From Planctomycetota bacterium (lineage in GTDB: Bacteria; Planctomycetota; Planctomycetia; Gemmatales; Gemmataceae): 48,281 nt of DNA. Numbering within the stretch: position 1 is the stretch's first letter; every line of letters begins with the position of its first letter. The translations under genes and the position numbers were made by a program. The notes under the pieces were generated by a model. That model searched no databases and was not told where the DNA came from. It was given only the letters and a program-made list of their open reading frames with translations. This document shows positions 1-48,281 of this stretch, in pieces. The stretch lies in assembly GCA_017306025.1 (NCBI GenBank), contig JAFKJJ010000542.1, positions 1 through 48,281 of the forward strand, written 5' to 3'.

Positions 1-560
1 AAGCCCAGCAGGAAGACGGCGGGTGGAACCAGGGCGCCGGCAACACGCAGGACATCCTCAACAGCTTCCGGGTCGACGGCGAAAAGGCCAAACAAGTCCT
101 CAAGGACGCCAACGCCACCAAAGAACAGAAGGAGAAGGCCACGAAGACCCTCGACGATCTGAAGAAGGCGGACGAGGCCAACGACAAGGTTCAGGCCGAC
201 CTCGCCCGGAGCGTGCGGGACGACCGATTCGTCGCCGGGTTCGGCAACAACGGCGGCGAAGAGTTCCTCAGCTTCATGAACATCAGCGAAGCGCTGCTCC
301 TGAAGGGTGGCAAGGACTGGGAGGAGTGGGACGCGAAGATGGTGAAGGGCATGGAGAAGGCACAGGACAAGGACGGGAGCTGGCAAGGGCACCACTGCAT
401 CACCGGCAAGACGTTCTGCACCGCCGGCGCGCTCCTGGTGCTCATGGCCGACCGCACCCCGTTCCCGGTGGAGGTGCTGAAGGCCGCCAAGGAGAAGCGC
501 GACGCCGAGAAGAAGCCGGACGCGCCGAAGCCCGACCCGACCCCGAAGCCGGAGAAGTGA
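1..560 (+). CDS. Prenyltransferase/squalene-cyclase-fold protein, C-terminal part (5' end outside window)
   Basis: The frame is open from base 3 to the TGA at 558-560 and gives about 185 residues. Two QW-like signatures of the terpene-cyclase/prenyltransferase alpha-alpha barrel are visible: QQEDGGWNQG at the very start and DKDGSWQGHH further on. Between them is a charged helical stretch rich in Lys, Glu and Asp. The C-terminus is a Lys/Pro tail (KPDAPKPDPTPKPEK). The next gene encodes another protein of the same fold on the same strand. Planctomycetes have many such secreted or lipoprotein barrels whose function is not established. No DxDD or DCTAE-type catalytic motif is visible in this part, so calling it an active cyclase would be unsupported. 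Confidence 0.7.
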   Translation, partial: AQQEDGGWNQGAGNTQDILNSFRVDGEKAKQVLKDANATKEQKEKATKTLDDLKKADEANDKVQADLARSVRDDRFVAGFGNNGGEEFLSFMNISEALLLKGGKDWEEWDAKMVKGMEKAQDKDGSWQGHHCITGKTFCTAGALLVLMADRTPFPVEVLKAAKEKRDAEKKPDAPKPDPTPKPEK

Positions 561-567
561 TCGTAAC

Positions 568-650
568 CCACCCCCAGCCCCTCCCCACAGGAGAGAAAGA
601 AGGAAGCAACTTCGCTTTCTCCCTTCTCTGCAGGGAGGGATTGGGGGTGG
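568..650. repeat. Palindromic repeat, C-rich/G-rich arms
   Basis: Outer arms of 18 nt at 568-585 and 633-650 are complementary with two mismatches. An inner pair GAGAAAG (593-599) / CTTTCTC (615-621) nests inside. It follows the stop of the truncated gene directly. The same kind of C-rich/G-rich module recurs at 6866-6982 and 7953-8084, where it is read as protein. Confidence 0.75.
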
Positions 651-737
651 ATCTTCGCTCGGTTAGATTGCGGCCGGTGGTGCCCTCGCGTGCCGCCGGC
701 CGGCCGTCTTCGTTCCTCTCCCGTTCGAGTGTCGATC

Positions 738-1961
738 ATGTCCCGCTTCCTTCTCGTCGCCGGCTTCCTATCCGCTCTCGGCTGCGCGCGCAAAGAAGCT
801 CCGCCGGTGGTCGTGAATGAGCCCGCCCCGGTGATTGTCGAGCCGCACGCCGCGCCCGACGACGGCAACATCCCGCCGCCGCGGCCGGTCGCGGTCCGAT
901 CGCGAGCCGAGGCGCTTACGCTCGGCTGCGACTACCTGCTCGCGCAGCAATCGTCCGACGGCGCGTGGCGGTCCGACGTGTACGCGACGTTCAAGGACGG
1001 AACCGCGCTGACGCCGCTCGCGCTCACGGCGCTTCAAGAAGCACACGACGCCGGCGTTCGCACCCCCGCGATCGACGCGACCATCAAGAAGGGATGCGCG
1101 TTCCTCGCGACGTTCACAAAGGACGGCACGGTGAAGCCGCCCGCGGACGGCTTCGACTACCCGCTCTACACCGCGACGCTCACACTCAAGGCGTTCTCGC
1201 ACCCGACCGCGGCCGACTTCGCCAAGCACCGCGCCGTGTGGGTGAAGTATCTGAAGGAGCGGCAGCTCACGGAGAAACTCGGCTGGAAGCCGCAGGAGAA
1301 GGAGTACGGCGGGTGGGGCTACTGCCGCGTGATCCCGCAGAAGCCCGAACCGGGCACGTTCGCCCCGAATCTGATCGAGTCGAACCTGTCGGCCACCCTG
1401 TTCGCGCTCGACGCGCTGCGGGCGGCCGGCGAAACCGACGCGGAGGTGTACCGGGCGGCCGCGGTGTTCGTGCGCCGGTGCCAGAACGCCGACGGCGGGT
1501 TCCACTTCATCTACGACGACCCGACGCGGAACAAGGCCGGCGTCGCGAACACCGACCCGCCGACCTTCCACTCCTACGGCAGCACCACCGCCGACGGGCT
1601 CCGGGCGCTCGCGCTGTGCGGCGACCCGACCGACAAGGACCGGCTCGACGCGGCGCGCAAGTGGCTGGTCGAGAACTACCGCACCGACCACCACCCCGGC
1701 ACGTACACCGCGGCGTACGAACCCAACCGCGACGCGGTGTACTTCTACTACGCCGCGAGCTTGTCGAAAGCGTTCCGCGACCACGATCCGCCACCGGAGT
1801 ACGGTCGCAGTTGGTCGACGGAGCTGGGTTCCGCCCTGGCAACTCGCCAGGCGAAGGACGGGAGCTGGACGAACCCGGTGGAGTTGGTGCGCGAGAACGA
1901 CCCGATCGTCGCGACGTGTAGCGCCGTACTGGCGCTGGCGCGGTGTGACCGCTCAAAGTAG
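738..1961 (+). CDS. Prenyltransferase/squalene-cyclase-fold secreted protein or lipoprotein
   Basis: 407 residues from ATG 738. This start is preferred over upstream possibilities because it opens a short export signal (MSRFLLVAGFLSALGC) that ends in a cysteine. That suggests a lipoprotein, although the lipobox is not ideal. A Pro/Val-rich linker follows, then an alpha-alpha barrel with QW-like motifs QQSSDGAW, CQNADGGF and RQAKDGSW at intervals, and short helices such as ALTALQEAHDAG between them. No catalytic acid motif of true cyclases is seen, so the role is unknown; it may act as an envelope scaffold or binding barrel. It runs tail-to-tail into hisI, and both stop codons lie inside one palindrome. 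Confidence 0.8.
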   Translation: MSRFLLVAGFLSALGCARKEAPPVVVNEPAPVIVEPHAAPDDGNIPPPRPVAVRSRAEALTLGCDYLLAQQSSDGAWRSDVYATFKDGTALTPLALTALQEAHDAGVRTPAIDATIKKGCAFLATFTKDGTVKPPADGFDYPLYTATLTLKAFSHPTAADFAKHRAVWVKYLKERQLTEKLGWKPQEKEYGGWGYCRVIPQKPEPGTFAPNLIESNLSATLFALDALRAAGETDAEVYRAAAVFVRRCQNADGGFHFIYDDPTRNKAGVANTDPPTFHSYGSTTADGLRALALCGDPTDKDRLDAARKWLVENYRTDHHPGTYTAAYEPNRDAVYFYYAASLSKAFRDHDPPPEYGRSWSTELGSALATRQAKDGSWTNPVELVRENDPIVATCSAVLALARCDRSK

Positions 1962-2047
1962 TAGGCACACTCCGTGTGCCGTTGTTGCTGAACCCGTCGC
2001 TCGACTCACACGTGAAGCGACGGCGCACGGAGTGTGCCTACTACTTT
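1955..2047. terminator. Long palindrome containing both convergent stop codons; probable bidirectional terminator
   Basis: Arms of 28 nt at 1955-1982 and 2020-2047 match with one mismatch. The TAG at 1959-1961 of the upstream plus-strand gene lies in the left arm, and the stop of hisI (2041-2043, minus) lies in the right arm. A-rich and T-rich ends flank the stem on both strands, which suits factor-independent termination in either direction. Confidence 0.65.
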
Positions 2048-2412
2048 TTATACACGGCCTTCGGGTCGAAGATGCGCTCCGCGATGACCTTCAGCTCGTC
2101 GCCTTCGAGCTGGCGGAAGAAGCAGCTCTTGTAGCCCTCGTGGCACGCGGCGCCGCCGATCTGCTTCACCTTGAGGAGCACCGTGTCGGCGTCGCAGTCG
2201 ACGAAGACGCCCTTCACTTCCTGGAAGTGGCCGCTCTCCTCGCCCTTGCGCCAGAGCTTGTTGCGGCTGCGGCTGAAGTACACGGCGCGGCCGGTGCGGA
2301 CCGTCTCCTCGAACGCCTCGCGGTTCATCCACGCGAGCATGAGCACCTCGCCGGTGTCCGCGTCTTGTGCGACCGCGGGAACCAGTCCACCCGCTTTGTC
2401 GAAATCGAGCAT
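2041..2412 (-). CDS. hisI: Phosphoribosyl-AMP cyclohydrolase HisI
   Basis: 123 residues, the usual size of a stand-alone HisI. It hydrolyses phosphoribosyl-AMP to ProFAR, the third step of histidine synthesis, in the cytoplasm. The metal signature is clear: D72, C73, D74 and D76 in [16 protein letters not shown] form the Mg site, and C90 and C97 in [15 protein letters not shown] are Zn ligands. No HisE (pyrophosphohydrolase) domain is fused. It is the last gene of a minus-strand run after the zinc-ribbon protein, with a 37-nt gap. No other histidine gene lies in the window, so the pathway is dispersed. Confidence 0.95.
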
Positions 2413-2449
2413 TGTTGTCGAGGGTTAAGTGGAGTCGGGCGAAGTCTGG

Positions 2450-3073
2450 TCAGAAGCCGGAACCGCCGCGCCCGGAGCGGTTCGACTCGAACGCGGCTCG
2501 GACGCCCGGTCGACGCAATGCGACGAGCGCCCAGATCGTGGCGATCCAGGACAGGAGGCAGCACGGATAGCCGACGAGTAGCAGGACAGCGGAGGCGACC
2601 GACCACCGGTAGCTCGTGCCCCGAACCATGCATATCGCGCCGTAGAGGCCCGCCGGGATCAGCACCGCGTTCACGGCTCCGAACACAACCAAGATCGGTT
2701 GTTCGCTCTTGGCCGCCGGGCCGAGCTTGTCGGCCCTCAGTAACGAGAACAACACGAGCAGGACGAGCACCGATCCGGCCAGTGAGCCAAGTATCCACAG
2801 TATGAGGAGGAAGACGGCCGGCGTGCCGATCTCTTCGCGGAGCCGCGCGCTCCGATACCGGCTCGGCCCCCGGCGTTCGTCTTCGGTTACAGCCGCACGC
2901 ACGCCGAACCCGCGGATCGGGCGCGGCCCCGGTCCGGGCCTCGGCTCCTCACGCTGCGCCGCGCTCGGCAGGTACCTCCCGAGGCAGCTGAAGCACGTCA
3001 CTTCGGTTTCAATCTCACCGGCGACGTAGGTGGACGCCGCACCGCAGTGGGGGCAGCGTATGTTGACGGTCAC
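2450..3073 (-). CDS. Zinc-ribbon membrane protein, unknown function
   Basis: 207 residues from a GTG start. An N-terminal zinc ribbon (CPHCG at about 7-11, CFSC at about 27-30) is followed by a Pro/Arg-rich linker (about 40-80) and then about three or four hydrophobic segments between residues 85 and 185. This cytosolic ribbon plus C-terminal membrane anchor layout is common in Gemmata and has no assigned role. It sits 34 nt after the DUF1080 gene and 37 nt before hisI on the same strand, so the three may be cotranscribed. The linkage says little about function. Confidence 0.75.
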   Translation of the reverse strand: MTVNIRCPHCGAASTYVAGEIETEVTCFSCLGRYLPSAAQREEPRPGPGPRPIRGFGVRAAVTEDERRGPSRYRSARLREEIGTPAVFLLILWILGSLAGSVLVLLVLFSLLRADKLGPAAKSEQPILVVFGAVNAVLIPAGLYGAICMVRGTSYRWSVASAVLLLVGYPCCLLSWIATIWALVALRRPGVRAAFESNRSGRGGSGF

Positions 3074-3107
3074 GGTACTCCTTTGGGCGAGAACGTCGAG
3101 CCCCGCT

Positions 3108-3764
3108 TCACTTCAGTTCCTTGATCCACACGTTGCGGAACTCGACGCGGACGTTGTAGCTCTGGAATCCCACGTGCCCCTTCTCACGCGCCAGACCGGG
3201 GTGGTTCTTCTCCTGTTTTGCCTTGTAGTCGTCCAGGTTCGCGTTCACCAGTTCCACGCCGTTCTGCTCGACCGTCACCTTGCGGCCCTTGCAGACGATC
3301 TTCACCGCGTTCCACTCGCCGATCGGCTTGTTTTTGGCCGGCTTCGCGGGCTGGACGTCGTAGATGGAGCCGGTGTGCTGGTAGTCGGCCAGCTTGCCCG
3401 GCCAACCCTCGTCGTCGATGAGTTGGATCTCCATGCCCGCGTACGCCGGGTCGCCCTTCTCGGGGGTACGCAGCGCGACGCCACTGTTGCCACCCTTCTT
3501 CTCCCAGCGGTACTCGCAGCGGAATTCGAAGTCGCCGTACTCCTTCTCAGTCAGCAGGTAGCCGCCGCCGCCGCCCTTGCACACGATCAAGCCGTTCTCG
3601 GCCGCCCACACGTCGGCCTTGCCGGTCGGCTTCCACCCCTCAAGGCTCTTGCCGTCGAAGAGATTCGTGAACCCTTCGGGGGGCTTGGCGGGCTTGTCGT
3701 CCGCCCGCGCGCCCGCCGCACACACCGCCACAGCCAGCAGACCGAATCGCAGCGCCGTTCGCAT
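3108..3764 (-). CDS. Secreted DUF1080 protein (3-keto-disaccharide hydrolase family)
   Basis: 218 residues from ATG at 3764. That start opens a clean signal peptide (MRTALRFGLLAVAVCAAGARA); a longer frame upstream has no signal and is not used. The mature part shows DUF1080 hallmarks: FTNLFDGKSLEGWKPTG near the N-terminus, YGDFEFRCEYRW, GNSGVALR and ending in VEFRNVWIKELK. This is a concanavalin-like beta-sandwich. Family members act on 3-keto-glycosides or other sugars outside the cytoplasm, and planctomycetes carry many copies. The substrate cannot be read from the sequence. It is divergent from panD, with about 110 nt between the starts. Confidence 0.88.
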   Translation of the reverse strand: MRTALRFGLLAVAVCAAGARADDKPAKPPEGFTNLFDGKSLEGWKPTGKADVWAAENGLIVCKGGGGGYLLTEKEYGDFEFRCEYRWEKKGGNSGVALRTPEKGDPAYAGMEIQLIDDEGWPGKLADYQHTGSIYDVQPAKPAKNKPIGEWNAVKIVCKGRKVTVEQNGVELVNANLDDYKAKQEKNHPGLAREKGHVGFQSYNVRVEFRNVWIKELK

Positions 3765-3873
3765 GAGATGCTCCGTTGAGGTCGTAGGGTACGCACGCCA
3801 TCTTACCCGTCGGACGTAGAATGGCAGCGGAGCGAGATCGACACTTCGCGGAGGTCGGCGGGTGAGAAGGTTT

Positions 3874-4221
3874 ATGATGAAGTCGAAGCTGCACCGGGCG
3901 ACGGTGACCGAGACCAACGTCGATTACGAGGGCAGCCTGACCATCGACGCCGATCTGCTCAAGGCCGCCGACATCCTGCCGCACGAGCAGATCCACGTTT
4001 GGGACGTGACCAACGGCGCGCGGCTGGTCACCTACGCGCTGCCCGGCGAGCGCGGCAGCGGCACGATGTGCGTGAACGGGGCCGGCGCGCACCTCATCCG
4101 GACCGGCGACGTAATCATCATCGCGACCTACGCCGAACTCGAAGACGCGGAGGCCCGGTTGCACCAGCCGCGGGTCGTGTTCCTGGGCGCGGCGAACAAG
4201 ATCAAGGGAACCGCGGAGTGA
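3874..4221 (+). CDS. panD: Aspartate 1-decarboxylase PanD
   Basis: 115 residues if started at ATG 3874 ([12 protein letters not shown]). An in-frame GTG at 3862 would add four residues, but the family normally begins at MMxxKLHxATVT. The proenzyme self-cleaves at Gly-Ser in DYEGSLTID (about G20/S21) to form the pyruvoyl group. Tyr and Arg of the [10 protein letters not shown] region line the active site. The enzyme converts L-aspartate to beta-alanine for pantothenate and CoA synthesis. Its last 20 nt overlap tail-to-tail with the 3' end of the minus-strand GT87-like gene. Confidence 0.95.
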
Positions 4222-5518
4222 TCGGTGTCGGCGCCGGCACCGGTGCCGGCCGGGCGAACCCGACGAGCAGAAACAGTGCGGTGAGTGCGTACGTGAACGG
4301 CCCCAACCCCACGACGGCCATCTCGACGCCGCCGGGCATCGGGTCGAGGCTCGACATCCCCCACACCGTTCCGATACCCAGATAAAAACCGGGAATCAGC
4401 CGCTCGGGCACCCACAGCACCGCGCCGGCCACCACCAGCGCCACGCGCGCGGGTCCGAGCGGGAGCCGCTGCCACAGAACCAGGAGCGGGACGGCGAGGA
4501 GGACGAAGTAGTGGGTCCAGGCGATCGGCGACGCCGCCAACATGCCGACCACCGCGAAAGCAAACGCCCGACCGTGTCCGTCCGCCCCCGACGCGCGCCG
4601 GCCGACCCACCAGACCGCCGCGACCACCAGGAGCCGGCAGACGGCCGCGACAATCGTCCCGACCGCCGGTACGTCGAGCGCAGCACCGACCCGCTTCCAG
4701 TACCCCGTAAGCGACACGTTCGACCACGAACTCTGGAACCGGTCCAGACTCGGCAGCACGTCACGCACGTACGTCTCGAACGCCGCGGGGCCGAACAGGG
4801 CGAGCGCGGCGGCGTACAGCAGCAACCCCGTGAGGAGCGCCGCCGCGGCCGCCCGCCAGCGCCCGGCCGCCACGAAGTACACGAGCAAGAGACCCGGAAA
4901 CACCTTCAGCGCCGCGGCCGTCCCGACCGCGACGCCGGCCGCGGTCTGACGGCCGCGGTGGTCCGCGACCCAGCCGACGGCCAGCAGGAAGGCGATCAAG
5001 AAGCCCAACTGCCCCTGATAGAGGTGCTGGTGAACCGCGTTCCACGATACGACCAGCGCCAGCGCCCCGAAGGCCGCCCCGCCGCGCACCCCGACCCCCA
5101 GTTCGCGCGCCAGCAGCACGAGCCCAAGAACGAACAGAGAAAAGGTGACGCAGTTCCAGGCCAGGTGCGCCGTGGCGTAATCGGTGATCAGGCCGAACGG
5201 CAGCGCCACGAGAACGGCGACCGGCGGGTGTGCGTTCCACTTCATCTCGACCTCGAAGAAGGGCGAGTCGAAGCCGGCGTGTCGGAGCATCGCAGCGTGC
5301 TGCGGCGCGTAAACGGGAGTGCCGGTCCAGAAGTTCCGCGCGGACAACCACTCCTGCGAGAAGTCCCGGTACGGGTCGGACGGGCGGAACAGCGCGAAGA
5401 ACAGCGGACCGAAGTACATCAGCACGAGCGCGGCGGCGGCCGCGCCCAGCGCGAGGCGGAGCACCGGCACACGGGAGCCGACGACGGCGGGACGATCGAC
5501 CGCTGACACGGGGTACAC
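4202..5518 (-). CDS. GT87-like (DUF2029) polytopic membrane glycosyltransferase
   Basis: About 438 residues from a GTG at 5518. An ATG at 5728 in the same frame would overlap the upstream gene by 119 nt and add an Arg-rich stretch unlike this family, so the GTG is preferred; the exact start is uncertain. About ten hydrophobic segments are visible. The first extracytoplasmic loop carries [19 protein letters not shown], with acidic residues where GT-C enzymes bind the polyprenyl-phosphate sugar, followed by [15 protein letters not shown], a typical DUF2029 pattern. Its membrane location and use of a polyprenyl-linked sugar are family knowledge; the acceptor is unknown. It lies 91 nt after a second protein of the same class. 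Confidence 0.8.
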
Positions 5519-5609
5519 CTCAGCAAACCGCGGGAGCCCAGAATCGGTATTGCTGGAGCATAGTTCAGGAGATCGCACCGCGCGCGCGATCTTCGACGAA
5601 CGTGCCGGT

Positions 5610-6998
5610 TCACGGTCCGGGCCGGGTACCGTCGGCGCGCGGCCCCGGCGCGACCGGGCCGACGAGCACCAGCACCGCGAGCGCCATCGCCCCGAGCGGT
5701 CGCGACGAACCGAGTACCGTGAGTACAAATCGCATTACCGCCGAAGGCGAGTCGCCGCTCGCTCGCTCGATCGCGTCCAACGGCATCGGAATCTGCTGAC
5801 TCAGCAGCAGAAGCACCGCGGCCCATCCGCGAACCTTCCACCCGCCCGCGAACAGGTCGCGAATCCACGGCACGACCAGCGTGAGGGCGAGGAGTTCGTA
5901 GCCGAGTACCTGACAGCAAGTGAGGGCACCGGCGACGGCCGCGGCCAGCGCCCACGCGGCCGACGGGCGCTCCCCGGCCAGCGCGACGCGGCCCAGCACC
6001 AATCCGCCCCACACAAGGTACCCCGCGACCGTCGTCACGATGGTCAGTTCGATGAGCGGACCGCCGAGCGCGAAGAGCAGCCGGTTCCAGCTCGTGATCT
6101 GCGGGTTCATCTCCGCGCGGTTGTACAACACCGCCTTGTGCGCGGTCGGAAGGTAGTCGAAGTAGTCCTTCAGGTAGAGCGGCGAACCGCCGGCGAGGGT
6201 CGCGCCGATGAGGTTGAGCGCGGCGACGATCGCAACCACCGCCGCGGCGCGCTTCCAGCCGCCGAGGTACCACGCCACCGCGACGAGCGGCAGCGCCAGG
6301 TGCGGTTTCACGAACGGAATCGCCCACAGCGCCGCGCCGAACCACGTCCGGCCGCGGTCGAAGCACATCTGTCCTGCCACCACACACGCGACCGACCACA
6401 GCGGCGTCTGCCCGACGACCACCGTCGCCACCGCGAGGGGGTTGAACACGAGCGCCAGCGGCACGATCAGCCAGACAAGGGTTCGCGGCGCCGGCGCCTG
6501 ACCCGGCGCGCGGAACTGATTGGGCAGCTGCGCAATGGCCCACGCGGCGAACGCGGTGACGACCGCCCACAGCACCTTCGCGCCCACCCACGGGAGCACC
6601 GCGAACGGCATGTAAACCACGATCGCCAGAGGTGGTGGGAAGTACCCGCAGTTGTTCACGAGGCTGTCGAGCTTCGGATTCTCTTCCGGGAACTGCGCGG
6701 CCACGCGGGCGCGCACGAGCGGAACGTCATAGGGCGTTCGTCCCTCGGAGACGAGCAGCGGGCCGATGCGGTAGATGAACAGGTCGGGGAAGTTGTTGGT
6801 AGCCAGCGCCTGGAGCAGCGCGAACGCGCCGAGCAGAAGGGCCGCGAACAGCGGGAGCGGCGAAGCCCCCTCCCCCCGACCCCCAGGGGGAGAGGGGGAA
6901 GCACCCGGAGGGCCTGTCCCTTCCCCATCGGAGGCGCCGCTTTCTCCCCCTTCCTTTTTAGGGAAGGGGGCCGGGGGGTTAGGTTCCGCCTTAGCCAC
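5610..6998 (-). CDS. GT87-like membrane glycosyltransferase with repeat-derived N-terminus
   Basis: 462 residues. The GTG start at 6998 overlaps the end of the E2 gene by 8 nt and has a good GGAG seven bases upstream, inside the E2 reading frame. No other ATG, GTG or TTG occurs in frame before the first membrane segment, so residues 6-46 (starting NPPAPFPKKEGG, Gly/Pro-rich) must come from the palindromic repeat at 6866-6982. About ten hydrophobic segments follow. CGYFPPPLAIVVYMPFA resembles the DUF2029 loop motif and AIPFVKPHLALPL the conserved KP-containing helix. It is probably coexpressed with the 2-oxo acid dehydrogenase genes by read-through, with no obvious metabolic link. Confidence 0.78.
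   Translation of the reverse strand: MAKAEPNPPAPFPKKEGGESGASDGEGTGPPGASPSPPGGRGEGASPLPLFAALLLGAFALLQALATNNFPDLFIYRIGPLLVSEGRTPYDVPLVRARVAAQFPEENPKLDSLVNNCGYFPPPLAIVVYMPFAVLPWVGAKVLWAVVTAFAAWAIAQLPNQFRAPGQAPAPRTLVWLIVPLALVFNPLAVATVVVGQTPLWSVACVVAGQMCFDRGRTWFGAALWAIPFVKPHLALPLVAVAWYLGGWKRAAAVVAIVAALNLIGATLAGGSPLYLKDYFDYLPTAHKAVLYNRAEMNPQITSWNRLLFALGGPLIELTIVTTVAGYLVWGGLVLGRVALAGERPSAAWALAAAVAGALTCCQVLGYELLALTLVVPWIRDLFAGGWKVRGWAAVLLLLSQQIPMPLDAIERASGDSPSAVMRFVLTVLGSSRPLGAMALAVLVLVGPVAPGPRADGTRPGP
6866..6982. repeat. Palindromic C/G-rich repeat lying inside coding sequence
   Basis: Two hairpin modules occur here. One is at about 6866-6898 (C-run, short loop, G-run). The other uses CCCCCTTCC (6946-6954) and GGAAGGGGG (6962-6970), flanked by a GGGGGGTTAGG end. 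On the minus strand the end reads CCTAACCCCCCGGCCCCCTT. The element spans the 5' end of the downstream GT87-like gene and is translated. Related copies are at 568-650 and 7953-8084. Confidence 0.75.
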
Positions 6999-8337
6999 CG
7001 TTCTTCTCCGGCAGGAGCAAGAGCGCCGGCGCCTGCAGGTACCGCATCACCGCGTTGCCGAACGCGGCGCCAACGGCCCCGTCCACCACGCGGTGGTCGA
7101 ACGAGAACGACAGGTACACGATGTCGGCCGGCTTCAGCGCGCCGGCCGCGTCGTACACGGGCCGCTTCACCACCTTGCCGACGCCCATGATGCCGACTTC
7201 CGGGTAGTTAATGATCGGTGTGGAGATCAACCCGCCGATGTTGCCGATCGACGTGACCGTGAACGTGCCGCCGCGAAGGTCGTCGAGCTTGCTCCGGCCG
7301 TTCCGCGCGTCGCCGCTGAGCCGCTCGATGTCGGCCGCGACCGTCGGGAGGTCCTTCTTGTCGACGTCCTTCACCACCGGCACGATGAGCCCGTTGGGCG
7401 CCGCGACCGCGATCCCGATGTGGTACCGGTCGTGCAGAACCACCTCGCCCGCGGTCTCGTCGAAGGTGCTGTTGACGATCGGCACCTCTTTGAGCGCCCG
7501 CGCCACGGATTTCACGAAGAACGCGAGGTACGTGAGCTTTACGCCGGCCGCGGCGAGCGGCTCGCGGAGCTGCGACCGCAACCGCACCGCGTCGGTGAAG
7601 TCGCACTCGTCCATGTACGAATAGTGCGGGACGTGCCGCTTCGACTCGACCATGTGCTCGGCGATCTTGCGCCGAAGGCCGATGAGCTTCTGCCGCGTCC
7701 CGGCGACGCCGAAATCGAGCCTGGGTGTCTCGGCGCCCGGCGCGGACACGGGGGGCGTGCCGTTGCTCGATTTGGGCTGGAGGTACGGGCCGAGGTCATC
7801 AAGTAGGATGCGCCCGTGCGGCCCGCTGCCGCGGACGTGTGCGAGGTCGACGCCGAGCTTGCGCGCGAGCATCCGCACCGACGGCGCGGCCGGCGGGAGC
7901 GGCCCGTGCGTGTGGCCGTTGGAAGGGGGCGCGACCCGCTCCGCCTTCGCAAGACCTACCACCCCCGGCCCCCCCTCCCTGAAGAGAAGGGGGGGGACCG
8001 ATTGTTTCGCCTCCTGTGCGCTGTTGAACGTTGTCGCACCGCCGACGTCTTCCTCCCCCTTTCCCCTCGGGGAGGGGGCAGGTTTCTCCTTCTCGGTCGC
8101 TTCGCTCGCCGGACTATAGCTCAGGAAGTGCTGACCGACCTTCACCTTCGCGCCCTCGGTCGCGGCCAGCGCGGTGATCGTCCCGGCGAACGGCGCGGGC
8201 ACCTCCATGCTCGCCTTGTCCGACATCACCTCCGCCAGCCCCTGCCCGCGCACGACCGCGTCGCCCGGCCGCACCAGCCAGCGCACCAGTTCCACCTCGA
8301 TCAACCCTTCGCCGACCGGCGGGAGAGGAAAGTCCAT
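6991..8337 (-). CDS. Dihydrolipoamide acyltransferase (E2) of a 2-oxo acid dehydrogenase complex
   Basis: 448 residues. Order of domains: one lipoyl domain (1-75, lipoyl Lys41 in EVMSDKASMEVPAPFAG), a linker, the peripheral-subunit binding domain (about 151-185, VRMLARKLGVDLAHVRGSG), and the catalytic acyltransferase domain with SFDHRVVDGAVG (His415 and Asp419). It transfers acyl groups from E1 to CoA via the swinging lipoyl arm. Branched-chain or pyruvate specificity cannot be fixed by eye; the adjacent E1 alpha and beta look closer to the branched-chain type. Unusually, residues about 85-131 of the linker are encoded by a palindromic repeat (7953-8084). It follows E1 beta after a 102-nt gap that holds another inverted repeat. 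Confidence 0.93.
   Translation of the reverse strand: MDFPLPPVGEGLIEVELVRWLVRPGDAVVRGQGLAEVMSDKASMEVPAPFAGTITALAATEGAKVKVGQHFLSYSPASEATEKEKPAPSPRGKGEEDVGGATTFNSAQEAKQSVPPLLFREGGPGVVGLAKAERVAPPSNGHTHGPLPPAAPSVRMLARKLGVDLAHVRGSGPHGRILLDDLGPYLQPKSSNGTPPVSAPGAETPRLDFGVAGTRQKLIGLRRKIAEHMVESKRHVPHYSYMDECDFTDAVRLRSQLREPLAAAGVKLTYLAFFVKSVARALKEVPIVNSTFDETAGEVVLHDRYHIGIAVAAPNGLIVPVVKDVDKKDLPTVAADIERLSGDARNGRSKLDDLRGGTFTVTSIGNIGGLISTPIINYPEVGIMGVGKVVKRPVYDAAGALKPADIVYLSFSFDHRVVDGAVGAAFGNAVMRYLQAPALLLLPEKNGG
7953..8084. repeat. Palindromic repeat read in frame as the E2 interdomain linker
   Basis: The left module at about 7953-7996 is ACCTACCACCCCCGGCCCCC followed by a G-run after GAAGAGAA. The right module at about 8052-8082 is CCTCCCCCTTTCCCCTCGGG with a G-run. 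It matches the ends of the copy at 6866-6982 in inverted orientation. In the E2 frame it gives about 45 residues including PAPSPRGKGEE and VPPLLFREGGPG, with no stop codon. Confidence 0.7.
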
Positions 8338-8358
8338 GGTTCGCTCCGCTCACGGCTG

Positions 8359-8439
8359 ACAGTGGGCAGTGCGCGGTGGGCAGACAAAGCCCGTCCACCA
8401 TCTCTTGCTATCCACCGCCCACTCTCCACTGCCCACTGT
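8359..8439. repeat. Inverted repeat in the E1 beta-E2 gap
   Basis: Perfect 12-nt arms ACAGTGGGCAGT (8359-8370) and ACTGCCCACTGT (8428-8439), with an inner pair GCGGTGG (8373-8379) / CCACCGC (8412-8418). The right arm abuts the E1 beta stop codon. The hairpin may shape E1 beta/E2 message processing; no T-run is present. Confidence 0.65.
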
Positions 8440-9498
8440 TCACGCCGCTTCCGTCGCCAGGTCCCACAGCGCGGCGCGGATGTCGCCCAGTTGCGGGACG
8501 CTGTTGAGTTCGTAGTTCTGGTTCATCCCGATGCCGGGCACGTGCTTGCCCATCAGGGTCCGCGGGCGCACCACGAGGTCGTAGAAGTGCTCGTCGATCA
8601 CCCTGCGCAACAGGTGCTCGCCGAAGTTCGTCACTTCCGTGTCCTCGTTCACGATCAGCACGCGACCCGTTTTGAGCACGCTGCGGGAGATCATGCCCCA
8701 GTCGTAGGGGAAGATGCTGCGCAGGTCGATCACGTCGAACGTGCTGCCGTGCTCGCGGGCCAGCTCGTCCGCGGCCTGCACGCACAGGGGTAGCGGACGG
8801 CCGTAACTGACCACGGTGCCCGCCGTGCCCTCGCGCACGAGCGCCGCCTCGCCGATCTTGACCGTGTGGTCTTCGAGTTCGGGCCACTGCGGCTCCCAGT
8901 TCGCGCGGTCGCCGACGGGCGCGTCGATCATGCGGCTCAGTTCGTCCGCGTCGGCCGGCTCGCCGGGGATCAGCCGCGTGTCCTTCTGGCGCAAGAGGGC
9001 TTTCGGCAGGAGCACGAGCACCGGGTTCGGGTCCTTGATCGCCGCGAGCACGAGCCCGTAGGCGTCCAGCGCGTTGGACGGCATCACGATCTTCCACCCC
9101 GGCAGCCGGCTCGCCCAGCCCTCGAAGCTGTGCGAGTGGTAGACGCTGCCGCGGATGCCGGCCCCGTTGGGCGTCATGACGACGATGGGCATGTCGAACC
9201 CGCCGGCGCCTACCCACCGCTGGTTGCCCGCGATCTTGAACATGTCCAGCACGTTGAACGCGTAGTCGCAGAACTGGATCTCGCACACCGGTCGGCCGCC
9301 GGCGTACGCGATGCCCATCGCGGCGCCCAGGATGCCGCGCTCGCCGAGGGGGGTGTTCCAGGCGGTCTTGAGGCCCTGGGTGGCGGTGAACACGCCGCCG
9401 AGCGGCGGCCCGACGTCCTCACCGAACACGTCCGTCACGCCGAGGTGCTTTTCGCCGTAGTGAAGGGCCATCCGCACGGCCTGTGCCATGTTCGCCAT
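8440..9498 (-). CDS. 2-oxo acid dehydrogenase E1 component, beta subunit
   Basis: 352 residues with both transketolase pyrimidine-binding and C-terminal domains. Family motifs include the early FGEDVGPPLGGVF, PLGERGILGAAMGIAYAGGRPVCEIQF, the potassium-loop region, and the C-terminal segment TVVSYGRPLPLC with VIDLRSIFPYDW. With E1 alpha it decarboxylates the 2-oxo acid on TPP and acylates the E2 lipoyl group. The region RLPGWKIVMPSNALDAYGL is characteristic of branched-chain or pyruvate E1 beta. It lies 127 nt downstream of E1 alpha, with a perfect 34-nt-arm palindrome in the gap, so subunit ratios may be set after transcription. Confidence 0.94.
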   Translation of the reverse strand: MANMAQAVRMALHYGEKHLGVTDVFGEDVGPPLGGVFTATQGLKTAWNTPLGERGILGAAMGIAYAGGRPVCEIQFCDYAFNVLDMFKIAGNQRWVGAGGFDMPIVVMTPNGAGIRGSVYHSHSFEGWASRLPGWKIVMPSNALDAYGLVLAAIKDPNPVLVLLPKALLRQKDTRLIPGEPADADELSRMIDAPVGDRANWEPQWPELEDHTVKIGEAALVREGTAGTVVSYGRPLPLCVQAADELAREHGSTFDVIDLRSIFPYDWGMISRSVLKTGRVLIVNEDTEVTNFGEHLLRRVIDEHFYDLVVRPRTLMGKHVPGIGMNQNYELNSVPQLGDIRAALWDLATEAA

Positions 9499-9515
9499 TG
9501 CCGTTCCTCACAACG

Positions 9516-9620
9516 AACTAACCACAGAGGCGCAGAGACACAGAGAAAACCAAAGAGAAAGAGTTCTTCGAGCCCATCTCCTCATGTTTTCTCTGTGTCT
9601 CTGCGCCTCTGTGGTTAGTT
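9516..9620. repeat. Perfect 34-nt-arm palindrome between E1 alpha and E1 beta
   Basis: Arms at 9516-9549 and 9587-9620 are exact reverse complements over 34 nt, with a 37-nt loop. The core CCACAGAGGCGCAGAGACAC is a widely seen bacterial intergenic repeat type. It fills almost the whole gap between the E1 alpha stop (9626) and E1 beta start (9498). Confidence 0.85.
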
Positions 9621-9625
9621 TTTGG

Positions 9626-10759
9626 TCAGTTCCGCGCCTCCGGAAGACCTGTGAAATCGTTCGGATAAACCGCGTCGACTGCACTCGGTGCGTACGTGAA
9701 AGCGTACACGTCGTCGCGGGTCGGCTCGGCCTCCTTCATCGTCCGCACCACCGCGTCGTCGGCCTCCTTCTTCGCTTCTTCCTTGAGGGCGCGGACGGTC
9801 GCGGTGTCGATCGCCCCGAAGTCGATCAGTTTCTGCTCGAACGTCGCCAGCGGGTCGGTTTCGGTCCAGTTCCGCTGCGCGCCGCTCGACGACGAGTGCC
9901 CGTGCAGCCGGCTCACCATCGCTTCGAGCAGGAACGGCTTGCGCTCGCGGCGGCAGTACCGCATCGCGCGGTCGATCGCGTTCCACGTCGCGACCGGGTC
10001 GTTGCCGTCGATCGTCTCGTTCCGCACGCCGTAAGGAATCCCGCGGTCCGCGATCGGCCGGTGCGCGTGGACCGTGTCGAGGTCGGTCGAGATGCCGTAG
10101 CGGTTGTTGGCCACGAGCATCAGCACCGGCAGTTCGTTGTCGGGCCGCGTGCTCCAGTTCAGGCACGTCTCGAAGTCGCCCTCCGCGGTGCCGGCCTCGC
10201 CGCCGACGACGATCGTGATGCCCTCGGCCTCCAGCGGGTTCTTCTGCCCGTGCCGCTTCTGGACGAGCGCGGTACCGGGCGCCATCGCGAACTGCACCTC
10301 GATCACGCTCGTGACCGGCACGACGTTCCACGCGGGGATCGAGTAGTGCCCGACGAAGTTCCGCCCGCGCGAGTGGGTGTCGGTCGCGCGCATCGCGAGC
10401 TGCCGGGTGTGGTCGATCATCGGCATGCCCATCGCGAGCATGACGCCGGCGTTGCGGTAGTGCAGGTGCAGGTAGTCGTGTGCCGGCCCGCGGCCCTTGT
10501 GGACCTGGAGCCCCAGGCACACGTTGAACGCCTCTTCGCCGGGGCCGCCGATCCAGAAGTACGCTTCCCCGGATTTGGACATCTTGATGCTCCGCTCTTC
10601 GAGGGCGCGGGTGCGGAGCATCTGGCGGAACACGGTCAGGGCGAGTTCGACGGACATGACCTCCCGACCGGAGCGGATCACGGCCGGTGCGGCGGTCCGG
10701 GTGGACCGCCGCAACAGCGCGTCCTCGAGGTCGGGTGGGTCCTCGTTCATATCGGGCAT
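9626..10759 (-). CDS. 2-oxo acid dehydrogenase E1 component, alpha subunit
   Basis: 377 residues if started at ATG 10759 (MPDMNEDPP). A TTG at 10843 would add residues encoded by a hairpin, and an internal ATG (MSVELALTVFRQ) is also possible. E1 alpha signatures: MLRTRALEERS near the start, YFWIGGPGEEAFNV, HYRNAGVMLAMGMP, HSRGRNFVGHYS, the TPP motif running from GGEAGTAEGDFE to ANNRYGIS, and the phosphorylation-loop-like RLHGHSSSSGAQRN. The TPP motif has GEA where GDG is usual, so the Mg-binding Asp is replaced by Glu (codon at 10196-10198). It is the first gene of the minus-strand dehydrogenase unit. It resembles branched-chain 2-oxo acid E1 alpha more than E. coli AceE. Confidence 0.92.
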   Translation of the reverse strand: MPDMNEDPPDLEDALLRRSTRTAAPAVIRSGREVMSVELALTVFRQMLRTRALEERSIKMSKSGEAYFWIGGPGEEAFNVCLGLQVHKGRGPAHDYLHLHYRNAGVMLAMGMPMIDHTRQLAMRATDTHSRGRNFVGHYSIPAWNVVPVTSVIEVQFAMAPGTALVQKRHGQKNPLEAEGITIVVGGEAGTAEGDFETCLNWSTRPDNELPVLMLVANNRYGISTDLDTVHAHRPIADRGIPYGVRNETIDGNDPVATWNAIDRAMRYCRRERKPFLLEAMVSRLHGHSSSSGAQRNWTETDPLATFEQKLIDFGAIDTATVRALKEEAKKEADDAVVRTMKEAEPTRDDVYAFTYAPSAVDAVYPNDFTGLPEARN

Positions 10760-10800
10760 GACTTGGTCACTCCCCGGAGCGGTGGCCGGCTTTGGAGAGG

Positions 10801-10825
10801 GACCGTCCCGAGGGGAGGGACGGTC
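10801..10825. promoter_or_regulatory. Hairpin upstream of the E1 alpha gene
   Basis: GACCGTCCC (10801-10809) and GGGACGGTC (10817-10825) form a perfect 9-bp stem with a 7-nt loop, about 40 nt upstream of the chosen E1 alpha start. It could be a leader structure or an operator; nothing else supports a specific regulator. Confidence 0.4.
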
Positions 10826-11103
10826 AGCGGACAGACCGACCAAGGTCCGAAATCGACGGTTCCGGGAATGGTCTGGTGTCTAATGTTTCGGCAAACGGCG
10901 CCTGCCTTCGCGACTCGTGTGCAAATCGACACAAAGGCAGGAATCGGGCCAATTGCGAAACGCGAAAAACCAAACGCAAAACGGCACCACTGAGAGATTC
11001 TACGCGACCCAAGTGACGCAAGATTCAGCAAGCGATGCACCACAAGCGGGCACCCGTCTGCTCATCAACATCAAGTGGACACCTCCGCGAACCTCTAATG
11101 GCA
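10826..11103. other. Gene-free stretch upstream of the dehydrogenase operon
   Basis: No convincing gene is seen on either strand. The middle (about 10910-11000) is A-rich for this genome, with repeated GCGAAA/CGCAAA words, and probably carries the E1 alpha promoter on the minus strand. I could not pick a credible -35/-10 pair. Confidence 0.4.
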
Positions 11104-13677
11104 TTATACCCCCTTCTCTGCCGCGCTGCCGGGCAACTCCCGGTTACCGAATGCCGCTGATAGCAGATAAAAACCGACCGCGACACACAAGAGCAACTGG
11201 AACCCGAGGATCACCGAAGTGTTCTCCGCCAACCCCCCGACCAGCGCACCCGCTACGTTCGCCCCAAACACCCGGTCCGGCTGGGCCGTGCGCTTGAAGC
11301 TCGTCGCGAAGATCACCCCCGCGAACGCGATCGGCGCGAACACCAGGAGACACGCTCCGATGATCTGGACCGTCGCCCCCATACCGAGGAACGCGCTCGG
11401 TGACACTACCAATCCGAGCCCGAGCGCCGCGAACAGCCCGAGGTAATACGGTTCGAGCCGCTTGGGGCTCACCTTCCCGGCGTACAGGTTGCCCGCGAGG
11501 CTCATCACGAGGATCGCGGCGAACACCGCGGTATTTACCATCCACGTGCCGCCGAACAAGAGCGCCATCTGCACGACGGCCTTCGTCTCGACCAGCATGA
11601 ACCCCGCGCCGAGGAAGAACGCGCGGAACATCATCCCGTAGTCGGGTTTCACGCCCGCTTCCGCCGACAGCGCGGCCCGCCCGCCGAAAAAGGCCCACAG
11701 CCCGACCGACAGGAACAGCGTGAGCGCGACCCCGCGCCACGTCAGGCCGGGAACGCGCGGCTCGCGGGTGTAGAGGAACGGCCAGTTGTCGGTAGCCGGG
11801 TAGAGGGCGCCTTTGCTGTCCTCCACCTGTGCCGGGAACAGCCCCAGCCACTCGGGGGTCAGCGGGGCGGTCGCGTGGTCGCCGTTGGCGTTGAGGACCG
11901 GCTGGTCGGTTTCCACGCCGTTCTCGTCCGTCTTGTAGAGGTACTTCAGGAGCTGCTTTTGCACCGGCGACGGCGGCGGCAGGTCGGGCGGCGGGTCGAA
12001 GCCGAACCGGGCTTGCGTGTCGGCGGTGACCCCGGTGTGCCACGGGTACCAGAACTTCATGCGCACCACTTTGCCCTTGGCGTTGCTGCCGCGCTCTTCG
12101 AACTTTCGCCGCAGCGGCCCGACCACCGTCTCACCGCCCGCGAAGAACCCGGTACACATCCCCGGCTTGAACGCGGCCTTTTCGGGCGGCGGGTCGATCA
12201 GCACCTCGGCCGAGGGCGGGGTGGTGATGGCGACCGGATCGACCCCGTCGAAGGCGGTGCGGAGCTGCTCGCGGATGCGGGCCACGATCCACGGCTGGCG
12301 GAAGAAGTTGTACACCGCGTAGACGCCCGTCGGCTTGAGCACGCGCTTCACGTCCTGGAACGACTCGAGCGTGAAGAGGTAGCTCTCCAGCCGCAGGTTG
12401 GAGTACCCGGACTGGAGCACGAGCGAGTCGATGAGCGCGAACACGACGAGGTCGTAGGTGCCGTCCTTCGCCTGGCGGAGGAAGTTGCGCCCGTCGTTGA
12501 TGTCCACCTTCACGCGCTTCTTGTCGGTGAAGGGGTAGTCCGGGTGATGCAGTTCGCCCAAGTGTTGAATGACCGGGTCGATCTCGACCGCGTCGATCTG
12601 AACCTCCGGGTCGTCCTTGAGGAATTCGAGGGCGCGGGCGACGTCGTTGCCGTTGCCGGCGCCAATGATGAGCACGCGCCGGAACGGGTGCCACGCGCGC
12701 TTCCCGTCGGGCGTCCTGAGGTCGCGCTGGAACAGGTACGGCAGCGCGTAGGGCACGGCCGCGACCGGCGGGTGGTCCCGCGGCTCGATCAACTGCTGGC
12801 TGATGAGGTTCGTGTTGATGCGGTTGTACGGGTTGACCTCGCTGGCGCTCTCGTAGTCGATGCGGTAGTACTCGCTCCAGGTGATGGTCCGGCCCTTGAG
12901 CGGGAAGAAGCCGGAGGTGACGACGGTGAGCCCGACGGCGATCGCGAGACACACGAGCGCCGCGACGGGCGCCGCACCGGGCCGGGGGGCCGGCGCCGGG
13001 TGCGGGGGGGCCTCGGTGGTCTCCCCGGTCACCGACGGGGGGAGCGCGTCCCGCACTTCCGGCGCCGCGTCGGGGTTCTTGCGGAGGAGCAGGTACGCCA
13101 GGACGACGCCGCAGAGCCCGAACCACACGATCGGCGGCAGCCGCAGGAGCGAACAGCCCGCGAACATTCCGATACCGACGAGGCTGCCCAGGAGGTTGGC
13201 GGTGTACGCGGTGGTGCGGTCGGGGACGCGGTTGAACGCCCGGCCCATTTCCTGGCCGGGTCCGACCATGACGCCGGCGATGATCGCGAAGAACGCGGCG
13301 CCCACGAGTTCCATCGGCACGGCGAACGGCAGCGGGCTCGTCATCGTGACCGACGTCTCGGTGCCGAAGTACACGACGTCGGGCTTGGCCTGGTTCCCGA
13401 CGGCGAACACGGCCTGGAGCGTGTTAGAGAAGTTGTCGATGAGCAGCCCGGCGACGATGCCGATGAGGAGCCAGTAGGGCGTGTAGCGGATGAGGCTGGT
13501 CTGTCGGCGCGCGACGAGGCACCCGACGGACATCCCGACGAAGCACGCGAGCAGCACGAGGTTGACGAAGAAGGTGAGGAACAGGACGTGCGAGGGGAAC
13601 CAGCGGATGCAGGCCAGTTCGAGGAAGAGGACGAGCCAGGAGATGAGGAAAAGGTCGAGGGCCGGGCGGTCGCGCAT
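11104..13677 (-). CDS. Polytopic membrane protein with a spermidine-synthase-like methyltransferase-fold domain
   Basis: 857 residues from ATG at 13677 (MRDRPALDLFLISWL). An upstream in-frame start would add an Arg-rich stretch overlapping the neighbour. The N-terminal part (about 1-270) has roughly seven or eight membrane segments. A soluble spermidine-synthase/SAM-binding domain follows, with VLIIGAGNGNDVARALE and VEIDPVI, then DGRNFLRQAKDGTYDLVVF. The C-terminal third returns to about six membrane helices (FRAFFLGAGFMLVETKAVVQ). This fused layout is known in bacteria as membrane-bound spermidine-synthase-like proteins of uncertain substrate. The aminopropyl-acceptor acidic pocket cannot be confirmed by eye. 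It lies 98 nt downstream of a three-gene minus-strand operon. Confidence 0.82.
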   Translation of the reverse strand: MRDRPALDLFLISWLVLFLELACIRWFPSHVLFLTFFVNLVLLACFVGMSVGCLVARRQTSLIRYTPYWLLIGIVAGLLIDNFSNTLQAVFAVGNQAKPDVVYFGTETSVTMTSPLPFAVPMELVGAAFFAIIAGVMVGPGQEMGRAFNRVPDRTTAYTANLLGSLVGIGMFAGCSLLRLPPIVWFGLCGVVLAYLLLRKNPDAAPEVRDALPPSVTGETTEAPPHPAPAPRPGAAPVAALVCLAIAVGLTVVTSGFFPLKGRTITWSEYYRIDYESASEVNPYNRINTNLISQQLIEPRDHPPVAAVPYALPYLFQRDLRTPDGKRAWHPFRRVLIIGAGNGNDVARALEFLKDDPEVQIDAVEIDPVIQHLGELHHPDYPFTDKKRVKVDINDGRNFLRQAKDGTYDLVVFALIDSLVLQSGYSNLRLESYLFTLESFQDVKRVLKPTGVYAVYNFFRQPWIVARIREQLRTAFDGVDPVAITTPPSAEVLIDPPPEKAAFKPGMCTGFFAGGETVVGPLRRKFEERGSNAKGKVVRMKFWYPWHTGVTADTQARFGFDPPPDLPPPSPVQKQLLKYLYKTDENGVETDQPVLNANGDHATAPLTPEWLGLFPAQVEDSKGALYPATDNWPFLYTREPRVPGLTWRGVALTLFLSVGLWAFFGGRAALSAEAGVKPDYGMMFRAFFLGAGFMLVETKAVVQMALLFGGTWMVNTAVFAAILVMSLAGNLYAGKVSPKRLEPYYLGLFAALGLGLVVSPSAFLGMGATVQIIGACLLVFAPIAFAGVIFATSFKRTAQPDRVFGANVAGALVGGLAENTSVILGFQLLLCVAVGFYLLSAAFGNRELPGSAAEKGV

Positions 13678-13775
13678 GGGAGCAAGCTCGGTGCGGGTGC
13701 GTCGTGTTGTACGGGCGCGGTCGTATCGGAACGGTTTACGAACCGCGCGCCGCGGCGGACACCCTGAGCGGGCCA

Positions 13776-14852
13776 TCAAGCGCTGACGGCAGAGGGACTG
13801 AAAAGAGTTCGCATCGCAGCATAATCTGGTTTGGCTGGTACATACGACCCATTGGAACCGGGTCGTGCGAAAACGTGGGGCATCGTTTGACGGACTCTGG
13901 TCGTTAACTCCCGCGCGAGTGGCATTAAAAGTGACTCGGCCAATTTGTCAAACACACCGAGAGCACGACGGTACTCGATCTCGTTTCCGATCCCATGCAA
14001 CAGCGTCGTAACTAACCCAATTGCCATCAGTTTCGTGAATGTGTTTGGTGAGCCATCGGCCACGAGCGGTTGAAGAGTGTTAATTGCGGCTTCCCAATCG
14101 GTGGCATTCCAGTTGTTCGGGTCAGCTCCCGCGCGGAAGGCCTGGGTCTGTGCGAGGAGAAATCGTGCGTCGTCCATCTGGGGATGTTCCGCCAGTACTG
14201 CCCGAGCGATTTCTGCCGCCGTGTCGGCCTCACCGAGAGAGAATAACTGCGACGCTTGGAGTAACGCGAGGTGAGGACTGCCCGGATCGAACCGACGAGC
14301 CCAGGCCAGAGATTCGCTGGCCAATGCTCGTTGGCCGAGAGCCATAGCTTGATCAGAGATATCCGCATGAAGGTGCGGTGAACCGGGCAGTTCTCGAACT
14401 TGAGTGAGTAGCCAAGCAAGAGCTTCCGGGTTCGCCGCTCGGGCCGCCCCGAGCACCGCTTGGCGATCTTGGTGAGATCGCCGAAGCTTCTGCTCGAGCG
14501 CCTTGAGTTCTTCCTCTCGCTCCTTGATCGCTTCGTGCAAGTCGCGGCGTTCCGGCGGAATCTTGCCCTCTTGATCGAGCTTCCGCACGCGATCGAGGGC
14601 TTCGCGCATTCGCGTCGGATCGGTCGCGAGATCGAAACACGCAGCGGCAGAAAGCCAGTCGGCGGCCGCTTGGGTGAAGTTCCCGTCGTCAGACATCATT
14701 TGGCCCATCTGCGCGCGTACCAAGCCCGCCCGGAGGATGTGCCACGCGGCCTTCGGATACCGCCCGAGCGTGCGGTCGGCATCGTGCTCGATCATGGCGT
14801 TCGACGAGTCGAGCCCCAGTTTCCGGTACTCGGCGTTCGTTGCCGCGTTCAC
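13776..14852 (-). CDS. TPR-like helical-repeat protein, last gene of an overlapping three-gene operon
   Basis: 358 residues from a GTG at 14852 that overlaps the TGA of the preceding gene by 4 nt (GTGA), which fixes the start. The sequence is helical throughout. Repeats with Ala/Leu patterns of TPR type occur at about 35-75 (AAWHILRAGLVRAQMGQ, FTQAAADWLSAAACFDL) and 155-245 (ALASESLAWARRFDPGSPHL, EADTAAEIARAVLAEHPQ). A charged coiled coil lies near 105-130. It is probably cytosolic, as no signal peptide is visible. Base composition is lower than neighbours: the line 13921-13980 counts 30 G+C in 60. Its function is unknown. Confidence 0.75.
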   Translation of the reverse strand: MNAATNAEYRKLGLDSSNAMIEHDADRTLGRYPKAAWHILRAGLVRAQMGQMMSDDGNFTQAAADWLSAAACFDLATDPTRMREALDRVRKLDQEGKIPPERRDLHEAIKEREEELKALEQKLRRSHQDRQAVLGAARAANPEALAWLLTQVRELPGSPHLHADISDQAMALGQRALASESLAWARRFDPGSPHLALLQASQLFSLGEADTAAEIARAVLAEHPQMDDARFLLAQTQAFRAGADPNNWNATDWEAAINTLQPLVADGSPNTFTKLMAIGLVTTLLHGIGNEIEYRRALGVFDKLAESLLMPLARELTTRVRQTMPHVFARPGSNGSYVPAKPDYAAMRTLFSPSAVSA

Positions 14853-15097
14853 GGGTGCAACCCCTCCGTTTGATTTCGGGGCGTCTGCCGAACGATGGTC
14901 ACGCTCACCCAGCGCTTTCGCAGTGTCGGGTTCTCGTCGCTCTGTTCCTTTTTATCTTTGAACAGCCCCGGCAATCCGCCCTCCCACCGGCCCGCGACCT
15001 CGATCATCTCGTCGTCCGTCTCGTTCAGGTAGTAATCGTGCCGGGTGCCGGTGTTCGACCGATGAGTGAAACGGGTTCCGGGTTCGACGTGTGTCAT
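14849..15097 (-). CDS. Small unknown protein, middle gene of the overlapping operon
   Basis: 82 residues from ATG 15097 (MTHVEPGTRFTHRSNTG). The ATG shares its A with the upstream TGA (TGATG), and its own TGA overlaps the next GTG, so translation of all three genes is probably coupled. The sequence is polar and charged (DYYLNETDDEMIEVAGRW, LFKDKKEQSDENPTLRKRW) and lacks membrane or metal-binding motifs. I do not recognise the family. Confidence 0.65.
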   Translation of the reverse strand: MTHVEPGTRFTHRSNTGTRHDYYLNETDDEMIEVAGRWEGGLPGLFKDKKEQSDENPTLRKRWVSVTIVRQTPRNQTEGLHP

Positions 15098-15393
15098 CAC
15101 CGCCACCGCCACATGACCGCCGCCTCCATGACCTGCGTCGCCAGATCGTCGTCACGAGTGCGTAGGATTTCCAGTTCCTCAACGATCTCGGTGTAAAGCG
15201 GTCGAAGCGTCGCGAGGTTCCACATGAGGGTGAGCGTTGCGGTCCGTACCACGTCTGTACTTGAACCCTTCCACTCGACCGCGACCTCGCACTGGTCGCT
15301 GTCGCTGCCGTTGCCGAAGGTAACGATGGCGGAGGGAATGAACCTTCGGAACTTCAGCGGATGTCCGAACAACCAGACGAGGTCGTAGTTCAT
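15097..15393 (-). CDS. Unknown protein, first gene of the overlapping operon
   Basis: 98 residues from ATG 15393 (MNYDLVWLFGHPLKFRRF), with AAGGGG upstream at a fitting distance; an in-frame start at 15414 is less likely. The first half looks beta-rich (IPSAIVTFGNGSDSDQCEVAVEW). The second half is helical (LYTEIVEELEILRTRDDDLATQVMEAAVM). No known domain is recognised. Its TGA overlaps the next ATG by one base. It is divergent from the S46 peptidase gene. Confidence 0.65.
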   Translation of the reverse strand: MNYDLVWLFGHPLKFRRFIPSAIVTFGNGSDSDQCEVAVEWKGSSTDVVRTATLTLMWNLATLRPLYTEIVEELEILRTRDDDLATQVMEAAVMWRWR

Positions 15394-15546
15394 CGCGGGC
15401 GACCCCTTCGGCACTCGGCTCCCGCGGCCATTCTACTGCGATTGTTCACCCGCCCGGTAGGCTTTTCCGCACGCCCTCCTATAACGATGCGCCACCGGCG
15501 AACCGGACTCGCACGCCGGTTCTCATTACCCGCGGAGAGGCGCGTC

Positions 15547-17664
15547 ATGCGTTCCCGTTTCCTCGTGCCCGCGGCCACGGCCGCGCTTCTGGGCCTGCTC
15601 ATGATCCCGACCGAAATCGAGGCCGACGAGGGCATGTGGTTGTTCAACAACCCGCCCCGCGCCCAACTCAAGGCCTACGGCTTCGACCCCACCGACAAGT
15701 GGCTCGAACACGTCCGCCTTTCGAGCGTCCGCTTCAACTCCGGCGGCTCCGGCAGCTTCGTCTCCGCCGACGGCCTCGTGATGACCAACCACCACGTCGC
15801 GGCCGGCGACCTCGACAAAGTCTCCACCCCCGAAAAGAACTACCTCCGCGACGGGTTCTACGCCAAGAACCGCAACGAGGAGATCCGGTGCAAGGGGCTC
15901 GAACTCAACGTCCTCATCGGCATCAAGGACGTCACCGCCGAGGTCGAGAAGGCCGTGCCGGCCGGTACCGCGCCGGCCGAGGCGTTCAAGCTCCGCACCG
16001 CCAAGATCGCCGAACTCGAAAAGGGCGCCGCCGACCCCGCCAAGAACATTCGGGCCGACGTGGTGACGCTGTACGCGGGCGGCCAGTACCACCTCTACAC
16101 GTTCAAGAAGTACACCGACATCCGCATCGTCTTCGCCCCCGAGAAGCAGGCCGCGTTCTTCGGCGGCGACCCCGACAACTTTGAGTACCCGCGGTTCGAC
16201 CTCGACGTCGCGTTCTTCCGCGTCTACGAGAACGAACAACCCATCAAGTGCGAGCACTACCTCAAGTGGAGCCCCGCGGGCAGCAAGGCGGACGAGCTGG
16301 TGTTCGTCTCCGGGCACCCCGGGCGCACCAACCGGGCCAACACGCTCGCCGAGCTCGGCTACCTCCGCGACACCGGCTACCCGTACCTGCTCCAGCGGCT
16401 CAACCGGCTCGAGGTGCTGCTCTCGTCGTGGGGCGCACGGAGCGAGCAGAACATGCAGCGCGCCGAGGAGGAGCTGTTCAGCATCCAGAACAGCCGGAAG
16501 GCCCGCGTGGGCGGCCTCGCAGGGCTCATGGACCCGAAGCTGATGGGCCGCAAGGTGAAGGACGAGGAGCGGCTCAAGGCGTTCATCGCGAAAGGGAACG
16601 CGTCGGAACTGAAGGTCGCGGCCGGGGCCTACGATACGATCGCGAAGGCCGAACAGGTGCGCGCCGCGCTCATCAAGGACATCACCGTTCTGGAAAACGG
16701 GGGCGGGTTCAACTCGCACTCCTTCTCGATCGCCCGCACGCTGCTCCGGGCCTCCGAAGAGCTCGCGAAGCCCAACGCCGACCGGCTCCGGGAGTTCGCC
16801 GAAGCCCGGCTGCCCAGCCTCAAGTTCCAGCTCATGTCGGACGAGCCCATTTACGAGGACTTCGAGACGCTCAAGCTCGCCGACGGGCTCCAGTTCTTGG
16901 CGATCACGCTCGGGCCGGACTCGGACCTCGTGAAGAAGGTGCTGGCGGGCAAGTCGCCGCGCGAGCGCGCCTACGAGCTGATCTCCGGCACGAAGGTTCG
17001 TGACCCGAAGGTCCGCGCGCAGTTGTGGGCCGACATCGAGGCCGCCGCCAAAGAGGGCAAGCCGTACGACCTCGCGAAGCTGAACGACCCGATGATCGAG
17101 GTGGCCCGGCTGGTCGACCCGGCGAGCCGCGCGGTCCGCAAGCGGTTCGAGAACGAGGTCGACGAGCCGAAGCGCCAGGCGTACGCGGCGCTGGCGAAGG
17201 CGAAGTTCGCGCTGGACGGCGACAAGGTGTACCCGGACGCCACGTTCACCCTGCGGCTGGCGTTCGGCACCGTGAAGGGCTACGCCGAGGACGGCAAGCC
17301 GGTGCCGCCGTTCACCACCTTCGAGGGGCTGTACAAGCGGAGCACCGAGCAGGGGAACAAGGGGCCGTTCGAGCTGCCGAAGCGATGGGCCGAACGGAAG
17401 GACAAGCTCGACCTGAAGACGCCGTTCAACTTCGTCTGCACGGCCGACATCATCGGCGGCAACAGCGGCTCGCCGGTGGTCAACAAGGACGCCGAGGTGG
17501 TGGGCCTGATCTTCGACGGCAACATTCAGTCGCTGGTACTCGACTTCATCTACACCGACGAACAGGCGCGGGCGGTGTCGGTGGACAGCCGGGCGATCGT
17601 CGAGGCGCTGCGGAAGGTGTACGACGCGACCGAGCTGGCCGACGAGCTGGCCGGCAAGAAGTAG
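15547..17664 (+). CDS. S46 family dipeptidyl-peptidase, DPP7-like
   Basis: 705 residues from ATG 15547, which opens a signal peptide (MRSRFLVPAATAALLGLLMI). The S46 chymotrypsin-fold signatures are present: GLVMTNHHVAAGD (catalytic His about 82-83), the DPDNFEYPRFDLDVAFFRVY block holding the Asp region, and IIGGNSGSPVVN (Ser640). The helical domain between the barrels is full length. Eighteen residues after the Ser is Gly in IFDGNIQ. In characterised enzymes Gly there marks DPP7-type hydrophobic P1 preference, where DPP11 has Arg. It should release dipeptides from peptide N-termini in the periplasm, feeding on proteins together with the S9 peptidase at 26.9-29.0 kb. Confidence 0.93.
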   Translation: MRSRFLVPAATAALLGLLMIPTEIEADEGMWLFNNPPRAQLKAYGFDPTDKWLEHVRLSSVRFNSGGSGSFVSADGLVMTNHHVAAGDLDKVSTPEKNYLRDGFYAKNRNEEIRCKGLELNVLIGIKDVTAEVEKAVPAGTAPAEAFKLRTAKIAELEKGAADPAKNIRADVVTLYAGGQYHLYTFKKYTDIRIVFAPEKQAAFFGGDPDNFEYPRFDLDVAFFRVYENEQPIKCEHYLKWSPAGSKADELVFVSGHPGRTNRANTLAELGYLRDTGYPYLLQRLNRLEVLLSSWGARSEQNMQRAEEELFSIQNSRKARVGGLAGLMDPKLMGRKVKDEERLKAFIAKGNASELKVAAGAYDTIAKAEQVRAALIKDITVLENGGGFNSHSFSIARTLLRASEELAKPNADRLREFAEARLPSLKFQLMSDEPIYEDFETLKLADGLQFLAITLGPDSDLVKKVLAGKSPRERAYELISGTKVRDPKVRAQLWADIEAAAKEGKPYDLAKLNDPMIEVARLVDPASRAVRKRFENEVDEPKRQAYAALAKAKFALDGDKVYPDATFTLRLAFGTVKGYAEDGKPVPPFTTFEGLYKRSTEQGNKGPFELPKRWAERKDKLDLKTPFNFVCTADIIGGNSGSPVVNKDAEVVGLIFDGNIQSLVLDFIYTDEQARAVSVDSRAIVEALRKVYDATELADELAGKK

Positions 17665-17701
17665 CGATGAACGCCCCGGCACGGGAGCGGGCAGACGGTT
17701 A

Positions 17702-17746
17702 GCATTCGGTGCCGGCGTTCTTGGTTGAACGTCCGGCACTGAATGC
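17702..17746. terminator. Strong hairpin after the S46 peptidase gene
   Basis: Arms 17702-17720 and 17727-17746 pair over 19 bp with one bulged T and one G-T pair, around a 6-nt loop. It begins 38 nt after the stop codon. No T-run follows, so it may be a processing or transcript-end structure rather than a classic terminator. Confidence 0.45.
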
Positions 17747-17873
17747 GTAAGGCGGTTTACAGGGGCCTGTTCCGCGTTTCGAGATCGGGCCGTTGACCGC
17801 CGGCCGGGCAACGCCGCTTGCATTTCCCAGCGCGGGCGGGTCAACTGCTCCGGTCGCCCCTTCGGAGACGGCC

Positions 17874-18200
17874 GTGCCCATCACCTTTGCCTGTGCCTGC
17901 GGGAAGACGCTCAGGGTGCCCGACACCAGCGCCGGGAAGCGGGCGAAGTGCCCCGCGTGCGGCGCGGTCGTCGCGATCCCCACACCACAGCCGGAACCCG
18001 ATCCGGAACCGGTGTTCGAGATCGTAGAGGGACCGCCCGCGCCCTCACCCATCCCCAAGAAGCCATTCGTCGATGACGATTCCGACGACGGCGGCACCTA
18101 CGGTCTCGCCGAGCCCGAAAAGCCTGATCCGGTAACCGGTCAGGAAGCACGGCCGAAGAGGTTACCGAACTTCCGTATCGGCACCGACAACCACAAGTAA
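17874..18200 (+). CDS. Small zinc-ribbon protein, unknown function
   Basis: 108 residues from GTG 17874, chosen because GGAG lies about seven bases upstream and the protein then starts at once with the ribbon (CACGKTLRVPDTSAGKRAKC, then PACG). The rest is disordered: Pro/Glu-rich (PTPQPEPDPEPVFEIVEGP), then acidic (DDDSDDGG). Gemmata proteins often start with this ribbon followed by membrane helices; here no membrane segment follows. A start further upstream at 17793 is possible but lacks a better ribosome site. Confidence 0.65.
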   Translation: MPITFACACGKTLRVPDTSAGKRAKCPACGAVVAIPTPQPEPDPEPVFEIVEGPPAPSPIPKKPFVDDDSDDGGTYGLAEPEKPDPVTGQEARPKRLPNFRIGTDNHK

Positions 18201-18553
18201 CCAGCGGAACGCGGTACGAACCTCGCCCGCTTCCCCTCCCTCCGATTCGCCACGGGTCCGATTCCCGGCGCCCGGCGCGCTCGCGGCGCTCCCGCGAGGA
18301 ACCGTCGGGCATTCACATCACTCCGGCCGTCCTGGGCGGGCCGTTCTCGATGCGGATCGCGGTGGTGTGGTTCGTACTCCTGTGGTCCGCCGACCGCATC
18401 TCCCTACGCCCCGATCCTGTTTCCCGGCGGGTTGGTGTCCGTCGTCCGCGGGCTGCTTGGCTACGAGGAAGAGTGACCGGGGGGTGCATACAATTCCGGT
18501 AGGCGAGCGGGGGGCGTCGGCTCCCTGTTCGCATTTCCCCCTGAGAGCCAACC
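18201..18553. other. 353-bp stretch with a possible gene remnant
   Basis: No intact gene. A short frame from ATG 18350 encodes a hydrophobic start (MRIAVVWFVLLWSADRIS). In a different frame, 18405-18476 reads as a plausible protein end (YAPILFPGGLVSVVRGLLGY plus EEE and stop). Together they look like the shifted tail of a membrane protein, perhaps of the branched-chain amino-acid permease kind, but this is a guess from a short peptide. The last 70 bases should hold the lpd promoter. Confidence 0.25.
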
Positions 18554-19972
18554 ATGCCCGACGTTCGTGAAACCCCGCTGTTGGTCATCGGTGGCGGCCC
18601 CGGCGGCTACCCCGCCGCGCTGCACGCCGCGGACCACGGCATCAAGGTCACGCTGGTCGACGAAGGCGCCAAGCTCGGCGGCGTGTGCCTCAACCGCGGT
18701 TGCATCCCGAGCAAGGCGCTGCTCCATACGGCCAAGATCATCCGCGAGGCCCACGAAATGGCCTCCTACGGCGTTTCCTTCGGCGCACCGCAGATCGACC
18801 TCGCCAAGCTGCGCGACTTCGTGCAGGCGAAAGTGGTCGGCAAACTGACGGGCGGCATCGGACAGCTCACGAAGGGCCGCGGGGTCGACGTTGTGAAGGG
18901 GCGTGCGGTGTTCACGTCGCCCAACACGGTGGAAGTGACCGGCGAGCAGCCGCAAACGATCAAGTTCCAGAACTGCATCATCGCGACCGGCTCTCTGCCG
19001 GCGATTCCGAAGCCGTGGCAGATCAACGACGACCGCGTGATGGACAGTACGGGCGCGCTCCTCTTGCCGGACATCCCGAAGAAGTTGCTCGTGATCGGCG
19101 GGGGCTACATCGGCCTCGAAATCGGTAGCGTGTACGCGGCCCTCGGGAGCAAGGTGACCGTAGTGGAGGCGCTCGAACGCATCCTGTTCATGGCCGACAG
19201 GGATCTCGTCGACCCGCTCGAAAAGAGGCTGAAGTCCGAGTTCGAGGCGATTTACACGAGCACGAAGGTGCAGGGACTCGAAGCGACGAAGGACGGCATC
19301 GCGGTGAAGTTGGAAGGGCAGGGCGCGCCGTCGTCGCTCGTGTTCGACCGCGTGCTGGTATCGGTAGGTCGGCGGCCGAACTCCGCGGGTCTGGGGTTGG
19401 ACAAGGCGGGTGTGAACGTGAGCGAGCGGGGGTTCATCCCGGTCGACAAGCAGCGCCGGACGAACGTTCCTCACATCTTCGCGATCGGGGACGTGGGCGA
19501 GGAACCCGGCCTCGCGCACAAGGCCACGGCCGAAGCGCGGGTGGTGGTGGAGGTGATCCACGGCGAACCGGCGGAATGGAACCCGCGCGCGATCCCCGCG
19601 GTGATCTTCACCGACCCGGAAATCGCATGGGCCGGGCTCACGCAGCAGGAAGCGGAAAAGGGGAACGTTCCGCACGAGGTGTTGGTGTTCCCGTGGGCCG
19701 CGAGCGGCCGGGCGGTGAGCATCGCGCGCACCGAGGGTCGCACGAAGATGCTGGTCGATCCGGAAACGAAGCGCGTACTGGGCGTGGGGATCGTCGGGGC
19801 CGGCGCGGGCGAGATGATCGCGGAAGGAGTGCTGGCGATCGAGATGGGGGCGGTGGCCCGCGACGTGTTGGAGAGCATCCACCCACACCCGACGCTGAGC
19901 GAGACGGTGATGGAGAGCGCCGAGCTGGCCTACGGCGCCGCGACGCACGTCGCCAAGCCCCGGAAACGATGA
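18554..19972 (+). CDS. lpdA: Dihydrolipoyl dehydrogenase (E3)
   Basis: 472 residues, normal for the family. FAD-binding VIGGGPGGYPAALHA is at 11-25. The redox disulfide is GGVCLNRGCIPSK (C45 and C50). The NAD-binding GGGYIGLEIGSVYAALG lies near 180-200, FAIGDVGEEPGLAHKA is the second FAD motif, and the active-site base is in IHPHPTLSE (His445). It reoxidises the dihydrolipoyl arm of E2 and hands electrons to NAD. The E1/E2 genes lie 8 kb away on the other strand, so E3 is expressed separately and may serve several complexes including the glycine cleavage system. Confidence 0.95.
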   Translation: MPDVRETPLLVIGGGPGGYPAALHAADHGIKVTLVDEGAKLGGVCLNRGCIPSKALLHTAKIIREAHEMASYGVSFGAPQIDLAKLRDFVQAKVVGKLTGGIGQLTKGRGVDVVKGRAVFTSPNTVEVTGEQPQTIKFQNCIIATGSLPAIPKPWQINDDRVMDSTGALLLPDIPKKLLVIGGGYIGLEIGSVYAALGSKVTVVEALERILFMADRDLVDPLEKRLKSEFEAIYTSTKVQGLEATKDGIAVKLEGQGAPSSLVFDRVLVSVGRRPNSAGLGLDKAGVNVSERGFIPVDKQRRTNVPHIFAIGDVGEEPGLAHKATAEARVVVEVIHGEPAEWNPRAIPAVIFTDPEIAWAGLTQQEAEKGNVPHEVLVFPWAASGRAVSIARTEGRTKMLVDPETKRVLGVGIVGAGAGEMIAEGVLAIEMGAVARDVLESIHPHPTLSETVMESAELAYGAATHVAKPRKR

Positions 19973-19981
19973 TGCTCCTTT

Positions 19982-20125
19982 ACCCCGAAGGGGTTGTATC
20001 TCTCAGCCCAGGGTCAGCAGGCGACAGCCTGCGCCACCCTGGGAACGAATGCGATACGGCCGCGTCGTTCGGTTCCCAGGGTGCGCTGCACGCCCTTGGG
20101 CTCTGGGATACAACCCCTTCGGGGT
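19982..20125. repeat. Nested palindromic repeat between lpd and the next gene
   Basis: Perfect 19-nt outer arms at 19982-20000 and 20107-20125 (ACCCCGAAGGGGTTGTATC and complement). A perfect 12-nt inner pair lies at 20035-20046 and 20072-20083 (CACCCTGGGAAC). The modules ACCCC..AAGGGG, CAGCCCAGGG and CCCTGGGAAC recur at 45625-45672. Confidence 0.8.
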
Positions 20126-20145
20126 GCAGAGCCGAGGCGGTTGCC

Positions 20146-20877
20146 ATGACCGAAAACGAATGGTGGACCGCGACCGACTCAGTTGCCTTGGCCGACTGGT
20201 TGTTCTTCGACGCGAGGGCAGCGGATCGCAAGTTACGACTGTTCTGTGTGGCCTGCTGTCGCTGGACTGAGGGAAAAGTGTCTGCTGATGTGTTTCGGGA
20301 GTTACTTCGCATCATCGAAAAGTTTGCCGATGGGGAGGTCACCGAGGCGGAATTGGACGCCGCTTCACGGCCCGCGGACGAGATTGAGGCGGCGCGTTTC
20401 GACAATCTGGTTTGGAGCGAACAAGTCCAATCGGACCGCGTGATTACTTCCGCCGCATTCACTCCGGCGCAGTCCGAAGCGTTCTTCGGTCTTGGTTGGC
20501 GGGAGCGATCCTGGTACGGGGACGGTCAACCGTATCCCGTCTCGGTCGTCTACTCGGCCCGCGCACCTTTCGGTCACGAGAAAGCGCTCCTTGAGCCAAA
20601 CGTCATCCGCCTTTTCCACGACATCTTCGGCCCGCTCCCGTTCCGAGACGTCGTCGCCGACCCCGCATGGCTCACGTCGGACGTGCTGGCACTGACCCGC
20701 GACATTTACGAAGAGAGGGCGTTCGACCGGATGCCGATTCTCGCCGACGCGCTCCAGGACGCCGGATGCGACAGTGCCGACATCCTCGACCACTGCCGCG
20801 CGGAGGGATGGGAGCACGTTCGCGGGTGCTGGGTGATCGACCTGCTACTCGGCCGCCCATGGCGCGAACCACAGTGA
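20146..20877 (+). CDS. Gemmata-expanded family protein, unknown function
   Basis: 243 residues from ATG 20146. The N-terminus MTENEWWTATDS, then RKLRLFCVACCRW, and the C-terminus ILADALQDAGCDSADILDHC followed by HVRGCWVIDLLLG are hallmarks of a large paralogous family in Gemmata genomes. The conserved Cys pairs and Trp suggest a structured helical protein; no catalytic function is known. A second, shorter member at 21789-22397 shares both ends. It sits between a palindromic repeat and marC, with one base between its stop and the marC stop. Confidence 0.75.
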   Translation: MTENEWWTATDSVALADWLFFDARAADRKLRLFCVACCRWTEGKVSADVFRELLRIIEKFADGEVTEAELDAASRPADEIEAARFDNLVWSEQVQSDRVITSAAFTPAQSEAFFGLGWRERSWYGDGQPYPVSVVYSARAPFGHEKALLEPNVIRLFHDIFGPLPFRDVVADPAWLTSDVLALTRDIYEERAFDRMPILADALQDAGCDSADILDHCRAEGWEHVRGCWVIDLLLGRPWREPQ

Positions 20878-20878
20878 C

Positions 20879-21514
20879 TCATCCCGCGGCCTGCTTCGGA
20901 ATCAGTTCCGCGGCCTTCAGCCCGTTCAGGATGAACTGCACCCCGATCCCCGCGAGCACCAGACCCAGCACGCGACCCAAAATGTGAACGCCCGTCGTGC
21001 CCAGCCGCTTCTGGATCGGACCCGCCAGCCGCAGGGTGATGTAACAGACCAGTCCCGTCAGCGCGATCGCGAGGAACACGATCGCCGCCTCGGCGGTGTC
21101 CTTCGCCTGTGCCATCAGCACCGCGACCGTCGAGAGCGCCGCGGGGCCAGCCAGCATCGGGATCGCCAGCGGGGCCACCGCCACGTCGTCCGCCTCCTCG
21201 CCCTCCTTCATCTCCTCCGGCCCCTCCTGCGTCGAGCGCTGCGCGCGGATCATGTCCAGCGCGACCAGAAACAGGATCACCCCGCCGGCGATCTGGAACG
21301 CGGGCAGCGTGAGGCCCAATCCGCGGAACACCACGTTGCCGACCGCCGCGAACCCCATCAGCGTGAGCGTCGCGACCGCGCTCGCAACGAGCGCCGTCTT
21401 GCGCCGGCGCTCGGGCGTGTAGCGGGCGGTGAGCGCCATGAACGCCGGCACCGTCCCCGGCGGATCGACGAGGAACAGGATCGACACGAACGCGGTGGTG
21501 GCGAAGTCGAGCAT
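20879..21514 (-). CDS. MarC/UPF0056 family integral membrane protein
   Basis: 211 residues with six hydrophobic segments in the MarC pattern: FVSILFLVDPPGTVPAFMAL first (a DPPG/DPxG-type motif), LPAFQIAGGVILFLVALDM third, and PLAIPMLAGPAALSTVAVL fourth, with a charged loop (EGPEEMKEGEEADD) between the two halves. MarC proteins sit in the inner membrane; their transport role is not established and the old link to multiple antibiotic resistance was not upheld. It is tail-to-tail with the preceding gene. Confidence 0.9.
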   Translation of the reverse strand: MLDFATTAFVSILFLVDPPGTVPAFMALTARYTPERRRKTALVASAVATLTLMGFAAVGNVVFRGLGLTLPAFQIAGGVILFLVALDMIRAQRSTQEGPEEMKEGEEADDVAVAPLAIPMLAGPAALSTVAVLMAQAKDTAEAAIVFLAIALTGLVCYITLRLAGPIQKRLGTTGVHILGRVLGLVLAGIGVQFILNGLKAAELIPKQAAG

Positions 21515-21568
21515 GTCCGCTGTTGTAGGAAGCGGGCGACGCTCGCCCGTGTCGGTGAGTTCGACGCG

Positions 21569-21758
21569 CTAAATCGCCAACTCCTCACGCTCCGCGAGCC
21601 ACTCCGGCGGGATGCCCTCCCGGCCCACCGCCAGAGCCACGATCCCCCCCACGATCGCGCAGTTCGTGTCGATGTCGCCGCCCCCGCGAACCGTTCGCAC
21701 GATCGCCGTCCGGTAATCATCGAGGTGGTTCGCGGCCACCCACACGCAGAATGGCACC
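21569..21758 (-). pseudogene. C-terminal fragment of a disrupted ADP-ribosylglycohydrolase gene
   Basis: In frame to a TAG at 21569-21571 it encodes VPFCVWVAANHLDDYR and the metal-binding tail VRGGGDIDTNCAIVGGIVAL. That is the conserved DraG-type C-terminus that supplies the Asp-x-Asp ligands. It continues, without any lost codon, the reading frame that stops at 22476 on the other side of a 720-bp insertion. A frame open upstream to 21814 would add inserted sequence, so this fragment is unlikely to be made as a functional protein. Confidence 0.85.
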
Positions 21759-22491
21759 ACGTTCGGCTCAGGAGACTTCGGCTTTCGGCTACGATTTGCC
21801 CAATAGCAGGTCAATCACCCAACAGCCCCGGACGTGTTCGCCCGGTTGTCGGCAGTGGCTCAGAATGTCTTTGTTATCGCAACCAGCATCCATCAAAGCG
21901 TCCGCAAGAATCGTCATTCGGTCAAAGGCTTTCTCTTGATAGATGCCTTCGGTGAGTGTGACGACGGTGGATGTGAGCCAAGAGGGTTCAACGACGACGG
22001 GGCGGAAATGGTTGCCAAAGATGTCACGAAGTAGTTGGCTGTGAGTGATTCGTTCCTCATCGTCGCTTTCGGATAAAGTATCTTCGAGGACGCTGTCACT
22101 AACCCTCTCAATATCAGAGATACGTGGTTTAACGACAAGCGGGAGCAAGACGCAAACATGCGCAAGTTTGTCCGCCGCCTTCTGCCAAGCCTCCTTTAGT
22201 TCCTTCTCCGTCGCCAACCCGTCAGCGAATCTCTCAGCCACAGCCAACTGGTCTTGAATTCGTTCGAGGAGGGTTGGTCTCAGACGCCGACAGACCGCAA
22301 CAGACACCAACCGAAGTTTCCGCTCACTCGGCGTTGCTTCGAGACATGTTAATATCCGTGTCAGATCAGTACCCGTTTGCCATTCCTGTTCGGTCACCTC
22401 GTCGCCCTCTGAACCGTTTCACGACATACTGCCTCAAAATGCTGAGAAAACAAGAGAAAAAACTACTGACTGAATTCAGCAGAACGGCACC
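21746..22491. mobile_element. 720-bp single-gene insertion flanked by a 13-bp near-identical duplication
   Basis: GCAGAATGGCACC (21746-21758) and GCAGAACGGCACC (22479-22491) flank the block 21759-22478, with one silent mismatch. Removing the block and one copy restores a continuous ADP-ribosylglycohydrolase frame reading QDTVPFCVWVAAN. The block is lower in GC (hand counts of 32/60 at 21841-21900 and 28/60 at 22081-22140) than the host gene. It holds one gene on the host strand and no transposase. No terminal inverted repeats are visible. It is therefore not a known insertion-sequence type; the mobilising agent is unknown. Confidence 0.75.
21789..22397 (-). CDS. Gemmata-expanded family protein carried on the insertion
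   Basis: 202 residues from GTG 22397, with AGAGGG about eight bases upstream. MTEQEWQTGTDLTRILTCLE and RKLRLVSVAVCRRL at the start and ILADALMDAGCDNKDILSHC plus HVRGCWVIDLLLGKS at the end match the paralogue at 20146-20877, while the middle is diverged and shorter. Codon use is more AT-rich than in its neighbours. It lies wholly inside the insertion with an AT-rich 81-nt leader, so it may bring its own promoter. The function is unknown. Confidence 0.75.
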   Translation of the reverse strand: MTEQEWQTGTDLTRILTCLEATPSERKLRLVSVAVCRRLRPTLLERIQDQLAVAERFADGLATEKELKEAWQKAADKLAHVCVLLPLVVKPRISDIERVSDSVLEDTLSESDDEERITHSQLLRDIFGNHFRPVVVEPSWLTSTVVTLTEGIYQEKAFDRMTILADALMDAGCDNKDILSHCRQPGEHVRGCWVIDLLLGKS

Positions 22492-23219
22492 GTGTCCTGA
22501 CGCGAAATGCCCCGGCCGTTGCCCACCAGCGACACGACCGTTTCGATCGAAAGCTCAAAGCCGAGCGTCGCGGCGTGCTCGACCCCGCGTCGCACATCTC
22601 CGCGCGGCGTGTGCTCCAACACCACGTCGAACAGGCCGCGTTTCGTGACCTCGTCGACGCGGGCGTCGCGGTGCTTCCACGCGTAGGCACCTGCGACCGC
22701 CGCAGCGACCCCGCCCGCCAGTCCTTCCGCATGGGCATGCGTCACCCCGGCCGAAAGTCGTGCCTGGCGTGCGACTTCGGGGTAGTCGTCTTCGGCGAAG
22801 TATCCCGCCAATGGGGCGATCCGCATCGCGCTGCCGTTGCCGAACGACCCGCCCGGGAACACGCACTCCGCCGCGTCGCGCCAGTTGGTGCCGGTCCCGA
22901 TCTGTTCGAGCAATCGGTGCGCGCCGGCGCCGTAGCCGCGCCAGGGCTGGGCGCGGTAGCGGGCCGCGAACCGGCGCGCCAGCGCGTCCTGGTCGATACC
23001 GCCGTGCTCGCGGAGCGTTTCATAAATGCCGAGGGCCATCGCGGTGTCGTCGGTGAACGACCACGGACCGCGCGTAGTCGCCTGCGAGTCCTGAAGGGCG
23101 TGCCAGTTGGGCGTTCGGAAGCACGTTTCGCCGAGGGCGTCGCCCACCGAAAGACCGTCGAGGGCGAGCGCGGCCCGCGATAGACGGGCGGCGTGATTCT
23201 GGGATAAGGTGGTGCTCAT
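22476..23219 (-). pseudogene. N-terminal 247 residues of a disrupted ADP-ribosylglycohydrolase (DraG-like)
   Basis: It begins MSTTLSQNHAARLSRAALA. The family motifs GLSVGDALGE and WSFTDDTAMALGIYE provide the first metal ligands, followed by FPGGSFGNGSAMRIAPLAGY, VTHAHAEGLAGGVAAA, and then QDTVPFC and a stop. That stop (22476-22478) is the first codon of the inserted block. The remaining metal ligands are stranded at 21569-21758. A family member needs about 300 residues; the two parts add up to about 305. No other lesion is seen, which points to a recent event. The intact enzyme would remove ADP-ribose from proteins or small molecules. Confidence 0.85.
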
Positions 23220-23327
23220 GGCTGACAGATGGGGGCTTCGCGTAGAAGGTTCAGGTTGCCTGGCCGAACGATGAAATCGGCTGTAACGGAAAAACGGCGA
23301 GTGAGCGCTTGTCGGCCGTTCTTCCGA

Positions 23328-23380
23328 TATAATGTCGAGTCTACCGGTTCATTTGAGTGCCCGCCGAGCCGGTTTTTTGC
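23328..23380 (+). promoter_or_regulatory. Candidate -10 box and leader hairpin with T-run
   Basis: TATAAT at 23328-23333 lies about 90 nt before the ATG at 23423; no good -35 is spaced correctly. Downstream, ACCGGT and GCCGGT can pair (6 bp, one G-T) before a TTTTTT run at about 23375-23380, which could act as a weak leader attenuator. Confidence 0.35.
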
Positions 23381-23422
23381 CGCCTTCTTGGCTCCGCCTC
23401 TCTCGCTGCCGAGGGGACGTTT

Positions 23423-24676
23423 ATGTTCCGAGCGTTTGTCGCATTCGCTGTGCTCTTCGGCCTCCTGGCTCCCGTAACGGCCGCCCCGCCGCGGACGAAG
23501 GCCGACCCGGACCCGAAGTCGCTCCGGGTCCCGGCCGAAGAGCTGTCGAAGGCCCGCGAACTCGTTCAGAAGCTCGGCAGCGAGGCGTTCCACGAGCGCG
23601 AGACGGCCGAGCGCGACCTCGCCGCGATGGGCCGGTTCGCCCGGCTCGCCCTGCTCGACGGCGTCAACCTCGACCCGGACCCCGAGGTCCGCGCCCGCTG
23701 CCGGCTGCTCCTGCCGCGGGCCAACGCCGAGGAACTCAGCGCCCGGCTCGACGCGTTCCTGGCCGACACCGAGGGGAAGTTCGACCACGACCTGCCCGGC
23801 TGGCACAAGCTCCGGGCCGTGGTCCGGGGCGAATGGGAGATTCTCGGCCACACCTTCGCCGCCCGGCCGACCGCCGACCGGGCCGCCCGCGAACTCTTCA
23901 TCGAGTTCATCAAGACCCCCGGCGGTAAAAAGCTGCTCACCGCCCTCGGCGGCCCGCCCGGCGAACTCGGACAACTGGTCGCGGCCCGCAAGACGGAACT
24001 GTACCAGATGAAGTACCCCCGGGGCTCCGGCGGGACGCCCCGCAACCCCACGGTCACCGAGGTCGCGGTCGTGGTGTTCGCCGAATCGCAGGTCCACTCG
24101 CGCAGCGTGCCGCGGTCCTCGCCCCTCACCACCGTGCTGACCACCTCCGGCATCCAGGGCGCCCTCCAGGGCGGCGACGAGCGGGCGGCGGCGCTGCGGG
24201 CCGTGATGAACGCCTGGTTCGACTCGCGCGTGGACGCGCCCGACCTGTACTCGGCCCTCGCGCTGGCGAACAACCTGAAGAACGACGAGGCGGCCGGGCG
24301 GCTCGCCGGGCGCATTCTGAACACCGCCGGCATTCAGGGCTACTACAAGGGCCAGGCGCTGATGACCCTCGTGCGGCTCAAGGACGCCGACCACCTGGCG
24401 GCCATCGAGAAGTCGTTCACCGACAGCACGGCGCTGACCACGACGGTCAAGATCGTCAACGGAATGCAGGTGCGGCAGACGATCGAGGTGCGGGACGCGG
24501 CGCTGGCCGCGGCGCTGGTCCTCACCGGCCAGAACCCCGAGGACTACGGGTTCGATGCGTTTCCGAAGGGCGGCCCGCCCGGCGCCAACTTCTCCTACGC
24601 GTGGGCCAAGATCCACGAGGACAAGCGGAAAGAGGCCTTCGAGAAGTGGGGCGCGTGGCGGGAAAGGAATCCGTGA
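23423..24676 (+). CDS. Secreted planctomycete protein, first of two tandem paralogues
   Basis: 417 residues from ATG 23423, with GAGGGGA upstream and a clear signal peptide (MFRAFVAFAVLFGLLAPVTA). The mature N-terminus PAEELSKARELVQKLGSEAF and PDPEVRARCRLLLPRA resembles HEAT/armadillo-type helical repeats. It is followed by FLADTEGKFDHDLPGWHKLR and a long helical C-terminal half ending EDYGFDAFPKGG. The gene at 24826-26205 shares this plan. Proteins of this kind in Gemmata have no experimentally known role; a periplasmic scaffold is an inference. Confidence 0.8.
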   Translation: MFRAFVAFAVLFGLLAPVTAAPPRTKADPDPKSLRVPAEELSKARELVQKLGSEAFHERETAERDLAAMGRFARLALLDGVNLDPDPEVRARCRLLLPRANAEELSARLDAFLADTEGKFDHDLPGWHKLRAVVRGEWEILGHTFAARPTADRAARELFIEFIKTPGGKKLLTALGGPPGELGQLVAARKTELYQMKYPRGSGGTPRNPTVTEVAVVVFAESQVHSRSVPRSSPLTTVLTTSGIQGALQGGDERAAALRAVMNAWFDSRVDAPDLYSALALANNLKNDEAAGRLAGRILNTAGIQGYYKGQALMTLVRLKDADHLAAIEKSFTDSTALTTTVKIVNGMQVRQTIEVRDAALAAALVLTGQNPEDYGFDAFPKGGPPGANFSYAWAKIHEDKRKEAFEKWGAWRERNP

Positions 24677-24825
24677 GCGGACGGCCCGCGTCTCTCCTGT
24701 AACGGCCCCGCGCCGCGCCCCCGGATTATGGTTGGCGCGGCCCGCGCGGTAGTCCATCCTTAGAGAAGCACCAGCCCGCGCCAGAGGATCGGGCGCGGCT
24801 CGTCAGGCAACGCCGGGGACAACCA

Positions 24826-26205
24826 ATGAGTCGGATCAAGGCGGTTCTGCTGCTGTGCGGGGCGCTCCTCGCGGTCCCGGCGCTCGGCGCCTCCCCGGAC
24901 CCGAAGGACCTCGCCGTTTCGCCGGAAGAACTGTCGAAGGCCCGCGACCTCGTCCGCCGACTCGGCAGCGAGTTCTACCGCGAGCGCGAGGACGCGCAGG
25001 CGGCACTCACCAAAATGGGCCGGGCCGCCCGTCAGGCGCTCGTCGAAGGCGCCGGCTCCGACCCCGATCCCGAAATCCGACAGCGGTGCGCCAGGCTGCT
25101 GCCCCGGGCGTCGTCGGACGACCTGAAGGCCCGCATCGACACGTTCCTGGCCGACACCGAGGGGAAGTACGACCACGACCTGCCCGGCCTCAAGACGTTC
25201 CGCAAGAGCGTCGGCTCGACCGAGAAGGCCCGCGCCCTCTACGTCGAGATCCTGAAGTCGCCCTACAACCTCGACATGTTCGCCGCGATAGACCGGGGCG
25301 AGAACGAGGGCGGCCGGGCCATCTCCGACCGCCGCACCGCGATGTGGAACGACCTCCAGCAGCGCCCGGCGTTCAACGGCCGGCCGTTCGTGCCGCGCCA
25401 GCCGTCGCTGCCGGACATCGCCGCGCTCCTGTTCGCCGAGACGATCGTGCCGTCCGACCACATCCCCAAGACCGGGATCTGGACGTGGGTGAACGGCGCC
25501 CAGTTCGTCCAGCAGAACGCGTCGATGCAGGCCATCAACGGCGGGTCCGTGCCCCACGCCGACATCTACAAGGAGATCGTCGCCCGGTGGCTCGCCACCC
25601 GCACCGACCCCCAGGAACTGACCAACCTCGCCTACCAGTTGGGGAACACCAACCTGCGACAGTTCAAGGAGTCGCACCTGTTGCTGCGCCGCGTCGTCCT
25701 GACGGACGGGGTGCAGGGATACGCGAAGGGGCAGGCGCTGAACTCGCTGCTACAGAACCGCGTGAAGGAGGAACTGCCGTTCCTCCGCGCGATCCTGAAG
25801 AACCAGTTGCGGGTCGGCGACTACCCCGGCGTGCTGCCGGACAAGAAGAACCCGGACACGATCATCTCGCTCAACAACGACCAGCTCATCCAACAGGTGT
25901 GGTTCAACCGGCCCACCGGGCAGGCGGAAATGCACTCGTGCCTGATGAAAGACGTGGCGCTGGCGTACCTCATTGTTCAGGGCGGCGGGAAGCTACAGGA
26001 CTACGGGTTCGAGACCCCGCAGGGCGCGATCAACACGAACCAGCTCGGGTTCGGGCAGTACGCGTTCACGTCCGAAGAGAAGCGCACGGCCGGGTTCGTG
26101 AAGTACGGGTGGAAGCAACTCAAGGACGCCGTCGACCCGCCGAAGGAAGCGCCGAAAGAACCGAAGCCGGAGGCGCCGATGCCGACGGTTCCCCCGCCGA
26201 AGTGA
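24826..26205 (+). CDS. Secreted planctomycete protein, second tandem paralogue
   Basis: 459 residues from ATG 24826, opening a signal peptide (MSRIKAVLLLCGALLAVPALG). It shares with its neighbour SPEELSKARDLVRRLGSEFY, DPDPEIRQRCARLLPRA, FLADTEGKYDHDLPG, GVQGYAKGQALNSLL and LQDYGFETPQG. It has a longer central part (residues about 150-260) and a Pro/Lys/Glu-rich tail. The two genes are 149 nt apart and probably arose by duplication. A good hairpin terminator at 26224-26250 ends the unit. Confidence 0.8.
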   Translation: MSRIKAVLLLCGALLAVPALGASPDPKDLAVSPEELSKARDLVRRLGSEFYREREDAQAALTKMGRAARQALVEGAGSDPDPEIRQRCARLLPRASSDDLKARIDTFLADTEGKYDHDLPGLKTFRKSVGSTEKARALYVEILKSPYNLDMFAAIDRGENEGGRAISDRRTAMWNDLQQRPAFNGRPFVPRQPSLPDIAALLFAETIVPSDHIPKTGIWTWVNGAQFVQQNASMQAINGGSVPHADIYKEIVARWLATRTDPQELTNLAYQLGNTNLRQFKESHLLLRRVVLTDGVQGYAKGQALNSLLQNRVKEELPFLRAILKNQLRVGDYPGVLPDKKNPDTIISLNNDQLIQQVWFNRPTGQAEMHSCLMKDVALAYLIVQGGGKLQDYGFETPQGAINTNQLGFGQYAFTSEEKRTAGFVKYGWKQLKDAVDPPKEAPKEPKPEAPMPTVPPPK

Positions 26206-26223
26206 TCGCCGCGAAGATTACAG

Positions 26224-26250
26224 ACGGCCGCCCAGAAGGGCGGCCGTTTT
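26224..26250 (+). terminator. Rho-independent terminator
   Basis: ACGGCCGCCC (26224-26233), loop AGAA, GGGCGGCCGT (26238-26247), then a T-run. It lies 18 nt after the stop of the tandem paralogue and is the most classical terminator in the window. Confidence 0.8.
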
Positions 26251-26252
26251 CA

Positions 26253-26312
26253 TGTGGTCCGGTCGCTCCGCGACCGGTCTTCGGAACCCGGTCACGGAGC
26301 GACCGGACCACA
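26253..26312. repeat. Palindromic repeat of the TGTGGTCCGGTCGCTCC family, copy 1
   Basis: Arms of 25 nt at 26253-26277 and 26288-26312 match with one mismatch around a 10-nt loop. It lies between convergent genes. Copies 2 and 3 are at 33957-34065 and 39850-39977. Confidence 0.85.
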
Positions 26313-26321
26313 TCAAGACCG

Positions 26322-26927
26322 CTACTCCCCGCGTAACTGCGTGCTCGACACGTCCGCGCGAAAGTCCGCCTCCGTGAGCGCCACGAACAGCGGGGCGAAC
26401 TCGGCGGACAGGCCGCTCCCGTCCCACAGGCGGAACGCGCCGCCGCGGTCCACGCGCCCACCTACGACGAGCCGGCACCCGCGATCCGCAAGCTTCCGCA
26501 GCGCGGCGTCGCGTCCGACCGCGCCGCCGTAATACTTCGGGTCGATCACGCGGACGGCCGTGTCCCAGCCGAGCACGAACGCCGCGCCGGGGAACAGGTC
26601 CGCTTTCGCCCCGAAGGTCGCGGCCCGCGTGACCCACACCGGTCCGACGTCCGCGAACTGCTTCACGCGCCGTTCGACCTCGTCGCGGGGCAGTTCCGGC
26701 TTGTCCGCGTTGACCACGCTCAACTCGAAATGGACGTCGGCGCCGAGCCGGACCGCGGCGGCGCGGGCCAGCGACGTGTGCCCGTGATGGAGCGGGTTAA
26801 ACGACCCGGGCAGAACCGCCTCGGGCAACGACGAACGCCCCGCCAATGCCCCACCAACGACGCAGGAAAGGATCTCCGGTGTCTGAGGGCCGGCGGTGTT
26901 CGTTGCTGCGCTGTCTTCCTTCGTCAT
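26322..26927 (-). CDS. NadD-like nucleotidyltransferase of uncertain substrate
   Basis: 201 residues from ATG 26927, which overlaps the TAA of the S9 peptidase gene by one base (TAATG), so the two are probably translationally coupled. The nucleotidyltransferase signature is PGSFNPLHHGHTSLARAAA (HxGH type, about 43-61), and the C-terminus has a TQLRGE end recalling the ISSTxIR motif. FVLGWDTAVRVIDPKYYGG corresponds to the central NadD region. Nicotinate-mononucleotide adenylyltransferase is the nearest family, but the N-terminal 40 residues (MTKEDSAATNTAGPQTPE onward) are extra and the substrate pocket cannot be judged by eye. Confidence 0.78.
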   Translation of the reverse strand: MTKEDSAATNTAGPQTPEILSCVVGGALAGRSSLPEAVLPGSFNPLHHGHTSLARAAAVRLGADVHFELSVVNADKPELPRDEVERRVKQFADVGPVWVTRAATFGAKADLFPGAAFVLGWDTAVRVIDPKYYGGAVGRDAALRKLADRGCRLVVGGRVDRGGAFRLWDGSGLSAEFAPLFVALTEADFRADVSSTQLRGE

Positions 26928-29032
26928 TACCGCGCCCGAGGTTCGACGCCCAACAGGTGCTTCACGAAGAAGTCCATGCGCCGACGGTTGCCGTAGGGCG
27001 ACTCGGCCGCGCCGTGCCCGGCGCCCGGTACGACGAGCAGGTCGAAGTCCTTGTCCGCTTTGATGAGCGCGTTCGCCACCTGCATCGTGCTCGCCGGGAC
27101 GACGTTGCGGTCGAGTTCGCCAACCACGAGCATCAGTTTGCCCCGGAGCTTGTGCGCCTGGGTCACGTTCGACTGCTCCGCGTAGTGCGGGCCGACCGGC
27201 CACGACATCCACAACTCGTTCCACCAGACCTTGTCCATACGGTTGTCGTGACACCCGCAGTCGCTCACCGCGACCGTGTAGAAGTCGCCGAAGGCGAGCA
27301 GCGCCCGCGTCGAACTCTGCCCGCCCGCGCTCCCACCGTAGATGCCGACGCCCTTCGAAATGTCCATCTCCTTGTGTTTCTCCGCGGCGGCCTTGATCCA
27401 GAGGATGCGGTCCGGAAAGCCGCTGTCGCCGAGATTCTTCCAGCACACGTCGTGGAACGCCTTCGAGCGCCAGTTGGTGCCCATCCCGTCGATCCGCACG
27501 ACGATGAAGCCGAGTTCGGCCATGCGCTGTTCGCCGGGCGCGGCGGTGAACGACTTGCGGACGTGGTGGTCGTGCGGCCCGGCGTAAATGTGCTCGACCA
27601 CCGGGTACCGCTTCGACGGGTCGAAGTTCGACGGCCGCACGATGTAGCCGTGGATGTCGGTGGCGCCGTCGCGGCCCTTTGCGACGAACCGTTCCGGGTA
27701 TCGCCAGCCGGTCTTCAACAGCTCGCTCGCCCCGGCCCGCTCCAGATCGCACACCTTCTTGCCGTCGGAGTTCCGGCGCAGCTCCGTCACCGGCGGCAGG
27801 TCCACGCGCGAGTACGTCGCGATCAGGAACCGCCCGTCCGGCGAGTGCTCGACGGTGTGCGTGCCGTCCGCTTCCGTGAGCGTCGTGAGTCCGGTGCCGT
27901 CGAACTTCACGCGGCAGTGGTGAACGTGGTACGGGTCCTGTCCGTCGTGAACGCCGAGCGCGCGGAACCCGATCTCGCGGCGCTTCTCGTTCACCCGGTC
28001 GACGCCGCGCACCACCCACGGGCCGCTCGTGACGGCCGTCGCCCGCCCGGTGGCGAGGTCCACGAGGTACAGGTGGTTCCAGCCGCTCCGCTCGCTCATC
28101 CAGAGCACCTCGTTGGTGTTGGTGAGGTAGTGGAGGTAGAGCTTGCCGTAATAGTCAAAAAACGTCTTGCACTCCTCGTTGATGACGGCCGCGACGCGCC
28201 CCGTTTCGGCCTCGATGGCGAGCAGGCGCATCACCGCGTGCCCGCGCTGGTTGTAGAGGAAGTAGAACCACCTCCCGTCACGGCTCCAGCGCTCGTGGGT
28301 GACGCTCCAGGGGTTCGGGAACAGCTCGTCCGAGACGGAGACCTCTTCCTTTTTGTCGACGTCGAACAGGTGCGGCTTCGGCAGCGGGATCGGGTCGCCG
28401 GGCTTGAGGTAGTGGAAGCTCGACGTGACCGGCTGGAGCTGGTCGCGGGGCGACGACTCGACGAGGGTGACCCGGCGGTCACCGCCGGCCTTCGTCTTGA
28501 TCGCGACGAGACGGTTGGAGTTCGGCGACCAGAAGACGCGGTCGTAAGAGTCGCTCGCGTTGCCGTCCTTGCTGAGTTGCGCCTCGTCCTTCGTCTTCCG
28601 ATCGCGCAGCCACACGTTGTAGTCCTGAATGAACGCCGCCCACCGGCCGTCGGGCGAGTCGGTGCCGCGCCGGCCCGGCTGCGCCGCGCACGCATCCTCG
28701 GCGTCCCCTTCGCCGCCTTCTTCCGGGGCGCCGCGCCCCTTCTTGTTGGGCTCGTTCGGCACGACCGGCTTCGCGTCCTTGGGCAGCTTGTCCTCGGTGA
28801 CGACCTCGCGCGTGCCCTTCACGGCGTCGACCAGCACGAACTCCTTCTTCGCGTTCTTGTACCAGAACCGGTCGCCGTCCGCCGTCCAGTTCGCCTCGAC
28901 CTTGGCTGAAGTGACCTTGCTCGCGGTCCACTTATTAACGCTATTGGCGCGCGCGTAGTCCTCCCGGGTGCCCTGTGCCGCGGCCACCGGAGCGAGGAGC
29001 AAGAGGGCGAACGGGACGATCGACCGGCGCAT
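26927..29032 (-). CDS. S9 family prolyl oligopeptidase / dipeptidyl peptidase IV-type
   Basis: 701 residues with signal peptide (MRRSIVPFALLLLAPVAAAQG). The first two thirds form the DPPIV N-terminal beta-propeller (VFWSPNSNRLVAIKTK, WSRDGRWFYFLYNQRGH, HSPDGRFLIATYS). The C-terminal alpha/beta hydrolase has GIYGGSAGGQSS (Ser568), GELDRNVVP (Asp641) and VPGAGHGAA (His673). It should cleave short peptides in the periplasm, possibly after proline. A Lys/Gly/Glu loop (NEPNKKGRGAPEEGGEGDAE) is inserted in an early propeller blade and is unusual. It follows argG after a hairpin-filled gap. Confidence 0.92.
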   Translation of the reverse strand: MRRSIVPFALLLLAPVAAAQGTREDYARANSVNKWTASKVTSAKVEANWTADGDRFWYKNAKKEFVLVDAVKGTREVVTEDKLPKDAKPVVPNEPNKKGRGAPEEGGEGDAEDACAAQPGRRGTDSPDGRWAAFIQDYNVWLRDRKTKDEAQLSKDGNASDSYDRVFWSPNSNRLVAIKTKAGGDRRVTLVESSPRDQLQPVTSSFHYLKPGDPIPLPKPHLFDVDKKEEVSVSDELFPNPWSVTHERWSRDGRWFYFLYNQRGHAVMRLLAIEAETGRVAAVINEECKTFFDYYGKLYLHYLTNTNEVLWMSERSGWNHLYLVDLATGRATAVTSGPWVVRGVDRVNEKRREIGFRALGVHDGQDPYHVHHCRVKFDGTGLTTLTEADGTHTVEHSPDGRFLIATYSRVDLPPVTELRRNSDGKKVCDLERAGASELLKTGWRYPERFVAKGRDGATDIHGYIVRPSNFDPSKRYPVVEHIYAGPHDHHVRKSFTAAPGEQRMAELGFIVVRIDGMGTNWRSKAFHDVCWKNLGDSGFPDRILWIKAAAEKHKEMDISKGVGIYGGSAGGQSSTRALLAFGDFYTVAVSDCGCHDNRMDKVWWNELWMSWPVGPHYAEQSNVTQAHKLRGKLMLVVGELDRNVVPASTMQVANALIKADKDFDLLVVPGAGHGAAESPYGNRRRMDFFVKHLLGVEPRAR

Positions 29033-29056
29033 GGTGAAACACTCCGGTGAAGTTCT

Positions 29057-29125
29057 GGTGAACCCCGCAAGGGCGGCGGGTGGCGCGTCAAGTCAGCACC
29101 ACCCGCCGCCCTTGCGGGATTCACC
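29057..29125. repeat. Strong hairpin between argG and the S9 peptidase gene
   Basis: Arms of 27 nt at 29057-29083 and 29099-29125 pair with one mismatch around a 15-nt loop. It lies 23 nt after the argG stop and 25 nt before the peptidase start, both on the minus strand. It may end argG transcripts or tune read-through into the peptidase. Confidence 0.75.
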
Positions 29126-29147
29126 TGCCAACAACCCCTGTCCGCAC

Positions 29148-30404
29148 TCACTTCGCCCACGTCGGGGCGACCACTTGACCGTTCGCGGCCAGCGCCCGGG
29201 CGCTGACCTGCAGCACGCGCAAGAATCCCTCGCTGTCCGCGTGGTCGAACGAGCCGATCGCCTCCATGCTGGCGTTCGCCTCCGAGTACATCTGGTGCGG
29301 CACGTCCTCCGCCGCCTCGAACTCCGCGCGGCCCTTGTACAGCTTCAGCTTGATGGTGCCCGTCGCGATCGCGTTAATCGGCGCGAGCGCCGAGCGGGCC
29401 ATGTGCGTGGCGAGGTCGAAGCCGTAACCCTGGTAGATCTGCTTGGCGACGAACAGAGACAGTTGGTCGAACAGCTCGCGGCCGCGGCGGTCGAGCACCA
29501 GTTGTAGGAGGTAGGCGTAGGCGGTGCCCAGCAGTTCCATCCCCGGGGCCTCGTACACGCCGCGGCTCTTGATGCCCACGAAGCGGTTTTCGACGAGGTG
29601 CGTGCAGATGCCGACCGCGTGCTTGCCGCCGAGGGCGTTCGCGGCCCGGATCGCCTCGAACGCGGTCGTCTTCTTCCCGTTGAACGCGACTGGCCGTCCC
29701 TGCTCGAACCGCACGCTGACCGTTTCCGGCGCGTCGGGCGCGTCCTTCGGGAGCACGCCCATGCCCGGCGTCACGAACCACGGGTCGGTGGTCAGATGTT
29801 CGAGCTTGCCGGCCTCGTGGGTGAGCCCCAGCAGATTCGCGTCGGTGGAGTAGGGCGCGTTCTTGCTCGCCTTGATGGGCAACTTGTACCCGTTGCAGTA
29901 GTCGATCATTTCCGAACGGCCGGGGAACTTCTTGAGGAACTCCCGGTCGCGCCACGGGGCGTACACCGTGAACTCCGGCGCCAGCATGTTCGTGCAGAGC
30001 TGGAACCGCACCTGATCGTTCCCGCGGCCGGTCGCGCCGTGCGACAGCACCCTCGCGCCGCGCTTCTTCATCTCCGCGACCATCCCGGCGACGATCACGT
30101 GCCGGCCGATGCCGGTCGTGTTCCAGTACGCGCCCTCGTACTTCGCCTGAAACTGGATCACCTCGACGCCGCTCTCGGCGATCATGTCGTGGAGCGGGAT
30201 CGCGACGTAATCCGCGGCGCCGCAGGCCCGCATCCGCGTCTCGATCTCGTCGAAGTTGGACTCGTCCGGCTGTGCGATGTCGGCCGTAAAACAGACGACC
30301 TTCACGCCGTTCTCGGTGAGCCACTTGGTGACGGTGCAGGAGTCGAGGCCGCCGCTGGCGGCGAACGCGACGGTCTGGCCCTTCAGGTCGGCAACGGTGG
30401 TCAT
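29148..30404 (-). CDS. argG: Argininosuccinate synthase ArgG
   Basis: 418 residues from ATG 30404 (MTTVADLKGQTVAFAASGG); longer in-frame starts run into the divergent gene's region. The ATP pyrophosphatase P-loop ASGGLDSCTVTKW, GATGRGNDQVRFQL and STDANLLGLTHEAGKLE are diagnostic. It condenses citrulline and aspartate, using ATP, to argininosuccinate in arginine synthesis. Its sequence departs from the common AYSGGLDTS start, as in the longer, E. coli-like ArgG subgroup. No other arginine gene is in the window. Confidence 0.93.
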   Translation of the reverse strand: MTTVADLKGQTVAFAASGGLDSCTVTKWLTENGVKVVCFTADIAQPDESNFDEIETRMRACGAADYVAIPLHDMIAESGVEVIQFQAKYEGAYWNTTGIGRHVIVAGMVAEMKKRGARVLSHGATGRGNDQVRFQLCTNMLAPEFTVYAPWRDREFLKKFPGRSEMIDYCNGYKLPIKASKNAPYSTDANLLGLTHEAGKLEHLTTDPWFVTPGMGVLPKDAPDAPETVSVRFEQGRPVAFNGKKTTAFEAIRAANALGGKHAVGICTHLVENRFVGIKSRGVYEAPGMELLGTAYAYLLQLVLDRRGRELFDQLSLFVAKQIYQGYGFDLATHMARSALAPINAIATGTIKLKLYKGRAEFEAAEDVPHQMYSEANASMEAIGSFDHADSEGFLRVLQVSARALAANGQVVAPTWAK

Positions 30405-30497
30405 GGTGTTCCTCGCAGGTTTGCGATGGATAGGATTACGGAACGCGGCGCGGAGTTCACAGGGCATAGCCCGTGCGCGAAGCGCGAGGGCGTTTTC

Positions 30498-30929
30498 ATG
30501 CCACCGTTCACCCGTCTCGACCTCCCCGACGCGCTCCGCGCAGAGCTGATCGCCCACGCGCGCGGGTCCGTGCCGCTCGAATGCTGCGGGCTGTTGGCCG
30601 GACACGTTACGGACGGCGCCGGAGTTGTGGCGGTGTGCTACCCGATCGAGAACACCGCCCGGAGCCCGACGGAGTACGAGACGGACCCGCGCGGGATGCT
30701 GTTCGCGTTCCGCTCGATGCGCGAGCGCGGGACCGAGCTACTCGCGATCTACCACTCGCACCCCGCGTCCGAACCGGTACCGAGTCGCCGCGACGTCGAA
30801 CGCAACACCTACGGCCAGAGCGTCGTTCACGTGATCGTCGGCTTCACGAAGACGGGACCGGACGTGCGGGCGTGGTGGCTCGCGGAGAACGGCTACCGCG
30901 AGGCCGAACTCCGCATCACGCAAATTTGA
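30498..30929 (+). CDS. M67-family (JAMM/MPN+) metallopeptidase
   Basis: 143 residues from ATG 30498. The JAMM zinc site is complete: E28 in VPLECCGLLAG, then H86-x-H88-x10-D99 in IYHSHPASEPVPSRRD. Bacterial relatives cut peptides or ubiquitin-like sulfur carriers (MoaD, ThiS, CysO-type) from targets. No ThiF, E1-like or ubiquitin-like gene lies nearby. It is divergent from argG with a 93-nt shared promoter region, and is followed after 47 nt by a VWA protein gene. Confidence 0.9.
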   Translation: MPPFTRLDLPDALRAELIAHARGSVPLECCGLLAGHVTDGAGVVAVCYPIENTARSPTEYETDPRGMLFAFRSMRERGTELLAIYHSHPASEPVPSRRDVERNTYGQSVVHVIVGFTKTGPDVRAWWLAENGYREAELRITQI

Positions 30930-30976
30930 CGGCACCCTCTTCCATTTTCCGACGGTCGTCGGTATGCCGCCGCGTC

Positions 30977-31894
30977 ATGAGGGTGCCGTCCCGCGCGAAC
31001 AGGGTTGCGTTTCGGCGAGCGGTGTGGGCCTCCGTCGCTCTCCACGCCGCCGTGGCCTGCGCACTCGTTCTGCTCTTGAGAACCGAGAAACAACTACCTA
31101 CCGAGCCCGGTATCGACACGCGCGCCACGGGTGAACCACAGGTGCGCATGTCGCTGCCCGAAGTCGCTTTCAGCATCGAACCGCCGTCACCACAGCCGAT
31201 CCCGCCCGTTCCGGAGGCCGTTCCCGTAAGGTCACCACCGAAGCCGCAGCCAGAACCGCCCGCGGTCGCGCTCCCCAACGGCCCGCTCGCGCCGGCCGTG
31301 CCGCGAACGCTTCCCCCGGAGCTGCTCCCGCTCATCCGCAAGCCCGCGCCGGCCGTCCACGCGCCCGGCGTGCCGAACCCGCCGGTCGTGGACCCGAACG
31401 TGCGCCCCGCGGGCGCGAGCGAAAGCGCGACCGACGTTACCCCCGCGATCCACGGCGCACTCAAAGCGAATCAGACGGTGGTGTACGTTGTTGATTGCTC
31501 CGGTAGCATGGGGGCCTCGGGCAAGCTCGACGCGGCCCGCGCGGCGCTCGTTTCCACGCTGAAGCAGCAACCGACCTCCGTTCGGTTCCAAATCGTCGCG
31601 TATGCTGGAACGGCGGTGCCGCTCCTCACGGGCAACGGCGCCGCACTACCCGCGAACGAGGCCAGCGTGCGTGCCGCGGCCGAACAGCTCGCGAAACTCG
31701 AAGCCCGGGGTCGGAGCAACCACCTCGAAGCCGTTCGGACCGCGCTCGCGTTCCGTCCGGACGTGGTCCTCTTGCTCACCGACGCCGACGACCTCAACGG
31801 CCCGGCGCTCCGGGCGGCCGCGCCGAAGTCGGTGCTCCTGTGCGTCGGACGGGTGACGGCCCAGAGCGTAGAGCCGCCGCGTGAACTGAAGTGA
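30977..31894 (+). CDS. Membrane-anchored von Willebrand factor A domain protein
   Basis: 305 residues from ATG 30977. One membrane segment near residues 14-35 (AVWASVALHAAVACALVLLL) is followed by a Pro-rich spacer (about 50-150, PSPQPIPPVPEAVPV and more). A VWA domain then carries the MIDAS start YVVDCSGSMGASGKLDAARA, the Thr/Ala region AYAGTAVPLL and VVLLLTDADDLN. The MIDAS DxSxS is intact, so divalent-metal ligand binding outside the membrane is likely. The partner is unknown. It lies in a probable operon between the JAMM peptidase and an unknown gene. Confidence 0.82.
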   Translation: MRVPSRANRVAFRRAVWASVALHAAVACALVLLLRTEKQLPTEPGIDTRATGEPQVRMSLPEVAFSIEPPSPQPIPPVPEAVPVRSPPKPQPEPPAVALPNGPLAPAVPRTLPPELLPLIRKPAPAVHAPGVPNPPVVDPNVRPAGASESATDVTPAIHGALKANQTVVYVVDCSGSMGASGKLDAARAALVSTLKQQPTSVRFQIVAYAGTAVPLLTGNGAALPANEASVRAAAEQLAKLEARGRSNHLEAVRTALAFRPDVVLLLTDADDLNGPALRAAAPKSVLLCVGRVTAQSVEPPRELK

Positions 31895-31907
31895 CGGAGA
31901 CCCGCAC

Positions 31908-32732
31908 ATGCCCGACAAGCCGAATGCAGGAGGGAGCGATGGGGAGAACCCGCGGGGGATTACTCCTCTCAAGCCGTGGCCGCGGCCACACCACAAGCCC
32001 GGCGGCGGCGACGCGCTCCTGTTCTTCGCCGTGTTCGGCGAGTTCGACCTCTCAAAACCGTTCAGCCGGTCGATGTACCGCTCGGAAGGGCCGGGCGAGT
32101 GGCTGGGTCTGAGCCACGTCAAGCGCACGGACTCACCGGAGGTGTTCACCGGGTACCAGTCGCCGCCGATGTGGGACCTGTTCGTCCGCGACGCGCCGGT
32201 GACCGCCGCAGAAGCGATGCGAGTGCCGGAGTTGGTCGCGGTCCGCGCGGAGGTGCCCGACCCGGCCACACTCGACTACTTCCGCGACGCGATCGGCGTT
32301 GTGACGTGGCTGCTCGACTGCGGCGGCGTGTCGATCTACGACCCGCAGCGGCTCTGGCTGTGGTCGGCCGACGAGTGGCGGGACGAGATCTTCGAGCCGG
32401 GCGAGCCGCGGCCGCAGGAGCACACCGTCATCCTCGTTTCGGAAGACGACGGGGGCGCCTCCTGGTTGCACACGCGCGGGATGCGGCAGTACGGGCGCCC
32501 GGACCTGAGCGTTCACGGCGTCGGGCCGAAGCACATCGACGCGGTGACGCAGATGATCGAGCGGTTCATCGAGACGCAGGCGTACGGCGGCGTGGTGGCG
32601 AGCGGGCAGGAGGTCCACATGCGCGGGCTCCCGCCGGGCGGCGTGTGCCGGCTCGGCGGGAACACGGACGATCCCGACTTCAACAACGTTCACATCGCCG
32701 TCGAGTGGGCGAACAACGTGATCGGGGAGTGA
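31908..32732 (+). CDS. Unknown protein, possibly DUF4261-like
   Basis: 274 residues, starting 13 nt after the VWA gene. Notable stretches are LDCGGVSIYDPQRLWLWSAD, TRGMRQYGRPDLSVHGVG and DPDFNNVHIAVEWANNVIG. The GMRxYGRPDL pattern recalls DUF4261-type proteins, but the match is from memory and weak. No signal peptide, membrane segment or metal motif is evident. It ends 9 nt before the stop of the protoglobin gene on the other strand. Confidence 0.6.
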   Translation: MPDKPNAGGSDGENPRGITPLKPWPRPHHKPGGGDALLFFAVFGEFDLSKPFSRSMYRSEGPGEWLGLSHVKRTDSPEVFTGYQSPPMWDLFVRDAPVTAAEAMRVPELVAVRAEVPDPATLDYFRDAIGVVTWLLDCGGVSIYDPQRLWLWSADEWRDEIFEPGEPRPQEHTVILVSEDDGGASWLHTRGMRQYGRPDLSVHGVGPKHIDAVTQMIERFIETQAYGGVVASGQEVHMRGLPPGGVCRLGGNTDDPDFNNVHIAVEWANNVIGE

Positions 32733-32740
32733 GGCGCCGG

Positions 32741-33322
32741 TCAGCGCGTCGGGGCCTGGTAGTGCCGTGTAATCAGGTCGTTCTGAATCCACAGGAGCTT
32801 GCCGAAGGCCCGAAGTGTCTTCACTTCGGTGTCGCGGTCGAGGCCGAGCCCCAGGATCGTGGCGGTCAGGGCGTCGGCCACGAAGCCCATGAGCGCGTTC
32901 ATCTGGACGAGCGGCACGTCGAGGTCCTTGCTCCCGGCCTTCGGCGTGTGCATCTTGCCCACCATGTCGAGGTACTCGACCATCTTTCCGTCATAGGGCT
33001 TGGTCACGAGAGCCGCGAGATACCGGCCGAGGTGCTGCTTCCGAAACGCGATCTGCGGGTGATCCATTGTGAGCTTGTCGAGCGTCGCGGGGGTCTCGCC
33101 GGTGTAGCCGTGCTGGCGCGGGAGGAAGTGCCGCCAGGTCGCGTCCTGCTGGAACAGCTTGTCGTACACCGCGTCCACCAGCGCCGGCACCAGCGGCGCG
33201 AGCTTCGGGGCGGCCCCGTGGACGGCCGCGACGTCGTCGGCCCCGAACCCGATGAACTTCGACACGTACCCGAACCGGTACCCCAGATCCGATTCCAGCT
33301 TCGGCTCGTCGACTTGCGTCAC
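32741..33322 (-). CDS. Protoglobin-domain haem protein
   Basis: 193 residues from GTG 33322, favoured because GGAG lies six bases upstream; a frame open to 33400 would run through the operator. ESDLGYRFGYVSKFIGFGAD opens the family's N-terminal helix. FRKQHLGRYLAALV and the likely proximal His125 in MVGKMHTPKAG follow, then the long C-terminal helix. No sensor-output domain (methyl-accepting or GGDEF) is attached. It should bind O2, NO or CO as a single domain. It is divergently paired with an Rrf2 regulator across a palindrome. Confidence 0.8.
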   Translation of the reverse strand: MTQVDEPKLESDLGYRFGYVSKFIGFGADDVAAVHGAAPKLAPLVPALVDAVYDKLFQQDATWRHFLPRQHGYTGETPATLDKLTMDHPQIAFRKQHLGRYLAALVTKPYDGKMVEYLDMVGKMHTPKAGSKDLDVPLVQMNALMGFVADALTATILGLGLDRDTEVKTLRAFGKLLWIQNDLITRHYQAPTR

Positions 33323-33385
33323 GGCAGCTCCGGGAGAGAGTGGAACAACCGGTCCGGTCGGACCGGCGGGGAGGGAAACAAATTG

Positions 33386-33411
33386 GAAATCGGACTCCAA
33401 ATTCCGATTTC
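33386..33411. promoter_or_regulatory. Perfect 9-8-9 palindrome, candidate Rrf2 operator
   Basis: GAAATCGGA (33386-33394) and TCCGATTTC (33403-33411) are exact reverse complements around an 8-nt spacer, in a locally AT-rich divergent promoter. It lies 74 nt upstream of the Rrf2 start and 64 nt upstream of the protoglobin start, so one dimer could control both. Confidence 0.6.
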
Positions 33412-33430
33412 GTGATTCACTTTATCCTGC

Positions 33431-33436
33431 TATAAT
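33431..33436 (+). promoter_or_regulatory. -10 box for the Rrf2 gene
   Basis: TATAAT, about 49 nt before the ATG. A weak -35 (TTTCGT, 33408-33413, 17-nt spacer) would overlap the right half of the palindrome, which fits autorepression. Confidence 0.5.
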
Positions 33437-33484
33437 CGAGAGTCAACCGCCCAGACGCGAAAAAGTTTTGAGTCGGAGGGGCTG

Positions 33485-33946
33485 ATGTTTTCGGACACGG
33501 TAGAGTACGCGCTGCGGGCGATCGTCCACCTGGCGCACGAGGCGCCGGAGGCGCGGACGACGGCCCAGATCGCGGAGGCGACCCGCGTTCCGAAGGACTA
33601 CCTCTCGAAGATCCTCCAGGGATTGGCGAAAAAGGGGATCGTGCAGACGCAACGGGGCGTGGGTGGCGGGATCTCACTGGCGAAGGCGCCGGACGAGTTG
33701 ACCATCCTCGACGTGGTGAACGCGGTCGATCCGATCGTGCGGTTCAAGACGTGCCCGCTGAAGTTGCCGAACCACGGGGCGAACCTCTGTCCGCTGCACA
33801 AGCGGATGGACGCGGCGATGGCGCTGGTCGAGGAGGCGTTTGGCAAATCGACGCTCGCGGAGGTGCTGGCCGACCCGTCGAACACGAGCGTGCCGCTGTG
33901 CGACGGCACCGGCAGCGTGCAGACGCTCCGGCTGAAGAGCGGGTGA
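33485..33946 (+). CDS. Rrf2 family transcriptional regulator
   Basis: 153 residues with GGAGGGG upstream. The winged HTH reads MFSDTVEYALRAIVHLA, TTAQIAEATRVPKDYLSKIL and KKGIVQTQRGVGGGISLA. The sensor loop has C90 and C102 with H105 (FKTCPL ... NLCPLH), plus a distal C139. IscR and NsrR use three cysteines in a different spacing to hold an Fe-S cluster, so a cluster or thiol switch is possible but not proven. The divergent protoglobin and shared palindrome suggest response to NO or oxygen. Confidence 0.9.
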   Translation: MFSDTVEYALRAIVHLAHEAPEARTTAQIAEATRVPKDYLSKILQGLAKKGIVQTQRGVGGGISLAKAPDELTILDVVNAVDPIVRFKTCPLKLPNHGANLCPLHKRMDAAMALVEEAFGKSTLAEVLADPSNTSVPLCDGTGSVQTLRLKSG

Positions 33947-33956
33947 GTGTCTTCCT

Positions 33957-34065
33957 TGTGGTCCGGTCACTCCGTGACCGGTGCGACACATCGCGGTAGC
34001 GCTGCACGGTCGTCCGTTAAGCACCACGCACGCCGTCGCACCGGTCACGGAATGACCGGACCACA
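33957..34065. repeat. Palindromic repeat of the TGTGGTCCGGTCGCTCC family, copy 2
   Basis: Arms of 31 nt at 33957-33987 and 34035-34065 match with one mismatch; 47-nt loop. It fills the gap between the convergent Rrf2 and PVC-protein genes. Confidence 0.85.
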
Positions 34066-34074
34066 TCCAACCAC

Positions 34075-37020
34075 CTACTTCGGCAGCGGCACCTGATTCT
34101 TCCCGCCGAGGTACGCGATCAGGTCGCGGACCTGCTCCCGCGTCAGCGCGTCGAGTTGCCCCTCCGGCATGACCGACAGCGGCGAGTCCTTCACGCTCTC
34201 CACGTCCTCGGCCGCCACGATCTGCTTCCCCGTGGCGGTCTGGATCATCAGCCGCGCCGCGGTGCGTTCCGTCACGATGCCCGTGATGACCCGTGAGTCC
34301 GCGGTGCGAACCACCGACATGCGGAAGTCGCGCCCGACCTCGGCGCTCGGGTCGATGATGTTCGACAGGAGGTAATCGAGGTCGCTGCGGTTCGAGCCGG
34401 TGAGGTCGGGGCCGATCGCCCCGCCCTCACCGAACAGCTTGTGGCACTGCGCGCACGATTTGGCGAACACCGCGCGGCCGTTGGACGGGTTCGCGTTCTT
34501 GAGTGTCGCGGGCGTGAGCTGCGCCTTGTACTTCGCCATCTGCTTCCGCTTGTCCGCGGCCGTCTCGCGCACCTCTCCCCACACCGTTTTGAGTCGCTCC
34601 GTCACCTTCGCATCGTTCAGCGCGAACATCTGCCGCGCCGCGAACGCGGAAACGTCGCCGCGCGGAACCGCCTTCGCCTCGACCGCGTCGAGCAGCGCCA
34701 GCGCGTACTCTCTTCGCGAGGCGAGCGTCGCCACCGCGTCGAACTTCTCGTCGGCGGAAAGACCCGCGTACACCGCGAGCAGCTTCTTCGGCGTGTCGGC
34801 GTGTGAATAGGCCGCAAGCCCGCGGATCGCGGCGCGCCGGGTGGATTTGTCCGAAAGTTGCTCGTGCAACACCGGTGCGAGGTCGGGGACGCGCTTCTCC
34901 ACGAGCGCGTCGACCGCCTTCACGCGCTCGGCGGCCGGCGCGGACGTGTTTGCGATCAACTTCCGCAGATCGGCGAGCGCCCGCGGGTCGCCGAACACCA
35001 GCGCGAGCGTCGCCGCGTGTTCGCGCACCGTCGCGTCCTCGCTCTTGCCGAGCCGCGCGTACGCCGCGGGCCAACCGGTCGGCATCGTGAAACTCTTGCG
35101 CCCGCGAAGGGCCTCCCGCGCACCGGTGAGCAGGTCGCGGGCTGCCTTCTCGTCCGCGAGCGTTAGCGCGGCGACCAGCGGCGCGAGATCGCCCTTATCG
35201 CCCCGTGTGAGCGCATCGTCCACAACGCGGCGGGCGATGAACTGCCGCACGAGTGGGATTTCGGTCTTCCGCGCGAGCGCGAGCGCCCGCACGGGATCGG
35301 ACGGAACGAGCGGTTCGACACCGTACCAGAGCACCAGCGGCAGGTTCGAATCGTCGGAGGACCGCTCGTCGCGCGCGAGGCCTTCCGCGATCGCCCACCG
35401 CTTTTCGAGCGGGAGCCGCTGGAGCGCCGACGCGAGGTACAGCCGCAGCACCGCCGACGGCTCGTCCCGCGCCAGACGCACGAAACGACTCAGCACCGCG
35501 TCCGAGGGCGGGCCGCCCTCGCAGAGCAGTTGCACCGCCCACCCCTGGAGGTGCGGCCGCCGGTCTTCGAGCAGGCGCGCCAGCGCTTCTTCGGTCAACC
35601 CGCCCGTAACGTGCAGCGCCCACAGTGCCCGGAGCCGCGTCGGGACGAACTGTTCGTCATCCAGGATCTCGCGGAGCTTCGCGTGAACCTCCTGGCCGTT
35701 CCACCCCGGCTTCGCGGCGCGCTCCTGAAGAATCCGCCGCGCGTGCCGCACGAACCAGTCGTTCTCGTGCGTCTGAAGCTTCACCAACTCCGCGTCACTC
35801 AGCTTCGCCAGGTCGACCGGCTTCGCCTTCGCATCGCCGAAGCTGATCTTGTAGATGCGCCCGCTGGTCCGGTCGGGCTTGAGGGTGTGGCACTCGCCCG
35901 TGTCGGACCAGTCCGACACGAACACGCTGCCGTCCGGGCCGGTACGGAGCGTCACGCCCATGAACCACGGGTCCGCGGAGATCATGAAGTCCTTGCCGTG
36001 GCTCGCGGTGTAGCCGGAGCCCTTGCGCGTCAGGACGTCGTTGTTGATCCGCCTCCCGTGAACGTTGCACATGAACACGGTGTTGCGGTACCGGCGCGGG
36101 AACGAGTCGCCGAGGTAGACGAGCGTGCCGCAGTGCGCGTGCCCGCCGCCCATCGCGAGCGTGTCCGCCTTGCCCAGATCGGCGCGCAGGTCACCGCCGG
36201 GGTAGTGCAGGTGGTCCGCGATCGTCGGCAGGCGCTCGTAGGCGTACAGGCTCGACGGCCGATTCCGCCACGGTTCGTAGTGCCCGCCCTGAACGATGTG
36301 GAACAGGTGCGGGTTGACACAGTTCGACACGAAGCACGCGCCGTGGTCGTCGAAGTCCACGCCCCACGGGTTCGTGGTGCCGTCGGCGAAGTTCTCGAAC
36401 ACCAGTCGCGTCGGGTGGACGCGGTAGACGCCGCCGTCACAGTGGACGCGCTTATCGGCCGGAGTGCCCGGCCGGCCCACTTCGGAAGGACTGGTGCGGC
36501 CGTGGCCGCCGTAGAGCCAGCCGTCCGGCCCCCAGGTGAAGCCGTTGGCGAGGTTGTGCCGGCTCTCCTTGTACCCGAACCCGTCGAACAGCACCTCCGG
36601 TTCGCCGTCGGGCTTGTCGTTACCGTCGCGGTCGGGCACGAAGTACAGGCACGGCGGCGACATCACCCACACACCGCCGAAACCCACTTCGATACCGGTG
36701 ATGTAGTTGAAGCCCTCGTAGAAGACGGTGCGCTTCAGCGTGCCGTCCTTCTCTTCGAGGATGACGATGCGGTCCTTGCCGGTGGGCTTCCATTCGCCGT
36801 AGTTGAGCGCCTCCGCGACCCACAGCCGTCCGCGGGCGTCGGTGCAGAACGAAATCGGCTGAATCACGTCCGGCTCGGCCGCGAAAACGGTCATCCGAAA
36901 GCCGTCGGGCAACACGGACGTCTTCGCGGCCCTTTCGGCCGGGAGCGGCCCCGGGGTGGGTTCGGCCGCGAGAAGCGTCAACGGCACGGTCGACGCTAAC
37001 AGAATCGCGAACCTGCGCAT
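34075..37020 (-). CDS. Secreted PVC-type haem-binding (CxxCH) propeller/HEAT protein
   Basis: 981 residues with a signal peptide (MRRFAILLASTVPLTLLAA). The first 400 residues are a soluble-dehydrogenase-like beta-propeller (PVC-type: ADPWFMGVTLRTGPDGSVFV and SDWSDTGECH). Residues about 410-820 are HEAT-like helical repeats. The C-terminal cytochrome-c domain has SCAQCHKLF (C856, C859, H860), GPDLTGSNR and a Met ligand near residue 951 (VMPEGQ). This family is expanded in Planctomycetes and Verrucomicrobia and is thought to take part in periplasmic oxidation of sugars or related compounds; the substrate is unknown. Confidence 0.93.
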   Translation of the reverse strand: MRRFAILLASTVPLTLLAAEPTPGPLPAERAAKTSVLPDGFRMTVFAAEPDVIQPISFCTDARGRLWVAEALNYGEWKPTGKDRIVILEEKDGTLKRTVFYEGFNYITGIEVGFGGVWVMSPPCLYFVPDRDGNDKPDGEPEVLFDGFGYKESRHNLANGFTWGPDGWLYGGHGRTSPSEVGRPGTPADKRVHCDGGVYRVHPTRLVFENFADGTTNPWGVDFDDHGACFVSNCVNPHLFHIVQGGHYEPWRNRPSSLYAYERLPTIADHLHYPGGDLRADLGKADTLAMGGGHAHCGTLVYLGDSFPRRYRNTVFMCNVHGRRINNDVLTRKGSGYTASHGKDFMISADPWFMGVTLRTGPDGSVFVSDWSDTGECHTLKPDRTSGRIYKISFGDAKAKPVDLAKLSDAELVKLQTHENDWFVRHARRILQERAAKPGWNGQEVHAKLREILDDEQFVPTRLRALWALHVTGGLTEEALARLLEDRRPHLQGWAVQLLCEGGPPSDAVLSRFVRLARDEPSAVLRLYLASALQRLPLEKRWAIAEGLARDERSSDDSNLPLVLWYGVEPLVPSDPVRALALARKTEIPLVRQFIARRVVDDALTRGDKGDLAPLVAALTLADEKAARDLLTGAREALRGRKSFTMPTGWPAAYARLGKSEDATVREHAATLALVFGDPRALADLRKLIANTSAPAAERVKAVDALVEKRVPDLAPVLHEQLSDKSTRRAAIRGLAAYSHADTPKKLLAVYAGLSADEKFDAVATLASRREYALALLDAVEAKAVPRGDVSAFAARQMFALNDAKVTERLKTVWGEVRETAADKRKQMAKYKAQLTPATLKNANPSNGRAVFAKSCAQCHKLFGEGGAIGPDLTGSNRSDLDYLLSNIIDPSAEVGRDFRMSVVRTADSRVITGIVTERTAARLMIQTATGKQIVAAEDVESVKDSPLSVMPEGQLDALTREQVRDLIAYLGGKNQVPLPK

Positions 37021-37072
37021 GTCCGGCTCCGGGTCGATGACCGACGGCGTGTGCCTGCTCCGTTTCGGAAGT

Positions 37073-37078
37073 TATACT
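37073..37078 (+). promoter_or_regulatory. Candidate -10 box for the sigma factor gene
   Basis: TATACT, about 38 nt before the GTG at 37116. It would make a TTG start at 37086 almost leaderless, which argues for the GTG. No clear -35 is seen. Confidence 0.4.
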
Positions 37079-37115
37079 ATCCCTATTGGCCCAACGACTT
37101 TCGGTACCCACTCAC

Positions 37116-37685
37116 GTGGACGCCCCCTCCGTCTCGCTCCTCGAACAGCTTCGCGGGCCGAGTCGCGCGGCCGCGTGGGTGCGGTTCGTGAATCTCTACA
37201 CGCCGCTCCTCCGTGAGTGGGCCGAGCGCCGCGGGTTCCAGGCCGCCGACACCGCCGATCTCGTTCAGAACGTGTTCGTCAAGCTCATGTACGAGGTGCC
37301 GCGTTACAAGCCGACCGCGGGCCGATCGTTCCGTGCGTGGCTGGCGCAGGTCCTGACCAGTGCCGGGCACGACTACCGCAAGCGGAAGGCCGCCCGCGCG
37401 CTCTCGGGCTCGGTCGGGCTCGCCGAGGTCGCGAGCCCGGATAACAATCCCGCGGAAGAACTCGAAGAGGCCGACTACAAGCAGAAGCTCCTGCGCCGCG
37501 GACTGGACGTCGTGCGCGCGGACTTCAACGATCAGACGTGGGCCGCGTTCAGCGGGGTGATGATCGACGAGCGGCCGGCAGAAGCGGTGGCGTCCGGCCT
37601 GGGCATCAGCGAGAGTGCGGTGTACCTCGCCCGGCACCGCGTGCTGACGCGGCTCCGCCAGGAACTCGAAGGTTTTCTGGACTGA
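37116..37685 (+). CDS. ECF-type RNA polymerase sigma factor
   Basis: 189 residues from GTG 37116 (VDAPSVSLLEQLRG); a TTG at 37086 in frame is possible. Region 2 is seen in RFVNLYTPLLREWAERRGFQ and ADLVQNVFVKLMYEVPRY. Region 4 is in FSGVMIDERPAEAVASGLGI with SESAVYLARHRVLTRLRQEL. This matches the planctomycete ECF groups linked to protein kinases. The kinase gene starts 87 nt downstream on the same strand, so signalling through phosphorylation or a shared partner is likely. Confidence 0.88.
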   Translation: MDAPSVSLLEQLRGPSRAAAWVRFVNLYTPLLREWAERRGFQAADTADLVQNVFVKLMYEVPRYKPTAGRSFRAWLAQVLTSAGHDYRKRKAARALSGSVGLAEVASPDNNPAEELEEADYKQKLLRRGLDVVRADFNDQTWAAFSGVMIDERPAEAVASGLGISESAVYLARHRVLTRLRQELEGFLD

Positions 37686-37772
37686 ACCGCCGAAATCCGC
37701 GCGGATTCGCGAAAATAACCGCCGCGGATCGCGTTTCGAATGTGGAGGCTCGCACTTCCACGGAGACCCCCC

Positions 37773-39233
37773 GTGCCCGAACGCCCCCCCGCGAAGGATC
37801 TCGAACGGTTCCTGCTCGGCACCCTCCCGCCCGCCGACGCCCCCCGCGTGTCCGAGTGGGTCGCGGCCGCGCCCGAAGCCGTCGAAACGCTCCGCAGGCT
37901 CGCCGCAGCCGACCCGTTCACCGACACACTGAAGATCGTGGCCCGCGCCAACCGCGCGCAGCTCTCCACCTCACCGCCCAGCCCGGAACGGACGGTCACA
38001 CAGGTTCAACAACCGGGCGCGGCGGCGGTCGTGACGATCACGTTCCCGCCGACCGAACTGGGCGGGTTCCGGATCGTCCGCGAACTCGGACGTGGCGGAA
38101 TGGGCGCGGTGTTCGAGGCCACCGATCCGGCGCTGGGGCGGAAGGTCGCGCTGAAGGTGATGCTGCCGGAGGTCGCGCAGCACCCGCAGGCGCGGGGCCG
38201 GTTCTTGCGCGAGGCCCGAGCCGCGGCCCGCGTCGAACACGAGTCGATCGTCCCCATTTATCAGGTCGGCGAGGCGAACGGCGTCCCGTTCCTCGCGATG
38301 CCGCTCTTGGCCGGCGAGACGCTCGACGCCCGGCTCAAGTCCGGCAACCCGCTGCCGCTCGCCGACGTCATCCTGATCGGCCGGCAGGTCGCGGAGGGAC
38401 TGGCCGCCGCGCACGCGGGCGGACTGATCCACCGCGACATCAAGCCATCGAACATCTGGCTCGACCTGAACGCCGACAAGTCGGTCCGGCGCGCCCGCAT
38501 CCTCGATTTCGGCCTCGCACGGGCACCGGGCGACGCGGTGCTGACCGGGGCCGGCGACGTCCTCGGCACGCCCGCGTATATGTCGGTCGAACAGGCCCGC
38601 GGGCAGTTGGTGGACTTCCGCACCGACCTCTACAGCCTCGGCGTCGTGCTCTACCAGTCCGCGACCGGCCTCCGCCCGTTCGACGGCTCGACGACGTACG
38701 CGGTGCTCGCGGCGCTCGCGGTCCAGACGCCCGCCCCGCCGACCCAAGTGAACCCCGCGGTGCCGCCGGTGTTGTCGGCGCTGATCGTCAAGCTGATGAG
38801 CAAGACCCCGGCCGGGCGGCCGCAGTCGGCCCGTGCGGTGGCCGAGGAGCTGGCGCGGGTCGCGCCCCCGTGGCGAGCGCCCGCGGCGCCGGTCGGAACC
38901 AAGTCGGCTCCCGCACTGCCCGCGGTTCAGCCTCCGCCGCGACCGGTTCCGCCCCCGCCCGTGGTGCCGTCCCGGCTCCCAGCAACCGACACCGTTTCGG
39001 AGGCGTCCGAGCCGATTTCGACGCTCCCCGATGCGCCCGATCCGATTCCCGAACCGGAGCCGCTCACCGCGGGCGGCGGGTTCTCGGTCGAAATGGACGT
39101 GTCGGAACTGTTCGAGCCGGAGTCACCACTCGCCCCGCCCCCGCGCCGCCGGCGCGGGCTGCTGATCGGCGTTGTCGCGGCCGTAGCGATCGGACTGCTG
39201 ATCGCCGTCGTGCTCGCGGTACTGAAGGCGTGA
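37773..39233 (+). CDS. Membrane-anchored Ser/Thr protein kinase
   Basis: 486 residues from GTG 37773 (GGAG eight bases upstream); ATG 37740 would add eleven. An N-terminal module (KDLERFLLGTLPPADAPRVS) resembles the planctomycete anti-sigma helix but lacks its Cys/His. The kinase domain (about 99-360) has the G-loop ELGRGGMGAVFEA, VALKVM (K128), LIHRDIKPSN (D222) and ILDFGLAR (D245), then GTPAYMSVEQARG, so it should be active. A long Pro-rich linker leads to a C-terminal membrane helix (LLIGVVAAVAIGLLIAVVLA) with almost no external domain. It pairs with the sigma factor just upstream. Confidence 0.92.
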   Translation: MPERPPAKDLERFLLGTLPPADAPRVSEWVAAAPEAVETLRRLAAADPFTDTLKIVARANRAQLSTSPPSPERTVTQVQQPGAAAVVTITFPPTELGGFRIVRELGRGGMGAVFEATDPALGRKVALKVMLPEVAQHPQARGRFLREARAAARVEHESIVPIYQVGEANGVPFLAMPLLAGETLDARLKSGNPLPLADVILIGRQVAEGLAAAHAGGLIHRDIKPSNIWLDLNADKSVRRARILDFGLARAPGDAVLTGAGDVLGTPAYMSVEQARGQLVDFRTDLYSLGVVLYQSATGLRPFDGSTTYAVLAALAVQTPAPPTQVNPAVPPVLSALIVKLMSKTPAGRPQSARAVAEELARVAPPWRAPAAPVGTKSAPALPAVQPPPRPVPPPPVVPSRLPATDTVSEASEPISTLPDAPDPIPEPEPLTAGGGFSVEMDVSELFEPESPLAPPPRRRRGLLIGVVAAVAIGLLIAVVLAVLKA

Positions 39234-39243
39234 CCGCGCCGCG

Positions 39244-39834
39244 TCACCCGCGGCGCGGGAAGCGGTACATCACGTCGGTCCGCAAGACGTACTTGCGCCC
39301 GCCGGCGACCGGCGCGCCCTCGTGCAGCAGGTAGTGGTAGAACACCAGCGCCTTGCCGGTTTCGGGCTTCACTCGGATCTGAGCCCCGTCGGGCAGAGTC
39401 AGCCCGTCGTCCTGAATGTAGATCACCGTCTCGCCGCCCCGGCACCCGTCGTTCAGATACACCATGAACGTGAGCAGGCTGTGCTCGTCGTTGCGCGCGA
39501 AGTGGCCGTCGATGTGCGGGCGGAACGTTTGGCCCACATCGTAGCGATAAAAGCGGAACCGCTCGTTGAGACCGATCGCCTCACGACCCTTGAAGGGCGA
39601 CGGGAGGAACGGCCCCGCGCGCCCCCACAGCTTCGCGGCCCAGTCGCGGTTGTCGATCATCACCCGCTCGTTGTTGCGGACCTCTGGGGCCATCACGAAC
39701 CCGGCCGCGGTAGTGATCGGGGCCGCCGCGTAGCCCACCGCCTCCGTCACGCGGACGTACTCCGCGCACTCGTCCGGCGAGAGGAAATCGTGAACCACAA
39801 ACACCTGTTCGCCGTCGAGGAGTTCTTTTCGCAT
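39244..39834 (-). CDS. 2-oxoglutarate/Fe(II)-dependent oxygenase, prolyl 4-hydroxylase type
   Basis: 196 residues. The double-stranded beta-helix carries H107-x-D109 in FRPHIDGHF, distal H171 in YHYLLHEGAPV, and R180/K181 nine to ten residues later for 2-oxoglutarate. YDVGQTFRPH and VYLNDGCRGGETVI are typical of the P4Hc family. It probably hydroxylates a protein side chain; no target is evident. It is tail-to-tail with the kinase gene (10-nt gap). Confidence 0.9.
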   Translation of the reverse strand: MRKELLDGEQVFVVHDFLSPDECAEYVRVTEAVGYAAAPITTAAGFVMAPEVRNNERVMIDNRDWAAKLWGRAGPFLPSPFKGREAIGLNERFRFYRYDVGQTFRPHIDGHFARNDEHSLLTFMVYLNDGCRGGETVIYIQDDGLTLPDGAQIRVKPETGKALVFYHYLLHEGAPVAGGRKYVLRTDVMYRFPRRG

Positions 39835-39849
39835 CGGCTGCCCTCCGGT

Positions 39850-39977
39850 GTGGTCCGATCGCTCCGTGACCGGTCTTCAGAGTGGTCCGCTCGCTCCGCG
39901 AGCGGTAGCGCAAAGACGTTTATCCCGTCGCTTTACGGAGCGCGTCGCACCGCTCGCTCCGCGAGCGGACCACTCTG
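39850..39977. repeat. Palindromic repeat of the TGTGGTCCGGTCGCTCC family, copy 3 (composite)
   Basis: A half element at 39850-39874 is followed by a palindrome with 29-nt arms at 39878-39906 and 39949-39977, which differ only in the central bases. Unlike copies 1 and 2 it lies between divergent genes, so it cannot serve as their terminator. Confidence 0.8.
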
Positions 39978-40056
39978 GAGACGCTCTTGTTGACGAAAAG
40001 GTGATCGCGCGCCCGCGCCGCGGTATACTCCGGGTCGCTCCTTCCCAGAGGTCCCC

Positions 40057-41478
40057 ATGCGGCTCCTGCTCTCCTTCGCTGTCGCTTTATCACTCGCCTT
40101 CGGCTCACCGCTCTCTGCCGCCGACAGGCCGAACGTCATCGTCATGATGACCGACGACCAGCGGCACGACTTCATGTCGTGCGCCGGTCACCCGTTCATC
40201 CAGACGCCGAACACGGACCGGATCGCGAAAGAGGGCTACCGCTACACCAACATGTTCGTGACCAACGCGCTGTGCGCCCCCAGCCGGGCCACGCTCCTGA
40301 CGGGGCAATACTCGCACGCCAACGGCGTCCGCGACAACCTCGGCTCGAAGCTCAATCCCAACGCCCCGTGGCTGCCCGACGAGCTGCGGAGGCTCGGCTA
40401 CGAGGTCGCGTTCTGCGGCAAGTCGCACGTCCCGGGCCACTTCCGCGAAAAGACCTGGGACTACTACTTCGGCTTCCAGGGCCAGGGCAACTACCTCAAG
40501 CCGGTGATCGCCGAGAGCGGCCCCGACGGCAAGATCGGCCCCGACAAGCCTTACGAGGGCTGGATCGACGACGTCGTCACCGACAAGGCGATCGAGTGGA
40601 TGAAGCGAAAGCGCGAAAAACCGTTCGTGCTGTTCCTGTTCTTCAAGTCGCCACACCGCGCGTGGCAACCCGCACCGCGAAACAAGGACCTGTACGCCGA
40701 CGCGGCCGTGAAGAAGCCGGCCCTGTGGGACGACCCCGGTCAGGGGAAGCCGCGCGCGTTCCTGCAAGCGGCCAACATGATCGGCCAGTACCCGGACGTG
40801 AAGGACTTCGACGGGATGATTCGTGATTACTGCCGCTGTATCACCGGGGTGGACGACAACGTCGGCAAGGTGCTGAAGGCGCTCGACGACGGCAAGATTG
40901 CCGACGAAACCGCGCTGATGTACACGTCGGACAACGGGTTCTTCCTCGGCGAGTGGCAGCGGTTCGACAAGCGGTTCATGCACGAACCGAGCATCCGCGT
41001 TCCGCTCCTGCTGAAACTCCCGAAGGCGCTCAAGGGTTACCGACCGGTCGGGACGAAGCTCGACCCGATGGTGCTGAACGTGGACATCGCGCCGACGGTG
41101 CTCGAACTGGCGGGTGGAACGCCCCCGAAAACGATGCACGGCCGGAGCGTGATCCCGTTCGCGCTGACCCCGCCGGCCGGCCCGCTCCCGCCCCACATGA
41201 CCCCGCGCGACGCGTGGTATTACGAGTACTACGAGTTCCCGGACGTGTCGCACAACGTCAACCGCCACCGCGGCGTCCGCACGACGAAGTGGAAGTACAT
41301 CCATTATTACGATCCGCCCTTCAAATTCCGCGAAGAATATGAACTTTACGATCTGGAAAAAGACCCGGAGGAGCGGGTGAACCTCGCGAACCGCCCGGCA
41401 ATGCAGGCGACCGTGAAAGAGCTGAAAGGGAAACTGGAACAGCTCCGTAAGGAGCTTGGAGCGGCAGACGGGAAGTAA
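40057..41478 (+). CDS. Secreted sulfatase (formylglycine type I)
   Basis: 473 residues with signal peptide (MRLLLSFAVALSLAFGSPLSA). The metal site starts at VIVMMTDDQRHD, and the formylglycine motif is CAPSR (C73) within FVTNALCAPSRATLLTGQYS, so activation by a formylglycine-generating enzyme is expected. Later blocks are FCGKSHVPGH, VDDNVGKVLKALDD and YTSDNGFFLGEW. It should hydrolyse sulfate esters, as in the many planctomycete polysaccharide sulfatases; the substrate is unknown. A TATACT at 40024-40029 may be its -10 box. Confidence 0.94.
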   Translation: MRLLLSFAVALSLAFGSPLSAADRPNVIVMMTDDQRHDFMSCAGHPFIQTPNTDRIAKEGYRYTNMFVTNALCAPSRATLLTGQYSHANGVRDNLGSKLNPNAPWLPDELRRLGYEVAFCGKSHVPGHFREKTWDYYFGFQGQGNYLKPVIAESGPDGKIGPDKPYEGWIDDVVTDKAIEWMKRKREKPFVLFLFFKSPHRAWQPAPRNKDLYADAAVKKPALWDDPGQGKPRAFLQAANMIGQYPDVKDFDGMIRDYCRCITGVDDNVGKVLKALDDGKIADETALMYTSDNGFFLGEWQRFDKRFMHEPSIRVPLLLKLPKALKGYRPVGTKLDPMVLNVDIAPTVLELAGGTPPKTMHGRSVIPFALTPPAGPLPPHMTPRDAWYYEYYEFPDVSHNVNRHRGVRTTKWKYIHYYDPPFKFREEYELYDLEKDPEERVNLANRPAMQATVKELKGKLEQLRKELGAADGK

Positions 41479-41482
41479 GCGC

Positions 41483-43549
41483 TCACCGCCGGAGGTTGGC
41501 ACGCAAAAGCGCCTGCCAGTCCCAGACGGTCAGCGTCGTATCGACGTGAGCGACGACGAGGTACTTGCCGTCCGGCGTGACCGCAAACGTGGACACCTCG
41601 GCACCGGGGTCGAATCGGAACAATTCGACCCCGCTCTCCGGGTCGGAAACGCGCAGCAGCTTCGGCAGAGGCGGAGAGCTGATCGACAGCTTCGTGGCGG
41701 GGGTCAGCGCCAGTTCGGTGTCCGCCCGCTCCGGTCCGACCACCCCAGCAACCACGAACCGGCCGTCAGGGGTAAAGATCGGGTAAGAGCCGACGTGGGA
41801 CCACTCGCCGGCGACGCGCGAGGCGGTCAGGGACCACGACCGCAACTGCCACCCGCTCTCGTAAGCGTACCCGCACCCGGTGAGCAGCCGGCGCCCGTCC
41901 GGGCTGAACGCCACCGGGCTGGCGCACGGCGGGTCGGCGCGCTCGCAACCGCCCCGGTAGGTCGCGGAATAAACGTCCAGATTCTGCCACTGACCCGAAT
42001 CGGTCCGGAGCACCGCGAGCCCCGCGGGTCCGCCGGACGCGAGCCGCGACCCGTCCGGCGAGAGCAGCACGAACGCGTTGCGCTCGAACTCGCGGACCGA
42101 CCGGAGCACCCGGCCGGACGGCACCTCGTACCGCAGGAACGCGCCATCGCCGTGGACCCAGAACCCGCCCCCCGGGTCGAGCCCGAGGCCGCGTCGCCCC
42201 CAGCGCGGGTCGCCGACCGTCTCGCGGTACACCTCGGCACCGGTGTCCGCGTTCCACACGACCAGCGGACTCCCGTTTCCGGTCTTCGTGTAGTCCGTCC
42301 CGACCGCGAGGTGTCCGTCGGGCGTCAGGTGGGCGTTCGTCACCATCGTGTGGTCCCCGAGCCGGCACCGGATCGCGCCCGACGGGAGATCCCAGACCAC
42401 CGAATCGCCGCCCGTGGTGAGCATCCGTCGCCCGTCGGTCGAAAAGCGGAGCGCGTTCACCGCCCTCGTCGGGAACCGATCGAGGTACGGGTGGAGCGGC
42501 CGGTTCGTGCGCCCGTCGACGAGGCGCAGGTACCGGCCCACGCGCTCCGCGCGGACCGCCCCGTCGGGTGAAAGGACCGGTCCGAACGGGTCCGCGGCAC
42601 CGGGCGGGCGCCCGCCCAGCGGCGTCAGCGCGTCGGGGTCGAACTCGACCCCCTCGCTCGCGTTCGACTCGCGAACGTACAGGCGCCCGTCCTGTTGCCA
42701 CACCTGCCAGAAACCGCCTCCGGCCCGGGAGGGCACCGCGGACGCCACCCGCTCGCCGGTCGCCGCGTCGAACACGGCCATGTGGGGTCTGGTCCATACG
42801 AGCACGCGGTTGGGCCGGACCCAGACGACCGACACCCCGTTGGAGTGCTGCTCGCCCGGCAGCACGAGCGTGCGCCGCGGGCCGCCCGCGGCCGGCCATA
42901 CCCACGCGACCCCCTTGTAGGCGGGCGACGTGACCGGCCCGCCTTCCGGAACGGTTTCGGAGTAATGGCCGGCCGCGACCCAGTGCCCGTCCCAGGAGAA
43001 CGCCACGTCGTAAATCGGGTCGGTACCGAGGACCGCGAGCGGGCGGCCGGTTTCGAGGCTCCAGACCGCGAGCCTCCCGTCCCACCCGCGGCCCGCCAGG
43101 GACCGCAGATCGGGGGCCAGCGCGCCGGTACACTCGACCTGGCACGCGACCGCACCGGTCGCGGTGTCGAAGACCACCACCCGCGCGAGGTCGTAGGTGA
43201 CGAGCAACCGGTCGCCGTCGGGGGTGTAACCCGTCACCGAGACATACTGACCGGGGCCGCGCGGGTCCAAATAGCGGCGCCGCTCCCGTGCGGAAGCCAC
43301 GTCCCACTCGATCACGTCCGCGCGGCCGTCGCCGAGCGCGGCGACGGCCGTCGAGTCGGGGCTGAACACCGGCGCGCCGGCCCCGAGCTGGCGCAAGCGC
43401 GGGTCACCGAGCCGGGCGATTAGCGTGCTCGATTTGTTCGCGTCCGCCTTCGACACGGCTCGGGTTGCGACCGTCTCCGACCCGGGAACCAGCGCGAGAT
43501 ACAGTCCGGCGGAAACGACCAACAGGAGCAACAGCCGACGCCGCGCCAT
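41483..43549 (-). CDS. Membrane-anchored WD40-like beta-propeller protein
   Basis: 688 residues from ATG 43549. An N-terminal membrane segment (MARRRLLLLLVVSAGLYLAL) is followed by repeating blades with xFSPDxxxxA and xxWD patterns: APVFSPDSTAVAALGDG, VTGYTPDGDRLLVTYD, LRFSTDGRRMLTTGGDSVVW, VAFSPDGRRLLTGCG and FAVTPDGKYLVVAHVDTT. It probably carries two propellers. It is a binding scaffold facing the periplasm by prediction; the partner is unknown. It is tail-to-tail with the sulfatase (4-nt gap). Confidence 0.85.
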   Translation of the reverse strand: MARRRLLLLLVVSAGLYLALVPGSETVATRAVSKADANKSSTLIARLGDPRLRQLGAGAPVFSPDSTAVAALGDGRADVIEWDVASARERRRYLDPRGPGQYVSVTGYTPDGDRLLVTYDLARVVVFDTATGAVACQVECTGALAPDLRSLAGRGWDGRLAVWSLETGRPLAVLGTDPIYDVAFSWDGHWVAAGHYSETVPEGGPVTSPAYKGVAWVWPAAGGPRRTLVLPGEQHSNGVSVVWVRPNRVLVWTRPHMAVFDAATGERVASAVPSRAGGGFWQVWQQDGRLYVRESNASEGVEFDPDALTPLGGRPPGAADPFGPVLSPDGAVRAERVGRYLRLVDGRTNRPLHPYLDRFPTRAVNALRFSTDGRRMLTTGGDSVVWDLPSGAIRCRLGDHTMVTNAHLTPDGHLAVGTDYTKTGNGSPLVVWNADTGAEVYRETVGDPRWGRRGLGLDPGGGFWVHGDGAFLRYEVPSGRVLRSVREFERNAFVLLSPDGSRLASGGPAGLAVLRTDSGQWQNLDVYSATYRGGCERADPPCASPVAFSPDGRRLLTGCGYAYESGWQLRSWSLTASRVAGEWSHVGSYPIFTPDGRFVVAGVVGPERADTELALTPATKLSISSPPLPKLLRVSDPESGVELFRFDPGAEVSTFAVTPDGKYLVVAHVDTTLTVWDWQALLRANLRR

Positions 43550-43722
43550 GATCCGGCCTCCGCAAGCGCACACGGTCCATCAGATCGACGAAGAGCCCGG
43601 TCATTCGGCCTGCCAATTCGCCTTTCTTCCTCCCGGTCGTTCCTGCCACTCTGACACCACGGGCCGCCTGCCCCGCCAAAGACATTTCGCCAACCCCTTA
43701 CTGAATCGCCAGTTGCGCCACG

Positions 43723-43728
43723 TATAAT
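43723..43728 (+). promoter_or_regulatory. -10 box upstream of groEL1; no CIRCE
   Basis: TATAAT, 70 nt before the groEL1 ATG; the -35 is poor (TTACTG at 43698-43703, 19-nt spacer). No TTAGCACTC-N9-GAGTGCTAA element is present, so HrcA control is not supported. Confidence 0.45.
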
Positions 43729-43798
43729 TCGCGGCACGCGCCTTGCATGCTCGCGGCGGCAGCTATCCCTATCGTTACCTTCAGGCGGATAGACAACG

Positions 43799-45526
43799 AT
43801 GTCAGCCAAGCAACTTTCCTACGCCGACGACGCGCGCCAGAAGCTCCTCGCCGGGGCCAGCAAGCTCGCACGTGCCGTCCGCGCCACCCTCGGCCCCCGC
43901 GGCCGTAACGCCGTGCTCGACAAGGGCTGGGGTTCGCCGAACGTCACCAAGGACGGCGTTACCGTCGCCGAGGACATCGAGCTGAAAGACCCATTCGAGA
44001 ACATGGGTGCTCAGCTCGTGAAGGAGGCCGCGTCGAAGACCTCCGACGTGGCCGGCGACGGCACCACCACCGCGACCGTCCTCGCGGAGTTCATCTTCGA
44101 CCGCGGGCTCTCCGCGGTGGCCGCCGGGCGCGACCCGATGGCCCTCGTCCGCGGCATCCAGAAGGGCGTCGAGTCGGTCGTCGACGAGTTGCACAAGATC
44201 GCCGAGGAGATCGACCCGAAGGACAACAAGTCGATCACCGAGGTCGCCAGCATCGCGGCCAACAACGATAAGGAGATCGGCAAGAAGTTGGCCGAGGCGA
44301 TGAAGCTCGTCGGCGCGACCAACGGCGTCATCACGATCGAAGAGGGCAAGACCGCGGACACGCAGGTGGTCGTGGTCCAGGGTATGCAGTTCGACCGCGG
44401 GTACCTCTCGCCGCACTTCGTCACCAACCCGGAGTCGGTGACGTGCGAGTTCGAGAACGCGGCCGTCCTCATCTACGAAGAGAAGATCAGCAGTCTCAAG
44501 CAGATCATTCCGCTCCTGGAGTGGGCCGCGAAGGAGAAGGAAAAGCTCCTCATCATCGCCGAGGACGTCGAGGGCGAGGCGCTGGCCGGGCTGGTGCTGA
44601 ACAAGCTCAAGGGCGTGCTGCACGTGTGCGCGGTGAAGGCGCCGGGTTACGGCGACCGCCGCAAGGCGATGCTCGAAGACATCGCGATCCTCACCGGCGG
44701 CAAGGCGATCTTCAAGGACCTCGGCGTCCAGATCGACGCGACCGTCGCGGGCAAGGGCGGCACCGTTCCGATGGTGGTCGCCGACGGCTACCTCGGCCGG
44801 GCCAAGAAGGTGAAGATCGACGCCGAGAACACGACCGTCACCGAAGGCAGGGGCGACAAGAAGGCGATCGAGGGGCGGGCGGAGTCGATCCGCAAGGAGA
44901 TCGAGAAGACCGAGAGCGAGTACGACCGCGAGAAGCTGCAAGAGCGGCTCGCGAAGCTCGCGGGCGGCGTGGCCCAGGTGAAGGTCGGCGGCGCGACCGA
45001 GACCGCCATGAAGGAGCGGAAGGCGCTCTACGAGGACAGCCTGCACGCGACCCGCGCGGCGCTGGCCGAGGGCATCGTCCCCGGCGGCGGCGTGGCGCTC
45101 CTGAACGCCCGCAAGGTTCTCGAAAAGGCGATGAAGGGCGACGACGACGAGGCCGCCGGCCTGGCGGTGCTCTTCAAGGCGCTGGAGATGCCGTGCCGGC
45201 TGATCGCCGAGAACGCGGGCGAGGACGGCACCGTGGTCGTGTCCCGCATCCTCAAGGCGAAGGACAAGAATCACGGCTGGAACGGCGACACCGGCGAGTA
45301 CACCGACCTCCGCAAGTCCGGCGTCATCGACCCGGTGAAGGTGACCCGCAGCGCCCTCCAGAACGGCGCCAGCGTCGCGTGCCTGCTGCTCACCACCGAG
45401 TGCATGATCGCGGACATCCCCGAGCCGAAGAAGGCCGGCGGCGACCACCACGACGATCACCACGGCGGCGGCATGGGTGGCATGGGTGGCATGGGCGGAA
45501 TGGGTGGCATGGGCGGAATGATGTAA
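43799..45526 (+). CDS. groL: Chaperonin GroEL, copy 1 (GGM tail with His/Asp stretch)
   Basis: 575 residues. ATPase motifs [14 protein letters not shown] and the early [14 protein letters not shown] are intact, as is [11 protein letters not shown]. The C-terminus is [18 protein letters not shown] and further GGM repeats, the flexible tail that projects into the folding cavity, here with a His/Asp block before it. The apical domain has an insertion around [20 protein letters not shown] relative to E. coli. It folds proteins with GroES, whose gene follows after a repeat-filled 170-nt gap. Confidence 0.95.
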
Positions 45527-45539
45527 CGCGCGTTTACGC

Positions 45540-45672
45540 GGGCGCCCTCGAATCGAGCGCCCCCGTTCGCACCCAGGACAACGCCTGGGCTGAGAAACCT
45601 CAGACCGACGCCTGAAAAACAAATGCACCCCCCAAGGGGGTGCGATTCCTCAGCCCAGGGCAACGCCCTGGG
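45540..45672. repeat. Cluster of hairpins between groEL1 and groES
   Basis: Three structures: a stem at 45540-45551/45553-45562, a tight hairpin GCACCCCCC/GGGGGTGC at 45625-45643, and CCCAGGG (45654-45660) / CCCTGGG (45666-45672), with a degenerate inverted copy at 45572-45589. The modules are the same as in the repeat at 19982-20125. Confidence 0.7.
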
Positions 45673-45696
45673 AACCGACGCACCGGGAGCACAACA

Positions 45697-46008
45697 ATGG
45701 CGAAAGCAGAGAAGCAACTGACCCTCAAGCCGCTCGACGACCGCGTGGTTCTGGAGCCGCTGGAGGCGGAAGACAAGACGACCGGCGGTATCCTGTTGCC
45801 CGACACCGCCAAGCAAAAGCCCCAGCAGGGCAAGGTGGTCGCGGTCGGACCCGGCAAGCTGTCCGACAAGGGCAGCCGCACCGCGCTGGCGGTGAAGGTC
45901 GGCGACACCGTCCTGTTCGGCAAGTACAGCGGGTCGGACGTCGAGGTGAACGGCAAGGAATACAAGATCGTCCGCGAGAGCGAGATCCTCGGTAAGATCG
46001 CGAAGTAA
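45697..46008 (+). CDS. groS: Co-chaperonin GroES
   Basis: 103 residues from ATG 45697, with GGGAG upstream; the frame stays open to 45640 through a repeat, which is not coding. [15 protein letters not shown] opens the beta-barrel, the mobile loop is [20 protein letters not shown], and the end is [11 protein letters not shown]. It caps GroEL. As the only groES here it must serve both GroELs unless another copy exists elsewhere. Confidence 0.96.
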
Positions 46009-46021
46009 CGGGGCGCGGTGA

Positions 46022-46132
46022 GCGGTGAATCGTGAGCGGTGGGCGATGAGTCCGGTCGGGATTCTCGCTCGCCGCTGGTTCGAACACCGACCTCACCACC
46101 CACCACTCACCACTCACCAACTCACCAGGTGC
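46022..46132. repeat. GTGAGCGGTG / CACCACTCAC inverted repeat
   Basis: Two GTGAGCGGTG words (starting near 46019 and 46033) face CCACCACTCACCACTCACC near 46100-46120. The loose long-range inverted repeat lies just before groEL2, similar in type to the one at 8359-8439. Confidence 0.5.
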
Positions 46133-46136
46133 AACG

Positions 46137-47822
46137 ATGCCTAAGCAACTGCTCTACACCGACGACGCCCGAAAGAAGCTGCTCGCCGGCGCCGAGAAGC
46201 TGGCCCGCGCGGTCGGCTCCACGCTCGGGCCGACCGGGCGGAACGTCATCATCGACAAGTCGTTCGGCGGGCCGACCGTCACCAAGGACGGCGTCACCGT
46301 CTCGAAGGAGATCGACCTGCCCGACCCGTTCGAGAACATGGGCGCCAAGCTCGTGAACGCGGTCGCGCAGAAGACCAGCGACACCGCCGGCGACGGCACC
46401 ACCACCGCGACCATCCTGGCCCTGGCGGTCTACCAGGAGGGGCTGCGGAACATCACGGCCGGCGCCAACCCGATGGCCGTCAAGCGCGGCATCGACAAGG
46501 CCGTCGCGGCCGCGGTCAAGCACCTCGAAGAGAACCTCACGAAGAAGGTGTCCAAGAAGGAAGAGGTGCAGCAGGTCGCCTCGATCTCCGCGAACAACGA
46601 TCCGAAGATCGGCGCGATGATGGCCGAGGCGTTCGAGAAGATCGGCAAGGACGGCGTCATCACCGTCGAGGAGGGCAAGACCTCCGAGACCGTGTCGGAG
46701 TTCGTCGGGGGCATGCAGTTCGACAAGGGCTACATCTCGCCGTACTTCGTCGTCAACACGCCCGAGTTGAAGTGGGAGCAGAGCAACGTCTCGGTCCTGC
46801 TGTACGAAAAGAAGCTGGCCAACGTGCGCGAGATGATTCCCCTTCTGGAGACCGTCCGGCAGGCCGGCAGCCCGCTCCTGATCGTCGCCGAGGACGTCGA
46901 GAGCGAGGCCCTGGCGGCGCTGGTGGTGAACCGGCTGCGCGGCTACATCGAGGTGTGCGCGGTGAAGGCGCCCGGCTTCGGCGACCGCCGCAAGGCCATG
47001 ATGGAAGACATCGCGGTGCTGACCGGCGGCCAGTTCGTCAGTGAGGACCGCGGGATCGCGCTGGACAGCGTGGACGAGCCCAGCCAGGCGGCTGCGGCCC
47101 GCGGCGCCCGTCCGGAGCCGAAGGTGGCCGCCATGCTCGGCCACGCGGACCAGGTGATCGTGGACAAGGAGAACTGCACGATCATCGTCGAGCCGGACAA
47201 GGAACGGGACGCGGCGATCAAGGCCCGCGTGCAGACGATCCGCACGCAAATGAACCAAACGGAGAGCGAGTACGACAAGGAGAAGTTCTCCGAGCGGCTG
47301 GCGAAGTTGGTCGGCGGCGTCGCGATCGTCAAGGTCGGGGCCTCGACCGAGGCCGAAATGAAGCAGACCAAGGGCCGCGTCGAGGACGCGCTGCACGCGA
47401 CCCGCGCCGCGGTGGCCGAGGGCATCGTCCCCGGCGGCGGCGTGGCACTGCTGCGGTGCGTGCCGGTCGTCGAGGCGCTGAGCGAAAAGCTCAGGGGCGA
47501 CGAGCGGATCGGGGCGGAGATCGTGGCCCGCGCCCTGACCAAGCCGATCCGCACGATCGCCGAGAACGGCGGCGTGGACGGCGCGGTGGTGGCCGACGAG
47601 GTGATCGCCCGCGGCGAGAAGAACCCGAACGTCGGCTACAACGCCAACACCGGCGATTACGAGGACATGTTCAAGGCCGGCGTCCTCGACCCGCTCCGCG
47701 TCACCCGCAGCGCGTTGCAGAACGCGGCCAGCATCGCCAGCCTGATGCTGACGACCGAGGTGATGGTCACCCGCATCGACGAGGACGACAAGAAGAAGCC
47801 GGTGACGGGGGCGATCGCCTGA
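46137..47822 (+). CDS. groL: Chaperonin GroEL, copy 2 (no GGM tail)
   Basis: 561 residues. [33 protein letters not shown] and [11 protein letters not shown] show an intact chaperonin ATPase. The C-terminus ends [15 protein letters not shown] without Gly-Met repeats. The apical region carries an extra loop ([19 protein letters not shown]) not present in copy 1. The two copies are clearly diverged paralogues, so specialised clients are likely. It lies 128 nt after groES and before dnaJ, a chaperone order reported in other planctomycetes. Confidence 0.95.
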
Positions 47823-47827
47823 GTAAA

Positions 47828-48281
<454 letters not shown>

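Follow-up and report, generated by a model that had tools for sequence, protein, structure and literature searches.

A dispersed palindromic repeat in the lipoyl-domain linker of a planctomycete E2 acyltransferase

A 48,281-nucleotide stretch of DNA from a Planctomycetota bacterium of the family Gemmataceae (the window) encodes an E2 acyltransferase whose lipoyl and subunit-binding domains are joined by an arm that consists largely of in-frame, repeat-like sequence. We propose, with considerable confidence, that this segment arose when a dispersed palindromic repeat without coding capacity, MITE-like or REP-dimer-like in character, inserted in frame at a tolerant protein tether. The repeat family is termed family A, and individual genomes and loci are denoted by G and L numbers, respectively.

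The palindromic element in the E2 linker of the window

The E2 gene, its domains, its operon neighbors and the repeat elements are located in the window as follows.

6991..8337, minus strand: E2 (2-oxoacid dehydrogenase acyltransferase), host of the insertion; 448-residue open reading frame with Pfam Biotin_lipoyl, E3_binding and 2-oxoacid_dh domains
8131..8331, minus strand: lipoyl domain of E2, residues 3-69 (Pfam PF00364)
7795..7893, minus strand: E3/E1-binding (subunit-binding) domain of E2, residues 149-181 (Pfam PF02817)
7012..7698, minus strand: catalytic acyltransferase domain of E2, residues 214-442 (Pfam PF00198)
8440..9498, minus strand: E1 beta gene, upstream neighbor of E2 (Pfam)
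9626..10843, minus strand: E1 alpha gene, upstream neighbor of E2 (Pfam E1_dh)
7954..8084, no strand assigned: family-A palindromic element in the E2 linker, about residues 85-128 (profile match, inverted modules, fuller copies at the same place in orthologues)
8052..8084, minus strand: upstream hairpin module AACCTGCCCCCTCCCCGAGGGGAAAGGGGGAGG (weak family-A match)
7998..8051, minus strand: variable spacer (position between the two hairpin modules)
7954..7997, plus strand: downstream hairpin module, inverted relative to the upstream one (family-A match, E=1.5e-4)
6866..6985, minus strand: second family-A copy, 5 bp past the E2 stop codon (profile match at 6947-6985, E=1.7e-10; sequence)

Because the three Pfam domains occupy residues 3-69, 149-181 and 214-442, the segment at 7953-8084 (about residues 85-128) belongs to the linker between the lipoyl and E3-binding domains, which spans 76 residues. 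The palindromic element supplies about 43 of these 76 residues and thus most of the arm; the peptide KPAPSPRGKGEEDVGGATTFNSAQEAKQSVPPLLFREGGPGVVG, encoded by about 7954-8084, forms its middle part. The two inverted C/G-rich modules of the original prediction are indeed found in this linker, at 7971-7994 and 8055-8078, where 24 nucleotides on each side are 83% complementary across an interval of 60 nucleotides. A family-A profile, seeded from copies of other species with the window E2 copy excluded, matches 7954-7994 on the plus strand at E=1.5e-4 and places a weak second module at 8056-8081 on the minus strand (E=0.14). The upstream module's own pattern, which was written from that very copy, matches once in the window against zero matches expected by chance. 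The long inverted-repeat score of the element is 12, equal to the best of 68 control windows from the catalytic part, and its RNA fold z-score is -2.2 relative to shuffled sequences. The window copy is a degenerate member of family A and is therefore identified through its family match and through the orthologues. The reading frame is open through the whole element, as had been predicted, which is unremarkable alone because intergenic copies are often open too.

The second family-A copy, which includes a partner module, matches the family better than the linker copy does. The GT87 glycosyltransferase gene (5610-6998) has a called start that reads through this element (MAKAEPNPPAPFPKKEGG), and its true start probably lies after it. 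The prediction that such modules elsewhere lie in gaps holds for the copy at 6866-6985, but many copies in the genus are found within genes.

Several other repeats accompany family A in the window. The gap between E1 alpha and E1 beta (9507-9629) is filled by a 44-nucleotide inverted repeat of the CCACAGAGGCGCAGAGACACAGAGAAAAC type with 91% complementarity, and that between E1 beta and E2 (8356-8442) by an unlike inverted repeat, CAGTGGGCAGTG ... CACTGCCCACTG; each gap of the operon thus holds a different repeat. A dispersed inverted repeat family, TGTGGTCCGGTCGCTCCGCGACCGG, is located at 26243-26322, 33957-34065 and 39849-39982. Farther along, two tandem stretches at 43808-47783, 70-77% similar and about 2.33 kb apart, look like duplicated GroEL genes, the first of which ends in GGM repeats. 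A perfect 50-nucleotide inverted repeat with an 11-nucleotide loop lies at 47828-47938.

Linker repeats in orthologues and other proteins

The E2 linker was compared in 19 genomes of the genus and in 11 sampled orthologues outside it. In 13 of the 19 genus members the linker is occupied by palindromic repeats, which belong to no fewer than three unrelated families (A, C and D). Family-A modules are present in G000, G009, G007, G012, G010, G004, G001 and G018, with near-perfect copies in G010, G009, G004 and G001; the G018 contig ends within the element. Family C (GGCGAGCGGGGGGCATAAGCCCCCCG) occupies the linker of G016 and, in diverged form, that of G014. Family D (CGGTGAACCGCGACCGTGAGGGAGCGGGT) is present in G015, with a weaker copy in G005, and G002 carries A-like hairpins; of all these assignments, those for G002, G005 and G014 carry the greatest uncertainty. 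The G002 linker (L007) contains a perfect hairpin, CCGTCTCTCCCGCTCCCT-GA-AGGGAGCGGGAGAGACGG. The remaining linkers (G003, G006, G008, G011, G013 and G017) are of the ordinary Ala/Pro/Thr-rich kind. Family C is dispersed in both G016 and G015, and family D in G015. Outside the genus, none of the 11 orthologues has an inverted repeat in the E2 linker clearly above codon shuffles. The alignment of related E2 proteins that the original prediction had called for thus reveals the segment to be replaced or absent in relatives; orthologues carry other repeats or none, not one shared segment with protein-level conservation.

The repeats at this site turn over. On a tree built from E2 without its linker, at least seven changes are needed for the states A, C, D and none, and five for presence and absence. 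The sister species G007 and G009, separated by a dS of about 0.23 in the catalytic part, have different linker arrangements. The unrelated families give different peptides, from different frames, at the same site. A second E2 paralogue (PVTIPRLGWNMEEG type), which came to attention because the repeat search matched its linker, has linker repeats in 4 of 9 species, drawn from several families. These are A in G010, C in G001 and, as a fragment, in G018, and in G004 a GGTCCGC-TCGCTCCGCGAGCGG type that is seen also as inverted repeats in the window. The G004 copy (L217) lies in frame and is related to the TGTGGTCCGGTCGCTCCGCGACCGG family.

Does the repeat lengthen the arm, as was originally suggested? 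Genus linkers with a repeat measure 52-83 residues (median 68) and those without one 49-103 residues (median 58), and the difference is not significant (p=0.81). Proline (16 vs 17%) and hydrophobic residues (13 vs 12%) are similarly frequent in repeat-bearing and repeat-free linkers; glycine and lysine are higher and alanine and threonine lower in the former. E2 linkers are flexible tethers that are weakly constrained in sequence. Most likely, the repeat is tolerated in the E2 linker and takes over the tether role.

In-frame copies also occur in PheT, SelB and about 20 further proteins. Pfam supports, among other hosts, PheT, SelB, a CheA-type kinase, RecD2, a PP-loop ATPase, a penicillin amidase with two elements, apolipoprotein N-acyltransferase, a sulfatase, a polyprenyl synthetase and a protein kinase; some inserts fall within the span of a Pfam domain and others between domains. 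In PheT, G012 has a family-A insert whose site is empty in G007 and G009, G015 has one of family D, and G006 has one half of an A-type element. SelB has an insert in G012, G001, G006, G016, G007 and G009 and lacks one in G000, G004, G008, G011, G014 and G017. E2, PheT and SelB are thus conserved genes with in-frame insertions and with orthologues that lack them. The insert frequencies in PheT and SelB are biased upward because these genes were chosen for one species' insert, and that in E2 is biased likewise because E2 was singled out for its insert by the original prediction.

In about 1.4 Mb sampled outside the window, 16 family-A elements were found: six in predicted genes, one at a gene edge and nine in intergenic DNA. 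Among 46 elements sampled around BLAST matches, 22 lie in genes, 6 at edges and 18 between genes. By the home-made gene finder that underlies these counts, coding DNA makes up about 72-82% of the sampled genomes, so genes are under-represented as family-A targets and yet far from excluded.

An intergenic copy is open, on average, in 2.28 of its 6 frames, and an open frame was therefore rejected as stand-alone evidence. Of the 22 insertions in E2, SelB and PheT taken together, about 20 keep an open frame, for which the chance probability is roughly 4e-7, a rough figure that ignores shared descent. This frame preservation suggests that the element is translated as part of the host protein. Both non-open insertions come from G009, whose E2 (L003) and SelB (L145, L159) copies contain in-frame stops; the SelB copy also carries an ambiguous base. 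These stops may reflect errors of sequencing within C/G runs, or the two genes may truly be broken.

Over 39 codons, the E2 insertion shared by G004 and G001 differs by one synonymous and four amino-acid changes; elsewhere in the gene, dS is 0.59 and dN is 0.05. Four-fold sites are identical at 25 of 26 positions in the element, compared with 102 of 158 in the rest of the gene (p=5e-4). In this one species pair, the element appears to be conserved at the DNA level and not by protein constraint. Homogenization, a recent transfer of that copy, or selection that acts on the palindrome would account for this.

Form and dispersal of family A

Family A consists of two inverted C/G-rich hairpin modules that flank a variable spacer, in the layout 5'-AACCTA(A)CCCCCC-GG-CCCCCTTCCCTNAAGGGAAGGGGG-spacer-(inverted copy)-3', and most copies measure about 80-170 bp. 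It behaves as a dispersed palindromic repeat of about 100-150 bp and resembles a MITE in its terminal inverted repeats, lack of coding capacity and patchily dispersed copies. When the 142-bp copy of G010 was used as a BLAST query, G000 gave about 100 matches and nine further genus genomes gave 73-129 each; G013 and G017 gave none. These counts span both orientations with only part of the candidates scored, and they do not equal copy numbers. At E<=1e-6, family A is found in 14 of the 19 genus genomes, with no match in G008, G011, G013, G014 and G017. Its distribution is patchy across the bacterial family as well (25 of 95 genomes; 9 of 39 genera). The copies in the window escaped a consensus that had been guessed from protein motifs.

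Family A does not carry GTAG at the 5' side of the hairpin: where GTAG is present, it trails the hairpin (GGGGGGTAGGTT), and many copies read TTAGG or AGAGG in its place. No family-A module was found near any of the 12 Y1 (RAYT transposase) loci checked. Furthermore, family A occurs in G007, where Y1_Tnp has no match, and Y1_Tnp occurs in G013, where family A is missing. Mobilization by RAYT is not supported, given this lack of proximity and the uncoupled presence in G007 and G013. In view of the misplaced tag and the missing link to Y1 transposases, we do not file family A under the GTAG-REP/RAYT systems. A search for Y1_Tnp identified no parental transposon for family A, and the one diverged empty-site comparison (PheT of G012 against G007 and G009) displayed no obvious target-site duplication.

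Origin of the linker sequence and known systems

The linker history is best read as repeated landing at a tolerant site. A copy of a dispersed repeat would land in the E2 linker, probably by transposition or copy transfer, and would be translated with near-neutral effect. Copies that break the frame or strike the folded core would mostly be purged. The peptide that a surviving copy encodes, with abundant Pro, Gly, Ser, Glu and Lys, would then serve as the tether, and the site could later be overwritten by other repeats. By composition and position, the arm peptide is presumably disordered, and copies may survive there because a disordered tether imposes little constraint on sequence or length.

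The original prediction left it undecided whether the element had been domesticated or tolerated; toleration fits the evidence, and domestication for a specific function is unsupported because unrelated families and ordinary linkers swap at the site and even G007 and G009 differ. A selected Gly/Pro peptide that makes a better or longer swinging arm would account for the open frame in nearly all species and for the repeated use of one E2 site within one genus. We nevertheless consider such selection unlikely, given that the change in linker length is not significant, that different families read in different frames place different peptides at the site, that repeats turn over between sister species and that the changes in the copy shared by G004 and G001 give no sign of protein constraint.

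The near-identity of four-fold sites in that shared copy is what could be expected if the palindrome were kept for a nucleic-acid role, as an mRNA hairpin, a polarity or pausing signal between the lipoyl domain and the core, or a DNA-binding site, with translation as a by-product. This role is very improbable: 6 of 19 species have no palindrome in the linker, the fold of the window copy is only moderately stronger than that of shuffled sequences, and homogenization or recent transfer accounts equally well for a conservation seen in a single species pair. We give hardly any credence to an ordinary GC-rich Pro/Gly linker that is palindromic by chance. GC-rich DNA is often open and self-complementary, and the inverted-repeat score of the window copy does not exceed the control maximum, but the independently seeded profile matches, the two-module layout is that of the dispersed copies and near-perfect copies sit at the same place in four other genomes.

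Insertion of a mobile repeat at a tolerant tether may extend beyond E2. Disordered linkers and loops of conserved enzymes in the genus, chiefly both E2 paralogues' swinging arms, a loop of PheT and the interdomain linker of SelB, may have been serially rebuilt from unrelated mobile palindromes that swap between sister species, with the palindromic DNA more conserved than the surrounding codons. We regard this broader proposal as plausible, although the odds lean slightly against it; if it is true, mobile non-coding repeats rank among the main suppliers of linker sequence proteome-wide. One enzyme arm hit by at least three unrelated families constitutes a natural replicate insertion series, which allows one to ask what a swinging arm tolerates and how mobile DNA turns into protein. 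Cultivable relatives of Gemmata would allow tests by proteomics and enzyme assay.

Flexible linkers rich in Ala and Pro are typical of E2 enzymes. The repeat-bearing arm resembles them in its position between the lipoyl and subunit-binding domains, its proline richness and its few hydrophobic residues, and it differs in its repeat-derived sequence, in which Gly and Lys are more frequent and Ala and Thr less so. Rickettsia and scattered hosts of REPs are the best-known bearers of in-frame palindromic elements; a planctomycete genus can now be added, in which about a third to a half of the sampled copies lie in genes. The Rickettsia palindromic elements (RPE) are inserted in frame and have counterparts in Wolbachia (Ogata et al. 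2000, 2002, as reviewed in PMC2229807 and PMC10969869). Like them, family A comprises palindromes of roughly 100-150 bp with inverted-repeat ends, lies both in frame in conserved genes and in intergenic DNA, and is tolerated at protein surfaces or linkers; by analogy, family A may work like RPE. The likeness is one of behavior; family A comes from another phylum and is a C/G-rich double hairpin of unrelated-looking sequence. Moreover, several unrelated families here hit the same linker in different species, and the host arm is a flexible tether.

The GTAG/CGTC REPs form intragenic head-to-head dimers, occur also in Planctomycetes and are very frequent inside genes in Opitutus (PMC3733652). Family A shares with them short hairpin units that are often arranged as inverted pairs, dispersed and at times intragenic. 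However, its hairpin has no tag where a REP carries one, no RAYT neighbor was found, and its longer units form pairs that flank a variable spacer. Bacterial MITEs, such as Correia/NEMIS and ERIC, are small, non-coding and able to form in-frame fusions with host genes (PMC2229807). Family A is likewise small and non-coding, with terminal inverted repeats, a patchy distribution and in-frame host fusions, and it differs in having no parental transposon identified in the Y1_Tnp search and no obvious target-site duplication in the one PheT comparison. Our literature search found no report of such elements for Gemmata-like bacteria. The closest known phenomenon is thus the in-frame palindromic elements of Rickettsia together with intragenic REP dimers; new here are the planctomycete repeat families, their high intragenic share and the repeated landing of unrelated repeats in homologous linkers.
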